A DNA stretch of 64,000 nt, from the NCBI RefSeq assembly GCF_003610195.1, contig NZ_RAPO01000001.1, positions 1,302,001 through 1,366,000 of the forward strand. The letters run 5' to 3'. Source of the DNA: Halopiger aswanensis. GTDB taxonomy: Archaea > Halobacteriota > Halobacteria > Halobacteriales > Natrialbaceae. The notes below the pieces were generated by a model. The model ran no database searches. It had not been told where the DNA came from and saw nothing but the letters and a program-made list of their open reading frames with translations. Below, in pieces: positions 1-64,000 of the stretch. Position 1 is the first letter of the stretch; the number at the start of each line of letters is the position of its first letter. The position numbers and the translations under genes are program-made.

Positions 1-410
1 ACGGCCGGCTCGAGCATCGAGCCGATGCCGCCGGCCTCGCGGGCGTCCTCGTAGGCTCCCCGAACCTGGCCGATGATCTGGTCCTCGCCGAGGACGACCG
101 ACTCGAGGCCGGCCGCGACCCGCAGCAGGTGCCGCAGGCTCTCGTCGTGGTCCGTGTGAACGATCGCGTCGTCGTCGGCCGGCGCGAAGAACTGCTCGAG
201 TGCGGCCTGCCCGACCGCCGCGTCGGGACTGACGACGTAGGCTTCGACCCGGTTACACGTCGAGAGCACGTACGCCTCCTCGACGTCGGGAATGGAGCGG
301 AGCTGCGAGACGGCGGCCGGCTGGCTGTCCGGACTCACAGCGGCGAGTTCGTCGACGGTCCCGCTCTCGTGGGTTACTCGCGCGGCCGACACGACTCCCG
401 ACGGAATCAC
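1..410 (-). CDS. hemA: Glutamyl-tRNA reductase, N-terminal part (runs off the window)
   Basis: This enzyme reduces glutamyl-tRNA to glutamate-1-semialdehyde, the first committed step of tetrapyrrole synthesis by the C5 pathway. The 136 visible residues include the catalytic cysteine motif STCNR (Cys near residue 52) and the family signature LESVVLGEDQIIGQVR near residues 110-125. The chosen start is a GTG whose bases overlap the stop codon of the upstream precorrin-2 dehydrogenase gene (GTGA), which implies translational coupling. The NADPH-binding and C-terminal domains lie beyond base 1. Identification is secure for the part seen. Confidence 0.95.
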   Translation of the reverse strand, partial: MIPSGVVSAARVTHESGTVDELAAVSPDSQPAAVSQLRSIPDVEEAYVLSTCNRVEAYVVSPDAAVGQAALEQFFAPADDDAIVHTDHDESLRHLLRVAAGLESVVLGEDQIIGQVRGAYEDAREAGGIGSMLEPA

Positions 411-1066
411 GCACGCTCACCTCCGGATGGTGGTAGTTCGTCGCCGAGCACGTCCTCAATCACTTGACGAGTATTGGAATCGCCACTACGTAAAGCTGTC
501 CAAACGTCCGGAGAATTGACGACATCCGTGACGATCTCGCGGCGCCGTTTCGGCGCGACGTCCTGCGATTTGAGCGCCGATCGTAGTTCATCGCAGAGTG
601 CTGCCATCTCGCCGGCGCCGGCCAGCGTCTCCTCGAGTTCCTGGCGCAGATACTTGCTCAGTGCAGGCGCCGTCCCGCCGGTCGAGATCGAGACGACGAC
701 CGGGTCCTCGCGGACGGTCGCGGGAACGACGACGCTCCCCGCGTCGCGCTCGCCGGCCCGATCCGCGCGATTGATGAGGATGCCCCGGTCTCGAGCCGCC
801 GCCTCGAGGGCGTCGTTGACGGCCTCGTCGTCCGTCGCGGCGACGACCAGCGCGGGGTCGGTGCGCTCGAGCCAGCCGTCGACCTCGTCGGGGTCGGGGG
901 CGGCACGGATCAGGTCGACCTCACCGAACTCCCGGTCCGCGAAGTCGGGGCTCACCACGACGACCGCGGCTTCGCGGGCGAATCGGCGGGCCTTTCGCGC
1001 GCCGACGGGACCGCCGCCGACGACGAGGACCGTTTCGTCGGTGAAATCGTGCAGGAGTGGGATCAT
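407..1066 (-). CDS. Precorrin-2 dehydrogenase / siroheme synthase-type protein
   Basis: The protein (219 aa) oxidises precorrin-2 to sirohydrochlorin and may insert iron, giving siroheme. In archaea siroheme also feeds the alternative heme route through the Ahb enzymes. A Rossmann NAD-binding motif VLVVGGGPVGARKA lies near residues 14-27, and a later segment STGGTAPALSKYLR is typical of the CysG N-terminal/Met8p family. The internal ATG at 1066 was preferred over an upstream one because homologs begin with a short MIPLLHDF-type leader. The gene lies directly upstream of hemA with a 4-base overlap, so the two are probably co-transcribed. Confidence 0.9.
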   Translation of the reverse strand: MIPLLHDFTDETVLVVGGGPVGARKARRFAREAAVVVVSPDFADREFGEVDLIRAAPDPDEVDGWLERTDPALVVAATDDEAVNDALEAAARDRGILINRADRAGERDAGSVVVPATVREDPVVVSISTGGTAPALSKYLRQELEETLAGAGEMAALCDELRSALKSQDVAPKRRREIVTDVVNSPDVWTALRSGDSNTRQVIEDVLGDELPPSGGERA

Positions 1067-1151
1067 CGAACGAGGGATTGTCGACCGTCGGGCGGTGGTC
1101 GTCTTTAGTGTTCGCATTCGGACGCCTTCTCGACGACGACCGAGTCTCGAC

Positions 1152-2150
1152 CTAGCACTCGGCGTGTGGCCCGTACGCGTCGAGCAACTCCTGGTACCGG
1201 TTCCGGATCGTGAACTCGCTGACGCCGGTCTGCTCGTCGATGGTCTTCTGGGTGACGTGTTCGTTCGTCAGGCGCGCCGCCGCGTAGATCGCTGACGCCG
1301 CCAGCCCCGCCGGGCTCTTTCCGACGTGAATACCCGCTTCCTTGGCCGTCTCGAGGATCTCGCGGGCGACGTGTTCGGCCTCGTCGCTGATCGACAGCGC
1401 CGACGCGAACTGCCCGAGGTACTGCAGCGGATCGGCGGGGGCGATCTCGAGGCCGAGTTCCCGCGAGAGGTAGCGGTAGGCGCGTTGGACCCGCGCGATC
1501 TCGACGCGGCTGACCGACTCGAAGGTGGGCCACGTCCGGGGCGTTCCGTGCTGGCGGGCCGCCGCGTAGAGGCAGGCGGTCGCCATCGCCTCGATGGAGC
1601 GGCCGGGCAGTAGTTCCTCGTCGACGGCGCGACGATAGAGCACGGCAGCGGTCTCGCGACACGGCTCCGGCAGGTCCAGCGCCGACGCCATGCGCTCGAG
1701 TTCGCCGAAGGCGTGTTTCAGGTTCCGCTCCTGGGCGGTTTTGGCGGTAAACCGCTCGTTCCACGTCCGGAGGCGCCGGAGCTGTGATCGCTTCCGCGCG
1801 GAGAGTTCGTTGCCGTAGGCGTCCTTGTTTTGCCAGCCGATCGTCGTACTGAGTCCCCTGTCGTGTCGCCGCTCGGTGAGCGGTGCGCCGACCCGGCGTC
1901 GCTCGTCGGCGTCCTCGTCGTCGCCGGCCCGCCACTCGGGCCCGTAGTCGAGTTCGTCGTCGTCGAGCACCAGCCCGCACTCCGCACACGCGCGTTCGCC
2001 GTGTTCGGCGTCGTGGACGATCCGACCGCTACACTCCGGACACGTTGCTCGAACCGACGCGTCGGCCGATTCGGTCTCGCCGGTCGAGACGTCGGACGCT
2101 ACTTCCTGCGGCTGTCGACCGTCGGTCGCAGTGGCGATCTGTTGAGTCAT
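1152..2150 (-). CDS. tfb: Transcription initiation factor IIB (TFB)
   Basis: TFB bridges TBP-bound promoters and RNA polymerase. The 332-residue protein has the N-terminal zinc ribbon (CPEC near residue 37 and CAEC near 55), then a B-finger/linker region containing GLSTTIGW. Two cyclin-like repeats follow (roughly 125-220 and 225-320), each with the typical ATACLYAAAR or ASAIYAAAR helix. A recognition helix with TGVSEFTIRNRY closes the second repeat. Haloarchaea carry several TFB paralogs, and which paralog this is cannot be told from sequence alone. It sits about 85 bases upstream of the siroheme/heme genes on the same strand, but a shared transcript is not demonstrated. Confidence 0.95.
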   Translation of the reverse strand: MTQQIATATDGRQPQEVASDVSTGETESADASVRATCPECSGRIVHDAEHGERACAECGLVLDDDELDYGPEWRAGDDEDADERRRVGAPLTERRHDRGLSTTIGWQNKDAYGNELSARKRSQLRRLRTWNERFTAKTAQERNLKHAFGELERMASALDLPEPCRETAAVLYRRAVDEELLPGRSIEAMATACLYAAARQHGTPRTWPTFESVSRVEIARVQRAYRYLSRELGLEIAPADPLQYLGQFASALSISDEAEHVAREILETAKEAGIHVGKSPAGLAASAIYAAARLTNEHVTQKTIDEQTGVSEFTIRNRYQELLDAYGPHAEC

Positions 2151-2333
2151 GGGTAGTGCGCAGGGACCGTCGAGCGGCGCTGCTAGTCAACGGTTGCCAG
2201 AGTAACCCTATGTACGACGGGTGGATTCCCAGTCCGTGAGAACCGGCTGCCGATACTTGATTACCGAGCCGTAATCGGTGTGGATACTGGCTCGAGCGGG
2301 ACGGATCGTGACTGCGAGACGGTCGCTCCGTCG

Positions 2334-2741
2334 CTACTCCGAGCCCTCGACGCCGGTCACGTCGTATCCCAGCTCGCGGATGTCCTCGAGGATCGCCTCG
2401 TGGTCGGCGCTGGCCTCGTAGTAGATGACGATGTCGAAGCTCCCCTCGCGCAGCAGCTGCTGGCACTCCCAGACGAACTCCTCGTCCTCTAAGGTCAGCC
2501 CCTGGTGCTGGTTCGAGGAGAAATCGGGGTCGTCGTTGCCCGAGTAGACGTAGCAGTCTTTCGGGTCGTAGCCGGCGTGTTCGGCGACGATGTCGCCGAT
2601 GTCGATCGTCGCCTGCATCATCTGGACGTCCGCCTGTCCGTCGTAGTCGGTGTGGACGACCGCGGCGTTCAGTTCGATGTCGCCGGGCTCGAGCAGTGCC
2701 TTGGTACGCTGGTAGAGGTCGTCGTCGATCGCGTCAGCCAT
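2334..2741 (-). CDS. Conserved haloarchaeal protein of unknown function (DUF5778-like)
   Basis: This is a 135-residue soluble acidic protein with no signal peptide or membrane segment. It resembles a family of uncharacterised haloarchaeal proteins that I recall as DUF5778; the family number is from memory and should be checked. Visible features are an N-terminal segment that begins MADAIDDDLYQ, a central CYVYSGNDDPDF stretch and a C-terminal part resembling a small alpha/beta fold. The start at 2741 is chosen over an ATG three codons upstream because the protein then begins MADAI. No function can be assigned. Confidence 0.75.
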   Translation of the reverse strand: MADAIDDDLYQRTKALLEPGDIELNAAVVHTDYDGQADVQMMQATIDIGDIVAEHAGYDPKDCYVYSGNDDPDFSSNQHQGLTLEDEEFVWECQQLLREGSFDIVIYYEASADHEAILEDIRELGYDVTGVEGSE

Positions 2742-2939
2742 TAGCCGCACCGAGACTCGCCGGACAGATAGCCGTCACGATTCCGCCGAGCCGTGAGCGG
2801 GTCGTTTGACGGGTCTTTTCGGACGGTTCGATCGACCGTGATGCGGTACCATCCGACAGGAAATCTCAGCGGACGGACCCGTTTCCCGTCGTGGAGTAAC
2901 ACACAAGACACATAGTCATTGGTCCCTTCAAATCAACCG

Positions 2940-3881
2940 ATGAAGCGGTGGCTCCGTCAGCGCGTCGACGCGGCCTACGAGCGACTGCTGACCAGAGAGA
3001 TCTCCGGTGCGCCGACCCACATCGCGGTGATTCAGGACGGGAATCGACGATACGCTCGGCAAAACGGCGACGAGCCCCACGAGGGCCACCGTGCGGGCGC
3101 CGAGACGACCGAACAGGTCCTCGAGTGGTGTCAGGAGATCGGCGTCGAGGAACTGACGCTCTACACGTTCTCGACGGAGAACTTCGATCGACCGGCCGAG
3201 CAGAAGGAGGCGCTGTTCGATCTCCTCTGTGAAAAGCTGCGGGAGTTCGCCGACGCCGACCGCGTCCACGAGAACGAGGTCAGCATCCGCGCGATCGGCG
3301 AAATCGACATGCTTCCCGAACGAGTCCAAGACGCCGTCGACTACGCCGAACGGCGCACCGGCGACTACGATCGATTCGTCCTCAACATCGCGCTCGCCTA
3401 CGGCGGCCGGTCGCGACTGCTCGAGGCCGCCCGCGGCGTCGCCCGCGACGTCGACGCCGGCGAACTCGAGCCCGAGGAGATCGACGTCGAGACGATCGAG
3501 CGGCGGCTGTACGACCGGCCGGTTCGCGACGTCGATCTGATCATTCGACCCGCCGGCGAAGAGCGGACCTCGAACTTCCTGCCCTGGCACGCCAACGGCA
3601 ACGAGGCGGCCGTCTTCTTCTGTACGCCCTACTGGCCGGAGTTCTCGAAGGCCGACTTCCTCCGCGGGATTCGGACCTACGAACACCGCAAGGAATCGTG
3701 GCGGCGGACCCGCGCCCGGCGGGCGCTGGCCCTGCTCGGCGCGGTTAGCGAGGCGGAGCTCACCGAAGCCCGATCGATCGTCGAGCGGTTCCGCGACTCG
3801 CTACCGACGAGCGAACGCCCGACGGAGGACGAACTCGCCGTCGGCGAGGACCTCGAGGGGAACGAGCCCGTCGCCGACTGA
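2940..3881 (+). CDS. uppS: Cis-prenyltransferase, catalytic-type subunit (polyprenyl diphosphate synthase)
   Basis: This enzyme family condenses isopentenyl diphosphate onto an allylic primer in cis, giving the long polyprenyl chain used as dolichol-type sugar carrier. The 313-residue protein has the catalytic motif HIAVIQDGNRRYA with the essential Asp at residue 33. It also has LTLYTFSTENF near 79-89, LNIALAYGGR near 149-158 and the IRPAGEERTSNF diphosphate-binding segment. After WPEFSKADF it diverges: instead of the C-terminal RXG ending of homodimeric bacterial UppS it has a long Arg-rich and acidic tail. This is the same arrangement as the catalytic half (DHDDS type) of heteromeric enzymes. 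The start at 2940 follows an AT-rich leader. A second, complementary family member lies at 4303-4914. Confidence 0.93.
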   Translation: MKRWLRQRVDAAYERLLTREISGAPTHIAVIQDGNRRYARQNGDEPHEGHRAGAETTEQVLEWCQEIGVEELTLYTFSTENFDRPAEQKEALFDLLCEKLREFADADRVHENEVSIRAIGEIDMLPERVQDAVDYAERRTGDYDRFVLNIALAYGGRSRLLEAARGVARDVDAGELEPEEIDVETIERRLYDRPVRDVDLIIRPAGEERTSNFLPWHANGNEAAVFFCTPYWPEFSKADFLRGIRTYEHRKESWRRTRARRALALLGAVSEAELTEARSIVERFRDSLPTSERPTEDELAVGEDLEGNEPVAD

Positions 3882-3956
3882 CGACGGTCGCCGGAATCCG
3901 TCCCGACTCAAACCTCGACCCCGACTACTTTGTCAATCGCCGAACCACATCCGGTA

Positions 3957-4271
3957 ATGGATCCCTCCACACTGTTCACGCCGTCACAACTTGATCGCGC
4001 AACGCAAGCGTACGAGGACGTCGTCATCTACGACGGAACGGGCGAAGACGACGTGCTCTACGAGGGCCCCGTGCTGATCCACCCGAACGGCTGGCTCGAG
4101 CTCGAGGGCGATCGATTGCTCTCGCCCAGCGCAGTTCACCACATCGACATCTACGACGACGTCGATATCGACGAGGCGGCCGACGAACAGGATGCCCGAC
4201 AGCGAGAGCCAACCGGTTGGGACGACGACTGGGGACGCGACGACTTCGGATCGGACCGAGATACCTGGTAG
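3957..4271 (+). CDS. Conserved hypothetical acidic protein between the two prenyltransferase genes
   Basis: This is a 104-residue, very acidic protein that starts MDPSTLFTPSQ at an ATG. An in-frame TTG lies 27 bases upstream. It has a small beta-rich middle part (VVIYDGTGEDDVLYEGPVLIHPNGWLEL) and a disordered Asp/Arg/Trp tail. No signal peptide, membrane helix or catalytic motif is visible. It lies 75 bases downstream of uppS on the same strand and converges with the second prenyltransferase-like gene. It could be co-transcribed with uppS, but I do not recognise a function. Confidence 0.75.
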   Translation: MDPSTLFTPSQLDRATQAYEDVVIYDGTGEDDVLYEGPVLIHPNGWLELEGDRLLSPSAVHHIDIYDDVDIDEAADEQDARQREPTGWDDDWGRDDFGSDRDTW

Positions 4272-4302
4272 CCGACGCCGCCAACCGAATGAAGGGGCGA
4301 GA

Positions 4303-4914
4303 TCAGCGACCGAACCGCCGCGACCGGTTGCAGAACTCCCGCACCGCCCGCAGGAAGTCTCGCTCGCGGAAGTCCCGCCAGTTGATGTCGGTGAAGTACA
4401 GCTCCGAGTAGACCGACTGCCAGATCATGAAATCCGAGAGCCGCTCGGCGCCGGTCTTGATGACGAGGTCGGGTTCCGACGGAAAGACGAGGTGTTCCTC
4501 GACCCGTTCGTCGTCGATCTCCGCGGGCTCGAGTTCGCCGGCGTCGACGCTCTCGGCGAGCGTCTGGACGGCGCTCGTGAACTCGTGTTTCCCGCCGAGG
4601 CCGATCCCGATCTGGATCGGCGCGTCCGCCGGCGTCCGATCTTCGGGCCCGCGGACCGCGACCTCGCGGCCGCCCGGGCCGTCGATCGCCTCGAGTTCGC
4701 GCCGCAGCGTCGGGATGGCGTCGGCGTCGAGGACGCTCACGTAGACCGTCACCCGCGAGGCGTACGCGAACGCCCACTCGAAGAAGTCGGTGAGCGTCTC
4801 GTAGGCGCCCTCCTCGAGGAGGTCGCGCTCGGTGATGACGAGGGCGACGTGCTCGGGCGGGGCGGCCTCGTGGCGGCGGATTCGGAGGGCGAGGTACCGT
4901 TCGTACAGTCCCAC
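4303..4914 (-). CDS. Cis-prenyltransferase-like protein lacking the catalytic Asp motif
   Basis: The 203-residue protein belongs to the UppS/cis-prenyltransferase family by its second half: GIGLGGKHEF, AGELEPAEID, IKTGAERLSDFMIWQ, SELYFTDINWRDF and the C-terminal RSRRFGR, which contains the RXG motif. In the first half the DGNRR catalytic motif is gone; the aligned stretch HVALVITERDLLEEG has Thr28 where the catalytic Asp should be. Accessory subunits of heteromeric enzymes (NgBR/Nus1 type) show exactly this loss with retention of RXG. I infer a partner for the uppS product rather than an independent enzyme. The GTG start at 4914 gives MGLYERYLA. The gene is divergent from the DUF92 gene. Confidence 0.88.
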   Translation of the reverse strand: MGLYERYLALRIRRHEAAPPEHVALVITERDLLEEGAYETLTDFFEWAFAYASRVTVYVSVLDADAIPTLRRELEAIDGPGGREVAVRGPEDRTPADAPIQIGIGLGGKHEFTSAVQTLAESVDAGELEPAEIDDERVEEHLVFPSEPDLVIKTGAERLSDFMIWQSVYSELYFTDINWRDFRERDFLRAVREFCNRSRRFGR

Positions 4915-5077
4915 GCCTCCCGGTTTCCGGTCCGGTACTATACCGGTTACGGGTTCGCTCGCATCGTGACGGGATTCGAAGGTCACGGTTCCCGCGAGAC
5001 CTACTGACACGGTCGAAACGTCCGCTGCGGCGAGTTCGGGAACCTTCAAGTAAACCCGACAGAAAGACACCGATATC

Positions 5078-6421
5078 GTGACAGCACCCGTCCGGCGAGC
5101 CGGCGTCTTCGCGGCGCTGTGTACGCTCGCGCTCGTCGTTCCGCTCTTCGGTCCGCAGGTCGCAGCGGTGGTCGCTGCGGTCGTCCTCCTGGGGTCCGCC
5201 GTCATCACCGACGGCCCGCTGTTCGATCTCCTCGCCTATCCGGGCGACTACGAGGACGGCCGCCTCTACGGTCTCATCACGTTCGTTTTAGCGATCGTCG
5301 CACTCGGACTGATCAGCGTGCGCGCGTCGCTGCCGACCGAAGTCTTCGTCGGCACCGCCGTCCTCGTCGGCTACGGGAACCTCGGCGAGCAACTCGCTCG
5401 CCTGCGCACCGACCACGACGTCGCCCGCGTGACGGTCTTCGCAGCCGTCGCGACGGTCGCCGCAGTCGTCGGGCAGGTCGCGACGGCCGTCATCGACGGC
5501 ACGGCGCTTGGCCCGTCGCTCGAGTCGGCGCTGCCGACGATGGTCTTCCTCGCAGCCACCGGCGCCCTGCTCGCGGCCCTGCTTCGGGACATGCTCCTGC
5601 TGTACGACGATCCCGTCGTCATGCTCTCGGTCGGCTTCCTGCTGTGGCTGCTCGCGGAACTCGAGCCGGCGCTGGGGACGGTCGAGATCGCGGCTGCGCT
5701 GGCGGTGACCGTCGGATTCGGCTACCTCGCGTACGCGCTCGAGACGGCCTCCGTCGCGGGGATGCTCACCGGCGTCCTCCTCTGTCTGCTGACGATCGTC
5801 CTGGGCGGGTACGGCTGGTTCGTCGTCCTCGTCTCGTTCTTCGGGATCGGCGGCCTGTCGACGAAGTTCCGCTACGACCGCAAGGAGCAACTCGGCGTCG
5901 CCGAAGACAACGACGGCGCGCGCGGCAGCGGGAACGTCCTCGGCAACGCCGCGGTCGCGATCGCCGCCGTCCTCGGTTACGCCGCCAGTTCGGCGTCGCT
6001 GCTGCCCGGCGAACTCGAGCCCGGCGTCTTCCTGTTCGCGTTCGCCGGCTCGGTCGCGACCGCGATGAGCGACACCCTCTCGAGCGAGATCGGCAGCGTC
6101 TTCGAGACGCCGCGGCTGATCACGACGCTCGAGCCGGTCGAACCCGGCACGGACGGCGGCGTCACTTGGCAGGGCGAGCTCGCCGGCCTCGCGGGCGCGG
6201 CCGTCGTCGCCGGCATCTCCTACGTCCTCTTCCCCGAAGTCGGGGTCGCCGGCGCGGCGATCATCGTCGCCGCCGGCTTCGTCGGCATGACCGTCGACAG
6301 CCTGCTCGGGGCGACCCTCGAGGGCTCGTTCCTCGGCAATCAGGGCGTGAACTTCCTCGCGACGCTGTCCGGCGCGCTCGTCTGTGCGCTGCTGGTGCTC
6401 TCGTTTGCCGTCTTCGGCTGA
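5078..6421 (+). CDS. DUF92/VTE6-family membrane protein, probable polyprenyl-phosphate kinase
   Basis: This is a 447-residue integral membrane protein with about ten or more hydrophobic segments. The C-terminal half (from about residue 225) matches the DUF92 family: FFGIGGLSTKFRYDRKE, SGNVLGNAAVA, FAGSVATAMSDTLSSEIG and a final TVDSLLGATLEGSFLGNQGVNF. Characterised members (plant VTE6) phosphorylate phytyl phosphate to the diphosphate, and archaeal members have been suspected to act on isoprenoid phosphates. The roughly 200-residue membranous N-terminal extension is unlike the short bacterial forms. It starts at GTG 5078 and is divergent from the prenyltransferase-like gene, which supports a role in isoprenoid phosphate metabolism. 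The substrate is unknown. Confidence 0.85.
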   Translation: MTAPVRRAGVFAALCTLALVVPLFGPQVAAVVAAVVLLGSAVITDGPLFDLLAYPGDYEDGRLYGLITFVLAIVALGLISVRASLPTEVFVGTAVLVGYGNLGEQLARLRTDHDVARVTVFAAVATVAAVVGQVATAVIDGTALGPSLESALPTMVFLAATGALLAALLRDMLLLYDDPVVMLSVGFLLWLLAELEPALGTVEIAAALAVTVGFGYLAYALETASVAGMLTGVLLCLLTIVLGGYGWFVVLVSFFGIGGLSTKFRYDRKEQLGVAEDNDGARGSGNVLGNAAVAIAAVLGYAASSASLLPGELEPGVFLFAFAGSVATAMSDTLSSEIGSVFETPRLITTLEPVEPGTDGGVTWQGELAGLAGAAVVAGISYVLFPEVGVAGAAIIVAAGFVGMTVDSLLGATLEGSFLGNQGVNFLATLSGALVCALLVLSFAVFG

Positions 6422-6502
6422 GCCACCCGAGTCGTCGCAACTCGTTTTCCCGTTCGGAAAACGCCGAACCCCGTTTTTATAGCGTCCCCGTGGAGACCGC
6501 GT

Positions 6503-7561
6503 ATGGACTCGAGACGATCGCTGCTTCGGACGGTGACCGGCCTGGTCACCGGCGGAGCGGCAGTATTCGGCACCGCAGAGAGTGCAGCCGCCCGCTCCGG
6601 CGATACGGCTACCGCACGATCCGAGACCCGAAACCGCGGCGCGGCGACGGTGACCCTCGAGGCGAATCGAACCGCGATCCGCTCGGCGGGACGACCGGAG
6701 ATGCTCACACCCGTCGTTGAGACGCTCGAGCGACGATTCGACGGAGTCTCGCTCGCGGATTTCGCGTCGGCTACCGGCACCGGTCACATCGCGGGCGGCG
6801 ACCTCGTCGCCGGGACGGTCGTCGCGAACGGATCGATCGACGCCGATGCCGTCCGATCATCCCTGCGACGACGCGGGTTCGCCGCGGTCGGAGACCGAAA
6901 CGGCGTCGACCGGTACGCGACGCCTGACGGTCCGTTCGCCGTCGGTGTGGCCGACTCGAGGCTCGTCGTCGGATACGACGGGCGGCAAACTGGAGGGCCG
7001 AGTGCAGGGCGGACGGACGGACGGTCGCTGCACGCGAACGGACTGGCCCGCGTCGATACCGTCGTTCAGCGGTCGAACCGGGCCGCAGCCGTTCGCGGGC
7101 CCGCGTCGGCCAGCAGCGGTTCGCCCGCGACCGCCGCCAGAACGGTACTCGAGGACGGGAGCGAAAACGGCGATCTAACCGTAACCGCAGCCCCCGACGC
7201 CGGGACGCGAGCGCAGATTCGATCGGTGCTCGCCGACGGCCGTCGGTCCCGGTCGCTCGCACCGATCCTCGAGCACACGGCGTCGCTTGGCGTCTCCGTT
7301 TCAGTCGAGCCAGATGAGAACGGCTGGAGCGAGCTCACGTACGGACTCGTCGGCGATGAAGAGCTATCGGTTACGACAGTCCGCGAGGGACTCGAGGGCC
7401 TCGCAACCGATGCCGACGGGATCGGGTCGGTCCACGTCGAGCAGCGCGGGCCGGGTATCGCCGTTAACTGCGATGTCGCGACCGGGGCCCTGCTCGAGGC
7501 GCAGTTGGCCGCGGTCGGCCTCGAAGGAGCGTTCGACGGACACTCAATCGTCGGCCGGTGA
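6503..7561 (+). CDS. Tat-exported haloarchaeal protein of unknown function
   Basis: The 352-residue protein starts with a twin-arginine signal, SRRSLLRTVTG near residues 3-13, followed by a hydrophobic stretch and an Ala-rich cleavage region (AESAAARS). The mature part is repetitive in style, with TLEANRTAIRSAG and duplicated alpha/beta-like halves, which suggests two copies of a small domain. No cysteine lipobox or catalytic motif is seen. The AT-rich patch GTTTTTATAG at about 6472-6481 lies just upstream and fits a short-leader promoter. Its last 18 bases overlap the convergent membrane-anchor gene. Confidence 0.75.
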   Translation: MDSRRSLLRTVTGLVTGGAAVFGTAESAAARSGDTATARSETRNRGAATVTLEANRTAIRSAGRPEMLTPVVETLERRFDGVSLADFASATGTGHIAGGDLVAGTVVANGSIDADAVRSSLRRRGFAAVGDRNGVDRYATPDGPFAVGVADSRLVVGYDGRQTGGPSAGRTDGRSLHANGLARVDTVVQRSNRAAAVRGPASASSGSPATAARTVLEDGSENGDLTVTAAPDAGTRAQIRSVLADGRRSRSLAPILEHTASLGVSVSVEPDENGWSELTYGLVGDEELSVTTVREGLEGLATDADGIGSVHVEQRGPGIAVNCDVATGALLEAQLAAVGLEGAFDGHSIVGR

Positions 7562-7837
7562 GTGGATGCCGGAGGACGGTTCCGGCTCCTGATTCGGGTC
7601 CGAGACCTGGTCACTCGTCGTCCCGCTACTCGAGTCGTACCGGTCGGCGTCTGCTCGAGCGGCCCCGTCGCACTCGGCAGTCGCGGGGTCGGGTTCTGGC
7701 TCGATCTCGGGCTCGGGAACCCTGACAGCGTCGCCGTCCGAACGCAGTTGCGCGTACCCCGTCTCGTTCGTCACGAAAAAGACCATGAGCACCCAGATAC
7801 CGAGGAGTGCGAGTGCGGCGGCCGGTGGTGGGCTCAT
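7544..7837 (-). CDS. Small membrane-anchored acidic protein
   Basis: This is a 97-residue protein with one N-terminal membrane helix (AALALLGIWVLMVFFVT, about residues 6-22) followed by a disordered acidic tail rich in Glu-Pro and Asp/Ser. The chosen ATG gives MSPPPAAALALL; ten upstream codons are possible but less likely. The tail end overlaps the preceding convergent gene by 18 bases. No known family is recognised and a real product is only probable. Confidence 0.55.
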   Translation of the reverse strand: MSPPPAAALALLGIWVLMVFFVTNETGYAQLRSDGDAVRVPEPEIEPEPDPATAECDGAARADADRYDSSSGTTSDQVSDPNQEPEPSSGIHSPADD

Positions 7838-8015
7838 TATCGCACCTTCCCGTGGACCGTATATCAATATCCCGGCCTACGGGCGCTCTGCGCAACGATT
7901 ACACACGGCAGGACGGAAAATAGGGCGAATATGTGCGGTGTCCTGTTCCGGTGCGATCCGGTTCCGGTTCTACTCGATCAGCCTCGAGATTTCGGTTCAA
8001 CCAACCGACGGTATG

Positions 8016-9560
8016 TCAGCTGCCGTTCGGCGGTTCTTCGGCCACGCCCTCGATCGCGTGGATCTGAACGTCCGTCGGTCGCTTCGTGAACTGTCCCAGC
8101 GCGTCCGCGACGATCCGCTCGACGCCGCGGTCGGCCGCCAGATCGAGCAGTCGTTGAGAAAGAATCCCGTCCAGAACGACCGTCGACGGGACCGTCTCGA
8201 GGGCCTCGAGGGCGTCGTAGGCCTCGCCGGCGTCGGCGTCGTCGATCGCTTCGCCGTTCGCATCGAGGAATCGAACGCGATCGGAGTCTCCCCGGATGAC
8301 GTCGGTGGCGTGCTCGTAGACGGTCGTCGGCTCGGGTTCGGTCGCGTCCGCGTCGTCCGCACGGGGCTCGGCCGCAGCCCCGGCGTCTGTCCCGGTGTCC
8401 GCCGCTGACTCGGCGCTCTCGGTTCCGGAGCTCGGTTCGCTGTCGTTCGCGGGTGCGGGCCGCATCTCATCCTCGAGATCGGCGCTAGTGCTCGAGTCCG
8501 ATGCCGATCGCGTACTGCCTGCGGCGTTCGACTCGAGCGACTGCGTCGGATCGGTTCCCGCCGACTCGTACTCGCGGGGTGATCGCGTCCCGTCGATCGC
8601 CGGCGAGCGCGGGAGGGCGTCGCTCGCAGTCGAGTCGGTGCCCGCGCCGCTGCCGTTCGTCTCGTCGGTCGTGTCGGACGTCTCGGTCGCGTCCGGAGCC
8701 GGCGCGGGCGTCGTACTCCCGTCGGTCGCGGCGACGGCTTCACGGGGCTCGTTCAGTCCCGAAACCGTCTCGTAGGGAACCTTGTTCCGCAGCGCGGCGA
8801 ACAGTTGGTGGTGGTCGAGTTCCTCGACCGACTCTCCGGCCGGGGCGAAGGCGACGTAGTCGATGTCGCCGACCTGCGAGAGTTCCTCGAGGATGAGGTC
8901 GCCGCCGCGGTCGCCGTCGAGGAAGGCGGTGACGGTCCGGTGACGGGTGAGTTCGGCGACGGCATCGGGGACGTTCGTCCCCTCGACCGCGATGGCGTTC
9001 TTGACCCCGTACTTGAGGAGGGTGAGGACGTCTGCGCGGCCCTCGACGACGATGATCGCGTCGCTCTCGGCGACCCGCGGGCCGGCGGGCAGACCCTCGT
9101 ACTCGGTGATATCCTCGACGCGGACGTGCTGGCGGACCTCCGCGAGGATCTCCTCGGAGCTCATCACGCTGTCGTCGAAGGCCGTGTGCAGCAGCTCCTT
9201 CGCGCGGTCGACGACCTCCTTGCGCTTCGCGGCCCGGACGTCCTCGATCTCGGTCACCTCGAGATCGGCGCGGCAGGGACCGATCCGGGTGATCGTCTCG
9301 AGGGCGGCGGCCAGCGTCGCGGTTTCGACCTTGTCGAGGCTGGTCGCGATGGTGAGGTGGCCGTGTGACTGGCCGGCGGTACTGGCTATTTCGACGTCGA
9401 TACGACCGACTTTCTGCGACTGGCGGAGATCGCGGAGATCGAGTTCGTCGCCGAGCAGGCCTTCGGTCTGCCCGAAGACGGCGCCGACGACGTCGCTCCG
9501 CTCGACGACCCCGTCAGCCGTGACGTCCGCGTGAATGAGGTATTTCGACGTGTCTTCCAT
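8016..9560 (-). CDS. dnaG: Archaeal DnaG-type primase / exosome-associated protein
   Basis: The 514-residue protein is the archaeal DnaG homolog, which has a Toprim core and is known both as a primase-like protein and as a subunit bound to the archaeal exosome. The N-terminal archaeal DnaG region spans about residues 1-160. The Toprim domain follows, with VVEGRADV (catalytic Glu, near 172) and FLDGDRGGD (DxD motif, near 218). A low-complexity Ser/Thr/Asp/Glu-rich linker covers about 275-415, before a conserved C-terminal domain starting VIRGDSDRVRFLD. The ATG at 9560 is preferred to an upstream in-frame ATG because MEDTSKYLIHADVTADG matches the usual start. The linker is long for the family. 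Confidence 0.95.
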   Translation of the reverse strand: MEDTSKYLIHADVTADGVVERSDVVGAVFGQTEGLLGDELDLRDLRQSQKVGRIDVEIASTAGQSHGHLTIATSLDKVETATLAAALETITRIGPCRADLEVTEIEDVRAAKRKEVVDRAKELLHTAFDDSVMSSEEILAEVRQHVRVEDITEYEGLPAGPRVAESDAIIVVEGRADVLTLLKYGVKNAIAVEGTNVPDAVAELTRHRTVTAFLDGDRGGDLILEELSQVGDIDYVAFAPAGESVEELDHHQLFAALRNKVPYETVSGLNEPREAVAATDGSTTPAPAPDATETSDTTDETNGSGAGTDSTASDALPRSPAIDGTRSPREYESAGTDPTQSLESNAAGSTRSASDSSTSADLEDEMRPAPANDSEPSSGTESAESAADTGTDAGAAAEPRADDADATEPEPTTVYEHATDVIRGDSDRVRFLDANGEAIDDADAGEAYDALEALETVPSTVVLDGILSQRLLDLAADRGVERIVADALGQFTKRPTDVQIHAIEGVAEEPPNGS

Positions 9561-9671
9561 TGGAGATCTCTCCCCGGCGGGGGAGGCGGTGACGCGAGAG
9601 GCGTACAGAGACCGTTTATGACGAATGTGGGTCGTGACGGGCAAATAGCTGTTGACATCCGGAATGTCCGA

Positions 9672-10586
9672 CTAGTACGCGGGCCGATACCAGTACCAGT
9701 AGAGCGTGACGGCGAGCAACACCGCGAGCCCGCCGAGGAAGAAGAGCAGTCCCGGCGGCACCGTCTGCAGGACGGCGTCGGCCGCTTCGGCCCCGCCGTC
9801 GGCCGCGTTCTCGAGCGTGCCGTCGCCGCCGTCCGGCGCGGCGTCGAACGTCTCGTTGATATCGGTCGCCGAATCGCCGCCCGCATCTGCGCCGTCCTCG
9901 GCGCCTGCGTCGGCGGTATCCGTCCCACCGTCTCCGTCTGCGGAGTCGGACGATTCCTCGGCGATCGACATGTCGTCTCCTCCCTCCTCGTCGCCGTCGC
10001 TGCTGTCTGCACTGTCGGCGCCGTTGCCTTCTGCTCCGTTGCCGTTACCGGATCGGTCGTCGGCTGCATCGTTCGATTCCGACACCGCGGCGCCGTTAGC
10101 GCCGCCGGCACCGCCGCCGTCGCCGGCTGATTCCGTCCGAGCCGCTCCGAACCACTCCGTCAGTCCGTACTGGACGAGGAGGCTCCCGCCGGCGAGCGCG
10201 CCGATACCGCCGATCAGCCGCGACAGCGCCGTCTTGAGTTGCGAGGCCGTCGACTCGTCGCTCGTGACGATCAACGGCCCGTCGGTCGTCGCGTAGACGC
10301 TCATCTCGTTGCCACGCGAGGAGTACCAGGTGTCGACGACCTCGACGAGGCCGGCCTCCTCTAAGTTCTCGAGGTGGTAGCGAACGTTCTGAATCGAGGA
10401 GTCGATGGCGTCGGCGACGTCGCTGGGCGTCCCCGGTTCCTCGTCGAGGCGTGCGTAGATCCGGCGAGCCGTCGTCGACGAAAGGGCGCTGAACACCGCG
10501 TCGGCGTCCTCCCCCTCGAGTTCGACGACGCGGGGTTGCCCCTCCTCTGGCGACGTTTCCGATCGGAAGGGGAACAGACGGGCCAT
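9672..10586 (-). CDS. Winged-helix transcriptional regulator with membrane anchor
   Basis: The 304-residue protein begins with an ArsR-like winged helix (about residues 25-105): VFSALSSTTARRIYARL, then the recognition region SDVADAIDSSIQNVRYHLENLEEAGLV. A hydrophobic segment (IGGIGALAGGSLLVQYGL) follows near 135-152, then a long Gly/Asp/Glu/Ala-rich linker. The C-terminal membrane helix is LLFFLGGLAVLLAVTLYWYWY, ending RPAY. This layout suggests a membrane-tethered regulator that could sense envelope or ionic state, but the target genes are unknown. The start at 10586 gives MARLFPFRS and lies about 30 bases from a TATA-like box. Confidence 0.85.
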   Translation of the reverse strand: MARLFPFRSETSPEEGQPRVVELEGEDADAVFSALSSTTARRIYARLDEEPGTPSDVADAIDSSIQNVRYHLENLEEAGLVEVVDTWYSSRGNEMSVYATTDGPLIVTSDESTASQLKTALSRLIGGIGALAGGSLLVQYGLTEWFGAARTESAGDGGGAGGANGAAVSESNDAADDRSGNGNGAEGNGADSADSSDGDEEGGDDMSIAEESSDSADGDGGTDTADAGAEDGADAGGDSATDINETFDAAPDGGDGTLENAADGGAEAADAVLQTVPPGLLFFLGGLAVLLAVTLYWYWYRPAY

Positions 10587-10614
10587 TTGGGTCGGATAGC
10601 ATTCTCTCTCCGAC

Positions 10615-10622
10615 ACTTATAC
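10615..10622 (-). promoter_or_regulatory. TATA-like box of the membrane-anchored HTH gene
   Basis: On the minus strand this reads GTATAAGT and is centred about 30 bases upstream of the chosen start codon at 10586. That matches the usual haloarchaeal TATA spacing for leaderless or short-leader transcripts. It supports the start choice. No experimental start site is available. Confidence 0.5.
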
Positions 10623-10800
10623 TCCTTTTCCTACCTGAAAGGGATCTTTTAGCTACGCGGAATCGCTGGCGGGCACCGGGATGACGGCTGTCACTGCGAC
10701 GGTTGACCGGGGATCGACGACGCGCAGGGCTGAAGAACGATTGTCTTCAATATTGGGTACCGAACGAAACAATTACCCACATCGACTACTGAGCGCCGAT

Positions 10801-11067
10801 ATGCGACGTCTCGAACTCGGCGGGTGGATCGTCGTTGGGGTTGTACTCTGTGCACTGGCGATTCCGTGGTTCCTCTGGGGCAACGACGCGACCGTCGCCG
10901 GACTGCCGCTGTGGCTCTGGTGGCACGTCGGCTGGATGGGTCTCGCGTCGCTGGTCTTCTGGTACTTCGCCCAGCGAGCGTGGGGGCTCGGCATCGAACC
11001 GCGCTCCGTAGAACGGGACGCGGAACCGAACGACGCGCGCTCGCCGTCGGGCGGTGATGCGCCGTGA
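10801..11067 (+). CDS. DUF3311-type small membrane protein, partner of the SSS transporter
   Basis: The 88-residue protein has two hydrophobic segments (WIVVGVVLCALAIPWFLW and WHVGWMGLASLVFWYFA) and a short charged tail, as expected for DUF3311. Members of this family sit directly upstream of sodium:solute symporter genes, in the manner of the YhdT-PanF pair. Here the stop codon overlaps the GTG start of the symporter gene (GTGA), so the two are translationally coupled. It is probably a small subunit or assembly factor of that transporter. Confidence 0.85.
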   Translation: MRRLELGGWIVVGVVLCALAIPWFLWGNDATVAGLPLWLWWHVGWMGLASLVFWYFAQRAWGLGIEPRSVERDAEPNDARSPSGGDAP

Positions 11068-12629
11068 CGGCCTCGCTGCCGCTGCAACTCGGCATCATCG
11101 TCGGCTACCTCCTGCTGGCGCTGGCCGTCGGGCTGATCGCCTACCGACTCACGGATCGGACCGCCGAGGACTTCTACCTCGCGAGTCGGACGCTCGGCAC
11201 CGTCGTCCTCCTCTTTACGACCTTCGCGACGCTGCTGTCGGCGTTCACCTTCTTCGCCGGCCCGAACGTCGCCTACGCGCAGGGTCCCGAGTGGATTCTC
11301 GTGATGGGCCTGATGGACGGGATCATCTTCGCGATCCTCTGGTACGTCATCGGCTACAAGCAGTGGCTGCTGGGCCAGCAGCGGGGCTACGTCACCCTCG
11401 GCGAGATGCTCGGCGAGCGCTTCGCTTCGAAACGACTCCGCGGTCTCGTCGCCGGCGTGAGTCTGCTGTGGCTGTTCCCCTACGTCATGCTCCAGCAGGT
11501 CGGCGCCGGGACGGCGCTCGAGGCGCTGACCGACGGCGCGGTCCCCTACGCGGCCGGTGCAGGGCTGATCACCGCGTTCATGATTCTCTACGTCGTCGTC
11601 GCCGGAATGCGCGGGATCGCCTGGACCGACACCCTGCAGGGCGCCTTCATGCTCGTCACGACCTGGGTCGCTCTGCTGTGGCTGCTGGCCGAAGTCGGCG
11701 GGCCCGGCGCCGCGACGGCGGCGCTGGCCTCGAGCGACGAAACTGCACAGTTCCTCTCGTTAGGCAGCGACTACTACACGCCCCGCTGGATGCTCTCGAC
11801 GGCGATCACGATCGGGTTCGGCGTCGCGATGTTCCCGCAGGTGAACCAGCGGTTCTTCGCCGCGGGGTCGCGGACGGTGCTCAAACGATCGTTCGCGCTG
11901 TGGCCGATCCTCTGTGTTCTCCTCTTTGTTCCGTCGTTCATGCTCGGCGCGTGGGCGCGCGGGCTCGGCGTCTCGGTGCCGGAGGGCGGCAACGTCCTCC
12001 CCGCCGTGCTGTCCGAGTACACGCCGCTCTGGTTCGCTGCGCTCGTCATCGCCGGCGCGATGGCCGCGATGATGTCCTCCTCGGACTCGATGCTACTGTC
12101 GGGGTCGTCGTACTTCACGCGGGACCTCTACCGGCCGTTCGTCGACCGGAACCTCTCGGACCGCCGCGAGGACCTGCTGGCTCGCGCCGGCGTCGTCGTC
12201 TTCGCGACGGGTGCGTTCGTCGCGAGCCTGCTCAGTCCCGCGCCCCTGTTCGACATCGGCGACGCGGCCTTCAGCGGCTTCGCGCAGCTCGCCCTGCCCG
12301 TCCTCGTCGCGCTCTACTGGCGGCGGACGACCCGCACCGGCATCACCGCCGGCATCCTCGGCAGCCAGGCGTTCTACCTCGGGAACCTGTTCGTCGGCGC
12401 GATCGTCGGCGCGCTCGAGGCGCTCGCGGTCGTCCCGCTTCTCGGCGAGGTCACGCCCGCGCTGGTCGCCGTCGCCACGACGGTCTTCCAGGGGACCTAC
12501 CTGGGCTGGACGGCCGGCCTCGTCGGCATGGCGCTCGGACTCGTCCTCACCGTGGGCGTCTCGCTGGTCACGACACCGGCGGCCGACGAGCGGCGGGCGA
12601 TCTACTTCGACGGACTGCGGGCGGACTGA
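11064..12629 (+). CDS. Sodium:solute symporter (SSS family) permease
   Basis: This is a 521-residue, about 13-helix membrane protein of the sodium:solute symporter superfamily. Typical segments include DFYLASRTLGTVVLLFTTFATLLSAFTFFAGP (helices 2-3), QQRGYVTLGEMLGERF and AAMMSSSDSMLLSGSSYFTRDLYRP, the conserved helix-8 region with Ser residues that often ligate sodium. It starts with GTG at 11064, overlapping the stop of the DUF3311 gene. The substrate cannot be told from sequence; carboxylates, pantothenate-like compounds or amino acids are all possible. Confidence 0.9.
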   Translation: MTASLPLQLGIIVGYLLLALAVGLIAYRLTDRTAEDFYLASRTLGTVVLLFTTFATLLSAFTFFAGPNVAYAQGPEWILVMGLMDGIIFAILWYVIGYKQWLLGQQRGYVTLGEMLGERFASKRLRGLVAGVSLLWLFPYVMLQQVGAGTALEALTDGAVPYAAGAGLITAFMILYVVVAGMRGIAWTDTLQGAFMLVTTWVALLWLLAEVGGPGAATAALASSDETAQFLSLGSDYYTPRWMLSTAITIGFGVAMFPQVNQRFFAAGSRTVLKRSFALWPILCVLLFVPSFMLGAWARGLGVSVPEGGNVLPAVLSEYTPLWFAALVIAGAMAAMMSSSDSMLLSGSSYFTRDLYRPFVDRNLSDRREDLLARAGVVVFATGAFVASLLSPAPLFDIGDAAFSGFAQLALPVLVALYWRRTTRTGITAGILGSQAFYLGNLFVGAIVGALEALAVVPLLGEVTPALVAVATTVFQGTYLGWTAGLVGMALGLVLTVGVSLVTTPAADERRAIYFDGLRAD

Positions 12630-12705
12630 CTACCCGCCCGGCACCGTTCGCAACCGGCGCCAGAGAGCAACACACCGAAAAGGACCGCCCGCGTACGCGA
12701 GTCCG

Positions 12706-13347
12706 ATGACCGCAGACCTGCCGGCGTCGCTTTCCGACTCGTGGCGCCCCGCCGGAACCAAGACCGGCGAGTCGAGCGTGATGGTCGCGTCGATCACCGC
12801 CGAAACGACGCTGTACGAACCCCTCGAGCCGACCGAACTCGCCGATCTGGCCGCGAGCAAGATCCCCCTCCGCTCGCTGTTCGTCGTCGACCTGTCGGTC
12901 TCGCCGTCGCTGTCGACGATCGGCGTCTCCCCGTCGGCCGTGTTCGAGAAGGCCGCACCCAAGGCGAAGAACCAGTTCGTCGACACCGTCGAGGACGAGG
13001 GGCTGGTCGTCGAGGACACCCGCGATACCCTCGAGTTCGAGGGGCCGAACGGCGAAGCCGGCAAGTGGTACGTGCTCGACGTCAGCTATCCGCTCGAGGG
13101 AGCCAGCGAGTCGGCCGACGATACCGACGGCGACGACGGCCAGTCCGAGACCGACCGCATCGCCGCCGAAGCCAACGTCGCCGTCTGGCCGACCGACTCG
13201 AGTTTCGGCGTCGCCGGCGGCATCCTCCCGCTCGAGAACGGCGTCGCGGACGTCTCGGACGAAGCCGAGGCCGTCGCCCCGGATCGCGACCGGGACACGA
13301 TCGCAGAATTGGTCGAGAGGATCGATCTCGAAGCCGAGAGCGACTAA
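12706..13347 (+). CDS. Conserved haloarchaeal protein of unknown function
   Basis: This is a 213-residue soluble acidic protein starting MTADLPASLSDSW. Its beta-rich core has segments such as SVMVASITAETTLYEPL, SLFVVDLSVSPSLSTIG and GKWYVLDVSYPL. An acidic disordered insert near residues 130-150 separates these from the last strands (NVAVWPTDSSFGVAGGILPL). No signal peptide or membrane helix is present. It lies 76 bases after the symporter gene and overlaps the convergent ProRS gene by four bases at the stop codons. I do not recognise a function. Confidence 0.75.
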   Translation: MTADLPASLSDSWRPAGTKTGESSVMVASITAETTLYEPLEPTELADLAASKIPLRSLFVVDLSVSPSLSTIGVSPSAVFEKAAPKAKNQFVDTVEDEGLVVEDTRDTLEFEGPNGEAGKWYVLDVSYPLEGASESADDTDGDDGQSETDRIAAEANVAVWPTDSSFGVAGGILPLENGVADVSDEAEAVAPDRDRDTIAELVERIDLEAESD

Positions 13348-14609
13348 GGCGCGGCCCGCTCGACGATGTCGGCCACAGCTTCGACGGGCGCGTATCGCGT
13401 CGTGCCATCGCGCGCCTCGAGTTCGATCTCGCCGGTCTCCCGATAGTGGTTCCCGAGGATCACCTTCCAGGGAACGCCGAGCAGATCGCTCTCGGCGAAC
13501 CGTTCGCCGATCGTCTGCTCGGGGTCGTCAAACAGGAGCGTCTCATCCCGACCGCACGCGTCGTACAGGCGATCAGCTACGTCGCGGAGGTCGCCGTCGT
13601 ACTCGAGGGGGACGATCGAAGTAACGAACGGCGCCACCCGATCATGTCTGCTACCGGGCCAGTAACACCCGTTTTCGTCGCCGTGCTGTTCGACGATCGC
13701 GTGGAGAAGTCGCTCGATACCGATGCCGTAGCTGCCCATCACCACGTCTCGTTCGCCGCCGTCGGCGTCGTCGACGGTCAGTCCCGCGGGTTCGGTATAC
13801 CGCGTCCCAAGTTTAAACGCGTGGCCGATCTCGATTCCCTCACCAGCCGCAAGCCGGCCGCCGCACTCGGGACAGGGATCTCCGGCCGACAGGTCCGCGG
13901 TCGGCGACTCGTCAGTGACGCCAAATCGACAGTCTGCGGCCGTACACCGGTGAAGTACGCACGTTCCGGTGTCGGCGAGCGCGACGAACTCCTCGGAGTT
14001 CGATCCGCCCATAACGCTGTTCTCAGCGACAGTAATCGCGAACTCGAGGCCGAGCAAATCGAAGATCCGTACGTACGCTGCACGGACCCGGTCGTAGTAG
14101 GTCTCGAGCGAATCGTCTGTCGCGTGTAGGCTGTAGGCGTCTTTCATCGTGAATTCCTTCGTCCGAACGAGACCGTTTCGCGCGTGATCGTCGCGGTACT
14201 TTGATGTTACTTGGTACAGCAGGACGGGGAGATCCTCGTAAGAGCGGACGACCCCATCCACGAGGTGGACGACCCCCTCTTCGTGGGACGGTGCCAGACA
14301 CAGGTGCTTCCCGTCCCGATTCTCGAGCGTGAACATCTCGTCATCGAAGTTCGCCCAGCGGCCGCTCCGTTTCCAGATCCCGCTGTCGTTCAGCGAGGGA
14401 AGCCTGACCCGTTGCCCGCCGATGGCGTTCATCTCGCGTGCAATGATCGAGATGATATTCTCTCGAACGCGCTGGCCGATAGGCGTGAAGCCGTAGAGGC
14501 CGCTACCGAACCGGCGGACGAGTCCCGCCCGCATCGTCAGTGCGACGGTCGCGTTCTCGTGACCGTCCGCCTCGCGGCTCGCGAATGGGAGCATCTCGCT
14601 ACGTCGCAT
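13344..14609 (-). CDS. proS: Bacterial-type prolyl-tRNA synthetase lacking the editing domain
   Basis: This is a class II aminoacyl-tRNA synthetase (421 aa). Motif 1 contains GSGLYGFTPIGQRVRENI. Motif 2 runs as QVTSKYRDDHARNGLVRTKEF followed by MKDAYSLH. Motif 3 is GSYGIGIERLLHAIVEQH. A C-terminal HGTP anticodon-binding domain starts with VTSIVPLEYDGD. It matches bacterial ProRS rather than the archaeal/eukaryal type. The INS editing domain that normally follows motif 2 is absent; in its place is a short insert with Cys pairs including CPEC that looks like a zinc ribbon (about residues 205-240). Base composition is lower in GC than neighbouring genes, which suggests transfer. The start at 14609 (MRRSEMLPFAS) matches bacterial starts. 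Confidence 0.85.
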   Translation of the reverse strand: MRRSEMLPFASREADGHENATVALTMRAGLVRRFGSGLYGFTPIGQRVRENIISIIAREMNAIGGQRVRLPSLNDSGIWKRSGRWANFDDEMFTLENRDGKHLCLAPSHEEGVVHLVDGVVRSYEDLPVLLYQVTSKYRDDHARNGLVRTKEFTMKDAYSLHATDDSLETYYDRVRAAYVRIFDLLGLEFAITVAENSVMGGSNSEEFVALADTGTCVLHRCTAADCRFGVTDESPTADLSAGDPCPECGGRLAAGEGIEIGHAFKLGTRYTEPAGLTVDDADGGERDVVMGSYGIGIERLLHAIVEQHGDENGCYWPGSRHDRVAPFVTSIVPLEYDGDLRDVADRLYDACGRDETLLFDDPEQTIGERFAESDLLGVPWKVILGNHYRETGEIELEARDGTTRYAPVEAVADIVERAAP

Positions 14610-14949
14610 CGGACCACCCGTCACGACGGTTTCGACGGTCAGTTCGAACCGTCCCTGTACAATGAACGCACCGCTCGAGTTCGCGGTCAGACTCGGTCTC
14701 AAGCCGGCGATCAACGAGATCAACTTCGAGCTGTCTGTCGATGTGACCGTTACCACAGCAGGCGCTGGGGAGCGTCGCGGACAGTACGATAACTACTAGG
14801 TGAGAATCAGTCGCGTTCTCGCGGAACCCAGCCGTGAGCCGCGCCGGACTCACGGTTGCTGGGGTGTTCGGGTTGGAACATGCAGCCGAAGTGTTAGCGG
14901 CCGAAAAGAAATAGGTTCGGGAGGTGTGGGAAACGAACTCAAACAATCC
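14610..14949. other. Intergenic region upstream of ProRS and downstream of mutL
   Basis: This 340-base stretch lacks a convincing gene. A 45-codon plus-strand frame at 14662-14799 (starting MNAPLEFAVRL) has no recognisable family. A hairpin at 14828-14862 is described separately. The region is poorer in GC than its surroundings and may be the flank of an acquired segment that carries the ProRS gene. The ProRS promoter should lie here but no clear TATA box stands out. Confidence 0.5.
14828..14862. repeat. Inverted repeat (bulged hairpin) upstream of the ProRS gene
   Basis: The arms are CCAGC-CGTGAG on the left and CTCACG-GTT-GCTGG on the right, with a 10-base loop, giving an 11-base-pair stem with a 3-base bulge. 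It may be a transcription terminator, an RNA structure or the end of a lost mobile element. No adjacent target-site duplication is apparent. Confidence 0.5.
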
Positions 14950-17202
14950 TCAACCCTGATGGCCGGGATAGTCCCGCTCGAACCGATCCTCGATTTCGTC
15001 CTCGTCGATCCGGACGACAACCGGCCGCCCGTGCGGGCAGGCGTAGGGATTCTCGCAGTCGTCTAACTTCGAGAGCAGCTCGACCACCGAGCCCTCCGTC
15101 AGCGACGTGTTCCCCGTCAGCGACGGATAGCACGCTAAGTCGCCGAGGAACTCGTCGGCCAGCGCGTCGACCGTCTCCGCGCCCGCCTCGCGGTCGCCCT
15201 CGATAAAGGAGGTGAGGACGTCCCGCAGGTTCGCGGGCTCCAAGGTCTCCTCGAGCACCGCCGGGACGGTCGTCACGGCGATCGTGCGCTCGTCGACGCG
15301 ATCGGCGTAGAAGCCGAGCCGCTCGAGGGCGTCCTCGTACCCCTCGAAGGCTTCGGCCTCCGCGGCGGTCAACTCGAGTTCGACGGGGGACGCCAGCGCC
15401 TGCGCGGCGGGGTCGTCGGCGAACGCGTCCCGCAGCCGCTCGTAGTTGACCCGCTCGTCGGCGGCGTGCTGGTCGATCAGCGCGAGCCCGTCGGGGGTCT
15501 CGCAGACGAGATAGGTGTCGTCGAACTGGCCGAGCACCCGAAGCGGCGGCAGCGAGTCGAAGTCGGTCTCGTCGCCGGTCGCGGGCTCGCCGGCCAGCGT
15601 CCGCTGTTCGGTCGGCCCGTCGAACTTTCGGTTCGAATCGGCCGACTCGGTTCGGTCGGTATCGGTAGTCGAGCCGTCGTCGGCGACCGTCCGCGAGTCG
15701 GAGCCGTTCGAACTCGAGGGGGCGCTCTCGGGACTCTCGCGACTCTCGGTACTCGAGGGGGATTCCGTCGCCGGTGCCGCGCCATCCGCGGGGTCGGTTC
15801 GTGAGGCCGACGGTGATCCCGAGTCGGAAGAGAGGCGGTCCGTCGACCTTGCGCTCGTACTCGAGGGAGACGACGGGTTTCCGTCGTGGTCCGAATCCGG
15901 GGCTGATTCGACCCCAATCGTCGATTCGGGCTCGCTCGAGGTCGACTGCGAGCGGTCGGCATTCAAACCGTCGGCGGACGAGGAGCCGGCGTCGCGACTC
16001 GAGTCGGCGCTCGTAGACTCGGCGGAATCCGTCCGCTCCGGAGTCGAACGGCTGTCCTCGAGGGAGCGTTGGGTACTCGTCTCCGACGGAGCGCTCGAGT
16101 CCGCCCCGGTCCCGCGGCGCGGCTCGATCCGCGCCTCGTCGGGCGCCGACCGACCCCGAGGTGCGCGGGAACGGAGCAGGCCGTGCTCGAGCAGCGCCGA
16201 CTCCACCGCGGCGTCGATCTGCCGGCGGACGGCATCGTCGTCGTCGAACCGGACCTCGCGCTTGCGCGGGTGGACGTTCACGTCGACGGCGTCGCCGGGC
16301 ACCTCGAGAAAGAGGACGACGAACGGGTAGCGGTCGCCGCCCAGTTGGGTGCCGTAGGCGCCCATGATCCCCTCGCGGATCGCGTCGGCCGTGACGGCCC
16401 GGCCGTTGACGTAGGTCGCGAGGTACTCGCGGCTCGAGCGGTTGGTTTCGGGATGAGAGACGAGTCCCGAGACAGAGTCGACGGGGCCGGGCGGCAGTTC
16501 GTCTTCATCGACCTCGACGCGGATCATCGAGGAGGCGACCTCGCGGCCGTAGACCGAGAGGACCGCGGCCTGCAGATCGCCCTGGCCCGTCGTGGCGAAG
16601 ACCTCGCGGTCGTCGTGGGTCAGCGAGACCGCCACGTCCGGGTTCGCCAGCGCGTAGCGGGTGACGACGCGGTTGACGTGGGCGAACTCCGTCGCCGTCG
16701 TCTTGAGGAACTTCCGGCGAGCGGGCGTATTGTAAAAGAGGTCCTCGACCTCGACGGTGGTGCCCTCCGGGCAGCCGACGGGCTCGACCGACGTCACCTC
16801 GCCGCCCTCGTAAACCAGTTCCGTGCCCGCGCCGTCGGCGCCCCGCGGTCGCGAGCAGATGGTCAGCCGCGAGACCGAGCCGATCGTGTGCAAGGCCTCG
16901 CCGCGGAAGCCCAGCGTCCGGACGCCCGACTCGAGGTCCTCGAGCCCCTCGATCTTGCTGGTCGTGTGCTCGCGGACGGCGGCGCGCAGATCCGCCTCGC
17001 TCATCCCGTGGCCGTCGTCGGCGACCCGGATGAGTTCGGTGCCGCCCTCCTCGACGGTGACGTCGACGCGGTCGGCGTCGGCGTCTAGGCTGTTCTCGAC
17101 GAGTTCCTTGACCGCGCTGGCGGGGCGTTCGACGACCTCGCCGGCGGCGATGCGGGCGACGGTGTCCTCGTCGAGGCGGTGGATGTTGGTTTCCTCGCTC
17201 AT
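14950..17202 (-). CDS. mutL: DNA mismatch repair protein MutL
   Basis: The 750-residue protein couples mismatch recognition by MutS to strand incision. The N-terminal GHKL ATPase domain shows ELVENSLDADA, VADDGHGM, TTSKIEGLEDL and LGFRGEALHTIGSVS within the first 110 residues. A Ser/Asp-rich disordered linker spans about 340-545. The C-terminal dimerisation domain carries the latent endonuclease motif DQHAADERVNYE (DQHAx2Ex4E) near residue 575 and CPHGRP near the end, so this MutL should nick DNA itself. The start codon overlaps the stop of the upstream aldolase gene (ATGA), which implies co-translation. The mutS gene is about 10 kb away. Confidence 0.97.
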   Translation of the reverse strand: MSEETNIHRLDEDTVARIAAGEVVERPASAVKELVENSLDADADRVDVTVEEGGTELIRVADDGHGMSEADLRAAVREHTTSKIEGLEDLESGVRTLGFRGEALHTIGSVSRLTICSRPRGADGAGTELVYEGGEVTSVEPVGCPEGTTVEVEDLFYNTPARRKFLKTTATEFAHVNRVVTRYALANPDVAVSLTHDDREVFATTGQGDLQAAVLSVYGREVASSMIRVEVDEDELPPGPVDSVSGLVSHPETNRSSREYLATYVNGRAVTADAIREGIMGAYGTQLGGDRYPFVVLFLEVPGDAVDVNVHPRKREVRFDDDDAVRRQIDAAVESALLEHGLLRSRAPRGRSAPDEARIEPRRGTGADSSAPSETSTQRSLEDSRSTPERTDSAESTSADSSRDAGSSSADGLNADRSQSTSSEPESTIGVESAPDSDHDGNPSSPSSTSARSTDRLSSDSGSPSASRTDPADGAAPATESPSSTESRESPESAPSSSNGSDSRTVADDGSTTDTDRTESADSNRKFDGPTEQRTLAGEPATGDETDFDSLPPLRVLGQFDDTYLVCETPDGLALIDQHAADERVNYERLRDAFADDPAAQALASPVELELTAAEAEAFEGYEDALERLGFYADRVDERTIAVTTVPAVLEETLEPANLRDVLTSFIEGDREAGAETVDALADEFLGDLACYPSLTGNTSLTEGSVVELLSKLDDCENPYACPHGRPVVVRIDEDEIEDRFERDYPGHQG

Positions 17203-18086
17203 GCCTCGAGCACGCCGTCGACCGCGTCTTCGATCGCTTCGCGGCCGTCCTCGGGAACGGTCACAAGCGGCGGCCGAACGGCGTCCGATGGAATCACGTC
17301 GCGGTACTCGAGCGCCGCTTTCGTCGCCGGAGCGAATCCGTACGCGCCGCAGGCTTCGAACAGGTCCGCGATCGCGTTCTGCAGCGTCGCGCCGCGCTCG
17401 CTCTCGGCGGTCTCGTACAGCTCGCTATAGGCTTCGGGGACGGCGTTCGACAGCGCGTTCACCCCGCCGTCGGCGCCCATCCGCAGCGACGGCAGCAGGA
17501 GGGCGTCGTACCCCTGCAGGTGCAGGAAGTCGTCGGGCGTCGCCCGCATCGCCGCGAGGAAGTACTCGAGGTCGCCGCTCGAGTCCTTCAGGCCGACGAC
17601 GTTGTCGTGCTCGGCGACCGCTTCGACGGTTTCGACCGCGATTTCGCCGCCGGTGCAGGCCGGGATGTTGTACAGCAACAGCGGCAGCGGCGACTCATCC
17701 GCGACGGCCTCGAAGAACCGCTCGTTACCGGCCGGCGCGTTCGCCGCGTGGAAGTACGGCGGGACGACGACCGCGGCGTCGGCGCCGAGTTCGGCCGCCT
17801 GGTCGAGGTACTCGAGGGTCTCGGCGACGCTGGTCGCGCCTGCACCGGTGACGACCGGTACGTCGCCGTCGATCTGGTCGACTGTGAACTCGAGAACGCG
17901 GCGCCGTTCGTCGGGCGAGAGGCTGGCGAACTCGCCCGTCGTCCCGTTCGGGAAGACCGCATCGATGCCGCCCGCGACGAGCGTCTCGAGGAGGTCAGTG
18001 AGGGCGTCCTCGTCGATCTCGTTCGCGTCGTCGAACGGCGTCGCGACCGGACACGTGATTCCCGCGAGTTCCTGCTGGAGATCCAT
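17199..18086 (-). CDS. DapA/KDG-aldolase family class I aldolase
   Basis: The 295-residue protein belongs to the dihydrodipicolinate synthase/N-acetylneuraminate lyase family of Schiff-base aldolases. The signature NGTTGEFASL lies near residues 44-53. The catalytic Tyr is in LLYNIPACTGG (near 137) and the Schiff-base Lys in VVGLKDSSGD (near 163). True DapA enzymes carry Arg after YNVP (YNVPxRT), which is replaced here by Cys-Thr; this resembles archaeal 2-keto-3-deoxy-sugar-acid aldolases instead. The substrate is therefore uncertain and a sugar-acid aldolase is more likely than lysine synthesis. It overlaps mutL by four bases. The start at 18086 gives MDLQQELAG. Confidence 0.85.
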   Translation of the reverse strand: MDLQQELAGITCPVATPFDDANEIDEDALTDLLETLVAGGIDAVFPNGTTGEFASLSPDERRRVLEFTVDQIDGDVPVVTGAGATSVAETLEYLDQAAELGADAAVVVPPYFHAANAPAGNERFFEAVADESPLPLLLYNIPACTGGEIAVETVEAVAEHDNVVGLKDSSGDLEYFLAAMRATPDDFLHLQGYDALLLPSLRMGADGGVNALSNAVPEAYSELYETAESERGATLQNAIADLFEACGAYGFAPATKAALEYRDVIPSDAVRPPLVTVPEDGREAIEDAVDGVLEA

Positions 18087-18239
18087 ATCGGGTTGTTTCG
18101 CGGCGGTTGCAAAAACGTATCCACTCCACTCTCGAGGTGCTGCCCCCTGCGGAAGTTGTAATCGGGGATGCACAGGGGAACTGGAACCGATCACGACGAA
18201 CTGGACGCGGAGGTACTCGATTCGGCTCCGCTACGGAGG

Positions 18240-19394
18240 TCACTGTTCGGTGAGCGCGTAGACGGCCCCGTCGCTGGTACCGACGTAGACGGTTCCGTCG
18301 ACCACCACCGGCGACGATATCGACGTGTTGCGATCTCCCGTCTCGAAGCGCCACCGTTCGGTGCCGTCGGAAGCGTCCAATGCATAGACGATACCGTCAT
18401 CGCCGCCGACGTAGACCGAGTCGTCGATTACTGCCGGAGAGGATCGAACTCGTTCCCCCGTCTCGAACGACCACCGTTCGGTGCCGTCGTTGGCAGCTAT
18501 CGCATAGATGCTATCGTTCACTCCGGCGTAAACCGTATCGTCGACTACCGTTGGCGGTGCCGTTCCGGGAGTGGCCGTAGAGTCGTCCGTTTCGAAAGCC
18601 CACCGTTCGGTGCCGTCGGCGGCGTCCAGCGCGTAGACCTTCTGATTCCATCTGAGGTAGACGGTGCCGTCGGCTACCGCTGGCGTCGCGTTTCCGAGGG
18701 CGTCGGTCTCGAACGTCCACCGCTCGGTACCGTCAGCGGCGTCCAGTGCGTAAGCGGCGCTCCCGCTCCCGATGTAGACGGTGTCGTCCACCACCGCCGG
18801 CGAGGCCGTGACGCTGTATCCCACCCCGAACGTCCACCGGTCGCTGCCATCGGCGGCGTCCAGCGCGTAGAGCTGTCCGTCACCGTTGTTTCCAATATAG
18901 ACGGTTCCATCGACCACCGTCGGTGACGAAATTCCGAACTGGCCGGTCTCGGAGCGCCACTGTTCAGTACCGTCGGCAGCGTCCAGCGCGTAGACGTGGC
19001 GCTCGTGACTCCCGACGTAGACGGTGTCGTTCACGACTGCCGGCGCCGAGTCGATCCGCCCGCCCGTGGAGATGGTCCACCGTTCGGTGCCGTCACCGTC
19101 GAACGCGTAGACTGACCCACCGTCGCTCCCGACGTAGGCGGTGTCATCGATCACCGCAAGCGCTTTCCCGGCCCACCCGTCCGTCTGGGCGGTCCACCGT
19201 TCGGTGACCGAATCGGTTGGACCGGTCGTACCCGGCGGCCCTCCCGTCCGGGCGGAATCGTACTGAAACGTCGACACGCCGGCACTGCCCGCAGTTCGTG
19301 TCCTCGCGGTACGGGGGAGGGAACAGCCGCTGAGGAGGGCCAATCCGGTCCCGGAAAACTGGAGGAATCTGCGCCGCGACGGGGCGTGTTCCAT
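18240..19394 (-). CDS. Tat lipoprotein with PQQ-type beta-propeller repeats
   Basis: The 384-residue protein has a twin-arginine signal with a lipobox, SRRRFLQFSGTGLALLSGCS (Cys near residue 24), so it should be anchored to the outer face of the membrane. The mature part consists of about eight repeats of the pattern AVVDDTVYVGSxxxxVYALDAADGTERW, the beta-propeller repeat of the PQQ/BamB family. Such propellers serve as binding scaffolds. There is no catalytic PQQ site that I can define. Base composition is somewhat lower in GC than neighbours. A TATA-like box lies 25-32 bases upstream of the start at 19394. Confidence 0.88.
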   Translation of the reverse strand: MEHAPSRRRFLQFSGTGLALLSGCSLPRTARTRTAGSAGVSTFQYDSARTGGPPGTTGPTDSVTERWTAQTDGWAGKALAVIDDTAYVGSDGGSVYAFDGDGTERWTISTGGRIDSAPAVVNDTVYVGSHERHVYALDAADGTEQWRSETGQFGISSPTVVDGTVYIGNNGDGQLYALDAADGSDRWTFGVGYSVTASPAVVDDTVYIGSGSAAYALDAADGTERWTFETDALGNATPAVADGTVYLRWNQKVYALDAADGTERWAFETDDSTATPGTAPPTVVDDTVYAGVNDSIYAIAANDGTERWSFETGERVRSSPAVIDDSVYVGGDDGIVYALDASDGTERWRFETGDRNTSISSPVVVDGTVYVGTSDGAVYALTEQ

Positions 19395-19418
19395 AGCTAT
19401 TGCTCCCATCCGACAGGG

Positions 19419-19426
19419 ATAAAATT
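19419..19426 (-). promoter_or_regulatory. TATA-like box of the beta-propeller lipoprotein gene
   Basis: The minus strand reads AATTTTAT at a position 25-32 bases upstream of the chosen ATG at 19394, inside an AT-rich stretch. The spacing fits a leaderless or short-leader haloarchaeal transcript. Confidence 0.5.
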
Positions 19427-19585
19427 AGTGTCATTTCCCCCGGTACGGAAATAAGCGTGAGTATGTGGAACAAAACTGATGTAATTAGACATTCATACAA
19501 GCCCTCTCTCTACCCCGCCGTTCTCGTCTGACTCATCGAGCGAACTTACTCGGACGACGCGATCTGACGGAACAGCCGGACGGGC

Positions 19586-20695
19586 TCAGTCGCCCCTCGA
19601 GACCAGCCAGAACGCGACGGCACCGAGGACAAATGCGACGCCGACGTTGACCGCGAGGCCGACGATTCCGACGCCGACGACCAGCGCCAGTGCCCGTAGG
19701 TCGTCCCAGTCGACGGGGTCGAGCGCTGCACGGCCGAGCTCGAGCGCGACGACGGCCAGCAGAACCCCGAGCAGGGCCGTCGGGAAGGCGGCGAGCAGCG
19801 CGCCGGTCGCGACCAGCGCGAGCGCGACGTAGCCGATCCCGAGCAGGACGTTCGCGCCGCCGGTCCGCGCGCCGAAGGCGTACTTCCCTGCGAGGCCGCC
19901 GCTGCCGTGGCACATCGGCACGCCGCCCAGCGGGATCGCCGCGAGGCAGGTCACGCCCATGCTCGTCGAGAGGTCGTCGGCCGAGATATCCCGATCGTAG
20001 AGGTCGCCGCAGAGCAGCGCGGTCGCGATCGCCGCGTTGCCGACGGTCATCCCCAGTTGGGCGACAGTGCCCTCGAGTGCGGCGGCCGTAAGGCTGGGCG
20101 TGCCGGCGGGGAACGGCGTGAGTTCCGGCGCCGTTGGCATCGGCATGCCGGCCGCAGCGACCGCCGCAGCGGCGCCGAGCGCGAGGACGACCAGCACGCT
20201 GGACTGGCGGTAGCCCGCGAGCGCGAGCAGGCCGACGACCGCGAGGCCGGCGCCCGCGACAGCCGGACCCCCGAGCGAGAGTTCGACGGCCGACTCGAGC
20301 AAGAGCAGGGCGACGGCGAACTGGACGCCGCGGATGACCGGCTCGCCGACGACGCGCTGAACGCGGCCGACGAGGCCGAGTTGCCCGACCGCGAGTAGCA
20401 CGCCGCCCGCGAGGAGGCCGGCCGCGGCGAGTTCCGGATACGAGAGGGAGCCGACGATGGCCAGCCCGACCAGCGCCTTCATCGGCTCGACCGAGAGCGG
20501 CATCCCGTAGTAGAGGCCCCAGACGATCTGGAAGACGCCGAAGCCGACCAGCACGTGCGGCAGGGAGACGCTCGTCGTCGCGGCCAGCGCCACCAGCAGC
20601 GGCAGCACCGTAATCGAATCCCCTAGCGCACCCGTCAACTCGCCCAGGGAGAACTCGAGGTCGGATCGACCCGCCGTCGGGAACGAGTACGCCAT
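19586..20695 (-). CDS. Molybdate/sulfate transporter, MOT1 family
   Basis: This is a 369-residue membrane protein with about ten to eleven helices. Two family signatures are visible: FGVFQIVWGLYYGMPLSVEPMKA near residues 52-74, like the PVQPMK motif of plant and bacterial MOT1, and GGVPMCHGSGGLAGKYAFGA near 245-264. MOT1 proteins import molybdate with high affinity. The assignment to molybdate rather than sulfate rests on the family motifs only. The ATG at 20695 is close to the divergent upstream region. It stands alone, without ABC-type components. Confidence 0.85.
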   Translation of the reverse strand: MAYSFPTAGRSDLEFSLGELTGALGDSITVLPLLVALAATTSVSLPHVLVGFGVFQIVWGLYYGMPLSVEPMKALVGLAIVGSLSYPELAAAGLLAGGVLLAVGQLGLVGRVQRVVGEPVIRGVQFAVALLLLESAVELSLGGPAVAGAGLAVVGLLALAGYRQSSVLVVLALGAAAAVAAAGMPMPTAPELTPFPAGTPSLTAAALEGTVAQLGMTVGNAAIATALLCGDLYDRDISADDLSTSMGVTCLAAIPLGGVPMCHGSGGLAGKYAFGARTGGANVLLGIGYVALALVATGALLAAFPTALLGVLLAVVALELGRAALDPVDWDDLRALALVVGVGIVGLAVNVGVAFVLGAVAFWLVSRGD

Positions 20696-20813
20696 TGACG
20701 TCCGATTCGCTATCGACGCTTTTGACCGTTTTGAGTAACCATTCGGGGTTTCTCGAGCGACAAATGATGCGGGAATCGGTTACGTCGAACCGGACGGTCG
20801 ATCGAGAACGGCG

Positions 20814-21317
20814 TTACGACCGCTCCTCGACGTCGACGGTAGTGGTTCCCGACCGCGAGGACTCCGCGAGGTCGTCGTCCATCGCGGTCTCCATTCGCCG
20901 TTCGAACTCCGCTTCGCTAATCTCGCCGTCGACGTACTGCTCTTTCAGCCGTTGCCTGCGATCCTCCGGCGTCGGTTCGACCGTCTCCGCGACGTCGAAC
21001 TGCCGCAGGACGGGGTACTCGCGCTCGAGTCGCTCGACGAGCGCGACGAGCCGGTCGCTCCGGGGGAGCGAGGCGCTCCGCAGGACGGAGACGACGGTCG
21101 CCGCGAGGAACAGAGCCGCGAGCAACCCGAGACCGAGTCCGAGCGCGATCCACTCGGCGGCTTCGCCGACCATCGCCAGCAGGATGAACTCCTCGCCGCG
21201 CGGGACGCTTCCGGAGAGCACCGACAGCGCGTCCAGCACGCCGAGCAATCCGACGCCGAGCAGCAACGCCGTGGACGCGATGAACCCGCCGAAGTACAGC
21301 CAGCGACGAGAGACCAT
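20814..21317 (-). CDS. Membrane protein with C-terminal SHOCT domain
   Basis: The 167-residue protein has two N-terminal membrane segments (LYFGGFIASTALLLGVGLLGVL and ALGLGLGLLAALFLAATVVSVL). A cytosolic part ends in a SHOCT motif, LKEQYVDGEISEAEFERRME (about residues 122-141), and a disordered tail follows. SHOCT modules are short helical oligomerisation segments found in many prokaryotic membrane proteins. No specific role can be assigned. It lies between the molybdate transporter gene and the divergent AIR-synthase-like gene. Confidence 0.85.
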   Translation of the reverse strand: MVSRRWLYFGGFIASTALLLGVGLLGVLDALSVLSGSVPRGEEFILLAMVGEAAEWIALGLGLGLLAALFLAATVVSVLRSASLPRSDRLVALVERLEREYPVLRQFDVAETVEPTPEDRRQRLKEQYVDGEISEAEFERRMETAMDDDLAESSRSGTTTVDVEERS

Positions 21318-21439
21318 ATCCGACCGTTGGGACGACAGCGGATTAAACGTACCGCGCGGTTCCGAACGCGGAGGTGAGGCCGGGTCCGACGACGGGACGG
21401 ATCACCACCGCTAAGAGCGCTCCCTGCGACGGTCCGAGC

Positions 21440-22450
21440 GTGAGCGACCTCGGTAAAATCGATCGGACGTTCTTCGAACGGCACGTCGCGTCCAACCTCG
21501 GCGCGGACCGCGACGACGTCGCGCTGGGTCCCCAGCACGGCGTCGACTTCGGCGTCCTCGAGATCGGCGGCCAGGCACTCGTTACGGCGACCGACCCGAT
21601 ATCGATCCTGCCGCCGCTGGGCTTCGAGCGTGCGGCGCGGTTCGCCCTCGATTTGATCCTCGCGGACGTGGCCGTCAGCGGCGTCGCGCCGTCGCACCTC
21701 TCGATCTGTTTCACCCTCCCCGAGGCGATGACCGACGACGAGTTCGCGACGGTCTGGGAGACGATCCACGAGGAGTGTACGGATCTGGGCGTCTCCGTCG
21801 TTACCGGCCACACCGCGCGCTACTCCGATCCCACGTTCCCCTGGATCGGCGCGGCGACCGCGATGGGCGTCGGCGAGTTCGACGACATCGTCCGGCCGGA
21901 CGGCGCACAGGTTGGCGACCGACTCCTGCTGACGACCGGCCCTGCCGTCGAGGCGGTCGGCCTGTTGAGCACCCTCTTCCCCGACGAGATAGACGTCTCC
22001 GACGGCGAGCTCGCCGACGCGCAAGCGCGCCTCGAGGAGGTCCACTGCGTCCGGGACGCGCTGACGGCGGCCGCGGCGGGTCCGGTGCGGGCGATGCACG
22101 ACGTGACGGAGGGCGGACTCGCGGGCGCGCTGAACGAGATGGCCGACGGCGCGGACGCCCGATTCGTCGTGGACCGCAAGGCCGTCCCGATGCGCCCCGG
22201 CGTCCGCGAGGTCTGCGACGCCCTCGAGATCGATCCCTGGGCGACGACCAGTTGCGGTTCGCTGCTCATCGCGGTCGATCCCGACGGCGTCGACGACGTG
22301 CGGGCGGCGCTCGAGGAGCGCGACACCGTCGTCGCCGAAATCGGCCGCGTCGAGTCGGGAACCGGCGTCGTCGACGAGGCGGGCGAACGGATCGAACACC
22401 CGGCCGGCGACGCCTCCTGGGGCGTCTACGCCGACCTTGCGAGCGAGTAG
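21440..22450 (+). CDS. AIR-synthase-family protein (HypE/ThiL-like)
   Basis: The 336-residue protein has the two-domain PurM/HypE/ThiL fold: an N-terminal ATP-binding part with LVTATDPIS and [17 protein letters not shown], then [12 protein letters not shown]. The C-terminal part has [19 protein letters not shown] and [14 protein letters not shown]. The sequence is closest in style to HypE-like archaeal proteins of unknown substrate, and hydrogenases are not expected here. It directly precedes the thiDN gene on the same strand, so a role in thiamine phosphate metabolism is possible but unproven. The GTG at 21440 is chosen because the frame before it lacks family similarity. Confidence 0.85.
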
Positions 22451-22531
22451 CGAAGACTGATAGGCGTCGGCGTGGTCGCACCGCTTGAGTTCGAGCGCCG
22501 ACGATCGTTCGCCCAGCACACCACCATCAAT

Positions 22532-22539
22532 TTGTATAA
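22532..22539 (+). promoter_or_regulatory. TATA-like box of the thiDN gene
   Basis: The sequence TTGTATAA is centred about 23 bases upstream of the ATG at 22559, consistent with a leaderless transcript of its own. There is no room between this box and the start codon for a TPP riboswitch, so regulation would have to be at promoter level. Confidence 0.45.
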
Positions 22540-22558
22540 CCGAGAAATACGTCCAGCT

Positions 22559-23932
22559 ATGAGAACGCCAGCACCCGACACGCGTCCCGTCGCGCTGACG
22601 ATCGCCGGCAGCGACTCCGGCGGCGGCGCCGGGATCCAGGCCGACCTCGCGACGATGGTCGCCCACGGCGTCTTCGGCACGTCGGCGATCACGGCCGTCA
22701 CCGCCCAGCACACCCGCGGCGTCGAGTCCTCGCACGTCCTGCCGGTCGAGGAGGTCGAGGCCCAGCTCGAGGCCGTCACGGGCGACTTCGACGTCGCCGC
22801 GGCGAAGACGGGGATGCTCGCGACGACCGAAATCGTCGAACTCGTCGCCGAGAAGGCGCGCGACTTCGAGTTCCCGCTGGTCGTCGACCCCGTCATGGTC
22901 GCGACCTCCGGGGATCGGCTGCTCGAGCCCGAGGCCGAGCGCGCCTACGAGGACCTGCTCTCGGCGGCGACCGTCGCGACCCCCAACGCCGACGAGGCCG
23001 AGGTGTTGACTGGAATCGAGGTCGTCGACGAGGAGAGCGCCCGCGAGGCCGGCCGGGAGATCCTCGAGACGGGCGCCGACGCCGTCCTCGTAAAGGGCGG
23101 GCACGTCCCCGGCGAGCGAGTTCAGGACGTGCTCGTCACGGCCGACGAAGTGCGGGCGTTCGAGCACCCGCGGATCGGTACGGAGGCCACCCACGGCTCC
23201 GGCTGCGCGCTGGCGGCCGCAATCGCCGCCAGGCTTGCCAACGGCCAGCCGCTCTCGGACGCCGTCGGCGGCGCGACCGACTTCCTCGCGCGGGCGGTGC
23301 GGTACTACTACGACGTCGGCGAGGGCCACGGCGCGGTCAACCACATGGCGTCGCTGCGCAACGAGGCCGCGCGCGAGGCGACCGCAGAGGAGGTCGAAGC
23401 CGTCGTCGAGGAGTTCGTCGCGGCCGACGTCTCCGGGCTCGTTCCGGAGGTGGGGATGAACGTCGTCGGCGCGACGCCCTACGCCGAGGCCGTCGACGAG
23501 ACCGCCGCCGTCGAGGGACGGATGACCCGGACGCTGTCGGGCGTCCGGCCGAACCGCGGGGTGCGGTTCGGCGCCTCGAGCCACGTCGCACGATTCTTGC
23601 TCGCTGCCCGGGAGTTCTTCCCCGAACTCCGGTTCGCCGTCAACTGCCGGTTCGACGAGGACGTCGAGGCGGCGCTCGAAGGCCTCGAGTGGCCAGTCGC
23701 CGAGTACGACCGCACCGACGAACCGACCGAGATCGCGGCGATCGAGGGACGCACGATGCAGTGGGGCGCACAGCGGGCGTTCGAGGACCGCGACGAGCCG
23801 CCGGCCGCCGTCGTCGACCGCGGCGCCGTCGGCAAGGAGGCGGTGGTGACGCTCGTCGCCGCGGATCTGAAGACGCTCGTCGAGCGCGCGCTGACGCTGA
23901 ACGCCGCAGTCTCGGAAGGTGACGAATCGTGA
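22559..23932 (+). CDS. thiD: Bifunctional HMP/HMP-phosphate kinase and ThiN-type thiamine phosphate synthase
   Basis: The 457-residue fusion makes the pyrimidine half of thiamine and joins it to the thiazole. The N-terminal ThiD kinase domain (about 1-255) shows [32 protein letters not shown] and the ATP/anion-hole segment [18 protein letters not shown]. The C-terminal ThiN domain (about 285-457) starts with [11 protein letters not shown] and contains [19 protein letters not shown]. This ThiD-ThiN arrangement is usual in archaea lacking ThiE. Its stop overlaps the GTG start of the next gene. The start at 22559 lies just after a TATA-like box. Confidence 0.95.
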
Positions 23933-24912
23933 GCGCCAGCGCCCTCGAGTTGGACGTCGGCCTCGTCCTCCCGCAGTACGGCACCGACGTCGCGACGGTC
24001 CGCGAGACCGCCCGCGAGGCCGAACGACTCGGCTACCGCTCGGTATGGCTCGAGGACCACTTCCAGTCGTGGATCGGCGACCGGCGGCGGGCGACCCACG
24101 AGTGCTGGACGACGCTCAGTGCGCTCGCCGAGGCGACCGAGGAGATCCGCCTCGGAACGCTCGTCACCTGTCAGTCCTACCGCCATCCTGCACTGCTGGC
24201 GAAGATGGCTGCGACGGTCGACCGCCTAAGTGAGGGGCGGCTCGAGCTCGGCCTCGGCGCGGGCTGGTACGCCGACGAGTACGACCGCTTCGGCTACGAG
24301 TTCCGCGAGCCGCCGGCCGAGCGGATCCACAGGCTCGGCGAGACGATCGAGATTCTGCGGGGTCTGTGGACGAACGAGACGTACAGCCACGACGGGGAGT
24401 ATCTCGACGTCGGCCTCGAGCGCGCGTTCTGCGAACCCCAACCCGTGCAGGACCCGCACCCGCCGATCTGGATCGGCGGCGGGGGCGAGGACGTGACCCT
24501 CCCCTACGCCGCCGAACTGGCCGACGGCTGGAACTACGGCACCCTCGAGCCCGAGGGATTCGAAGGGAAACTCGAGGTTCTACGCGAGCACTGCGGGGAC
24601 GACCAGCGGTACGACGAGATCACGAAGTCCGCTGAACTATTCGCGTTCGTCGGCGAGACGACCGACGAGGCCGAGAAGAAGCGCGAGCAGTTCCGCACCG
24701 AGTTTCTGCCGGACGAACCCGAGGAGCCCCGGGAGTTCTTCCTCGCGGGCTACCTCGAGACGGCGCCGACCGGGACGCCGGCCGACGTCCGCGAGTCGCT
24801 GGCTGCGTACGCCGACGCCGGGATCGAGGAAGTCATGCTCGTGGTTCCCGACGCGGCCGAGTCCGAAGACGAGAGTCTGGCGCTGCTGGCCGAGGAACTG
24901 GCACTCGAGTAG
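23929..24912 (+). CDS. LLM-class, probably F420-dependent oxidoreductase
   Basis: The 327-residue protein is a luciferase-like monooxygenase-fold (TIM barrel) oxidoreductase. Visible marks are GYRSVWLEDHF near residues 36-46, LGTLVTCQSYRHPALLAKMAATVDRLSEGRLELGLGAGWY near 70-110 and HPPIWIGGGGEDV near 180-192. In haloarchaea such proteins generally use coenzyme F420 rather than FMN. The substrate is unknown. The GTG start overlaps the thiDN stop (GTGA), so the two are co-translated, which may hint at a role near thiamine metabolism, although such overlaps are common. Confidence 0.88.
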   Translation: MSASALELDVGLVLPQYGTDVATVRETAREAERLGYRSVWLEDHFQSWIGDRRRATHECWTTLSALAEATEEIRLGTLVTCQSYRHPALLAKMAATVDRLSEGRLELGLGAGWYADEYDRFGYEFREPPAERIHRLGETIEILRGLWTNETYSHDGEYLDVGLERAFCEPQPVQDPHPPIWIGGGGEDVTLPYAAELADGWNYGTLEPEGFEGKLEVLREHCGDDQRYDEITKSAELFAFVGETTDEAEKKREQFRTEFLPDEPEEPREFFLAGYLETAPTGTPADVRESLAAYADAGIEEVMLVVPDAAESEDESLALLAEELALE

Positions 24913-24988
24913 CGCAGCCTTGGACTTCTGCGTCCGGATGCCGGAATCCAATTCCTTATTCGGGAGTACGTCCACGTCACGACCTGCC

Positions 24989-25315
24989 ATGGTCGACAGT
25001 CCGTTCGACGTCGAAATCCGCGTCGGCGAGGTGCTCGAGGCGGAATCGTTCGAGGAGGCGAACAAGCCGAAGATGACCAAGCTGTGGATCGACCTCGGCG
25101 AGCACGGCGAGGTACAGTCCGCCGCGCAGTTGGACCACCACTACGAACCCGAGGAACTCGAGGGACGGCAGGTGCTGTGTGCGACGAACCTCGGCGAGGT
25201 TCGGATTGCCGGGTTCAAATCCGAGGCGCTGACGGTCGGCGTCCCGGACGACGACGAGTTCCCCGTCCTCGTCGAACCGGAACAGGACGTGCCGCTCGGC
25301 GGACTGCTGTTTTAA
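24989..25315 (+). CDS. tRNA-binding domain protein (CsaA-like)
   Basis: This is a 108-residue OB-fold protein of the EMAP-II/CsaA type. Conserved positions are seen in VEIRVGEVLEAESFEEANKPKMTKLWIDLGE, ELEGRQVLCATNLGEVRIAGFKSEAL and a C-terminal VLVEPEQDVPLGGLLF that resembles the CsaA ending. Family members bind tRNA or act as an export-related chaperone in bacteria. The ATG at 24989 is in an AT-rich context and gives the expected length. Confidence 0.88.
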   Translation: MVDSPFDVEIRVGEVLEAESFEEANKPKMTKLWIDLGEHGEVQSAAQLDHHYEPEELEGRQVLCATNLGEVRIAGFKSEALTVGVPDDDEFPVLVEPEQDVPLGGLLF

Positions 25316-25540
25316 CGTTCCCTGCGACGGCGCGCAACGCCGTCGTACCGTGGACGCGCAGCGCCCGAGTCGCTACACCGTGGCCCGATCGGACCGATCG
25401 CCGTACCGGGCGGCCGATGCTGATTACTACTCGATATGTGCTGTGAGTGCGAGCGATCTGTAAGCGTAGATTCTCGTTTTCCCACCTTGACCGGGAAGAT
25501 CTCGAGCTATAGTTCCGATTACAGATAATTCTCCGGCAAG

Positions 25541-25549
25541 AATACTTAT
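25541..25549 (+). promoter_or_regulatory. TATA-like box of the globin-type transducer gene
   Basis: AATACTTAT is centred about 30 bases upstream of the ATG at 25575 and lies at the end of a 220-base intergenic stretch with no other feature. The spacing supports the chosen start. Confidence 0.5.
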
Positions 25550-25574
25550 GGCACCGAGGTCCCCTCTCTGGACC

Positions 25575-27092
25575 ATGTCACAGCAAGGGCAGGCGACGGG
25601 CGGCGCCGGCGCTCCACAGCGCACGTCGTTCGACCGGGCGAGCGTCGATCGAGTCAAGGAGTTCGTCGGCTTCGGTCCCGAGGACGAGCGCCGCCTCGAG
25701 GAGCAGGCACACCTCTTCGAGCGGGTCAGCGACGACCTCGCGGACGAGTACTACGAGAACGTTCGGTCCCGCCGAAAGCTCGATGAGGCGTTCGCCGCGT
25801 CGGAGCTCAGCGGAGCGGAGTTCAAACGGGCGCACCGACAGTACCTCGAGGCGTTCGGCGACGGCGACTACGGCCCCGCCTTCTTCGAGCGCCGGGCCGA
25901 GTTCGCCCCTGCGGATCTGTTCGTCGAGCCCGGACTCAACGAGTACGTCGGCTCGTACATGGTGTACTACGAGCGGCTGCTCGAGGAGATCGCCGACGAG
26001 GTGACGGCGGAGTATACACCGGACGCGGCCGCCGAGGAGGATGCGGCGGATGGAGCGGCAAACGCAGAGACGGACACCGCAGCGGCTGTCGAGGCCGCCG
26101 TCGACGAAACCGTCGAGCGAACCCTCTCGACGCTCCGGCTGGCCGTGCTGGACCAGCAGTTCGTCATCGGCTCGAAGGTCGACGACTTCATGGAGCAACT
26201 CGCCTCGATGACCCAACGACGGAAGTCCGTCCGCGAGGACCTCGAGGACACCGTCGAGGAACTCGAGGACTACGCGGAGCGGATCGGTGACGGCACGGAG
26301 ACGATCGACGACGTCGCGACCGAGCAGTCGTCGTCGACGGCCGAAATCGCCAGCGAGATGTCGAACCTCAGCGCGACCGTCGAGGAAATCGCCTCGAACA
26401 CGGAGGAGGTCAGCGCGACCGCCGAGCGCGCCGAGGAGATCGCCGGCGAGACGACCGACACCGCCGAACGGGCGATCGACAAGATGGAGGGCGTCCGGGA
26501 GGCGGCCGACGAGGTTACCGAAGACGTCGAGGATCTCCGGGAGGGCGTCCAGCGCATCGACGAGATCGTCGACGTGATCAACGATATCGCCGACCAGACC
26601 AATCTGCTCGCGCTGAACGCCTCGATCGAGGCTGCGACCGCCGGCGAGGCCGGCGACGGGTTCGCCGTCGTCGCGGACGAGGTCAAGAATCTGGCCGAGG
26701 AATCCCAAGAGGAAGCGGCCACCATCGAGCGGATGGTCAACCAGATCCAGGAGGACACACAGGAGACCGTCGAAAGCCTCGAGGACGCCAACGAGGAGAT
26801 CGACGACGGCGTCGACCTAGTCGAGGACACCGTCGAGAACCTCGGGGAGATCGAGACCGCCGTCAGCGAGGCGGCCTCGGGGGTCGACGAGGTCGCGACC
26901 GCGACGGACGACCAGGCCGCGAGCACCGAGGAAATCGCCGGCATGGCCGACGAGGTGATGGCGAACGCCGATCAGGTCGCGGCCGAGGTCGAGTCGCTGG
27001 CCGAAGTGAGCGAGGACGTCGAGCAGCAGGTGCAGGTCGTGACGGAAATGGTCGACCGGCTCGCGGACGTGCAGCAAACCGAAGACGTCTGA
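25575..27092 (+). CDS. Soluble globin-coupled (HemAT-like) taxis transducer without the proximal His
   Basis: The 505-residue protein has no membrane helix. Residues about 20-185 align with the globin domain of HemAT oxygen transducers, as in FKRAHRQYLEAFGDGDY, ERRAEFAPADLFVEPGLNEYVG and DQQFVIGSKVDDF. In HemAT the proximal heme ligand is His in the motif RIxxIHxxxGLxPxxYxGA. Here the aligned residue is Asp114. The C-terminal half is a methyl-accepting signalling domain with the conserved hairpin DQTNLLALNASIEAA and GFAVVADEVKNLAEES that docks CheA/CheW. It should feed the chemotaxis pathway. Whether it still binds heme is doubtful. Confidence 0.88.
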   Translation: MSQQGQATGGAGAPQRTSFDRASVDRVKEFVGFGPEDERRLEEQAHLFERVSDDLADEYYENVRSRRKLDEAFAASELSGAEFKRAHRQYLEAFGDGDYGPAFFERRAEFAPADLFVEPGLNEYVGSYMVYYERLLEEIADEVTAEYTPDAAAEEDAADGAANAETDTAAAVEAAVDETVERTLSTLRLAVLDQQFVIGSKVDDFMEQLASMTQRRKSVREDLEDTVEELEDYAERIGDGTETIDDVATEQSSSTAEIASEMSNLSATVEEIASNTEEVSATAERAEEIAGETTDTAERAIDKMEGVREAADEVTEDVEDLREGVQRIDEIVDVINDIADQTNLLALNASIEAATAGEAGDGFAVVADEVKNLAEESQEEAATIERMVNQIQEDTQETVESLEDANEEIDDGVDLVEDTVENLGEIETAVSEAASGVDEVATATDDQAASTEEIAGMADEVMANADQVAAEVESLAEVSEDVEQQVQVVTEMVDRLADVQQTEDV

Positions 27093-27179
27093 GACCGGCC
27101 CGCGAGGCCGGGCGCCGGGGTCGGCTGCTCCGGAGCCGAACCCGTAGCACTTTACCCGTCGGAACACCCTCGAGCGTAT

Positions 27180-29846
27180 ATGACAGAGGCGACGGGTATC
27201 GTCGGGGAATTCCTCTCGCTCAAGGAAGACACCGACGCGGATCTGCTGGCGATGCAGTGTGGCGACTTCTACGAGTTCTTCGCCGAGGACGCCGAGATCG
27301 TCGCCGACGAACTCGATCTCAAGGTCTCTCAGAAGTCCTCCCACGGCTCGTCGTACCCGATGGCCGGCGTGCCGGTCGACGACCTGACGCCCTACCTCAA
27401 GGCCTTAGTCGAGCGCGGCTACCGGGTCGCCGTCGCCGACCAGTACGAGACCGACTCCGGCCACGCCCGCGAGATCGTGCGCGTCGTCACGCCGGGGACG
27501 CTGCTCGAGACGACCGACGCCGACGCGCAGTACCTCGCGGCGGTCGTCGACGGCTCCGGGTCGGGCTCGAGCGGCGACGCCGACTACGGGCTCGCGTTCG
27601 CGGACGTGACGACGGGCCGGTTCCTCGTCGCCGAAGCCGACGACGGCGACGACGTACTGACCGAACTGTACCGCTTCGATCCCGTCGAGGTGCTCCCGGG
27701 GCCCGACGCGCGGACGGACGACGACCTGCTGACCACCGTCCGCGAGCGGATCGACGCGACGCTGACCCTCCACGAGACCGAAGCGTTCGCTCCCAAGCGC
27801 GCCGACCACGCAGTCCGCGAGCAGTTCGGCACCGAGACAGTCGAGCGGCTCTCCGTCGGCGACTCGGCCATCGCGGCCGCCGGGGCCGTCCTCTCCTACG
27901 TCGAGGAGACCGGCGCGGGCGTGCTCGCGTCGATGACCCGCATTCAGGCCCACCACGGTGACGACCACGTCACCCTGGACGCGACCACCCAGCGCAACCT
28001 CGAGCTCACCGAGACGATGCAGGGCGAGCGCGAGGGCTCGCTGTTCCGGACGATCGACCACACCGAGACGAGCGCCGGCGGCCGCCTCCTGAAGGAGTGG
28101 CTCCAGCGGCCTCGACGGTCGCTCGAAACCCTCGAGCGCCGACAGGAGAGCGTCGCGGCGCTGTCGACGGCAGCGCTGGCCCGCGACGAGTTGCGGGACG
28201 AACTCGGCGAGGCGTACGACCTGGCGCGGTTGGCCTCGAAGGCGACCCACGGCAGCGCGGACGCCCGCGACCTGCTCTCCGTTCGGGACACGCTCGCCGT
28301 GCTCCCGACGCTCGCGGAGACGATCCGGTCGAACCCCGATCTGGCCGACTCGCCACTGTCGGAAATCGTCGACCGGCCGGACCGCGAGGCCGCCGCGGAC
28401 CTCCGCGAAACGCTCGCGGAAGCCCTCGCCGAGGACCCGCCGTCGACCGTCACGCAGGGTGGGCTCCTCACCCGGGGCTACGATCCGGAACTCGACGAAG
28501 TGATCGAGCGCCACGAGGAGGTTCGAGAGTGGCTCGATACCCTCGCCGAGCGCGAGAAGCGCCAGTACAACCTGTCGCACGTGACCGTCGATCGGAACAA
28601 GACCGACGGCTACTACATCCAGGTCGGCAAGTCCGCCGCGGACGGCGTCCCCGACCACTACGAGGAGATCAAGACGCTCAAGAACTCCAAGCGGTTCACG
28701 ACCGACGAACTCGAGGAGAAAGAGCGCGAGATTCTGCGCCTCGAGGAACGACGGGGCGACCTCGAGTACGAACTGTTCGAGGAACTGCGCGACGAGGTCG
28801 CCGAGCGGGCCGAACTCTTACAGGACGTCGGCCGGGCGTTGGCGACCGTCGACGCGCTGGCGAGCCTGGCGACCCACGCCGCCGAGAACCGCTGGGTCCA
28901 GCCCGACCTCCATCAGGGCGATCGGCTCGCGATCGATCAGGGCCGGCACCCGGTCGTCGAGCAGACGACGGAGTTCGTCCCGAACGACGTCGAGATGGAC
29001 GAGGAGCGGGGGTTCCTGGTCGTAACCGGTCCCAACATGTCCGGCAAGTCGACGTACATGCGCCAGGTGGCCTGTATCGTCCTGCTGGCCCAGATCGGCA
29101 GCTTCGTCCCGGCCAAGGACGCCGAGATCGGCCTCGTCGACGGAATCTTCACCCGCGTCGGCGCGCTGGACGAACTCGCACAGGGCCGCTCGACGTTCAT
29201 GGTCGAGATGAGCGAACTCTCGAATATCCTCCATACGGCGACCGAGGACTCGCTGGTGATCTTGGACGAAGTGGGACGCGGGACCGCGACCTACGACGGC
29301 ATCTCGATCGCCTGGGCAGCTACCGAGTACCTCCACAACGAGGTGCAGGCCAAGACGCTCTTTGCGACTCACTACCACGAACTCACGGGGCTGGCCGAGG
29401 AACTCCCCCGCGTCGCCAACGTCCACGTCGCCGCCGACGAGCGCGACGGCGACGTCACCTTCCTCCGGACGGTGCGGGACGGCCCCACGGATCGCTCCTA
29501 CGGGATCCACGTCGCCGATCTGGCCGGCGTTCCCGGCCCCGTCGTCGACCGGGCGCGGACGGTCCTCGAGCGCCTGCGCGAGGAGAAGGCCATCGAAGCC
29601 AAGGGCGGCGGCTCGAACGAACCCGTCCAGACGGTGTTCGACCTCTCGAGCGGGCAGTTCCGGGGGTCCGCGAGCGCGGACGGGGGAGCGCCGGCGGACG
29701 GCGCGTCCGAAGCGGAGGCTGACGAGACGGTCGACCCCCACGCCGAGGACGTCCTCGAGGATCTCGAGTCGATCGACGTGAACACGACGCCGCCGATCGA
29801 GTTAGTGTCGAAAGTCCAGGAACTTCAGGAACGCCTCGAGGACTGA
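27180..29846 (+). CDS. mutS: DNA mismatch repair protein MutS
   Basis: The 888-residue protein is of the MutS1 type and recognises base mismatches. The N-terminal mismatch-binding domain keeps the Phe-x-Glu motif in CGDFYEFFAEDA (near residues 24-35). The connector, lever and clamp domains follow, with a coiled region near 480-540. The ATPase domain has the Walker A GPNMSGKSTYMRQ (near 617), GRSTFMVEMSELSNIL, the Walker B LVILDEVGRGTATYDG and the ATHYHEL motif. The tail is acidic and ends in a short helical segment. The ATG at 27180 begins the typical TGIVGEFLSLKE. mutL is in the same window, about 10 kb away. Confidence 0.97.
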   Translation: MTEATGIVGEFLSLKEDTDADLLAMQCGDFYEFFAEDAEIVADELDLKVSQKSSHGSSYPMAGVPVDDLTPYLKALVERGYRVAVADQYETDSGHAREIVRVVTPGTLLETTDADAQYLAAVVDGSGSGSSGDADYGLAFADVTTGRFLVAEADDGDDVLTELYRFDPVEVLPGPDARTDDDLLTTVRERIDATLTLHETEAFAPKRADHAVREQFGTETVERLSVGDSAIAAAGAVLSYVEETGAGVLASMTRIQAHHGDDHVTLDATTQRNLELTETMQGEREGSLFRTIDHTETSAGGRLLKEWLQRPRRSLETLERRQESVAALSTAALARDELRDELGEAYDLARLASKATHGSADARDLLSVRDTLAVLPTLAETIRSNPDLADSPLSEIVDRPDREAAADLRETLAEALAEDPPSTVTQGGLLTRGYDPELDEVIERHEEVREWLDTLAEREKRQYNLSHVTVDRNKTDGYYIQVGKSAADGVPDHYEEIKTLKNSKRFTTDELEEKEREILRLEERRGDLEYELFEELRDEVAERAELLQDVGRALATVDALASLATHAAENRWVQPDLHQGDRLAIDQGRHPVVEQTTEFVPNDVEMDEERGFLVVTGPNMSGKSTYMRQVACIVLLAQIGSFVPAKDAEIGLVDGIFTRVGALDELAQGRSTFMVEMSELSNILHTATEDSLVILDEVGRGTATYDGISIAWAATEYLHNEVQAKTLFATHYHELTGLAEELPRVANVHVAADERDGDVTFLRTVRDGPTDRSYGIHVADLAGVPGPVVDRARTVLERLREEKAIEAKGGGSNEPVQTVFDLSSGQFRGSASADGGAPADGASEAEADETVDPHAEDVLEDLESIDVNTTPPIELVSKVQELQERLED

Positions 29847-30025
29847 TCGGCGCGGCCCGCGCCGCGCTCGCGGAGCGGCCGACCACCAGAACCAGCGGAG
29901 ACGGACCCGTAGCGACGCGAGTCGTATTACCGACCGCGATACCGATCACCGTTCGGCGCGAATCGCCGTGCCAGAGCATTTAAGACGGCTGCATGATAAC
30001 GCAGGTGGTACGTTACTATTTAATC

Positions 30026-31300
30026 ATGGGACGGAACACTCGCGGGGGGCAGCCACGACGGTCCTTCCTGCAGGCAGCGGGTGCGGTGGGACTGGCCGGC
30101 GCGGCCGGCTGTCTCGATCAGTTGTCTGAGGAACAGGAGTTCGACGTACTTCACGGGTGGGCCGCAGGTGACGGCCAAGAGGCGATCCAAGCGCTCGTCG
30201 AAGGATTCCAGGAGTCCCACCCCGACATCGACTTCGGTGTCCAGGACGTCCAGGGCGGCGCCCGTGACAACCTCGAGACCGTCGTCTCGAGGCGGCTCCG
30301 GGACGGCGACCCGCCGAGTACCTGGCAGGAGTGGCCCGGCGCCAACCTCCTGCAGTTCGGCGATAATCTCGGCGACATCGAGGGCGACGTCTGGGACGAC
30401 GAGATGAAGGAAAACTACCTCGAGGGGCCACAGGAGGCCGCGCGGCCGGACGGAACCTACGTCGCGGTGCCGCTGAACATCCACCGGATCAACAACCTGT
30501 TCTACAACGTCGCGGTCGTCGAGGAGGCGGGCGTCGATCCCGAATCGATCGACGGACCCGAGGCGCTCGTCGACGCCTTTCAGGCGGTCGCGGAAAACAC
30601 CGAGGCGACGCCGTTCGCAAACGGGACGGGCGAACTGTTTACCGTTTTCCAACTCTGGGAGACGATCTTCCTCGCACAGGCCGGTGCCGACGCCTACGAC
30701 GAGCTCATCAACGGCGAGTTCGACGACGTGGACGCAGTTCGCGACTCCCTCGCGCTCCTGGCCGAGTACGTCGAGTTCTTCCCGGACGACCACTTCTCGA
30801 CGTCGTTCACGGAAGCCAACGAGCGCGTCATCGACGGCGAGGCGGCGTTCATCCACCAGGGCGACTGGGCCGCCGGCGCCTACCGGAACAGAGACGGGTT
30901 CGACTACGGGGACAACTGGGATCACGTTCCGTTCCCGGGGACCGAAGGGCTGTACGCGCTCAACATGGACTCGTTTACCTATCCGGCGGACAATCCGACG
31001 CCGGAAGACACCAAGACGTTCCTCAGCTACGTCGGCTCGACGGACGCTCAGGAGCGTTTCAACCCGCTGAAGGGCTCGATTCCGCCCCGCGTCGACGTCG
31101 ACGAGAGCGAGTTCCCGCCGTTCCTCCAGCAGCAGATCGGGGACTTCCGCGACTCCGACGCACAGCCGCCGTCGATCGCCCACGGCGCCGCCGTTCCACC
31201 GGCGATTCGCGGCGAAGTCGAGGACGCGATCGACGCCTACCTCGGCAACTTCGACCCCGATGACCACGCGCCGTCCCTCCTGAGCGCGTTCTCCGCGTAG
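30026..31300 (+). CDS. Extracellular sugar-binding lipoprotein of an ABC transporter (orphan)
   Basis: The 424-residue protein starts with a Tat lipoprotein signal, RRSFLQAAGAVGLAGAAGCL (Cys near residue 30), so it should be tethered outside the cell. The mature part resembles the family 1 substrate-binding proteins for sugars: FDVLHGWAAGDGQEAIQALVEGFQ, PPSTWQEWPGANLLQF, VPLNIHRINNLFYN and INGEAAFIHQGDWAAG-like stretches. It is closest in style to glucose/mannose-binding proteins of halophiles. No permease or ATPase genes adjoin it, so partners must be elsewhere. The start at 30026 follows the AT-rich TTACTATTTAATC. Confidence 0.88.
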   Translation: MGRNTRGGQPRRSFLQAAGAVGLAGAAGCLDQLSEEQEFDVLHGWAAGDGQEAIQALVEGFQESHPDIDFGVQDVQGGARDNLETVVSRRLRDGDPPSTWQEWPGANLLQFGDNLGDIEGDVWDDEMKENYLEGPQEAARPDGTYVAVPLNIHRINNLFYNVAVVEEAGVDPESIDGPEALVDAFQAVAENTEATPFANGTGELFTVFQLWETIFLAQAGADAYDELINGEFDDVDAVRDSLALLAEYVEFFPDDHFSTSFTEANERVIDGEAAFIHQGDWAAGAYRNRDGFDYGDNWDHVPFPGTEGLYALNMDSFTYPADNPTPEDTKTFLSYVGSTDAQERFNPLKGSIPPRVDVDESEFPPFLQQQIGDFRDSDAQPPSIAHGAAVPPAIRGEVEDAIDAYLGNFDPDDHAPSLLSAFSA

Positions 31301-31390
31301 TCCCGCCCTCGCTACCGCGCGGGTTCGACCGTTGGGCCCCACCGGAAGCGAGACACCCCGCTTTTCTGCGTGCCGTCCGAACACCCGCCG

Positions 31391-31549
31391 ATGACAGCCA
31401 CGAGCTGGGGCGATCTCTTCGACCGCAGTGCGAGCTACGGGGTCGACCTCGAGCGGATTCGAGCGGTCGACGACGACCTAGATGACGCCGCGGCGGCGGA
31501 CGCCGACGGAACCGAAACCGAAGCCGAGGAGGACGACGATGGCGCCTGA
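31391..31549 (+). CDS. Small acidic protein overlapping the PIN-like gene
   Basis: This is a 52-residue protein beginning MTATSWGDLFDRSASYGVDLERIRA and ending in a run of Asp, Glu and Ala. It has no signal peptide or membrane helix. Its last codons overlap the ATG of the next gene by eleven bases, so the second protein probably depends on translation of this one. Such a small, acidic first partner followed by a nuclease-like protein is reminiscent of an antitoxin, but no DNA-binding motif is visible and this remains inference. Confidence 0.65.
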   Translation: MTATSWGDLFDRSASYGVDLERIRAVDDDLDDAAAADADGTETEAEEDDDGA

Positions 31550-32033
31550 CGACGGCCCCGGGGGCGATCGGCCGAACCCCGCCCGCGTCGTCGCCGCCGC
31601 CGACGTCCTCGCGGCGGACCTGTTCATCGACGGCGACGCCCGCGCGGCGCTGGATCACGTCCGTCGGCACTCGTGGGTCGAACTCGTCGCGAGCGACTAC
31701 CTGCTCGAGCGGACCGAGCGGCTCGTGACCGAACTCGCCGACGCCGAGCTGGCGGCCGACCACCGGGCGCGTCTCGAGGCCGAGCGGGTCGCGGTCGACC
31801 ACCCGGCGGCGGATCATCCGGCGCTCGCGTCCGCGTACCGAGGGAACGCGGCGCACCTGCTGTCGTACGACGAGGGGCTCGGGTCCGCGAAGGCCGGCCT
31901 CTCGATGCAGCCCCACCTCTCGGTAAGCGTCCGCCCCCCGGACGCGTTCGCGCGGCTGTTCGATCCCGAGAGCCTCTACGCGGCCGTCGAGGGCGGCGAG
32001 TATCCGGGACCGGATCGGGATCCGCGCAGTTGA
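31539..32033 (+). CDS. PIN-like domain protein (tentative)
   Basis: The 164-residue protein shows a pattern resembling PIN nucleases: an early Asp in VAAADVLAADLFIDGDARAALD (residues about 18-39), a middle helical section with conserved acidic residues, and NAAHLLSYDEGLGSAKAGL near 105-123 that looks like the last strand with acidic residues. The C-terminus contains VSVRPPDAFARLFDPESLY. The family match is from pattern only and may be wrong. It is translationally coupled to the small acidic protein upstream. The start at 31539 is within the end of that gene. Confidence 0.65.
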   Translation: MAPDDGPGGDRPNPARVVAAADVLAADLFIDGDARAALDHVRRHSWVELVASDYLLERTERLVTELADAELAADHRARLEAERVAVDHPAADHPALASAYRGNAAHLLSYDEGLGSAKAGLSMQPHLSVSVRPPDAFARLFDPESLYAAVEGGEYPGPDRDPRS

Positions 32034-32086
32034 GCGGAAAAGGAGACTGACGACAGATCGACGGTTGCAGATCGACGGTCGCTGCG

Positions 32087-32635
32087 TCAGTGATACTCCG
32101 CCAGCCACTCCGCGAACGCCTCGAGCGCGCGGCCGCGGTGAGAAATCGCGTTCTTTTCGTCGGCGTTCATCTCGGCGAACGTCTGCCCGTTGTACTCGAA
32201 GATCGGATCGTAGCCGAACCCGCCCTCGCCGCGGGGCGCGACGATCGTTCCGCGGACCGAGCCCTCGAAGGTCTCCGTCCGCTCGCCGTCGGCGAAGGCG
32301 ACGACCGTCCGGAACTGCGCTCGACGGTTCTCCTCCTCGCTGACGAGGTCCCAGAGGCGCTCGACGCCGACGGTGTCCTCGACGTAGGCCGAGTACGGGC
32401 CGGGGAATCCCTCGAGCGCGTCGACGAAGAGACCGGTGTCGTCGACGACGACGGGTTCCGTGCCGCCCAGTTCCTCGTAGGCCTCGCGCGCGCCGCGGGC
32501 GGCGATCTCGGAAAGCGAGTCGCTCTGGATCTCGGTGTAGTCGTACTCGACCTGATTGACGGCGGTGATCCCCTCGAGGTACGCCTGCGCCTCGCGGGCC
32601 TTGCCTTCGTTGCCGGTGACGAACCGAACGAGCAT
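32087..32635 (-). CDS. dITP/XTP pyrophosphatase (RdgB/HAM1 family)
   Basis: The 182-residue enzyme hydrolyses non-canonical purine triphosphates such as dITP and XTP, keeping them out of nucleic acids. The N-terminal VRFVTGNEGKAREAQAYL motif, EPVVVDDTGLFVDALEGFPGPYSAYV near residues 62-87, and GGFGYDPIF near 137 are the family's substrate and metal-binding segments. SHRGRALEAF near the C-terminus completes the site. The ATG at 32635 gives MLVRFVTGN, the usual start. It is convergent with the PIN-like gene. Confidence 0.95.
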   Translation of the reverse strand: MLVRFVTGNEGKAREAQAYLEGITAVNQVEYDYTEIQSDSLSEIAARGAREAYEELGGTEPVVVDDTGLFVDALEGFPGPYSAYVEDTVGVERLWDLVSEEENRRAQFRTVVAFADGERTETFEGSVRGTIVAPRGEGGFGYDPIFEYNGQTFAEMNADEKNAISHRGRALEAFAEWLAEYH

Positions 32636-32776
32636 AGCTTGTGCGAGGCGGGGTGCTCCGGGGGAATATAGCCGTCGGTTGCCGGCTGCGCGTGACTGCT
32701 GCGTGCCAGCCGGAACGTTCTCCGCAACGCGAACGCTTTCGGTCTCCGAGAGTGACAATCACTGTCACTACAACCG

Positions 32777-33853
32777 ATGAGTTCGTCACCACCCGTCCGA
32801 CTCGGCGTCGTCGGACTCGGCTTTATGGGACAGACCCACGCAACCAACGCCGAGGAGTTCGGCCACGAGGTCGTCGCCGGTGCGGACGTCGTCGCCGAGA
32901 CGCGCGAGGAGTTCGCTCGAGCGTACGACGCGACGACTTACGAGGAGTTCGAGGCGATGTACGAGACCGAAGACTTAGACGCCGTCGCCGTCTCGACGCC
33001 GAACGCCTTCCACGAGCCGGCCGTCGTCGCCGCCCTAGAGCACGGCTACGACGTCCTCTGCGAGAAACCCCTCGCGAACGACTTAGAGAGCGCCGAGCGG
33101 ATCGCGTCGGCCGCGGCCGACGCCGACGGCTTCTGCATGGTCAACTTCCACAACCGAGTCTCGACCGCCGCCGAGGTGTTCAAGGAGTACCAGGCGGAGG
33201 GCCACTTCGGCGAGATCACCCACGTCGACGCGAACTACGTCCGGCGCCGGGGCATTCCGGGCGTCGGCTCGTGGTTCACCAATGCAGAGCTCTCCGGTGG
33301 CGGCGCCGTCGTCGATATCGGCGTCCACGCGATCGACTTCGCACTCTACCTGATGGAGTACCCTGCAGTCGAGGAAGTCTTCGCCGTCACGCGGACCGAG
33401 TTCGGCGACCGCGACGACTACGTCGACCCCGGCGACTGGTACGAGGCCACCGAGGAGGCCGTCTTCGACGTCGAGGACTCCGCGACGGCGATGATCCGCT
33501 GTGCGGACGACGAGACGATCTCGCTCGAGGTGACCTGGGCCGCCAACCAGGCCGAAACCCAGGAGTTCGTCGCCCGCGGCACCGAGGCCGGCGCCGCGCT
33601 CGAGCTCGGCGGCGAGAACCTGACGCTGTTCCAGAGCGGCACACAGGGGACCGACCACAACATGGACGCGACGCTCACCGAGGGCGCCATCGACCACGCC
33701 GGCTGGGAGGGCAGCGACGAGCGCTTCCTCGAGGCCGTCACCGCGGGCGAGGCGCCGGCGCTCAACACGGTCGAGCAGGCGCTGACGGTCCAGCGCGTGA
33801 TCGACGCGATCTATCGGTCCGCACAGAAGGGAACGTCGGTTACCGTCGACTGA
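32777..33853 (+). CDS. Gfo/Idh/MocA family NAD(P)-dependent oxidoreductase
   Basis: The 358-residue protein has an N-terminal Rossmann domain (VRLGVVGLGFMGQTHA, residues 7-22) and the family motif CEKPLAND near 95-102, with the catalytic-region residues in FHNRVSTAAEVFKE. The C-terminal alpha/beta domain contains VGSWFTNAELSGGGAVVDIGVHAIDFALYLM with Asp and His of the active site. Family members act on sugars, inositols or sugar acids. The actual substrate is unknown. It is divergent from the pyrophosphatase gene with a shared upstream region. Confidence 0.92.
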   Translation: MSSSPPVRLGVVGLGFMGQTHATNAEEFGHEVVAGADVVAETREEFARAYDATTYEEFEAMYETEDLDAVAVSTPNAFHEPAVVAALEHGYDVLCEKPLANDLESAERIASAAADADGFCMVNFHNRVSTAAEVFKEYQAEGHFGEITHVDANYVRRRGIPGVGSWFTNAELSGGGAVVDIGVHAIDFALYLMEYPAVEEVFAVTRTEFGDRDDYVDPGDWYEATEEAVFDVEDSATAMIRCADDETISLEVTWAANQAETQEFVARGTEAGAALELGGENLTLFQSGTQGTDHNMDATLTEGAIDHAGWEGSDERFLEAVTAGEAPALNTVEQALTVQRVIDAIYRSAQKGTSVTVD

Positions 33854-33854
33854 C

Positions 33855-34136
33855 TTATTCGTCGTCGTCGACGATGACTTCGACCGGCTCGTCCTCGCGG
33901 TCCTCGTCGACGCTCGCGGCGCTCTGTTCCTGCTGCCAGAGGAGCGCGCCGGCGACGGCGACGACGATCCAGGAGCGCCAGTTAGCCAGGTTCAGGGTGT
34001 AACCGACGCCGAACGGCTTCTCGACGAGCATCCCCTCGCCGGGCTGCCAGTACGCCGAGAGCATGCGACTGATGCTCGGCCGGTCGAAGTTGTACGGTAC
34101 CCCGAGGATCTCTCCCGAGCTCGGTTTGTCTGCCAT
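33855..34136 (-). CDS. Small DUF5808-type membrane protein
   Basis: This is a 93-residue protein that starts MADKPSSGEILGVPYNFDRPS. It continues with a proline-rich WQPGEGMLVEKPFGVGYTLNL and a single hydrophobic helix (WIVVAVAGALLWQQ, about 56-69), and ends in an acidic tail. It resembles the DUF5808 family of haloarchaeal small membrane proteins; the family number is from memory. Its end nearly abuts the convergent dehydrogenase gene. Function is unknown. Confidence 0.75.
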   Translation of the reverse strand: MADKPSSGEILGVPYNFDRPSISRMLSAYWQPGEGMLVEKPFGVGYTLNLANWRSWIVVAVAGALLWQQEQSAASVDEDREDEPVEVIVDDDE

Positions 34137-34293
34137 GCCCGGTGATACGTTCTCCCCTGTCAAGAGTATTGCGTGCTCGTCTCGGCAGCCGAGAGCGCGC
34201 CCGCCGTCCGGTTCGGGCCCTTGCGATCGATGCGTCGAACGGGCCACCCGCCCGATAGAAACACGCTTCCCGTCGGCGTACTAACCTATTCGC

Positions 34294-35001
34294 ATGGTCC
34301 TCCCGCTCGAGATGGGCTGGCGACACCTGCTGTTCGAAAACTGGCCGGTCGACGCCGAGTTGCTCGAGGCGCACCTACCCGACGAGTTGTCCGTCGACAC
34401 GCACGACGGCGACGCCTGGCTGTCGGTGATCCCGTTTACCAACGTGGCGGTTCGACCGCGCGGCCTTCCGGCGCGTGCCGGCATCCGACTCCCCGAGATC
34501 AACGTGCGGACGTACGTCACCCGGGACGGCAGCGACGGCGCGCCGGCCGTCTACTTCTTCAGCCTCGACGCCGACGGGATCGCGAGCGTCCTCGGCGCGC
34601 GCTTTCTCCACCACCTCCCGTACTACTACGCGCGGATCTCGCTCGAGCCAGCCAGCGATCACATCCGATTCGAGAGTCGGCGGCGCCATCCCGGCTCACG
34701 GCCCGGTATGTACGAGGCGACCTACCGACCGACCGGAGAGTCGTTCGAAGCGCCTGCGGATCCGTTAGCCAGATTCCTCGTCGAGCGCTACCGGTTCTAC
34801 ACCGAGGCCCCGGACGGCTCGCTTCGCTACACGGACGTTGACCACGAACCGTGGACGCTGTATCCGGCGACTGCAACCGTCGAGCGGAACACGCTGCTGG
34901 CAGCGAACGGGTTCGAGCGGCCGGAGACCGAGCCGATCCGCTACTACAGCCCGGGTCTCGACGTCGTCGCGGCGACGAGCCAGCGCTGCGACGGCAAGTG
35001 A
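34294..35001 (+). CDS. DUF2071 (YqjF-like) protein
   Basis: This is a 235-residue soluble protein with the DUF2071 pattern: MGWRHLLFENWPVDAELLEAHLPDEL near the N-terminus, SVIPFTNVAVRPRG, LPEINVRTYV and YYYARISLEP, and near the end LVERYRFYTEAPDG and WTLYPATATV. The family resembles the acetoacetate-decarboxylase fold and is widespread, but its reaction is not established. The ATG at 34294 follows an AT-rich ACTAACCTATTCGC stretch. Confidence 0.88.
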   Translation: MVLPLEMGWRHLLFENWPVDAELLEAHLPDELSVDTHDGDAWLSVIPFTNVAVRPRGLPARAGIRLPEINVRTYVTRDGSDGAPAVYFFSLDADGIASVLGARFLHHLPYYYARISLEPASDHIRFESRRRHPGSRPGMYEATYRPTGESFEAPADPLARFLVERYRFYTEAPDGSLRYTDVDHEPWTLYPATATVERNTLLAANGFERPETEPIRYYSPGLDVVAATSQRCDGK

Positions 35002-35008
35002 GCGACGG

Positions 35009-35665
35009 TCACCCGTCGAACAGCGCGGCGATCACCGCCGATTCGCCCTTCTGGAGGTGTTCCGCGGCGGTCGCGGTCGCGCACTCGAGGTCGCGAGCGA
35101 CGTCTTCGATCGTCGCGCGGCGGGGCGCGTCGTAGTAGCCGATCTCGAGGGCGGTTTCGATCGCCTCACGCTGGCGGGGAGCGAGCCGGTCGAGTGCGCG
35201 TTCCGGCGCGACGCCGTCGCCGCCGACGGCCTCGACCGTCACGTCGACGCCGGCCGGCACGCCCTCGACGGCGGCCTGAATGTCGGCGTCCGACCCCACG
35301 ATGGTGAACGTGTTGCTGCCGTCGTCGTTGCACTCGATCGGCGGGACCGTCAGCAGCCCGCCGCGGGTAAAGTTCTCGAACAGCGACCGCGCGGCCGCCG
35401 ACACCTCCCCCTCGAAAAAGCAGTGACACTCCCGCTCCGAGAGCGGCAGTACCTCGTAGTCGCGGACGTCCTCGCTGTCCTCTAGGACGCGCTCGAACCG
35501 CCGGTAGTCGCCGCGGATTCGCAGGAGAAACGCCGTCGGTGGGGTCGCCACGTTCCAGTTGACGATCCGAACCGCCTCGAGGTAGTTCGCGCCGCCGGCG
35601 AGCAGGTCGTAGATCGGCGGGGCGTAGTCGCCGGTCGGCTGCAGCGTGATGCGGACGCGTTTCAT
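35009..35665 (-). CDS. Bacterio-opsin-activator-type HTH regulator
   Basis: The 218-residue protein has a beta-rich N-terminal sensing part (residues about 1-150). The C-terminal HTH_10 domain contains LDRLAPRQREAIETALEIGYYDAPRRATIEDVARDLECATATAAEHLQKGESAVI (about 157-211), the hallmark of Bat-like haloarchaeal regulators. There is no PAS or GAF domain. It probably regulates nearby or distant genes in response to a ligand or membrane signal. No rhodopsin gene is nearby. The start at 35665 gives MKRVRITL. Confidence 0.92.
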   Translation of the reverse strand: MKRVRITLQPTGDYAPPIYDLLAGGANYLEAVRIVNWNVATPPTAFLLRIRGDYRRFERVLEDSEDVRDYEVLPLSERECHCFFEGEVSAAARSLFENFTRGGLLTVPPIECNDDGSNTFTIVGSDADIQAAVEGVPAGVDVTVEAVGGDGVAPERALDRLAPRQREAIETALEIGYYDAPRRATIEDVARDLECATATAAEHLQKGESAVIAALFDG

Positions 35666-35783
35666 GGTCGAACGTGATAGTGCTGACAGCTCAGTGAAAC
35701 GTATCGCTGCGCGGGGATATAAATAGCACCGAGATATTCGGCAGCAGCGCTACCGCACCTGCGGCCGTCTGTGGCGAACGGAT

Positions 35784-36008
35784 ATGGAACGAAACGTCGG
35801 CGGACTGGATCGCATCGTTCGCGGCGTCCTCGGCATCTGGCTGCTCGTCACCGCAGCGGCGGCGTACTCGGACGATTCGACCGAACGCGCCGCGATCGCG
35901 GGGATCGCCGGCCTCGGGTTGCTCACCAACGTCGCGACCGGGTTCTGCGGCGGCAACTACCTGCTCGGCGTCGATACGACGAGCGGCGACGCCTGCGACG
36001 CGAACTGA
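35784..36008 (+). CDS. YgaP-like (DUF2892) small membrane protein
   Basis: The 74-residue protein begins MERNVGGLDRIVRGVLG and has two hydrophobic helices (VLGIWLLVTAAAAY and AIAGIAGLGLLTNVATGFC). These follow the DUF2892 pattern, including the Cys-containing GFCGGNYLLGVDT loop. Bacterial YgaP couples such a membrane part to rhodanese, but here it stands alone. The chosen ATG is at 35784. It lies downstream of the HTH regulator gene and is divergent from it. Confidence 0.85.
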   Translation: MERNVGGLDRIVRGVLGIWLLVTAAAAYSDDSTERAAIAGIAGLGLLTNVATGFCGGNYLLGVDTTSGDACDAN

Positions 36009-36014
36009 GCGAAC

Positions 36015-37724
36015 TTATGCGTCCGCGGCGTCGCTTTCGTCGTCGTCCTGGACGTACCGACCGCGGCCCTCGACGTCCTCGAGACGCTCTAGGACCCGTT
36101 CGTCGCCGACCTCGCGGTACCCCTCGAGCACCGCCTCGCGCAGCGGCTCGGGGTCGTCGGCCGTGCCGACGAGGCTCTGGTCGAAGACGTGGACGTCCAT
36201 CGCGTAGTCCTCGACGTGGTCGGTGTGGTAGCCGAGGCCGAAGTCGATGAGGTAGGTTCGGTCGCCATCGACGCGGACGTTCCGCGTCGTCGGATCCCCG
36301 TGGACGAATCCGGCGTCGTGTAACCGCGCGAGGTGCCGTCCCACGTCACGGACCCGATCAGCGGTCAGCGAATCGCGGAGGTCGCACTCGCCGACGTACT
36401 CGAGTTCCAGTCGCGCCTCCCGCGGATCGACGTCCGAGAGTACCGGCGTCGGTACGCCCTCGCGGCGCGCGAGGCTCGTCAGGCGGGCCTCCAGGGTCGT
36501 TCGCTCGCGGCGGAGTCGATCGTCGAGTTGCGGGTGGCGGTAGGTCTTGGACTCGCGGCGTTTGGTCACGCGGCCGGCGTCGGGCTCGAGGTCGACCAGC
36601 GCCTCGGCACCCTGCACCTGCTGCTCGCCCGTCGCCGCGCCGCGACCGGCGGCTAATTCGGGTTCGTCGGCGCGCCACGTCACCGGCACCTGATCCGGCC
36701 GGAAATTGGGGTCGACGCGGGACTCCTCGAGCGCGAGCGTGTCGCCGGCGTCGTACATTTTCGCGCCCAGCACGGCGATCATGCCGGCGTTGTCCCGGAG
36801 GAACCGGGGTTCGGGCGCGTGGAATTCGGCGCCGCGCTGGTCGCACATCTCCTCGAGCATCTCCCGCAGGCGGGCGTTCTGGCCGACGCCGCCGCCGAGC
36901 ACGAGTTCGTCGCTGCCGGTCAGCGAGAGCGCGCGCTCGGCGACTTCGGTCAGCATGCCGAAGATGTTCTCCTGCAGCGAGTAGCAGATGTCCTCGACGG
37001 GAACACCGTCGGATGAGTCCGACGAGCCTCCGCTCGCGTCGCTCGCGGAGACGCCGTCGTCGTAGCGCTGCTTCGCGGCGCTCATGATCCCGGAAAACGA
37101 GAAGTCCATCCCCTTGACGACGTAGGGAAGATCGACGTACTCGCCGTCCTCGGCGGCCGCCTCGACCTTCGGCCCGCCGGGGTGGGACCAGCCGACGTGG
37201 CGCGTGAACTTGTCGATCGCGTTGCCCACGCCGGTGTCCATCGTCTCGCCGAGCACGCGGTAGCGGCCGTTCCGATACGCGAGCAGGTGTGCGTTCGCGC
37301 CGCTTGCGTTCAAACAGACCGGCGAGTCGAAGTCGGCGGTGTGGCGGCCGATCTCGAGGTGGGCGACCATGTGGTTGACCCCCACGAGAGGGACCTCGAG
37401 GCTCTGGCTCAGTGCGCGGGCGGCGGTGCCGACGGTCCGCAGACAGGGGCCGAGCCCCGGCCCGCGGGAGAAGGCGACGGCGTCCACGGGGGGTTCGGAG
37501 GCGGGGCCGTCGTGTGTCTCGCGGGCGTGCTCGAGGGCCCGTTCGACGACCTGCGGGATCGCCTCGTGCATGTGCTCGGCGGCCTCTCGGGGGTGGATGC
37601 CGCCGCTGTCGGGCTGGTAGGCGTCGCTCTCGATGACAACGTCGTCGGTCGCGGAATCGAACACCGCCGCGCTGGCCGCCCAGGCGGTGCCCTCGATTCC
37701 GAGAATTCGGGTAGTAGAACTCAC
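36015..37724 (-). CDS. Kae1-Bud32 fusion protein of the KEOPS complex
   Basis: The 569-residue fusion makes the N6-threonylcarbamoyl (t6A) modification of ANN-decoding tRNAs. The Kae1/TsaD part (about 1-335) has the metal-binding HMVAH motif (near 110-114), LGIEGTAWAASAAVFD and the DNAGMIAVLGAKMY segment. A short linker follows, then the Bud32 kinase part (about 355-569) with FVHGDPTTRNV and the DFGLGYH motif. The fusion is characteristic of many archaea. It lies near rps27ae and rps24e in an arrangement seen in several haloarchaea, and probably shares transcription with them. The ATG at 37724 is the usual start. Confidence 0.95.
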   Translation of the reverse strand: MSSTTRILGIEGTAWAASAAVFDSATDDVVIESDAYQPDSGGIHPREAAEHMHEAIPQVVERALEHARETHDGPASEPPVDAVAFSRGPGLGPCLRTVGTAARALSQSLEVPLVGVNHMVAHLEIGRHTADFDSPVCLNASGANAHLLAYRNGRYRVLGETMDTGVGNAIDKFTRHVGWSHPGGPKVEAAAEDGEYVDLPYVVKGMDFSFSGIMSAAKQRYDDGVSASDASGGSSDSSDGVPVEDICYSLQENIFGMLTEVAERALSLTGSDELVLGGGVGQNARLREMLEEMCDQRGAEFHAPEPRFLRDNAGMIAVLGAKMYDAGDTLALEESRVDPNFRPDQVPVTWRADEPELAAGRGAATGEQQVQGAEALVDLEPDAGRVTKRRESKTYRHPQLDDRLRRERTTLEARLTSLARREGVPTPVLSDVDPREARLELEYVGECDLRDSLTADRVRDVGRHLARLHDAGFVHGDPTTRNVRVDGDRTYLIDFGLGYHTDHVEDYAMDVHVFDQSLVGTADDPEPLREAVLEGYREVGDERVLERLEDVEGRGRYVQDDDESDAADA

Positions 37725-37822
37725 GTGTCTGGGTTACGCTACTCCTGCTCTCGGTCCGCTCTCAGCACTGCGATACTCGAGCACTCGAGAGCGAACGGCC
37801 GGCAGGAATCGGCTGGAACGCG

Positions 37823-37957
37823 TTATTCCCACTCGGTGTAGCTGCACTTCCCGCAGTGCTTCCGGTCGCCGTGGTCGGCGAGGAAGGAGTCACCGCATCG
37901 GGGGCACTGCTCGCGGTCCGTGCTGCCGTCGTCGTTGTAGAGTTCGTAGCGCGCCAT
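37823..37957 (-). CDS. rps27ae: 30S ribosomal protein S27ae
   Basis: This 44-residue zinc-ribbon protein of the small subunit has CPRCG near residue 18 and CGKCSYTEW near 35, with the typical [11 protein letters not shown] start. It follows rps24e by one base pair of spacing and is upstream of the KEOPS gene, all on the minus strand. The four cysteines are complete. Confidence 0.95.
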
Positions 37958-37958
37958 G

Positions 37959-38273
37959 TTATGCTTCCTCCGCTTCAGCGTCCGCCTCTTCCTCGACGCC
38001 GATCTTGTTGCGCTCGAGCATGTGGTCCTGCTCGACCTCGCGGGCGAAGTCCGCGGACTCGTAGACCTTGGCCTCGCCGACGGTCTTTCGCATGCCGAAC
38101 TTCGTGTTGAGGTTCCGGATGACGACCTCGTCGGCGTCCTTGTTCAGCTTCGCCGCGAGGCTGTCGCGAACCTGTAGGCGCTCGGGCGTGGCGTCCTCGT
38201 GGGTTAGCTCGAAGGTCACGTCGGTACGGTGCAACATGGGGTTGTCTGCTTCGGAAACGATGTCGACGTCCAT
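37959..38273 (-). CDS. rps24e: 30S ribosomal protein S24e
   Basis: The 104-residue protein of the small subunit starts [30 protein letters not shown] and contains [34 protein letters not shown], both conserved in S24e. The tail is acidic. A TATA-like box lies about 40 bases upstream of the start at 38273, so this is likely the first gene of a unit with rps27ae and the KEOPS gene. Confidence 0.95.
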
Positions 38274-38310
38274 GATATCACTCAGTTACCCTACTATCCC
38301 CGTGTAGCGC

Positions 38311-38319
38311 CTAAAAGGA
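38311..38319 (-). promoter_or_regulatory. TATA-like box of the rps24e operon
   Basis: The minus strand reads TCCTTTTAG about 40 bases upstream of the rps24e start codon, in a GC-rich surrounding. It is the only AT-rich stretch at suitable spacing, so it is the likely promoter of the rps24e-rps27ae-KEOPS unit. Confidence 0.45.
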
Positions 38320-38491
38320 TTTCGAACCCGTCACCGGGCTCTCGGTCCGTGCGACGAGTCACGCCGCCGAGAGCCATCCCCGGTTGCTCGCAGCTACTCG
38401 TAGCTCCCCTGAACACAGTCGAAACCGATATTCGTTAATCGTCTCTGCGCCTGAAATTAGAGTTATTCCTCTCGAGCGAGCAACACTAGAC

Positions 38492-39025
38492 ATGGCAGAG
38501 ACACACAAACACAGTCGGCGACTCACCGGTATCGAGATCGTGATCGGCGGATTACTCGCGGGACTCGTCGGCGGCGTCGGGATGGGGCTCGTGCTCCTTC
38601 TCGGCCCGGACGTGTTCGAGATCCTCGGCGCGCTGCTCGGCTCGTCGACGCTCGCCGCGGGGTGGATCGTCCACCTCTCGGTGAGTATGATCTTCGGAAT
38701 CGCGTTCGCCGTCGTCGTCTCGCGCCGGTCGGTTCGACAGTTCGTCGCGTCGTTCGACGAGTACGTCGTCGCCGGCATCGCGTTCGGGACGGGGGTCGGT
38801 CTCATCGCGGGCGGGCTGATCCTCCCAGCCGCGGTGGCCCAGGCCGGCGTGGGAGCGCTCCCGTTGCCGTTCCTGCCGCTGCCGGGGCTCGCGGCGGAGT
38901 TGCTCGGCGCGGCGCTCTTCGCCGTCGGTCACCTCGTCTACGGGCTGCTCGTCGGCGTGACCTTCGCGACGATCAGCGGCGCCGTCCCGCGTCGGCTCGC
39001 GGATCGGACGCCGATTCACAACTGA
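38492..39025 (+). CDS. Integral membrane protein of unknown function
   Basis: This is a 177-residue protein with about four to five hydrophobic segments (IVIGGLLAGLVGGVGMGLVLLL, WIVHLSVSMIFGIAFAVVV, YVVAGIAFGTGVGLIAGGLILP and GAALFAVGHLVYGLLVGVTFA), a charged N-terminus and a short basic tail. No transporter signature was recognised. The ATG at 38492 follows an AT-rich leader. Confidence 0.75.
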   Translation: MAETHKHSRRLTGIEIVIGGLLAGLVGGVGMGLVLLLGPDVFEILGALLGSSTLAAGWIVHLSVSMIFGIAFAVVVSRRSVRQFVASFDEYVVAGIAFGTGVGLIAGGLILPAAVAQAGVGALPLPFLPLPGLAAELLGAALFAVGHLVYGLLVGVTFATISGAVPRRLADRTPIHN

Positions 39026-39029
39026 CCAC

Positions 39030-40067
39030 CTATTCTTCCACGACGACGAGTCCGCGCGGCGCCTGCGCCTCGAGCGCATCGTCCCAGTCGATGCCGACGG
39101 GGCGCCAGCGATCCCCGAAATTCGTGGTGACGAACAGCTCCTGATTGTTGACGCCGTAGACGACGCCCTCAGCGTCGGCCGTCTCGTCCGTGCCGAGTGC
39201 AGGGGCATCGAACACGGCGCGGACGACCCCGTTGCCCATCGGAATCCCGCGGTCGTCGAGACGGTGCCACTCGCCGCCATCGTCTCGGCGGTAGACGTAC
39301 GACTCGGCCCGTTCGGCCGTGTGAGCCGCCGAGGCGCCCCTCGCACTCGAGACGAGTACCCGATCCGGATCGCCGGGATGGGGCACGACGCTCCAGCAGT
39401 AGGTGTGCTCGAGCCCCGCTTGTGGCCGCCGCCAGGACTCGCCGCCGTCGTCGCTCTCGGCGTAGCCGTCGCCGGCCGCCGAGTAGACCCGCCCCTCGCG
39501 GGCCGGGTGGGTCGCCAGACTGTGGTTGTCCCGCCGCGAGCCGTCGGGGCGTTCGTGCCACGTCTCGCCGCCGTCCTCGCTGTAGACGAATGCACCCGCT
39601 TCGATCCCCACGTAGAGCCGGTCGGGATCGAACGGGTCGACCGCGAGCCAGCGGGTGTGGTGGGTGTGCGGCCGCGGCGGAAAGTACCACTCCGACTCGG
39701 AGGGGAGGTCGGTCAAGCCCTCGAGGTGCGTCCACGAGTCGCCGCCGTCCGCGCTGCGGTAGACGCGGCTCGGTTCGGTGCCGGCGTAGACGACGTCGGG
39801 GTCGTGCGGGCTGATCGCCAGCGACATCACCGCTTGGCTGACGAAGTCCGTCTCGAGGCGCTCGAACGTCTCGCCGCCGTCGGTCGATCGGTGGAGGCCG
39901 TCCTCGAAGGTGCCGACGAAGACACGTTCCGGTGCGTCGGGAGAGGCTGCGACGCACTCGAGAGCGCGACCCTCGAGGGTCGATTCGGCGATCCAGTCGT
40001 CGGTGTCCGGTCCCGAACCGCGACAGACGAGCAGGCGGTCTCGGAGTGCAACGTACGCTGTCGCCAT
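39030..40067 (-). CDS. BNR/Asp-box repeat beta-propeller protein
   Basis: This 345-residue protein has no signal peptide. It carries four or five Asp-box repeats of the form SxDGGETF: STDGGETF, SADGGDSW, SEDGGETW and SDDGGESW. It resembles sialidase-like or photosystem-assembly (Ycf48-like) propellers and seems to be a haloarchaeal family of uncertain function. The chosen ATG at 40067 gives MATAYVALRDRLL. No catalytic residues of true sialidases were identified. It is convergent with the upstream membrane gene. Confidence 0.82.
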   Translation of the reverse strand: MATAYVALRDRLLVCRGSGPDTDDWIAESTLEGRALECVAASPDAPERVFVGTFEDGLHRSTDGGETFERLETDFVSQAVMSLAISPHDPDVVYAGTEPSRVYRSADGGDSWTHLEGLTDLPSESEWYFPPRPHTHHTRWLAVDPFDPDRLYVGIEAGAFVYSEDGGETWHERPDGSRRDNHSLATHPAREGRVYSAAGDGYAESDDGGESWRRPQAGLEHTYCWSVVPHPGDPDRVLVSSARGASAAHTAERAESYVYRRDDGGEWHRLDDRGIPMGNGVVRAVFDAPALGTDETADAEGVVYGVNNQELFVTTNFGDRWRPVGIDWDDALEAQAPRGLVVVEE

Positions 40068-40246
40068 AGCGGAGCTACGACCTGCTCGTACAAACGAAGT
40101 GGGTCCGGCACGACCGGCGTCGCGACCGCGTGTACCGCGCAGCCGACGACCGTCGTGCAGGAGCCGCCCGACCGGCAACCGCCGCCGTTCGGGCAGCAGA
40201 TAGCTACCTCCCTTCCGGACTCGTAGCTGCCGTGGGGAGCAGAGAG

Positions 40247-40420
40247 ATGACACGAGCACACCGACTCGATTGCGAAAAAGCGGCCGCCGACTGCCGATTC
40301 ATCATTCAGTCGGAGGACGAGGACGAAACGGTCGAACTGGCGCGGAATCACATGCGGGAGGTCCACGGGCAGGAGTACACGGACGACGACCTTCGGCGCG
40401 AACACATGCAAACCGTCTAG
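40247..40420 (+). CDS. DUF1059 family small protein
   Basis: The 57-residue protein starts MTRAHRLDCEKAAADCRFIIQSEDEDE and ends LRREHMQTV. The CxFxIQSED-like core and the ARNHMREVHG segment are typical of DUF1059, a family of small proteins of unknown function. It is read from an ATG after a GAGAG ribosome-binding-like stretch. It is not the shorter or longer reading of another gene. Confidence 0.85.
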   Translation: MTRAHRLDCEKAAADCRFIIQSEDEDETVELARNHMREVHGQEYTDDDLRREHMQTV

Positions 40421-40530
40421 GGCGGCGTCTCGCGACGGTTCGCGTTCCTACCCTCTGCCGGGAACCGGGGACGGCGACCGTCGCGCTCGAGCGAACGAAT
40501 AGTTATAGCGACGCTACGAGTAGTTCTCGT

Positions 40531-41349
40531 ATGAACCCTGCTACCAACAACCACGTTTCCGCGGGGTCGCCGATCGACGACATCGCGTACCTCGTGCGCT
40601 CGGAACACCGCGTCGCGGCGCTCGTCGCGCTCGCGGCGCGACCGCGAAGCCGGTCCGAACTCCGCGAGCTGGCGGAGGTTTCGTCGTCGACCATCCGACG
40701 CACGCTGCGCGAGTTCGAGGACCGCAACTGGGTCCGCAGGGACGGCTACCGGTACGAGGCGACGCAACTCGGAGCCGCCGTCGCGACCGCGATGGAGGAG
40801 GTGATCGACCGCGTCGAAACCGAGCGCGCGCTCCGGGACGTCTGGCACCGGCTGCCGGGCGAGGACCACGGGTTCACGCTCGAGATGTGCGCCGACGCGA
40901 CCGTGACGGTCGCCCGGCCCGCGGACCCGTACGCCCCGGTGAACCGGTTCGAGTCGCTACTCCGGCGGACGACCGCGTTCCGGTTCGTCGGCACGGATAT
41001 CGCCCTGTTCGAACCCTGCAAGGACGTGTTCCGGCAGCGGATCGTCGACGGCATGGAGACGGAGATCATCGACCCGCCCGCCCTCGCCGCGTACATCCTC
41101 GAGACGTACCCGGACCACTGTTCGGAACCGTTCGAGAGCGGCAACCTCGCGGTGTTCGTCCACGACGACTTGCCGCCCTACGGGATCGGGCTCTTCGACG
41201 ACCGGATCGCCGTGAGCTGTTACGAGCGGGACAGCGGCACGGTCTGCGTGCTGGTCGACACCGACGCGCCGCCGGCCCGCGAGTGGGCGGACTCGAGGTA
41301 CGAGGCCGCGCGGCTCGAGGCGCGGCCGCTGGCGGTCGAGCTTCCGTGA
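40531..41349 (+). CDS. HTH transcriptional regulator with FilR1/DUF1724-type domain
   Basis: This is a 272-residue protein. The N-terminal winged helix (about 15-85) contains RSEHRVAALVALAARPRSRSELRELAEVSSSTIRRTLREFEDRNWVRRDGYRYE. A middle/C-terminal ligand-binding domain of the methanogenesis-regulator (FilR1) type follows, with TVTVARPADPYAPVNRFESLLRR and HDDLPPYGIGLFDDRIAVSCYERDSGTVCVLVDTDAP. Regulated genes are unknown. Its stop codon lies inside a 20-base tandem repeat. Confidence 0.9.
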   Translation: MNPATNNHVSAGSPIDDIAYLVRSEHRVAALVALAARPRSRSELRELAEVSSSTIRRTLREFEDRNWVRRDGYRYEATQLGAAVATAMEEVIDRVETERALRDVWHRLPGEDHGFTLEMCADATVTVARPADPYAPVNRFESLLRRTTAFRFVGTDIALFEPCKDVFRQRIVDGMETEIIDPPALAAYILETYPDHCSEPFESGNLAVFVHDDLPPYGIGLFDDRIAVSCYERDSGTVCVLVDTDAPPAREWADSRYEAARLEARPLAVELP

Positions 41350-41401
41350 CCTGCGTCGTGATTCCGTGACCTGCGTCGTGATTCCGTGACCCGCTTCGTG
41401 A
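41342..41401 (+). repeat. Tandem repeat, 20-base unit, spanning the HTH gene stop
   Basis: The unit TTCCGTGACCTGCGTCGTGA occurs twice perfectly (41342-41361 and 41362-41381), then a third, degraded copy runs to 41401. The first copy includes the last codon and stop of the regulator gene. It is a local slippage product without coding meaning. Confidence 0.85.
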
Positions 41402-41636
41402 CGTGCGCTCGAGGCACTCGTTCTGTTCCGCTCCAATACTGTCCCAATCCGCCCCGATGCTGCCCTCGTACGGTACGTATCGGAGCACGCTATTTCGCCG
41501 CTGCTCCGACATCGGCCGAACGGCGACGTCTGACCGCCGGTCATCGGCTGCGCAACCGGCAGCGCTCGCCGAGTGGGCGGCAGATAGCTAGCTAACCCGC
41601 GAGCGCCTCGGCTTTCGTGGGAAGGAGAGACAACCC

Positions 41637-42239
41637 ATGACACCAGACCAGACCACACACGGCGTCGACCTCGAGACGTTCGAGGCGTTCGCCGACCACG
41701 CGGCCGACGATCCCGACGCGGTCCAGCTCGGACTCGGGGCGGCGGCGACCTACGAGGGGACGGCCGCCCACAGCCTGGCGAAGATCGATAGCTACGAACT
41801 CGGCGGCGAGGAGATCGCGCGCGAGACCCGCGAGTACACCATCCCGTACGGCGGGTGGAAGGAGGTGCTAGACGCCGGCGGCTGGACCGGCAGCACGGAC
41901 CGGATGGAGCCGATCGAAGTCGCGCTCTCGGCGCTGGCCGCCTGCATCAACGTCGGCATCACGATCAACGCCGTGGCGAACGGCGTCGACGTCGAGCGCC
42001 TCCGAACGCGCGTCCGAACCGATTTCGACCCCGCTGTCCTCTTCGGCCTCGCGGACCTCGAGGCGACCGACGGCGTCTTCGAGAACACGACCGCGGAGAT
42101 CGAGATCGAAGGCGAGGGCGTCGACGAGAATCGTGTCAACGAGTGGGCCCGGCGAGCCCCCGTCTACGCGCTCGTCGCCCTCGGGCAGGACGTGCACCTC
42201 TCGGTGGAGACGCCCGCCGAAATCGCGAGCGACGACTGA
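41637..42239 (+). CDS. OsmC-like protein
   Basis: The 200-residue protein matches the OsmC/Ohr family: EPIEVALSALAACINVGITINA (near residues 84-105) carries the single conserved Cys. Other Ohr/OsmC cysteines are not obvious, so peroxidase activity of the full Ohr type is uncertain. The family generally protects against organic hydroperoxides or has related thiol functions. The ATG at 41637 follows a GAAGGAGAGA Shine-Dalgarno-like stretch. Confidence 0.9.
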   Translation: MTPDQTTHGVDLETFEAFADHAADDPDAVQLGLGAAATYEGTAAHSLAKIDSYELGGEEIARETREYTIPYGGWKEVLDAGGWTGSTDRMEPIEVALSALAACINVGITINAVANGVDVERLRTRVRTDFDPAVLFGLADLEATDGVFENTTAEIEIEGEGVDENRVNEWARRAPVYALVALGQDVHLSVETPAEIASDD

Positions 42240-42289
42240 ACGGCGGCGACGAACCGCCGTTTCTCGGATCCAAATACTCCCGAAGCCGC

Positions 42290-42550
42290 CGCGTCTCGCC
42301 GCTCCGCGCGGAAACAGATCGAACGGGGCGTCCGGCGGTCGATCTCGGCCGCGAGTTCCGGACGCTCCGCCGCGAGGGTCTCGTCGGGGGTCGGCTCCTC
42401 GAGCGCGCGCAGGTCGAAGCCGGCCTCGAACAGCGGTCCCAGGAGGTCGCCCAGCGGCCGGCGGTAGTAGGTGCCCGGATTCGACCCGTCCGCACCGTTC
42501 CAGCGGATCTCGAACTGCCCGGTTTCGTGGTAGTTTCTGCCGAGTTCGAG
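42290..42550 (-). pseudogene. C-terminal fragment of a class I SAM-dependent methyltransferase
   Basis: The minus strand between the uvrA stop and osmC can be read in one frame as NYHETGQFEIRWNGAD, then YYRRPLGDLLGPLFEAGFDLRALEEPTPDET and a final RTPRSICFRAER. This is the typical C-terminal end of UbiE-like haloarchaeal methyltransferases. There is no start codon in this frame, and the SAM-binding half with the GxGxG motif is missing. The reading continues past the natural end into the osmC gene before a stop. I take it as a relic of a gene deleted down to its last third. Boundaries are approximate. Confidence 0.6.
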
Positions 42551-42579
42551 ATGTAGAACCGAAAACGCCGGCGTCCGGC

Positions 42580-45546
42580 TCAGTCGTCGTCCATCGGCGC
42601 CGACACCGGTTCGACGCGCTCGCCGCGCGGGCCTTCGATGTCCACCTTCGGAAGCAGGTCCCGCAGGTAGCGGCCGGTGTGAGAATCGTCGAGTTGCGCG
42701 ACCTCCTCGGGGGTGCCGGTGGCGACGACCTGGCCGCCGTTCTCGCCGCCTTCGGGGCCGAGGTCGATGATGTGGTCGGCGTTCTTCACGAGGTCGAGTT
42801 CGTGCTCGATGACGACGACGGTGTTGCCGTTGTCGGTCAGCCGGTGGAGCACGTCGATGAGCTTGCGCTCGTCCTCGCTGTGGAGCCCGGTGGTGGGCTC
42901 GTCGAGCAGGTAGAGCGTCTCACCCGAATCTTTCTTGCCCAGTTCCTCGGCGAGCTTGATGCGCTGGGCCTCGCCGCCCGACAGCGTCGTGGAGGGCTGG
43001 CCGAGCTTCATGTAGTCCAGTCCGACATCCTTCAGCAGCTTCAGGCGTCGGCGGATCTGACTCGAGGACTCGAAAAAGTCGTAGGCCTCCTCGACGCTCA
43101 TCTCGAGGACGTCGGCGATGGTCTTGCCCTTGTAGGTGACGTCGAGCGTGGCGTCGTTGTAGCGGGCGCCGTCACACTCCTCGCAGGGGACGTACACGTC
43201 CGAGAGGAAGTTCATCTCGATCTTCACCGTCCCTTGGCCGCCACACTCCTCGCAGCGGCCGCCCTTGACGTTGAAGGAGAACCGGCCCTTCTCGTAGCCG
43301 CGCTGTTTCGAGAGCTTCGTCGAGGCGAACAGTTCGCGGATGTGGTCGAAGACGCCGGTGTACGTTGCGGGATTGGAGCGGGGCGTGCGGCCGATCGGCG
43401 ACTGGTCGATCAGGCGCACGGTCTCGATCTCCTCGAGGCCCTCGAGGTCGTCGTAGTCGCCCGGAATGACCGACGTGTTGTCGTTCATCTGGCGGGCCAG
43501 TCCCTTGTAGAGGACCTCGTGCATGAGGGTGGACTTCCCGGAACCGGAAACGCCGGTGATGGCGGTAAAGCAGCCCAGCGGGATGTCGACGTCCAGATCC
43601 TTGAGGTTGTGCTGGCGCGCGCCGAGGATCGTCAACGCGCCGTCGGGGTCGCGCCGTTCCTCGGGCACAGGAATCTGTCTGCGACCGGAGAGGTAGTCGC
43701 CGGTCACGGACTCCTCGCACTGCTTTACTTCCTCGACGGGACCGTTGACGACGACCTCGCCGCCGCGCTTGCCGGGACCGGGCCCCATGTCGACGACCTG
43801 ATCCGCGCGGCGCATCGTCTCCTCGTCGTGTTCGACGACGAGCAGGGTGTTCCCGAGGTCGCGCAGTTCCTCGAGCGTGTCCAGCAGGCGGTCGTTGTCG
43901 CGCTGGTGGAGGCCGATCGAGGGTTCGTCGAGGACGTAGAGGACGCCCACGAGGCCGGAGCCGATCTGCGTCGCGAGGCGGATGCGCTGACTCTCGCCGC
44001 CCGAGAGCGTCGAGGCCTCCCGATCGAGGGTGAGGTACTCGAGGCCGACCTCGACCATGAAGCCGAGGCGGGCACGAATTTCCTTGAGAATCTCCTCGGC
44101 GATGACCTTCTCGCGCTCGGTCAGGTCGGCTTCCATCGACTCAAAGTGTTCCAAGGCGTCGCCGATGCTCATCCCGTTGATTTCCGTGATGGAGGTGCCG
44201 TCGACCAGCACCGCGCGGCTGGCGGGCTTGAGGCGGGTGCCGTCACAGGCCGGACACTCCGTGACCGACATGTAGTCCTCGATGTGCTCGCGGGTCGAGT
44301 CCGAGTCGGTCTCGAGGTAGCGACGCTCGAGGTTCGGAATAACGCCCTCGAACTGCTTGCGCTTCCGACGGGTGCCGTTTTTCGTGTGCCGCTTGAACAG
44401 CACTTCCTCGTCGGTGCCGTAGAGGAACTGTCGCCGGATGTCCTCGTCTAACTCCTCGAACGGGGTCGACAGCGAGACGTCGAAGTGCTCGGCGACGGCG
44501 TCGAGCCGCGTCTGGTAGTACGAGCGGTTGTAGCTCCAGGCCTCGAAGACGTGCTTGAGCGGCTTCGAGGGGTCCTGGACGACGAGATCCTCGTCGACCT
44601 CCTTGGTTTCGCCCAGCCCCTCACACTCGGGACAGGCGCCGTGGGGCGAGTTGAACGAAAAGGAGCGGGTTTCGATTTCGGGGACGTCGATCCCGCAGTG
44701 CGTGCAGGCCAGATCCTTCGAAAACTCGACGACGAACCGGTCGTCATCGTCGTCGCCCTCGTCACCGAGCGCACCCGTCCGGCGGGCTTCCTCGCCGAGG
44801 TCTTCGGCCGCTTCCGCCGGCGGATCCGGGAGGATGACCTTCAGGACGCCCTCCGCCTCGTCGAGCGCGGTTTCGACGCTGTCGATGATGCGTGGACGGT
44901 CCTCGGTGGAGACCTTCACGCGGTCGACGATGACGTCGATCGTGTGGTCGAAGTTCTCGTCTAGATCGGGGTCGTCGAGCGTGAGGTCGTGCTCCTCGCC
45001 GTCGATCTCGACGCGGGCGTACCCTTCCGAGACGAGTTCCTCGAACAGGTCCTCGAAGGCGCCCTTCTGGTCGCGGACGACCGGCGCCGCGAGCTTGGCC
45101 TTCGTCCCCTCGGGCAGTTCGAGGATGCGCTCGACCATGTTCTGGGCGGACTGCTCGCCGACCTCGCGGCCGCACTCGGGACAGTGGGGCGTTCCGACGC
45201 GGGCGTACAGCAGTCGCAGGTAGTCGTGCAGTTCGGTGACGGTCCCGACGGTCGATCGCGGGTTGTTCGCGGCGTTCTTCTGGTCGATCGAGATCGCCGG
45301 GGAGAGGCCTTCGACGGTCTCGACCTGGGGCTTGTCCATCTGGCCCAGGAAGTTCCGGGCGTAGGCCGAGAGGCTCTCGATGTACCGGCGCTGGCCCTCG
45401 GCGTAGATCGTCTCGAACGCGAGGGAGGACTTGCCCGAGCCCGACAGGCCGGTGACGACGGTAAACTCCTCGCGGGGGATCTCCACGTCGAGGTCCTTGA
45501 GGTTGTGTTCCTCCGCTCCGCGGACTTGGATGTAGTCCTTGCTCAT
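42580..45546 (-). CDS. uvrA: Excinuclease ABC subunit UvrA
   Basis: The 988-residue damage-recognition ATPase of nucleotide excision repair has two ABC-type ATPase halves. The first Walker A is [14 protein letters not shown] (near residues 33-46). The ABC signature occurs as [17 protein letters not shown] in the first half, followed by [16 protein letters not shown]. The second has [31 protein letters not shown] and [15 protein letters not shown]. Zinc-binding Cys pairs are seen (CPECG, CTHCG, CEECGG and CEECDG). The 3' end is followed by a relic methyltransferase fragment. Confidence 0.97.
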
Positions 45547-45765
45547 GTCTCGCTTGCGATAGGTCGTGAGTAGCTGGTCGCGCGACTCGATACCCGATTC
45601 ATTGTAGGTGTATCAGTGGCCCGAGGAACTTAACGGGTCTGAAACCCGAATGACGAGGTATTTGGTAACAGTAATCACGAAGCCGATCTCGAGCCGCCTT
45701 CGATCCGATGGAGTCCCCCACCCGATGCCCAAAGTGACTTCGGCCGGAAGCGCGAACGGTCGGTC

Positions 45766-46296
45766 ATGAGCGACGACACCGAGCCCGACCTGTCGGTCGG
45801 CGAATTCGTCGAGTACTGCCGAACCCAGGCCGGGCTCCTCTCCGGGCAGGTCGAAACGATGGGCGAGGAAGCGGACGATCTCTTAGACGAGATCGAAGAG
45901 ACGGTCGCGGACATCCGCTCGCGGCTCGAGCAGCAACAGGGCGCGAACACGCAGGGGACGGCAGCGCCGACGTCGACCGCCGACCCGGGCGCGGACGAGG
46001 TCGACGTCGAGGACGTCGAGGAAATGGCGGCGGATCTCGAGGAGAAACAGACCGTCGTTGAAGCGAAGCAGGTCCGAATGCAGGCGTTTCAGGAACTGGC
46101 TGCGGACTACACCGAACTCGCCGAGGAACTGCAGTCGGACGCCGAGGACGGCCGGGCGGCGATGACCCGCGTCGTCGAGTTCGAACTCGAGCGCGACGCG
46201 CCGGCGTACTTCGACGAGCGACAGACGCTGGCCGAGGCGGCCGCCGAGGCCACCGAATCGAGCGAGTCGGAACCCAGCGAAGTCGATCCGGAGTAG
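45766..46296 (+). CDS. Conserved acidic coiled-coil protein
   Basis: This is a 176-residue protein with no signal or membrane segment. Two heptad-rich segments (LLSGQVETMGEEADDLLDEIEETVADIRSRLEQQ and DVEEMAADLEEKQTVVEAKQVRMQAFQELAADYTELAEELQ) point to coiled coils, and the tail is disordered and acidic. It resembles a small haloarchaeal family of unknown function. It is divergent from uvrA and precedes a small zinc-ribbon gene. Confidence 0.75.
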   Translation: MSDDTEPDLSVGEFVEYCRTQAGLLSGQVETMGEEADDLLDEIEETVADIRSRLEQQQGANTQGTAAPTSTADPGADEVDVEDVEEMAADLEEKQTVVEAKQVRMQAFQELAADYTELAEELQSDAEDGRAAMTRVVEFELERDAPAYFDERQTLAEAAAEATESSESEPSEVDPE

Positions 46297-46361
46297 GGTC
46301 CCGATTCAGCGGTGTTTCGTTGGAGGAGACGTTTTGTACGTTCGGCCGGTACTGTGCCCGT

Positions 46362-46526
46362 ATGTCCCAGACGACCCACAGCTGCCTCTGTGGCGCGACC
46401 CTCCAGTTTCGCCAGGACATCGTCAAGGAAGGCGGGGGCGTCTATCCGACCTGGAAGTGCAAAGACTGTGGGACCGAAGTTCCCGGACAGATCGCCGAGA
46501 AGTTGCGCCACCAGCATCCCTCGTAG
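46362..46526 (+). CDS. Small zinc-ribbon protein
   Basis: The 54-residue protein has two Cys pairs, CLCGA near residue 8 and CKDCGTEVP near 33, spaced as a zinc ribbon, followed by a basic/polar helix QIAEKLRHQHPS. It may bind nucleic acid or protein. It follows the coiled-coil gene by 65 bases on the same strand, so they may be co-transcribed. The ATG at 46362 gives MSQTTHSCLCG. Confidence 0.75.
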   Translation: MSQTTHSCLCGATLQFRQDIVKEGGGVYPTWKCKDCGTEVPGQIAEKLRHQHPS

Positions 46527-46586
46527 ATCCCAGGGCGTCCGTCCGTAACGCGAAAAGATCGGAGAGCGAGGGCGTAGCGCGAGTAT

Positions 46587-48482
46587 TCAGTCGCCGTAGC
46601 CCTCGACCTGTAATTCACACTGCGCTACGTATCCGCTCACGGCGGCAGGGTGCGGTACCTCCGCTACCGTGCCTTCCATGATGAGCCAGGCGATCACTCG
46701 TTCATTTTGGATCGAGTCGCCGTCGACGTACTGCGACGGATGGTAGAACTCGAGTTCGGCGTCTAGGTCCTCGACCCGCGTTTTCTGGGAGTCCGCCGGT
46801 CCGATCTCGTCGGAGTCGACCGGCACGACGACGAGTTCCAGGTCCCGATCCATCGGGATGTCGATCTGCTCGCTTCCGTCCGGGTTCTCGAAGCGAACTT
46901 TCTGTCCGGGTTCCCCCTCGAGGTAGAACTCCTGATCGGGGGTGATCCACTGATCGCCGTCGAAGACGTGGGTTTCGACGCCGTCCGTCGTCCCGGGAGT
47001 CACCTCGAGCGCCGTGTAGTGAAGGTACTGCATTGTCACGTTCTCTTCGCCGTCCCAGTTCTCCGTCGCGCCGTAGGTCCGCAGCGACTCCACTTCGTGT
47101 CCCGGTCCGTGTCGGCGCCAGATTGGAACGATTCGGCCGTCGCTGAAGAACTCGTACGAGATGTTGTAGTTGTACGGTCCGAACTGGGCTCCCGAGTGGA
47201 AGTCGACGCTCCCCCGTCCCTGAGCCCCGGTGTGGTAGTGGGTGCGGAACTGGAATCCGGACGGATGCCCTCGCCGTTCCGGATAGTCGATCTTTCCGAG
47301 TTGACCCGGCCCACCGAACGGAATACTGTGAATGTCCCAGTACAGGTGGTGGCCGGTGAAGACGGGCTCGTGATCGGGGAAGAACCAGTCGACCGTGTTT
47401 CGACCTTCCCGCGGCGGTAAGTTATAGCCCGTCGGGGTCGCCATCGCGTTCATCGTCCGGAAGACCGGTCGTCCGTTGTAATCGCCGTAGAACGTCACCC
47501 CCATCGTTTCGGGCGGCTCCCACTCGATCTGCCAGTTGTCCTGCTCGAACGACTCCTCGGGGAGCAGATCGAATCGGTGGAACCCGTCTTCGGCCGTCTT
47601 GAGCGGGCGCTGCTCGATCGGAACGGCCGGCACTTCCCCGAGGACTGTCTGATCGGCCGGAACGATCTGCCGGGCCATTTCCTGAACCGGATACCGGACG
47701 AAGTCCTCGACGAAGTGCAAGTCGACCAACTCGGGGTTTTCCGGATCGGTCACGTCGAGATAGCCGACTGCGACCGAAACCTCGTCGTCGCCGACCCCGT
47801 AGAAGATCAGCGATGAGACTTCGCCGTGCGGTCTGTCCTTCCAGGCGAAAATCTCCTCGGCCACCTTGAACACCGCCCACGTGTCTCTGTCCTGCTCGAA
47901 CTCCTGGACGTCCGGGTGATCGCGCATAACCCGTACTCGCTGGAGTTCCGCGTCCGAATACTCCTCCTGCCACGACACGTCGATCGGGTCGGAGATGTTG
48001 AGTGCAACGAGTTCGTTGTGCTGCCGATCGACGAGGCCGAATACCGTCTGCCGATTCCGCGCCGTGATTTCCCAGCCCCCCTGGTCGGTTCCGCCTTCGA
48101 CGGTGTAATCCGTCGGTCCCTGAATGCTGATCGCGTCGAGGTGGTTCGAGAGCGGTTCGTATCCGACGAAATTCGCAATCCACTCTCGCGCGACGCTGTT
48201 CGCTTCGGGATCCTTCAGCAGGGTTTCGACCGCCTCTTTCCGGCGGTGTATGTGGGTGATTTCGTAGTTCTCCTCGTGAAAATCACGCACCGACAGACGC
48301 TCAGCACCGGTAATTCGGTCCGTTGGGTCCGGTGATTCTCGACTCGATTCTGTTTCGGTCTCGGTTTCGCTTTCCTGTGCGCTGGCAACCCCCGGTAGCC
48401 CGAGTACCGCGGCCGCCCCGCCCGCTTTCATTACTCCCCGCCGATACCACTTCCAACCGTGCCCCTTGCCATCGTATGGCAT
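46587..48482 (-). CDS. Tat-exported protein with remote similarity to copper amine oxidase
   Basis: The 631-residue protein begins with a Tat signal (WYRRGVMKAGGAAAVLGLPGVASA). Its second half has segments matching copper amine oxidase order: NGRPVFRTMNAMATP for the DGRPVLYRxSLxEM region, and FGPYNYNISYEFFSDGRI for the GNYDYxFxWxFYxDGTI region, placing a possible TPQ-precursor Tyr near residue 438. The copper-binding HxH motif expected later is not evident (the aligned segment is MQYLHYTALEV). The role is therefore uncertain: amine oxidation, or a non-copper relative. The start at 48482 is preceded by an AT-rich region with a palindromic TATA-like box. Confidence 0.72.
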   Translation of the reverse strand: MPYDGKGHGWKWYRRGVMKAGGAAAVLGLPGVASAQESETETETESSRESPDPTDRITGAERLSVRDFHEENYEITHIHRRKEAVETLLKDPEANSVAREWIANFVGYEPLSNHLDAISIQGPTDYTVEGGTDQGGWEITARNRQTVFGLVDRQHNELVALNISDPIDVSWQEEYSDAELQRVRVMRDHPDVQEFEQDRDTWAVFKVAEEIFAWKDRPHGEVSSLIFYGVGDDEVSVAVGYLDVTDPENPELVDLHFVEDFVRYPVQEMARQIVPADQTVLGEVPAVPIEQRPLKTAEDGFHRFDLLPEESFEQDNWQIEWEPPETMGVTFYGDYNGRPVFRTMNAMATPTGYNLPPREGRNTVDWFFPDHEPVFTGHHLYWDIHSIPFGGPGQLGKIDYPERRGHPSGFQFRTHYHTGAQGRGSVDFHSGAQFGPYNYNISYEFFSDGRIVPIWRRHGPGHEVESLRTYGATENWDGEENVTMQYLHYTALEVTPGTTDGVETHVFDGDQWITPDQEFYLEGEPGQKVRFENPDGSEQIDIPMDRDLELVVVPVDSDEIGPADSQKTRVEDLDAELEFYHPSQYVDGDSIQNERVIAWLIMEGTVAEVPHPAAVSGYVAQCELQVEGYGD

Positions 48483-48784
48483 GGTTAAATCCGGCGCCCC
48501 CCAGCAAGTTAATGGTTGTACATATATGTTATAGGACGGTGGAGAGTTGCGTAAAAGATTAGTTGAATAGTTAAAATACCAGTAGTAGCAGTCTACGAAT
48601 GTTAAACTATATGGATAGATTGTAGCTATACGGAGCCGGACTGATTGACTGAACAGGGAATCCGAACCCATCTATCAGATATAAATGCCCATTCATTCAG
48701 TTTGTACACGTGATTTCTAAATTGGCAAATCCGGTTTCGATAGTAGTTTTGAATAAAGGGACTGGCCGACTCCCTAACAGTGAG
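48483..48784. other. AT-rich intergenic region, promoter of the amine-oxidase-like gene
   Basis: This 302-base region is much poorer in GC than its surroundings and has no reading frame of note. It holds the palindrome ACATATATGT (48520-48529) within TATAACATATATGT on the minus strand, about 40 bases upstream of the amine-oxidase-like start, which can serve as TATA box. The remainder shows nothing recognisable. It may be a remnant of an acquired element. Confidence 0.5.
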
Positions 48785-49903
48785 CTACAGCGACAGCGCC
48801 TCGAGCACCGCGTCCACGTCCGCCGGCGTGTTGACGGCGTGGACGGAGACCCGCACGGCGTCAGGGGACGGCAGCGAACGGACGGTGATGTCGTACTCGG
48901 CGAGACGTTCGACGGTCGCCTCGGGGTCGTCGACATCGATCGTCACCAACCCCGACTCGAACTCGCGCGGACTCAGCAACCGTTCGTCCGGAACCCCGTC
49001 CTTGAGCCGCTCCGTGAGCCGTTCGATCCGATCCCGAACCGTCTCGAGGCCGACCGCTTGGAGGCAGTCGATCGCCTCGACCAGTCCGGCGTGGGGGACG
49101 GGACTCGCGGTCGCGACCTCGAACCGCCGCGCGCCGGCGGCGTACTGGTACTCGGCGGCCTCGGGATCCTCGACGCTGCGGTAGCCGATCGCGGGCGGGA
49201 CGAGGTCCGGAGCGACGTCCTCGTTGACGTACAGGAAGCCGGAGCCGAACGGTGCGAGCAGCCACTTGTGGCCCGCGCCGACGACGAAATCGGCGTCCCA
49301 TTCGGTGACGTCGACCGGGCCCTGCCCGGGCGCCTGCACGGCGTCGACCAGCACCGTCGCGCCAGCATCGTGGGCGATGTCGACGATCTCGTCGATCGGC
49401 AGCCGGGTGCCGTGCGTCCAGGTCAGCGAACTCACGCAGAACAGCGACGCGTCGGCCGCGGCGGCTTTCACGTCGTCGAGGTCGAGTCGCCCGCGATCGG
49501 TCTCGAGGACGCGCACGTCGATCCCGCGCTGACGCTCGAGACGCCGCCACGGCAGGACGCCCGCGGCGTGCTCGAGGTCGGTTCGGACGACGGTGTCGGC
49601 TTCGTCCCACTCGAGTGAGACCGCGCCGGCGATGCGGTTGATGCCGTCGGTCGTGCTCTCGGTCAGCGCGATTTCGTCCGGAGTGGCACCCAGCAGGTCG
49701 GCGATAGCGGTCCGTGCGTCGTCGTAGGCGTCGAGCGCCGCGGGATACATCCCCTCGTCGCCGGGGGCCGCGTACTCGTGGTGCTCGAGCGCCGATTCGG
49801 CGGCCTCGACGACGCGGCGGGGGCTCGGCCCGCTCGCGCCCCAGTTGCAGTAGACGCCCGACTCGAGGCCCGGAATCGTCTCGCGGAGTGCCGTCGGATC
49901 CAT
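48785..49903 (-). CDS. Class V aminotransferase (cysteine desulfurase/kynureninase-like)
   Basis: The 372-residue PLP enzyme has the family pattern: PDEIALTESTTDGINRIAGAV near residues 78-98, then LVDAVQAPGQGPVDVTEWDADFVVGAGHKWLLAP near 186-220, where HKW carries the Schiff-base Lys. IGYRSVEDP and FEVATASPVPHAGLVEAI follow. A catalytic Cys of true cysteine desulfurases was not spotted, so an isopenicillin-N-epimerase/kynureninase-like role or a desulfurase are both possible. The ATG at 49903 gives MDPTALRETIPGLESG. Confidence 0.85.
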   Translation of the reverse strand: MDPTALRETIPGLESGVYCNWGASGPSPRRVVEAAESALEHHEYAAPGDEGMYPAALDAYDDARTAIADLLGATPDEIALTESTTDGINRIAGAVSLEWDEADTVVRTDLEHAAGVLPWRRLERQRGIDVRVLETDRGRLDLDDVKAAAADASLFCVSSLTWTHGTRLPIDEIVDIAHDAGATVLVDAVQAPGQGPVDVTEWDADFVVGAGHKWLLAPFGSGFLYVNEDVAPDLVPPAIGYRSVEDPEAAEYQYAAGARRFEVATASPVPHAGLVEAIDCLQAVGLETVRDRIERLTERLKDGVPDERLLSPREFESGLVTIDVDDPEATVERLAEYDITVRSLPSPDAVRVSVHAVNTPADVDAVLEALSL

Positions 49904-50203
49904 TAGCCCGTGGTTTGCACTCGAGCGTGTTTGTTCTGGCGGCGTTCGATGGTGCAGGCGGTACCGACACGCATGAGACTGCGACTGACGAGGACGGATC
50001 GTCACCGAGACCGGATGAGGAGACTGACGGTCGCGATTGCGGACCGAGGGACAAAACGGGGAACGGAGCCATGGAGCGTGTGACAGGGATCCTGGCTCCA
50101 CGAGATGCCACGGGCCGGACGAGCAAAACCTTGTCTACTCGGCGCCGGACCGGCCAGCCGATTCGAGACAGCCGCGCTTGCGCTCGTCAGCTACCAGCCG
50201 CGC
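49904..50203. other. Intergenic region between the aminotransferase and cheD genes
   Basis: I see no gene, RNA or repeat in this 300-base stretch. It lies upstream of the aminotransferase start and downstream of the cheD stop, both on the minus strand, so it should hold the aminotransferase promoter, but no clear TATA box could be singled out. Confidence 0.4.
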
Positions 50204-50695
50204 CTACTTTCGAATGACAGTGCCGCCCGCAGTCCTGACCACGACCTCTCCGTTCGTCGGGTCGAACGTAATCGATCGTCCGGCGCTGCCGCCGACCTCG
50301 ACCGCCCGAACGGGAATTCCGTGGGCCTCGAGCAGCGCCTTCGCGGCGGCCACGTTCTGGTCGCCGATCGATCCGCCGGCGCCGCTGAACTCGATCATCG
50401 TCGCCCCGCCGACGAGTTTCGCCCACGACCGGTCCGCGACGCCGCCCTCGCGCTCGAACTCGTCGAGCATCGCCTCGAGGCCGGTGTCGGCGAACTTGGC
50501 GTCGGGTTCCGGACGGTCCCGCGAGTCGGACTCGGGGAGCATGAAATGCAAGAGGCCGCTCACTTCGTGGTCGGGATCGTGGAGCGCTACGGCTACGCAC
50601 GATCCCACGCCGCTCGTCTTCAGCGGTCGGGTTTCGCCGGTGACGGCGTACTCCGCGACTCCGACGGGTATGCACTCGTATTCACTGTCGACCAC
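50204..50695 (-). CDS. cheD: Chemoreceptor glutamine deamidase CheD
   Basis: The 163-residue protein deamidates glutamines in chemoreceptors, activating them, and interacts with CheC in archaea. The catalytic triad region is seen in SGVGSCVAVALHD (Cys near residue 33) and GLLHFMLP (His near 50). KLVGGATMIEF and GDQNVAAAKALLEAHGIPV are typical. The start is GTG at 50695. No other che genes are adjacent, although a receptor-type transducer is about 23 kb away in the window. Confidence 0.92.
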   Translation of the reverse strand: MVDSEYECIPVGVAEYAVTGETRPLKTSGVGSCVAVALHDPDHEVSGLLHFMLPESDSRDRPEPDAKFADTGLEAMLDEFEREGGVADRSWAKLVGGATMIEFSGAGGSIGDQNVAAAKALLEAHGIPVRAVEVGGSAGRSITFDPTNGEVVVRTAGGTVIRK

Positions 50696-50897
50696 GGAAT
50701 CACCTCGTCTTCGGTTTCCGGTCCCATCCCCGACCGCCCCCTTGAGTGCATAGTCGCGGTTGCTCTGTGGTAGCCTTTCCGGCCGTCACCCCTCCCCGGC
50801 GGGCCGGGCGAACGGCCGCCGTCAGTGATCGCCGGCGGTAACACTGCGTGCGCCGCTACTGACTCGAGAATTGCTGCTGGTCGGCGGCCGGATCGAG

Positions 50898-51137
50898 TCA
50901 GAGTTCGCCGCGCAGTACGATCTCTTCGCCGACCGACTCGAGCATATCCTCGGTGACGATGTAGTCTTCCTCGTCTTCGCCCTCCCAGCCGAGCGACGCC
51001 AGCGCCTGTTCGGCGAGCGACGGGTTCGGGTCGACGTAGGCCCGTGAGCCGTCGACTTTCGCAACGATACCGAGTTCTTTGCCTGCCGCGTCAACGACTG
51101 TCTTTCCGACTTCGTCGTTCGTTAACGGTGCCGTCAT
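50898..51137 (-). CDS. Small PRC-barrel-type protein
   Basis: The 79-residue protein reads MTAPLTNDEVGKTVVDAAGKELGIVAKVDGSRAYVDPNPS, which fits a PRC-barrel half-domain (VGKxVVDxxGxxLGxV), then a Glu/Asp-rich segment and a terminal ESVGEEIVLRGEL strand. PRC-barrel proteins bind RNA or bacteriochlorophyll-type partners; the haloarchaeal ones are uncharacterised. It ends about 200 bases upstream of cheD, and may have its own promoter. Confidence 0.8.
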   Translation of the reverse strand: MTAPLTNDEVGKTVVDAAGKELGIVAKVDGSRAYVDPNPSLAEQALASLGWEGEDEEDYIVTEDMLESVGEEIVLRGEL

Positions 51138-51316
51138 ACCCGACGGCTACGACGAGACCGAGGGTAAACGCTGGCCCGTCCGCTGCCGGCCGCACGATTG
51201 ACTGCAAGGGAATAGTACAAACCCGTGTCCGACGTGGGCCCGAAAGGAGGCTCCGGCGACCGCGCGGACGACGGGCGACCGCGTTCGGGAGGTCCCGTGG
51301 ATCACTCTACCCAACC

Positions 51317-51466
51317 ATGACCCAGACACTCGAAATCAGCGACGACCTGATGGACCGACTCGAGAGCCACTGCGAGGAGGGCCAATCCCCCGAGGAACTC
51401 GTCGAGGAGTTGGTCTCGGTGTACGAGACCGAGGGCACGTTCCTGCAAGAGGGGTACTCGGAGTAG
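51317..51466 (+). CDS. Short DUF7557-like protein (ribbon-helix-helix style)
   Basis: The 49-residue protein MTQTLEISDDLMDRLESHCEEGQSPEELVEELVSVYETEGTFLQEGYSE has a beta strand followed by two amphipathic helices, as in short ribbon-helix-helix or antitoxin-like proteins. It belongs to a common haloarchaeal small-protein family that I recall as DUF7557. No toxin gene is adjacent. The ATG at 51317 is in-frame and well placed after an AT-containing leader. Confidence 0.72.
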   Translation: MTQTLEISDDLMDRLESHCEEGQSPEELVEELVSVYETEGTFLQEGYSE

Positions 51467-51602
51467 TCGTCGCGATGGGGTTCAACGTGCCGATCGGCGG
51501 CTAGTAGCCAGTGCGGTAGTCTCGTCTTCGCAGAGCGTCGGCGTGTAATCGAACCGTCGCGAGCGCGTCCCACGTCGATCGAGGGGACGTATCGAGTCGC
51601 GA

Positions 51603-51640
51603 ATCGGGAATCGAAATCGGGATCGGGAATCGAAATCGGG
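51603..51640 (+). repeat. Perfect 19-base tandem duplication
   Basis: The unit ATCGGGAATCGAAATCGGG occurs twice in direct succession (51603-51621 and 51622-51640). It lies in the gap between the small DUF7557-like gene and the NrfD gene. It is a slippage product. No coding role is seen. Confidence 0.85.
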
Positions 51641-51674
51641 AACGACGAAGTAGTGTAACTCCGCGGAGCTGCAG

Positions 51675-53015
51675 TCAGTCCTCCATCACGGTGTCCTCGT
51701 GATCGCGGTCTTCTCGCAGGTGTTCGACCGCGTGGAGTTCGACCACCGGAACGACCTTGGAGACGAGCAGGAAGATCAGCGTCACCATCCCGATCGTACC
51801 GGTAACGGAGGCGAGTTCGATCAGGCTCGGCACGTACACCCCGGGCGTCGCGGCGTAGATGTCGAACGCGGGGTGGAAGAACCCCTCGATGACGAACAGC
51901 ACCTTCTCGAGCAGCGTCGCGGTGAGGACCGCGAGCGAGGCGACGATGGCGCGCCGCTTGGAGAACAGGGACGGACGGATCGTCTGGGCGAAGATGTACG
52001 CGAGGACCCCGCCGACCAGCGTCATCGAGAGGATGTAGAACGGTTCGGACAGCGTCGCCTCCCAGGTGTGGCCGAGTCCGGTGGGCGGCGAGAACGTCCC
52101 GGACGTGATCTGCTGGAGCTGCAGCCAGAGGAACAGGAGACAGAAGAAGCCGAGCCACAGGAGCAGCCCCCGGAAGATGTCGTCGGTGATGATGTGCTCC
52201 CAGTCGTAGGCGCGACGGAACGAGTACGAGATGATGATCACGCCGCTGATCGCCGAAGTCAGCGCGATCATGAGGAACTGCGGTCCCTGCACGCCGCCGA
52301 ACCAGCGCGGATAGGTCGGGAGGAGCGCGAACAGCCAGGGGATGACGCCCCCGTGAAGCAGGAGCGGGGCCATGATGATGACCGCCAGCGCGAGCCACCA
52401 GACCATCCGCTGGACGATCTCGTCTTCGCGCTCGGTGTAGCCGATCGTCAGGATCTTGTAGATCGGCTCGAGGGCGTCCGGCAGGTCGTCGCGCAGTCGA
52501 TTGACGTCGTACCGCAGCGTCAGCGAAAGGTAGGTTGCCGTCAGCACGAAGTACGCCGTAATGACCGTCACGTCCCACACCAGCGGTGAGTTGTTGACCG
52601 TGATGTGGTAGTGACCGACGACGCTCGTCACCATCCGATCGGGTCGGCCCAGGTGGACGATGATGTAAAAGCCCGCAGCCGAGAGGCCGCCGATCGTCAT
52701 CAGTTCGGCGAGGCGAGCGATCGGCATGTATCGGTCCATACCCAGCAGTCGGACGGCAGCCGACAGGATGATTCCGCCGTGGGCGATCCCGACCCACCAG
52801 ATGAACGCGCCGATGTAGATCCCCCACGTGACGCCGCCGCCGGTCCCCCAATCGGAGAGTCCGGTGACGGCCATGCCTTCCGCGAGCTGGTAGGTCCAGC
52901 CGACGAGAAAGACGACGAACGCGAGGGTAGCGACGGCGGCTACCACGAGGTACTTCGTCGACGGACGGCCGATCGGCCGGACGATGTCCGCTCTGCTCGG
53001 CGTTTTCGTACTCAT
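51675..53015 (-). CDS. NrfD/PsrC-type membrane subunit
   Basis: This is a 446-residue protein with about ten membrane helices, of the polysulfide reductase NrfD family that exchanges electrons with menaquinone in molybdoenzyme and related complexes. Typical parts are YIGAFIWWVGIAHGGIILSAAVRLLGMDRY, PIARLAELMTIGGLSAAGFYIIVHLGRPDR and PLLLHGGVIPWLFALL, plus YWxW-like helices later on. The catalytic and iron-sulfur subunits expected of such complexes are not adjacent. The start at 53015 was chosen because the longer reading adds an improbable N-terminus. It is downstream of an FAD oxidoreductase gene on the same strand. Confidence 0.88.
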   Translation of the reverse strand: MSTKTPSRADIVRPIGRPSTKYLVVAAVATLAFVVFLVGWTYQLAEGMAVTGLSDWGTGGGVTWGIYIGAFIWWVGIAHGGIILSAAVRLLGMDRYMPIARLAELMTIGGLSAAGFYIIVHLGRPDRMVTSVVGHYHITVNNSPLVWDVTVITAYFVLTATYLSLTLRYDVNRLRDDLPDALEPIYKILTIGYTEREDEIVQRMVWWLALAVIIMAPLLLHGGVIPWLFALLPTYPRWFGGVQGPQFLMIALTSAISGVIIISYSFRRAYDWEHIITDDIFRGLLLWLGFFCLLFLWLQLQQITSGTFSPPTGLGHTWEATLSEPFYILSMTLVGGVLAYIFAQTIRPSLFSKRRAIVASLAVLTATLLEKVLFVIEGFFHPAFDIYAATPGVYVPSLIELASVTGTIGMVTLIFLLVSKVVPVVELHAVEHLREDRDHEDTVMED

Positions 53016-53208
53016 GTGCGAGGTTCCCACAAGCATACCTCGGCTACGCATTTCGTTTCTCAGGGTGCGTACGCAAGCACCCCTTCGGTCCGTCGCGCCG
53101 CCCCGCGGTCGCACTCGAGTGTCCGGTGCGGACGCGAACGAAATCATCGGTGACGGGATCGGAAATCGACCAGCGAAAAGACGGATCGATTCGGTTCGGC
53201 CGTTCTTC

Positions 53209-54447
53209 TTACTGTTCCTGTGCGGGTGCGAGTTCGTCGAGATCGACCTGCTTCTCGAGCAGGACCTCCTGCTGGTCGGCGACCTCGCGCTGTTCGCGCA
53301 TGAGCTGCTTGAACTTGCTCTGGGGCGAGAGATCGCCGATGAGGACGCCGCCGACGATCTTGCCGTCCTTGAAGGCGATACGGCGCCACTCGGTGTCGCT
53401 GTACTTGCGCTCGGCGTACTCGTCGCCGAGCGTCGGGTGGCCGAAGGAGAGGAACGGGAAGTCGAAGTGCGTGATGGAGTAGGAGGAGACCCACTCGAAC
53501 TCCTCGTCCTCGGCGTCGGCGGCCATGTTGACCGCGGCGACACGGCCCTGCTCCTTGGCCGAGCCCCAGGAGCCGTTCTGGGCCTGCTCGCCGAGCAGCA
53601 CGTCGTAGAACTGAGTGAGGTCGCCGGCCGCGTAGACGTCCTCGAGGTTGGTCTGCATGTACTCGTCGACGACGATGCCGTTGTCCTGCTCGATACCGGA
53701 GCCGCGCAGGAACTCGGTGTTGAACGTCAGCCCGATGGCGACGCCCGCCCAGTCGCACTCGTAGCGCTCGCCGTTCGGGTCGATCGCGGCTTCGACGTGG
53801 CCGTCGTCGTCGACCTCGAAGCGGTCGACGCCGCTGTTGAAGACGGGCTCGACGCCCTTGTCGCGCATGCCGTTGTGCATGATCTCCGCGCCGTCGCTCG
53901 AGAGCGCGTAGCGCCACCAGCGGTCGCCGCGCATCAGGTACTTGCCCTCGATACCCTGGGCGCCACAGACCGCCGCGAAGTCGATGCCGAGCAGACCGGC
54001 GCCGACGATGACGGCCTTTTCGGAGCCTTCGGCGGCCTCGCGAATGCGTCGGGCGTCCTGGAAGGTCCAGAAGTGGTGAATGCCGTCGGCGTCGCTGTTC
54101 TCGACCGGTAGCTGGGTCGGGGTGCCGCCGGTCGCGATCAGGAGCTTGTCGTAGCCGATGTCCTCGCCCTCGTGGGTGTGGACGGTCTTGTCGTCGGTAT
54201 CGACGGACGTGACGTGGGTATTCAGGGAGAGGTCGATGTCGCGCTCGTCGTACCACTCCTCGTCGTGGATCGAGATCGGCGCCTCGGGAAGCTTGCCTTT
54301 CGCGTGTTCCTTGATGAGAATGCGGTTATACAGTGCTTCCCCTTCATCGGTGATGACGGTAATCTTCGCGTCCGGATCTTCCTCCCGGAGGGTCTCGGCA
54401 GCCGAGCTGCCAGAGATCCCGTCACCGATGATGACGTACTCTGTCAT
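53209..54447 (-). CDS. NAD(P)/FAD-dependent oxidoreductase (NirB-N/rubredoxin-reductase type)
   Basis: The 412-residue flavoprotein has an FAD-binding Rossmann motif (YVIIGDGISGSSAAETLREEDP, residues 4-25), a second NAD-binding motif (KAVIVGAGLLGIDFAAVCG, near 145-163) and the FAD-closing DVYAAGDLTQF near 270. It resembles the N-terminal reductase half of assimilatory nitrite reductase and rubredoxin reductases. The natural electron acceptor is unknown. It ends about 190 bases before the NrfD gene on the same strand, so both may belong to one electron-transfer route. The start at 54447 is secure. Confidence 0.9.
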   Translation of the reverse strand: MTEYVIIGDGISGSSAAETLREEDPDAKITVITDEGEALYNRILIKEHAKGKLPEAPISIHDEEWYDERDIDLSLNTHVTSVDTDDKTVHTHEGEDIGYDKLLIATGGTPTQLPVENSDADGIHHFWTFQDARRIREAAEGSEKAVIVGAGLLGIDFAAVCGAQGIEGKYLMRGDRWWRYALSSDGAEIMHNGMRDKGVEPVFNSGVDRFEVDDDGHVEAAIDPNGERYECDWAGVAIGLTFNTEFLRGSGIEQDNGIVVDEYMQTNLEDVYAAGDLTQFYDVLLGEQAQNGSWGSAKEQGRVAAVNMAADAEDEEFEWVSSYSITHFDFPFLSFGHPTLGDEYAERKYSDTEWRRIAFKDGKIVGGVLIGDLSPQSKFKQLMREQREVADQQEVLLEKQVDLDELAPAQEQ

Positions 54448-54741
54448 ATCCGGACCGTTCGTAATGCGGGTTAAAGTGGGTTGCTATCTCGTCTATTTTG
54501 ACTGGCTCGCTGAACGGTCCAAACGATTGTCCGATTCGACTGCACAGGGGGCAGGAATCATATAATTTGACGGGTCATACGACGGGCTATTTATACCAGC
54601 AAGTATTGCCCCCACCGGCGACCCCAGTTGTCGACGAACTGGCCATTTGCTCGAGCACGCGGCGCGTCGTCGCAGTCGATACCCGCCGCGCCTACGTTGT
54701 TGTCCGAACCGCTCTTTACGTCGCCCGCCGTACGACGGGGT

Positions 54742-55356
54742 ATGAAACTTCGGCAGAACGCACGTCACTTCGCCTCGCGGAAGGCACTCGAGACGCCGGT
54801 CGTCCGCTCGGTCGCCAAATCCGGCCTCGTCCGCATGCACACGAAGGTCTTCCTCGGCAAGGCGGATCCGGACCACGCAGACGAGCGGGAGGAGCACCTC
54901 GACGGCCTGTTCGATGCAACGGTCGACACCTACCTGCGCGCGCTTCAGGACGGCTACTCGGAGGCCGAAGCCCGCGAGATCACTCACATCCAGGCTAACT
55001 TCGACTTCTACAACCACGGCTGGACCGAGATGATGGAGTTCCCGGGCGACGAACTCGAGGACCACTACGACCGCTATCGAGAGTTCTTCGAGCGGTGGGA
55101 CATCACGATCGACGACCCGCTGGGACAGTTCGAACCCCGCGGCGGACTCCCCGAGGCCCCGTCGACGCCCGAGAAACTCGAGAACCCCGAGCACCCCCAC
55201 GCGGAGGGCGGGTTCGCCGACGACGTCTACGTCGAGAACGAGGAGGGCGAACTCGTCGTCGGCGGGCAGGACGAACCCGACGACGTCGACATCTCGCAGG
55301 CCGTCGGGGTCGGCGAGGACGACGCCGATTCGGACGGCGATCAAACGGCCGCCTAG
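54742..55356 (+). CDS. DUF6149 family haloarchaeal protein
   Basis: The 204-residue soluble protein starts MKLRQNARHFASRKALETPVVRSVAK. It has a helical core with GLVRMHTKVFLGKADPDHADEREEHLDGLFDATVDTYLRALQDGYSEAEAREITHIQANFDFYNHGWTEMMEFPGDELEDHY, then a disordered acidic tail. The pattern corresponds to DUF6149, a family confined to haloarchaea, as I recall. No function is known. The ATG at 54742 is preferred over longer readings that lack family-like content. Confidence 0.82.
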   Translation: MKLRQNARHFASRKALETPVVRSVAKSGLVRMHTKVFLGKADPDHADEREEHLDGLFDATVDTYLRALQDGYSEAEAREITHIQANFDFYNHGWTEMMEFPGDELEDHYDRYREFFERWDITIDDPLGQFEPRGGLPEAPSTPEKLENPEHPHAEGGFADDVYVENEEGELVVGGQDEPDDVDISQAVGVGEDDADSDGDQTAA

Positions 55357-55501
55357 TCTCGAGCGGCGACGCGACCGGCGGGGACGGTGGCTAACGCTTA
55401 TTACTACGTACGGCGAAATAGTAAGTAAGAAGTAAATAGTTTCTCTCCGACATATTTTTGGAAGAGCCGCTGGTATTCCGTTCCTCGGAGGAGCTCCGAG
55501 A

Positions 55502-56234
55502 GTGACAGCACATTCCTACGAGGGAACGATCGACTGGACGGAGTACTGGAGCGACGCTGACGAGAGCGAGCGAAAAGCCGCGAGCGCGAGCGCCGTCCAC
55601 CTGCTCGAGCCGCTACGCGAATTCTTCGCCGAGAGAGGGATTCCGGACGCGTACGCGGACGTCGGCTGCGGTCCGGGGGCCGCGGTGTTCGAGGTCGCAA
55701 AGCGGTACCCGGAGGCGACGGTTTTCGGATACGACGCCGCCGAACCGGTCCTCGAGGAGAACCGGCGACGCGTTCGACGGGGGGGAAGCGGCCGTGGCAC
55801 CGGACGCCGACGTCACGTTCGAGCGAGCCGTCCTCCCCGAGTTCGACCCCGACCGGCAGTTCGACGTCGTCTCCTCGTTCTACACGCTCTGTTACGTCGC
55901 GGACGTAGAGCGGGCACTGCAGAACCTGTTCGATGCGGTCGTGCCCGGCGGATACCTGCTCATCACGTATCACAACGAGTACGCGCAGTCGATATTCGAG
56001 TCGATCGCCGAGTCGCCGACCGACTATCTGGACGAAACGTCCGCTTGGGATCCTGACCACTTCGCCGAACGGTTCGAACTCGTCATCGGCGGCGAGAACC
56101 TCCTCTCGTACCGACGAATACGGGACGTGCTCGGATCGTGGCCCCAGAGCGTCTGGTCGGTCGCGGAAAACGCCGAGCGGTACGACGCGTGGCGGCAGAA
56201 CCCGTTCGTATTCGTCCCTAAGCCCGAGCGGTGA
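55502..56234 (+). pseudogene. SAM-dependent methyltransferase interrupted by a frameshift
   Basis: The N-terminal part (GTG start, from 55502) encodes DVGCGPGAAVFEVAKRYPEATVFGYDAAEPVLEEN, the class I methyltransferase SAM-binding motif. The C-terminal part is read one frame over, from about 55780, and gives DADVTFERAVLPEFDPDRQFDVVSSFYTLCYVADVERALQNLFDAVVPGGYLLITYHNEY and on to the stop at 56234. The break lies between about 55765 and 55790; removing one base in AACCGGCGAC joins the frames as EENGDAFDGGEAAVAP. It may be a true mutation or an assembly error. A 7-G run lies just downstream. Confidence 0.75.
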
Positions 56235-56300
56235 GCGGCCTCGTCCACAGTTCCAAGCGGCTAAGTGCGCGGAGCGTGCGGTTCTAACGAAGAATCGAGC

Positions 56301-57566
56301 ATGGACGCGAACGATCGTTCGATAGCCGGCTTCACGATGGCCGGGCACGCGCTGGTTCACTGGTTCGAGACGTCGATCCCGATCTTTCTCGTCGTCTGGC
56401 TGAACGAGTTCGATATCGGCGTCGCGCTGTTCGGCCTCATCGTCGCCCTCGGCTACGCACCCTTCGGCGCCGGCGCACTACCCGGCGGCATCCTCGCCGA
56501 TCGGTACGGCCCGAAGCGGCTCATTCTGGCCTGTCTCGGCGGAATGAGCGTCGCCTTCCTACTGCTCTCGGTCGGCACCTCGATCTACGCCGTCGCCGTC
56601 GGCCTGATCCTGTGGGGCGTCGCCGCGAGCGTCTACCACCCCGCCGGCCTCTCGCTGATCAGCACCGGCGTCGCGGAACGCGGGACGGTCTTCGCCTGGC
56701 ACGGCATCGCCGGCAACGTCGGCATCGCGCTGGGTCCGTTCGTCGCCGCCACGCTGTTGATTTTCCTCGAGTGGCGACTCGTCGCGGCGATCCTGGCCGT
56801 TCCCGGGCTGCTGGCCGTCCTCTACGGACTCACGGCCGACTTCGATCCGACCGCGGCCGTCGACGGCGGCGTTGAGGCCGGTGCGGACGAGGCCCTCTCG
56901 CTGTCGGATCTCCTGACGAACTCCCGGACGCTGTTCGCGAGCGCCTTCGCGCTGATCTTCGTCATCGTCGCCTTCGAGGGACTGTACTACCGCGGGATGC
57001 TCACCTACCTCCCCGAGATTCTCCACAGCGCACCCGCGATCGAGGGGCTGCCGCTCCCGACCGACCTCGAGGGGATCGAGCCGAGTCGCTACATCTACGT
57101 CGGTCTCCTGATCGTCGGCATGGCGGGCCAGTACGCGGGCGGCAAGCTGACGGATCGCGTCGATCCCGAGCGCGGCCTCGCCGCGATCTTCGCGGTTTTC
57201 GTGGTGCTCGCGCTCGCGTTCGTCCCCGTCGTGGAGCTGGGACTGGGCGCGATCGTCGCGCTCTGTGGCGTCTTCGGCTTCTTCCTGTTCGCGATCCAGC
57301 CGTTCTACCAGGACGCCGTCGCCGTCTACACGCCGGCCGACACGCGGGGACTCTCCTACGGCTACACCTACCTCGGGGAGTTCGGCATCGGCTCGGCGAG
57401 CATCGCCGTCGGCGGGTTCGTCCTCGAGACGTTCTCCACGACGGGATTCTTCCTGACGATTGCGGGCTTTGCACTCGCCGGAACCGTCCTCTCGGCGGGG
57501 CTGCTCGCCGGCCTCGACCGGTTCGTCGATCCGGAGCGGACGGTCGACGCGAAGGCTGACGACTGA
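56301..57566 (+). CDS. Major facilitator superfamily transporter
   Basis: This is a 421-residue protein with 12 predicted membrane helices. Visible marks are the loop 2-3 motif GGILADRYGPKRLILA (near residues 65-80), WGVAASVYHPAGLSLIS and the matching second-half loop GGKLTDRVDPERGLAAI. It begins MDANDRSIAGFTMAGHALVHWFE. The family resembles fosmidomycin-resistance-like exporters (Fsr), but the substrate is unknown. It is downstream of the broken methyltransferase gene on the same strand. Confidence 0.9.
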   Translation: MDANDRSIAGFTMAGHALVHWFETSIPIFLVVWLNEFDIGVALFGLIVALGYAPFGAGALPGGILADRYGPKRLILACLGGMSVAFLLLSVGTSIYAVAVGLILWGVAASVYHPAGLSLISTGVAERGTVFAWHGIAGNVGIALGPFVAATLLIFLEWRLVAAILAVPGLLAVLYGLTADFDPTAAVDGGVEAGADEALSLSDLLTNSRTLFASAFALIFVIVAFEGLYYRGMLTYLPEILHSAPAIEGLPLPTDLEGIEPSRYIYVGLLIVGMAGQYAGGKLTDRVDPERGLAAIFAVFVVLALAFVPVVELGLGAIVALCGVFGFFLFAIQPFYQDAVAVYTPADTRGLSYGYTYLGEFGIGSASIAVGGFVLETFSTTGFFLTIAGFALAGTVLSAGLLAGLDRFVDPERTVDAKADD

Positions 57567-57625
57567 GGGAAAAGTCGCCGCCGTCGTTCGCTACCTTTTT
57601 GGCCGCACTGTGGCAAGCACTGGCC

Positions 57626-58507
57626 ATGCTCACCGTGCGGGCACCAGCGACGAGCGCGAACCTCGGGAGTGGCTTCGACGTCTTCGGCGTCGCTCTCGGC
57701 ACGCCCGCCGACGTCGTTCGGGTCGAGCGCGCGCCGGAAACGACGATCAACGTCACGGGGGCCGGCAGCGAGTACATCCCCGAGGATCCGGCGCAAAACA
57801 CCGTCGGCGCGGTCGCCGACGCGCTCGACGCACCGGCCCGCATCCACATCGACAAGGGCGTCCGCCCCTCCTCGGGCCTGGGCTCCTCGGCCGCGAGCGC
57901 GGCCGCCGCGGCCGTCGCGCTCAACGCCCTCTACGACCGCGGCTACTCCCGCGAGGAACTCGTCCCGATCGCCGCGGAGGGCGAGGCGCTCGTCTCCGGC
58001 GAAGCCCACGCCGACAACGTCGCCCCCTCCCTGCTGGGCGGGTTTACCATCGCGACCGACGACGGCGTCACGCAGGTCGACGCGTCGATCCCCGTCGTCG
58101 CCTGCCTCCCCGAGACGGCCGTCTCGACGCGCGACGCGCGCGCAGTCGTCCCCGACGAGGCGGCGCTCGAGGACGTCGTCGACACCGTCGGGAACGCCGC
58201 TACGCTGACGGTCGGGATGACCAGGGACGACCCCGAACTCGTCGGTCGCGGGATGGAAGACGCGATCGTCACCCCGAAGCGAACGAGCCTGATCGACGGC
58301 TACGAGCAGGTTCGCACCGCCGCTCTCGACGCGGGCGCGACCGGCGTCACCGTCAGCGGCGCCGGCCCGGGCGTGCTGGCGGTCTGTCACCGGCGGGATC
58401 AGCGCGCGGTCGCGTCGGCGATGCTCGAGGCCTTCGAGGCGGTCGGCATCGACAGCCGGGCCTACCAGACCCGCGTCGGCGAGGGCGCGCGGCTGTACCG
58501 GGAGTGA
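57626..58507 (+). CDS. thrB: Homoserine kinase
   Basis: The 293-residue GHMP kinase phosphorylates homoserine for threonine and methionine synthesis. The sequence MLTVRAPATSANLGSGFDVFGVAL is the typical start. The ATP-binding PSSGLGSSAASAAAAAVAL motif lies near 84-102, GEAHADNVAPSLLGGF near 130-145 and the third motif TVSGAGPGVLAV near 242-253. The ATG at 57626 is preferred over one nine codons upstream because homologs start at MLTVRAP. It follows the MFS gene by 59 bases. Confidence 0.95.
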   Translation: MLTVRAPATSANLGSGFDVFGVALGTPADVVRVERAPETTINVTGAGSEYIPEDPAQNTVGAVADALDAPARIHIDKGVRPSSGLGSSAASAAAAAVALNALYDRGYSREELVPIAAEGEALVSGEAHADNVAPSLLGGFTIATDDGVTQVDASIPVVACLPETAVSTRDARAVVPDEAALEDVVDTVGNAATLTVGMTRDDPELVGRGMEDAIVTPKRTSLIDGYEQVRTAALDAGATGVTVSGAGPGVLAVCHRRDQRAVASAMLEAFEAVGIDSRAYQTRVGEGARLYRE

Positions 58508-58537
58508 CGCCGATCCTCTCGAGGCGACCCCGATGTG

Positions 58538-58897
58538 ATGGAGACCGAAGCCGGAATCGACGCCGCGCTCGCGCTGGTTTCTCTGATCGCGTTCGCCGTG
58601 ATCGGGATACTCGTCGACGCGTCACTGTCGATTCTCTATTTGGGCTGTGGTGCCGCCGCAACGATCGCGTTCGAAATAGTCGCGTCTCGCGACCCCGACC
58701 GGATTCGACGGTACTGGGAGCGACGGCCCGTCCAACTCGCGTCGCTCGCGCTCGCGATCGGCGGCGCCGCAGTCGGCGCGCACCTCGCACCGACGGTCGC
58801 GGTGTCGCTGTGCGTGGGGGCGGTAAGTGCCTATCTCCTTCTGCTCGCAGCGATCCAGGCCAGGATAGTGCCGCCACTGCGGAGGTGGTGGAGATGA
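58538..58897 (+). CDS. Small integral membrane protein
   Basis: The 119-residue protein has about four hydrophobic segments (ALALVSLIAFAVIGILV, LSILYLGCGAAATIAFEIV, LASLALAIGGAAVGAHLA and VAVSLCVGAVSAYLLLLAA) and a basic C-terminus. An alternative GTG start lies one codon upstream. It follows thrB by about 30 bases on the same strand and overlaps nothing. Function is not recognised. Confidence 0.7.
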   Translation: METEAGIDAALALVSLIAFAVIGILVDASLSILYLGCGAAATIAFEIVASRDPDRIRRYWERRPVQLASLALAIGGAAVGAHLAPTVAVSLCVGAVSAYLLLLAAIQARIVPPLRRWWR

Positions 58898-58908
58898 CTA
58901 CGCCGGGG

Positions 58909-59691
58909 TTAGCGGCGGGTCGGCCGTCCTCCCGGCCATCGGCGCGCGTAAACGCGCGGGAGGGGATCGACGTTGGTCCCGCGGACGTTCGCCGGCACCG
59001 TCGACACGCGGGTCGAGACGCCGGCCGGGAGCGGTCCGTACGGCACCGTCGAGACCGCAGTCGGATTCTTCGACACCGGCCGACGACCGGCGTAGCCCGT
59101 CCCGCGCTGTTTGGACGCGTAGAGGTCCTCGAGCGCCGCGTGGTCCTCGAGGGCCGCGTTCCGCGCCGGTTCGATGCCCTTGATCGCCTGCTGTTGGATC
59201 GCCGCGCGCCGCGCGTCGGGCGTGATCTCGTCGACGAACGCCTCGAGATCGGCCATCGCCTGTGACTCGCCGCCGGTCCCCTCGAGCGCACTGAGATCGA
59301 CGACGTCCTCGAGTTCGGCCCTGAGTTGGGCCGTCTCGTTGCGAAACGCGAGGAGGTCGACGCTGTTCCACAGCTCCCGCAGGACGATCGCGCGTCGGAT
59401 CGTCCCGAAATCGAGCGCGAGATCGAGGTCGCGCTCGCGGATCGCGGCCGGGATCCCAGCCGGATCGACGAGGTCCACCAGCGCGGCCGTGTCGACGGCC
59501 GCCGGGAACCGCTCGAGATCGATCGTGCCGAGGACGTCCTCGAGTGCTGCGACGACGTCCAGCAGTTCGGCCGCCGTCGCCGACAGCGTCTCGTCCGACT
59601 CGCCGTCGGCGTCCCGGAGCAACCGCTCGGTGGTCGGTTCGAGGAGATCGAACAACTGCTCGAGGGTGGACGGTGACGCTGCGCTATTCAT
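58909..59691 (-). CDS. Conserved hypothetical helical protein
   Basis: The 260-residue protein starts MNSAASPSTLEQLFDLLEPTTERLLRDAD. It is helical through the middle (LLDVVAALEDVLGTIDLERF, RRAIVLRELWNSVDLLAFRNET) with an Arg/Pro-rich, probably disordered C-terminus. No signal peptide or membrane segment is visible. It looks like a haloarchaeal family without known function. Its 3' end is close to the convergent small membrane gene. Confidence 0.75.
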   Translation of the reverse strand: MNSAASPSTLEQLFDLLEPTTERLLRDADGESDETLSATAAELLDVVAALEDVLGTIDLERFPAAVDTAALVDLVDPAGIPAAIRERDLDLALDFGTIRRAIVLRELWNSVDLLAFRNETAQLRAELEDVVDLSALEGTGGESQAMADLEAFVDEITPDARRAAIQQQAIKGIEPARNAALEDHAALEDLYASKQRGTGYAGRRPVSKNPTAVSTVPYGPLPAGVSTRVSTVPANVRGTNVDPLPRVYARRWPGGRPTRR

Positions 59692-59854
59692 AGCGACGGT
59701 ACGCTTCGCGAGGAGAAAACGACCGCGCCTACCGCTCCCGGGTCGCCCGTCGGCAACGCGTCCGGAACCACTGAGTGTCGCAGCCGCGGCTCTCGACGGA
59801 CGACGTCGTCGCTCCGGTCGTGAGCGAGAAAGAAAACGACCGATAGCGATCGCG

Positions 59855-61165
59855 TCAGGGCCAGAGTCCGCGCGCCTCGTGGGCGCGGCCGATCCGATCG
59901 AGCGCGACGATGTACGTCGCGTCCCGCCAGGTCACGCCGCGCTCGTCGACCTCCGTCCGGACCGCGTTCCAGGCCGCTTCCATCTCGGCCTCGAGTTCGC
60001 TGTTGACGCGCTCGAGCGACCACGAGCGGCGGTTGATGTCCTGGAGCCACTCGAAGTAGCTCACCGTGACGCCGCCCGCGTTCGCCAGAATATCGGGGAT
60101 GACCGGCACGCCGCGTTCGGTCAGGATCGCGTCCGCGGCGCTGGTCGTGGGGCCGTTCGCGCCCTCGACGACGAGCGAGGCGTAGATGTCGTCGGCGTTC
60201 GCCTCGGTGATCACGTTGCCGATCGCGGCCGGGATCAGCACGTCAACGTCGAGTCGCAGGAGCTCGTCGTTAGTGATGATCTGGTCCGCGTGGGCGTTCG
60301 CGTACTCCGTGACGGCTTCGGGTTCCTCGTCGTGGGACGGAATCTCCTGAACCGGGATGCCGTCCGGGTCGTAGGCGGCGCCGTTGACGTCGCTGATCGC
60401 GACGACCGTCGCGCCCCACTCGTCGAGCAGGCGCGCGGCGTTCGCGCCGACGCTGCCGAATCCCTGGACGGCGACCGTCGTCTCCTCGAGAGGCTGGTCG
60501 TAGTAGTCACAGGCCTCGCGGGTGATGATCGCGACGCTGCGACCGGGGGCCTCCTCGCGGCCCTCGCTACCGCCGACGACCGGCGGTTTGCCGGTGACGA
60601 CGCCGGGGAGCGTCTCCCCCTCCTGCATGCTGTAGGCGTCCATCAGCCAGGACATCGTCTGCGGGTCCGTCCCCATGTCCGGCGCCGGAATGTCCTTGTT
60701 CGGCCCGATGGCGTCGCGAATCTCCTGGGTGAACCGGCGGGTGAGCCGCTCGGTTTCGGCCTCGCTCAGGTCCTTCGGATCGACGACGATACCGCCCTTC
60801 GCGCCGCCGAAGGGGATGTCCATCACCGCGCACTTCCAGGTCATCCACATCGAGAGGCCGATACACTCCTCGCGCGTCACCTCCGGGTGGTAGCGCAGTC
60901 CGCCCTTGAACGGCCCGCGCACGCTGTCGTGCTGGACCCGATAGCCGGTATAGACCTCGAGCGAGCCGTCGTCGCGCTCGATCGGGACGTTCACCTCGTG
61001 GACGTGGGCCGGGTGTTTCAGTCGCTCGACGACGTTCGGATCGAGCGACAGGTGATCCGCGGCGTGCTCGAGCTGCCGAAGCGCCGTTTTCTGCGCCGAT
61101 TCTTCGTCGACTGGTTCCTCGTCCTCCCCCGCTGGGACGTCTGCCGCTGTTGCGTTCGAAGCCAT
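59855..61165 (-). CDS. gdh: Glutamate dehydrogenase
   Basis: The 436-residue enzyme interconverts glutamate and 2-oxoglutarate, using NAD or NADP, and links nitrogen and carbon metabolism. The substrate-binding [13 protein letters not shown] (near residues 84-96), the catalytic region [11 protein letters not shown] (near 119-129) and [14 protein letters not shown] are conserved. The Rossmann motif [15 protein letters not shown] is near 234-248. An acidic N-terminal extension of about 20 residues is a halophilic trait. The ATG at 61165 gives [12 protein letters not shown]. Confidence 0.96.
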
Positions 61166-61189
61166 GTAGATCGATATCGATAGGTACGG

Positions 61190-61333
61190 TTACTCGAGAG
61201 AATTCGCCCGATTCTGGATCCCTGCCCCGCATTCCGGGCAGTTGCCCGGATGTTTGCTGGCCGTGATGAGCTTCCCACACCGGAGGCACTCGTACGTGGA
61301 TTCCGTCTCGGAATCCGCTGTTGCGTCGAACAT
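61190..61333 (-). CDS. Small rubrerythrin-like zinc-ribbon protein
   Basis: The 47-residue protein has YECLRCGKLITA near residues 14-25 and CPECGAGIQNR near 32-42, the two CxxC knuckles of a rubredoxin/zinc-ribbon type domain. It lies 24 bases upstream of the gdh start, so the two may be co-transcribed. The start at 61333 is supported by a TATA-like box about 23 bases upstream. Confidence 0.75.
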   Translation of the reverse strand: MFDATADSETESTYECLRCGKLITASKHPGNCPECGAGIQNRANSLE

Positions 61334-61351
61334 CACCGCCGGCTACGATAC

Positions 61352-61360
61352 GGATATTTA
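61352..61360 (-). promoter_or_regulatory. TATA-like box of the zinc-ribbon/gdh transcription unit
   Basis: The minus strand here reads about CTATAAATA, the clearest TATA box in the window. It is centred roughly 23 bases upstream of the zinc-ribbon start codon, so transcripts are probably leaderless. Further upstream on the same strand is a 15-base palindrome, described separately. Confidence 0.6.
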
Positions 61361-61373
61361 TAGTATTTATTCT

Positions 61374-61388
61374 ATTATGTGACATAAT
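61374..61388. promoter_or_regulatory. Palindrome upstream of the TATA box (candidate operator)
   Basis: The sequence ATTATGTGACATAAT has perfect 7-base arms around one central base. It lies about 15 bases upstream of the TATA-like box of the zinc-ribbon/gdh unit, on the BRE side, where regulators of haloarchaeal promoters often bind. No known binding-site consensus is claimed. Confidence 0.5.
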
Positions 61389-61570
61389 GTACCTTATATG
61401 GATTAAGGTGCCATTGGGATCTCGAGTCGGTCCTAACACAGAACTCACGGAGACGGTCGAGAGACGAGGGCAATCGACTCGAGACGCTGTAACGAAGCGG
61501 GTACCGAACGCTCGAGTAGTGAGAAAGAGCGGGGGGAAAGCTCAGAAGGGGAGGAAGATTCGTCGCAGTT

Positions 61571-62491
61571 CTAGACGCCGCGGCCCTGCAGCTGTTCCTC
61601 TTCGGGGAGGTCGGCGTTCGCGTCGCCTTTCATCCCCTTGCCGAGGTTCTTCGAAATTTCGGCGAGCGCCTCGGGATCGTCCCAGTTGTTCGTCGCCTCG
61701 ACGATCGCTTCGGCCATCGCGGGCGGGTTCTCCGCGCCGAAGATACCGCTGCCGACGAAGATGCCGTCGCAGCCGTGGTGCATCATGAGGGCGGCGTCGG
61801 CCGGCGTCGCGATCCCGCCGGCGGCGAAGTTGACGACCGGCAGCCGGCCCATCTCCGCGGTCTCGTGGACCAGTTCGGCGGGCGCCTCGATCTCGCGGGC
61901 GAAGGCTTCCCGCTCCTCGTGGGTCATACCCTCGATCTTGCGGATCGCGCCCTTGATGTTGCGCTGGTGGTGGACGGCCTGATTCACGTCACCGGTGCCG
62001 GCCTCACCCTTCGTACGGATCATCGCCGCGCCCTCGTCGATGCGCCGGAGGGCTTCGCCGAGGTTCCGCGCGCCGCAGACGAAGGGTGCGGTGAACTCGC
62101 GCTTGTCGATGTGGTAGGCGTCGTCGGCCGGCGTGAGCACCTCGGACTCGTCGATCATGTCCACGCCGACGGCCTCCAAGATTTGGGCTTCCTTCGTGTG
62201 CCCGATTCGGGACTTGCCCATTACGGGGATCGAGACCTCCTGGACGATCTCCTCGACGTCCGCGGGGTCGGCCATCCGGGCGACGCCGCCGCGCTTGCGG
62301 ATGTCGGCGGGGACGGCCTCCAACGCCATGACGGCGACCGCACCGGCGTCCTCGGCGATGCGAGCCTGTTCTTTATTGACGACGTCCATGATGACGCCGC
62401 CCTTCTGCATCCGAGCGAAGCCGCGCTTGACGAGATCGGTCCCCCGGCGCAGTTCCTCGAGGTCGGCATCAGCGTCGGTCGTATCTGCCAT
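61571..62491 (-). CDS. pdxS: Pyridoxal 5'-phosphate synthase subunit PdxS
   Basis: The 306-residue synthase subunit makes PLP from ribose-5-phosphate, glyceraldehyde-3-phosphate and ammonia supplied by PdxT. The sequence is highly conserved: [79 protein letters not shown] and [17 protein letters not shown]. The two catalytic Lys residues lie in MGKSRIGH and [10 protein letters not shown]. pdxT is not adjacent in the window. The ATG at 62491 gives [11 protein letters not shown]. Confidence 0.97.
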
Positions 62492-62587
62492 AGTGCGGCG
62501 TTAGGATCGATCGCACTTACGCGTGTCCTTTACGGCGACGCCGGCTGGTGCGTTCGGATGCGCCGACGCCGCGTTCGGACTCGAGGC

Positions 62588-63397
62588 TCACTCGACGGCG
62601 TCGCCGGCTTCTAACCGTGCTCGAACGTCCGCGCCGTACAGTCGGGCGATCGGGCGTCGCCAGAGCCCCAGCTCGGACGCCAGTTCGGACGCGACACACA
62701 GGTTCGCGCCGACGGGCGACCCGATCGCGATCTCACCGCGGATTCGAGCCTGCGCGCGGTGGAGAGCTCCGTCCGTGATGCTGTAGCTCCGAAGCGTCAG
62801 ATCTCGTCGTCGGCCGCCGATCAGCGGGCGTAGAACCTCGAGTCGTACCGCGAGGTCGTCGCCGTCTCCGGCATCGTCACCGCGGCTGCCGTCCCGCCGG
62901 CTAACGGCGATCCGCATCCCCCGCGGCGTGTCGGCGACCGTGAGGGCGACCCGCTCCTTCGGATACCCCCAGATCTCGCGGCCGAGCGCGACCGACGCGT
63001 CGGTCGTGACGGGAAGCCAGTGGACGTAGCCGCCGAGTTCGCCGTCGAGGGCCTGCGCGAGCGGGACGGACGTGCGGGCGCCGCGGACCGCCGGGACGAT
63101 GACGGCGAACTCGTCGTAGGGCTCGAGACCGGCGCCGTCGCCGGCTTCGTCCCCGCGGCCGACCCGTCGGTACCGGATGCCGACGAGCGCGACGCAGCCG
63201 ATCCCCGGTGCGATCGCCAGCGGCTCGAGTGCCGACGGGAGCGCCGCCTCGAGCCGTCGTCGACGAGCGGGGACGACGACCCCGCCCATCGCGAACGAAA
63301 GCTCGAGGGGCAGCGAGACGGTGTGGCCGGTCGAGAGGCGCACGCGCGATCGATCGCCGTCGGAGCGCGACGTGGTGTGGGGAGGGTCGGCTGACAT
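62588..63397 (-). CDS. Acetoacetate decarboxylase-like protein
   Basis: The 269-residue protein matches the acetoacetate decarboxylase superfamily: LELSFAMGGVVVPARRRRLEAALP near residues 31-54, EFAVIVPAVRG, GGYVHWLPVTTDASVALGREIWGYPKERVALTV with Lys in WGYPKE at the Schiff-base position. The second Lys of classic decarboxylases is Glu here, so the activity may differ. Substrate is unknown. The ATG at 63397 is chosen because longer readings lack similarity. It is downstream of a divergent membrane-protein gene. Confidence 0.82.
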   Translation of the reverse strand: MSADPPHTTSRSDGDRSRVRLSTGHTVSLPLELSFAMGGVVVPARRRRLEAALPSALEPLAIAPGIGCVALVGIRYRRVGRGDEAGDGAGLEPYDEFAVIVPAVRGARTSVPLAQALDGELGGYVHWLPVTTDASVALGREIWGYPKERVALTVADTPRGMRIAVSRRDGSRGDDAGDGDDLAVRLEVLRPLIGGRRRDLTLRSYSITDGALHRAQARIRGEIAIGSPVGANLCVASELASELGLWRRPIARLYGADVRARLEAGDAVE

Positions 63398-63527
63398 GGG
63401 TGTGAGTACGGAGACGGGCGAACCGACGACGCCCAGCCCGTTAGTTCGACGGGAAACCGAGTACCGGATTCGGACGCCGATACCGCTACCGTTTTGCTCC
63501 CCCCGTTCGTCGCGCCTGACGAACACG

Positions 63528-64000
63528 ATGAGCACGTCGACCGGGCTGCCGGACCGCGATCCGCTGCCGACGTACCTCGCACCCGTGCCGAAGACGCTCG
63601 AAGATCTAGGGCTTCGATTCGCGTGGCTGGTCGTCGCGATCAACCTCGCGGGGACGGCCTTCGGCTTCTGGTACTACTCGGGCCAGTTCGCGCACACGCC
63701 GACCGCGATGTGGCCGTGGGTGCCCGACAGCCCGATGGCAACGTTGCTGATCGCGCTGGCGATCGGCTGCTGGAAACTGGGGCGCGAGCAGCCGTGGCTC
63801 ACGGCGCTGGCGTTCTTCGGAAACATCATCCTCGGGCTGTGGACGCCGTACACGCTGCTGGCGTTCGCCGACGCCTACAGCTACCTCCACCCGCTGATGT
63901 ACCAGTTCCTCTTCTGGAGCCACCTCGCGATGGTCGTCCAGGCGCTGGTGCTCCACCGCATCTCGGACTTCCCGGTGTGGAGCGTCGCCGTCGCGCTCGT
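63528..64000 (+). CDS. DUF1405 membrane protein, 5' part (runs off the window)
   Basis: The visible 157 residues contain about four membrane segments (FAWLVVAINLAGTAFGFWYYS, MATLLIALAIGCWKLG, PWLTALAFFGNIILGLWTPYTLLAFAD and QFLFWSHLAMVVQALVLHRI). The features WYYSGQF and LHPLMYQFLFWSHLAM fit DUF1405 proteins, which are of unknown function. The ATG at 63528 gives MSTSTGLPDRD. The C-terminus is missing because the window ends. Confidence 0.85.
   Translation, partial: MSTSTGLPDRDPLPTYLAPVPKTLEDLGLRFAWLVVAINLAGTAFGFWYYSGQFAHTPTAMWPWVPDSPMATLLIALAIGCWKLGREQPWLTALAFFGNIILGLWTPYTLLAFADAYSYLHPLMYQFLFWSHLAMVVQALVLHRISDFPVWSVAVAL

Follow-up and report, generated by a model that had tools for sequence, protein, structure and literature searches.

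Results

Two cis-prenyltransferase paralogs converge at a haloarchaeal locus

Within the window, the 64,000-nucleotide stretch of Halopiger aswanensis DNA that we analyzed, lie two paralogous genes of the cis-prenyltransferase (cPT) family, referred to here as A (cPT-A) and B (cPT-B). A occupies positions 2940..3881 on the plus strand and encodes 313 amino acids from an ATG at 2940; we propose it as the catalytic subunit of a heteromeric cPT. B occupies positions 4303..4914 on the minus strand, encodes 203 amino acids from a GTG at 4914, and is proposed to be a non-catalytic, NgBR-like subunit. The initial annotation had the coordinates of both genes right and described them as about 420 bases apart with a small gene between; the gap is 421 bases and does contain one small gene, but the description must be corrected in that B is on the minus strand, convergent with A. 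A search of the host genome (4.87 Mb) for a third PF01255 gene found none, leaving A and B as its only cPT genes.

The haloarchaeal gene order is DUF5778(-) A(+) B(-) DUF92(+), and the conserved succession A-B-DUF92 is a new point. A and B converged in all 55 haloarchaeal stretches holding both, with a median gap of 420 bp as measured between BLAST ends. An A-B operon is ruled out, as the two genes were on opposite strands in every stretch with both. In several genera A has been relocated away from B, and there B and DUF92 remain together. The small gene between A and B (3957..4271, plus strand) is not conserved in other stretches, which rules it out as a third subunit. In 52 of the 53 haloarchaeal stretches holding both A and the DUF5778 gene (2334..2750, minus strand), the two diverge; we place this neighbor outside the enzyme.

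Divergent from B is a gene for a DUF92/TIGR00297 integral membrane protein (5078..6421, plus strand), a candidate functional neighbor. The same orientation was found in 59 of the 62 haloarchaeal stretches with B, the other three being without DUF92, and the B-DUF92 pair also occurs in Methanothrix, Methanoperedens, and Argoarchaeum. We take DUF92 to be the VTE6/TMEM19 family. Because VTE6 is a phytyl-phosphate kinase, a polyprenyl-phosphate role for this neighbor is a reasonable guess.

A retains the catalytic center and B retains the C-terminal RXG motif

We collected sequences from 80 stretches covering most sampled Halobacteria genera, 60 regions drawn largely from the phylum's other families, and 80 named loci, which gave a residue table with 156 sequences of A, 167 of B, and 16 of single type. 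In a Pfam profile search, A matched PF01255 over its full length (226 bits, profile positions 1-216 of 219), and it has the full-length domain, the DGN motif, and the allylic/IPP ligands that mark members of this family. Its DGNRR catalytic motif (3036..3050, plus strand; D33-G34-N35-R36-R37) was invariant across the A sequences, and equivalents of D26, N28, R30, N74, R77, R194, R200, and S202 (E. coli UppS numbering) were present in approximately 100% of them. At the columns homologous to RXG, the 156 aligned A sequences lacked the motif, with mostly E/A/R, S, and R/Q replacing R, R, and G. A substitute TLGG tail was likewise not found in A, the tail of which is variable.

The predicted structure of A (pLDDT 84) includes a C-terminal helical extension. 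Its best PDB match was the DHDDS subunit of the human complex, over approximately 300 columns that include the C-terminal helices, with bacterial UppS ranking close behind. Orthology of A with DHDDS is not favored by sequence, as bacterial UppS score equally well. We also observed that A ends in Ala-Asp (3873..3878, plus strand), an ending kept in 81 of 105 haloarchaeal A, compared with approximately 4.6% for the remaining ORFs of those stretches. In haloarchaeal A it follows a variable, low-confidence tail, and no such pattern was seen outside the class; this -AD C-terminus is also a new point.

For B, PF01255 covered only residues 99-202 (91 bits; profile 116-219), and the catalytic Asp and N-terminal half required of an enzyme of this family are missing. 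Thr28 (4831..4833, minus strand) occupies the catalytic-Asp position, and the N-terminal half is strongly diverged, with no Pfam match. In E. coli UppS numbering, D26, N28, R30, S71, and R77 are lost, gaps fall at H43, N74, and E81, and E213, W207, R241, R242, and G244 are retained. The RXG motif (R200-F201-G202; 4309..4317, minus strand) lies at the C-terminus, where the protein ends R199-R200-F201-G202-R203. Roughly 50 columns are invariant in haloarchaeal B, mostly in the C-terminal half, and conservation over the full length of 54 aligned B from many genera rules out a chance ORF or fragment.

The predicted structure of B (pLDDT 85, pTM 0.83) adopts a cPT fold over its full length, with helices shortened where the product tunnel of an enzyme would lie; judging from this model, B would lack much of the tunnel-forming N-terminal half. 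In both sequence and model the cPT-like domain begins directly, and no N-terminal transmembrane segment was found. B of genus g30 (e.g., G006, G038, and G065) aligned in separate pieces near residues 85-90, which suggests an insertion at that point.

The two motifs were thus distributed over two proteins. DGNRR was present in 156/156 A and 0/167 B, no B having a DGN motif of any kind, and a C-terminal RXG was present in 165 of the 167 B (RKFG in the other two) and was kept across the phylum Halobacteriota. This division of DGNRR and RXG is far beyond chance. It bears out what had been read from the window, namely that the first protein has DGNRR (Asp33) without a C-terminal RXG, as is the case in every A, and that the second has Thr28 for the catalytic Asp and an RRFGR end. 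Instead of combining DGN and RXG on one polypeptide, as a UppS-type homodimer does, the 156 A and 167 B split them. The pattern is that of DHDDS and NgBR, with A keeping the Asp and lacking RXG, and B having no Asp, aligning only in its C-terminal half, and keeping RXG.

A and B are retained together across Halobacteriota

Searches of 391 Halobacteria genomes identified A in 389 and B in 389, the latter count including a B cut by a contig end in G236, and exactly two PF01255 genes in 374. The exceptions were a 99%-complete draft with B in which A was not found (G072), an 88%-complete genome in which B was not found (G382), and an 82%-complete genome in which neither was found (G390). In a phylum-wide sample of 61 genomes, which reaches all Halobacteriota families seen, 55 encoded full-length A and B; the remaining six were G072, G382, G390, G236, and two genomes of family f18 with neither. 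A and B are therefore co-encoded as expected of a heteromeric cPT. The initial annotation had suggested that a two-gene organization may be general in haloarchaea and had named, as an outcome that would speak against it, genomes commonly keeping the first gene without the second. That outcome did not appear: co-presence was near-universal in the 391 Halobacteria, and the scope proved wider still, extending to the phylum.

Several genomes departed from this pattern in other ways. The two f18 genomes (G397 and G405, from one genus and approximately 91% complete) had no A, no B, and no other PF01255 gene. One or two extra PF01255 genes were present in 14 Halobacteria genomes (G068, G195, G226, G105, and ten others), and the extra copy was A-type where examined (L080 and L081 in G068; L136 and L137 in G105). 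L298, a B-like gene, sits on a contig of 3.4 kb in a Lachnospiraceae MAG, which encodes a full UppS of its own as well. L298 groups with methanogen-type B (family f23), and this contig is probably a methanogen contaminant.

Single-protein relatives and the origin of the split

Two other euryarchaeal phyla have a single-protein form. One gene spanning profile positions 1-219, RXG included, was found in 79 of 80 Methanobacteriota genomes, the 80th (G673) having an additional 80-aa fragment, and most of the 61 Thermoplasmatota genomes likewise had one full-length gene with RXG. DGN and RXG occurred together in all 16 single-type sequences, which come from Thermoplasmata, Methanosphaera, and a few bacterial MAGs.

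In a 101-row tree, A formed one clade (SH-aLRT 98) and B another (SH-aLRT 100), which is what a single duplication at the base of Halobacteriota would give. The split probably arose once, at that point, when a homodimeric enzyme was duplicated and the two copies underwent complementary losses. After thinning of the tree, support for the A clade fell to 64 and NUS1 joined B through a branch 6.4 changes per site long. A grouping of A with DHDDS was not rejected (p-AU 0.65), and the B profile matched NUS1 over residues 17-202 (E 3e-4). The Halobacteriota and DHDDS/NUS1 splits could in principle stem from one ancient archaeal duplication, in which case the homodimeric enzymes of archaea would be reversions or separate lineages and the two-subunit design of the human dolichol synthase would have been inherited from archaea. 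We consider this unlikely. Given the single-protein form in the two other phyla, we regard independent origins of the Halobacteriota and eukaryotic splits as more likely.

Discussion

We think it very likely that A and B act as the subunits of a single, obligate heteromeric cPT, in which the RXG of B completes the active site of A and which makes the polyprenyl diphosphate for the lipid that carries sugars to the cell surface. The mechanism that we propose follows the human enzyme, in which NgBR extends its RXG-bearing tail across the dimer face and into the active site of DHDDS (PMC7573591). A would supply the full catalytic center, comprising Asp33 and the Arg/Asn/Ser ligands, and B would pair with it through the usual cPT dimer face. 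The RXG tail of B would enter the active site of A, holding the acceptor pyrophosphate and Mg2+, and the complex would elongate an allylic diphosphate with IPP to a polyprenyl diphosphate, leading to the dolichyl phosphate carrier. For haloarchaea, we infer complex formation, activity, and product length. Inter-protein covariation (mean-field, 138 A-B pairs, effective depth 94) placed 19 of the top 100 signals in the expected interface versus 11.3 expected, a weak enrichment. The placement of A and B in different transcription units counts against a heteromer, as do the relocation of A in several genera and the 99%-complete draft with B but no A (G072). On balance, heteromeric cPTs are probably standard in Halobacteriota.

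Could A instead work alone in vivo as a homodimer, with B a separate regulator or a membrane or partner adaptor that merely modulates it? DHDDS on its own forms homodimers that are weakly active (PMC7573591), as A might be too, and MM_0014 of Methanosarcina mazei and its relatives are active cPTs that end in TLGG and have no RXG (PMC8131916). However, A has neither RXG nor the TLGG tail, B holds exactly what A lost, B is retained wherever A is, and PMC8131916 describes the M. mazei pair as one heteromeric enzyme. We therefore regard independent action of A as quite improbable. More doubtful again, to the point that we give it very little weight, is the notion that B is a decayed paralog with an unrelated new function, such as isoprenoid binding, its motifs complementing those of A by coincidence. 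The divergence of the N-terminal half of B and the covariation of 19 against 11.3 at this depth would suit such a history, but the invariant columns of haloarchaeal B, the phylum-wide retention of its RXG, and its co-retention with A would not. That A and B are separate cPTs, each with a product of its own, is scarcely credible. Both belong to PF01255 and some archaea have several cPTs, three in M. mazei (PMC8131916), but B lacks equivalents of Asp26, Asn28, Arg30, His43, and Asn74, which are absolute or nearly so in A and in single-type enzymes.

In the literature consulted, accounts of heteromeric cPTs chiefly concern long-chain enzymes of eukaryotes, with one further case from a methanogen. 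Two-subunit cPTs were already known, by these accounts, from eukaryotes and M. mazei, and their phylum-wide distribution is new. Nearly all haloarchaea, and Halobacteriota more broadly, show the same division of labor, versus single-protein enzymes in two neighboring phyla, and one can now test directly whether the split arose independently in archaea and in eukaryotes. Haloferax volcanii offers a genetically tractable model in which to study how a pseudo-enzyme comes to be an obligatory subunit. The conserved DUF92 neighbor provides a lead into how archaea complete the synthesis of dolichyl phosphate, the uncharacterized late steps of which were flagged as an open question by Lombard 2016 (PMC5088576), and is a candidate for a missing polyprenyl-phosphate step.

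Among known systems, the homodimeric UppS of E. coli and the single cPT of Thermoplasmatota and Methanobacteriota share the fold, catalytic residues, and RXG function of the A-B pair, but carry DGN and RXG on one polypeptide rather than two. The MM_0014-type archaeal cPT resembles A in lacking RXG, but is a homodimer with a TLGG tail and belongs to a clade apart from A and B; no gene of this type was seen in the haloarchaeal loci read.

Another parallel is the heteromeric enzyme that the initial annotation mentioned from a methanogenic archaeon. It is real: MM_0618/MM_1083 of M. mazei (Emi 2019, as cited in PMC8131916), which makes C45-50 products (PMC8131916). As proposed for haloarchaea, two cPT paralogs there form one enzyme with products of carrier length. 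M. mazei has a third cPT, the homodimeric MM_0014, which ends in TLGG (PMC8131916). Three-cPT genomes of the Methanosarcina-like family f13 hold A, B, and a TLGG-ending gene, and the named Methanosarcina loci, M. spelaei included, carry B. By elimination, MM_0618/MM_1083 should be the A/B pair. Unlike the M. mazei genes, haloarchaeal A and B usually lie side by side and converge.

The human DHDDS/NgBR (NUS1) heterotetramer and yeast Rer2/Nus1 likewise pair a catalytic subunit lacking RXG with an inactive subunit that carries it. DHDDS shares its C-terminal helical extension with A, although several Halobacteriota A (240-260 aa) are without it. B differs from NgBR/Nus1 in having no N-terminal transmembrane anchor, and the products of A-B are expected to be shorter than those of DHDDS/NgBR.
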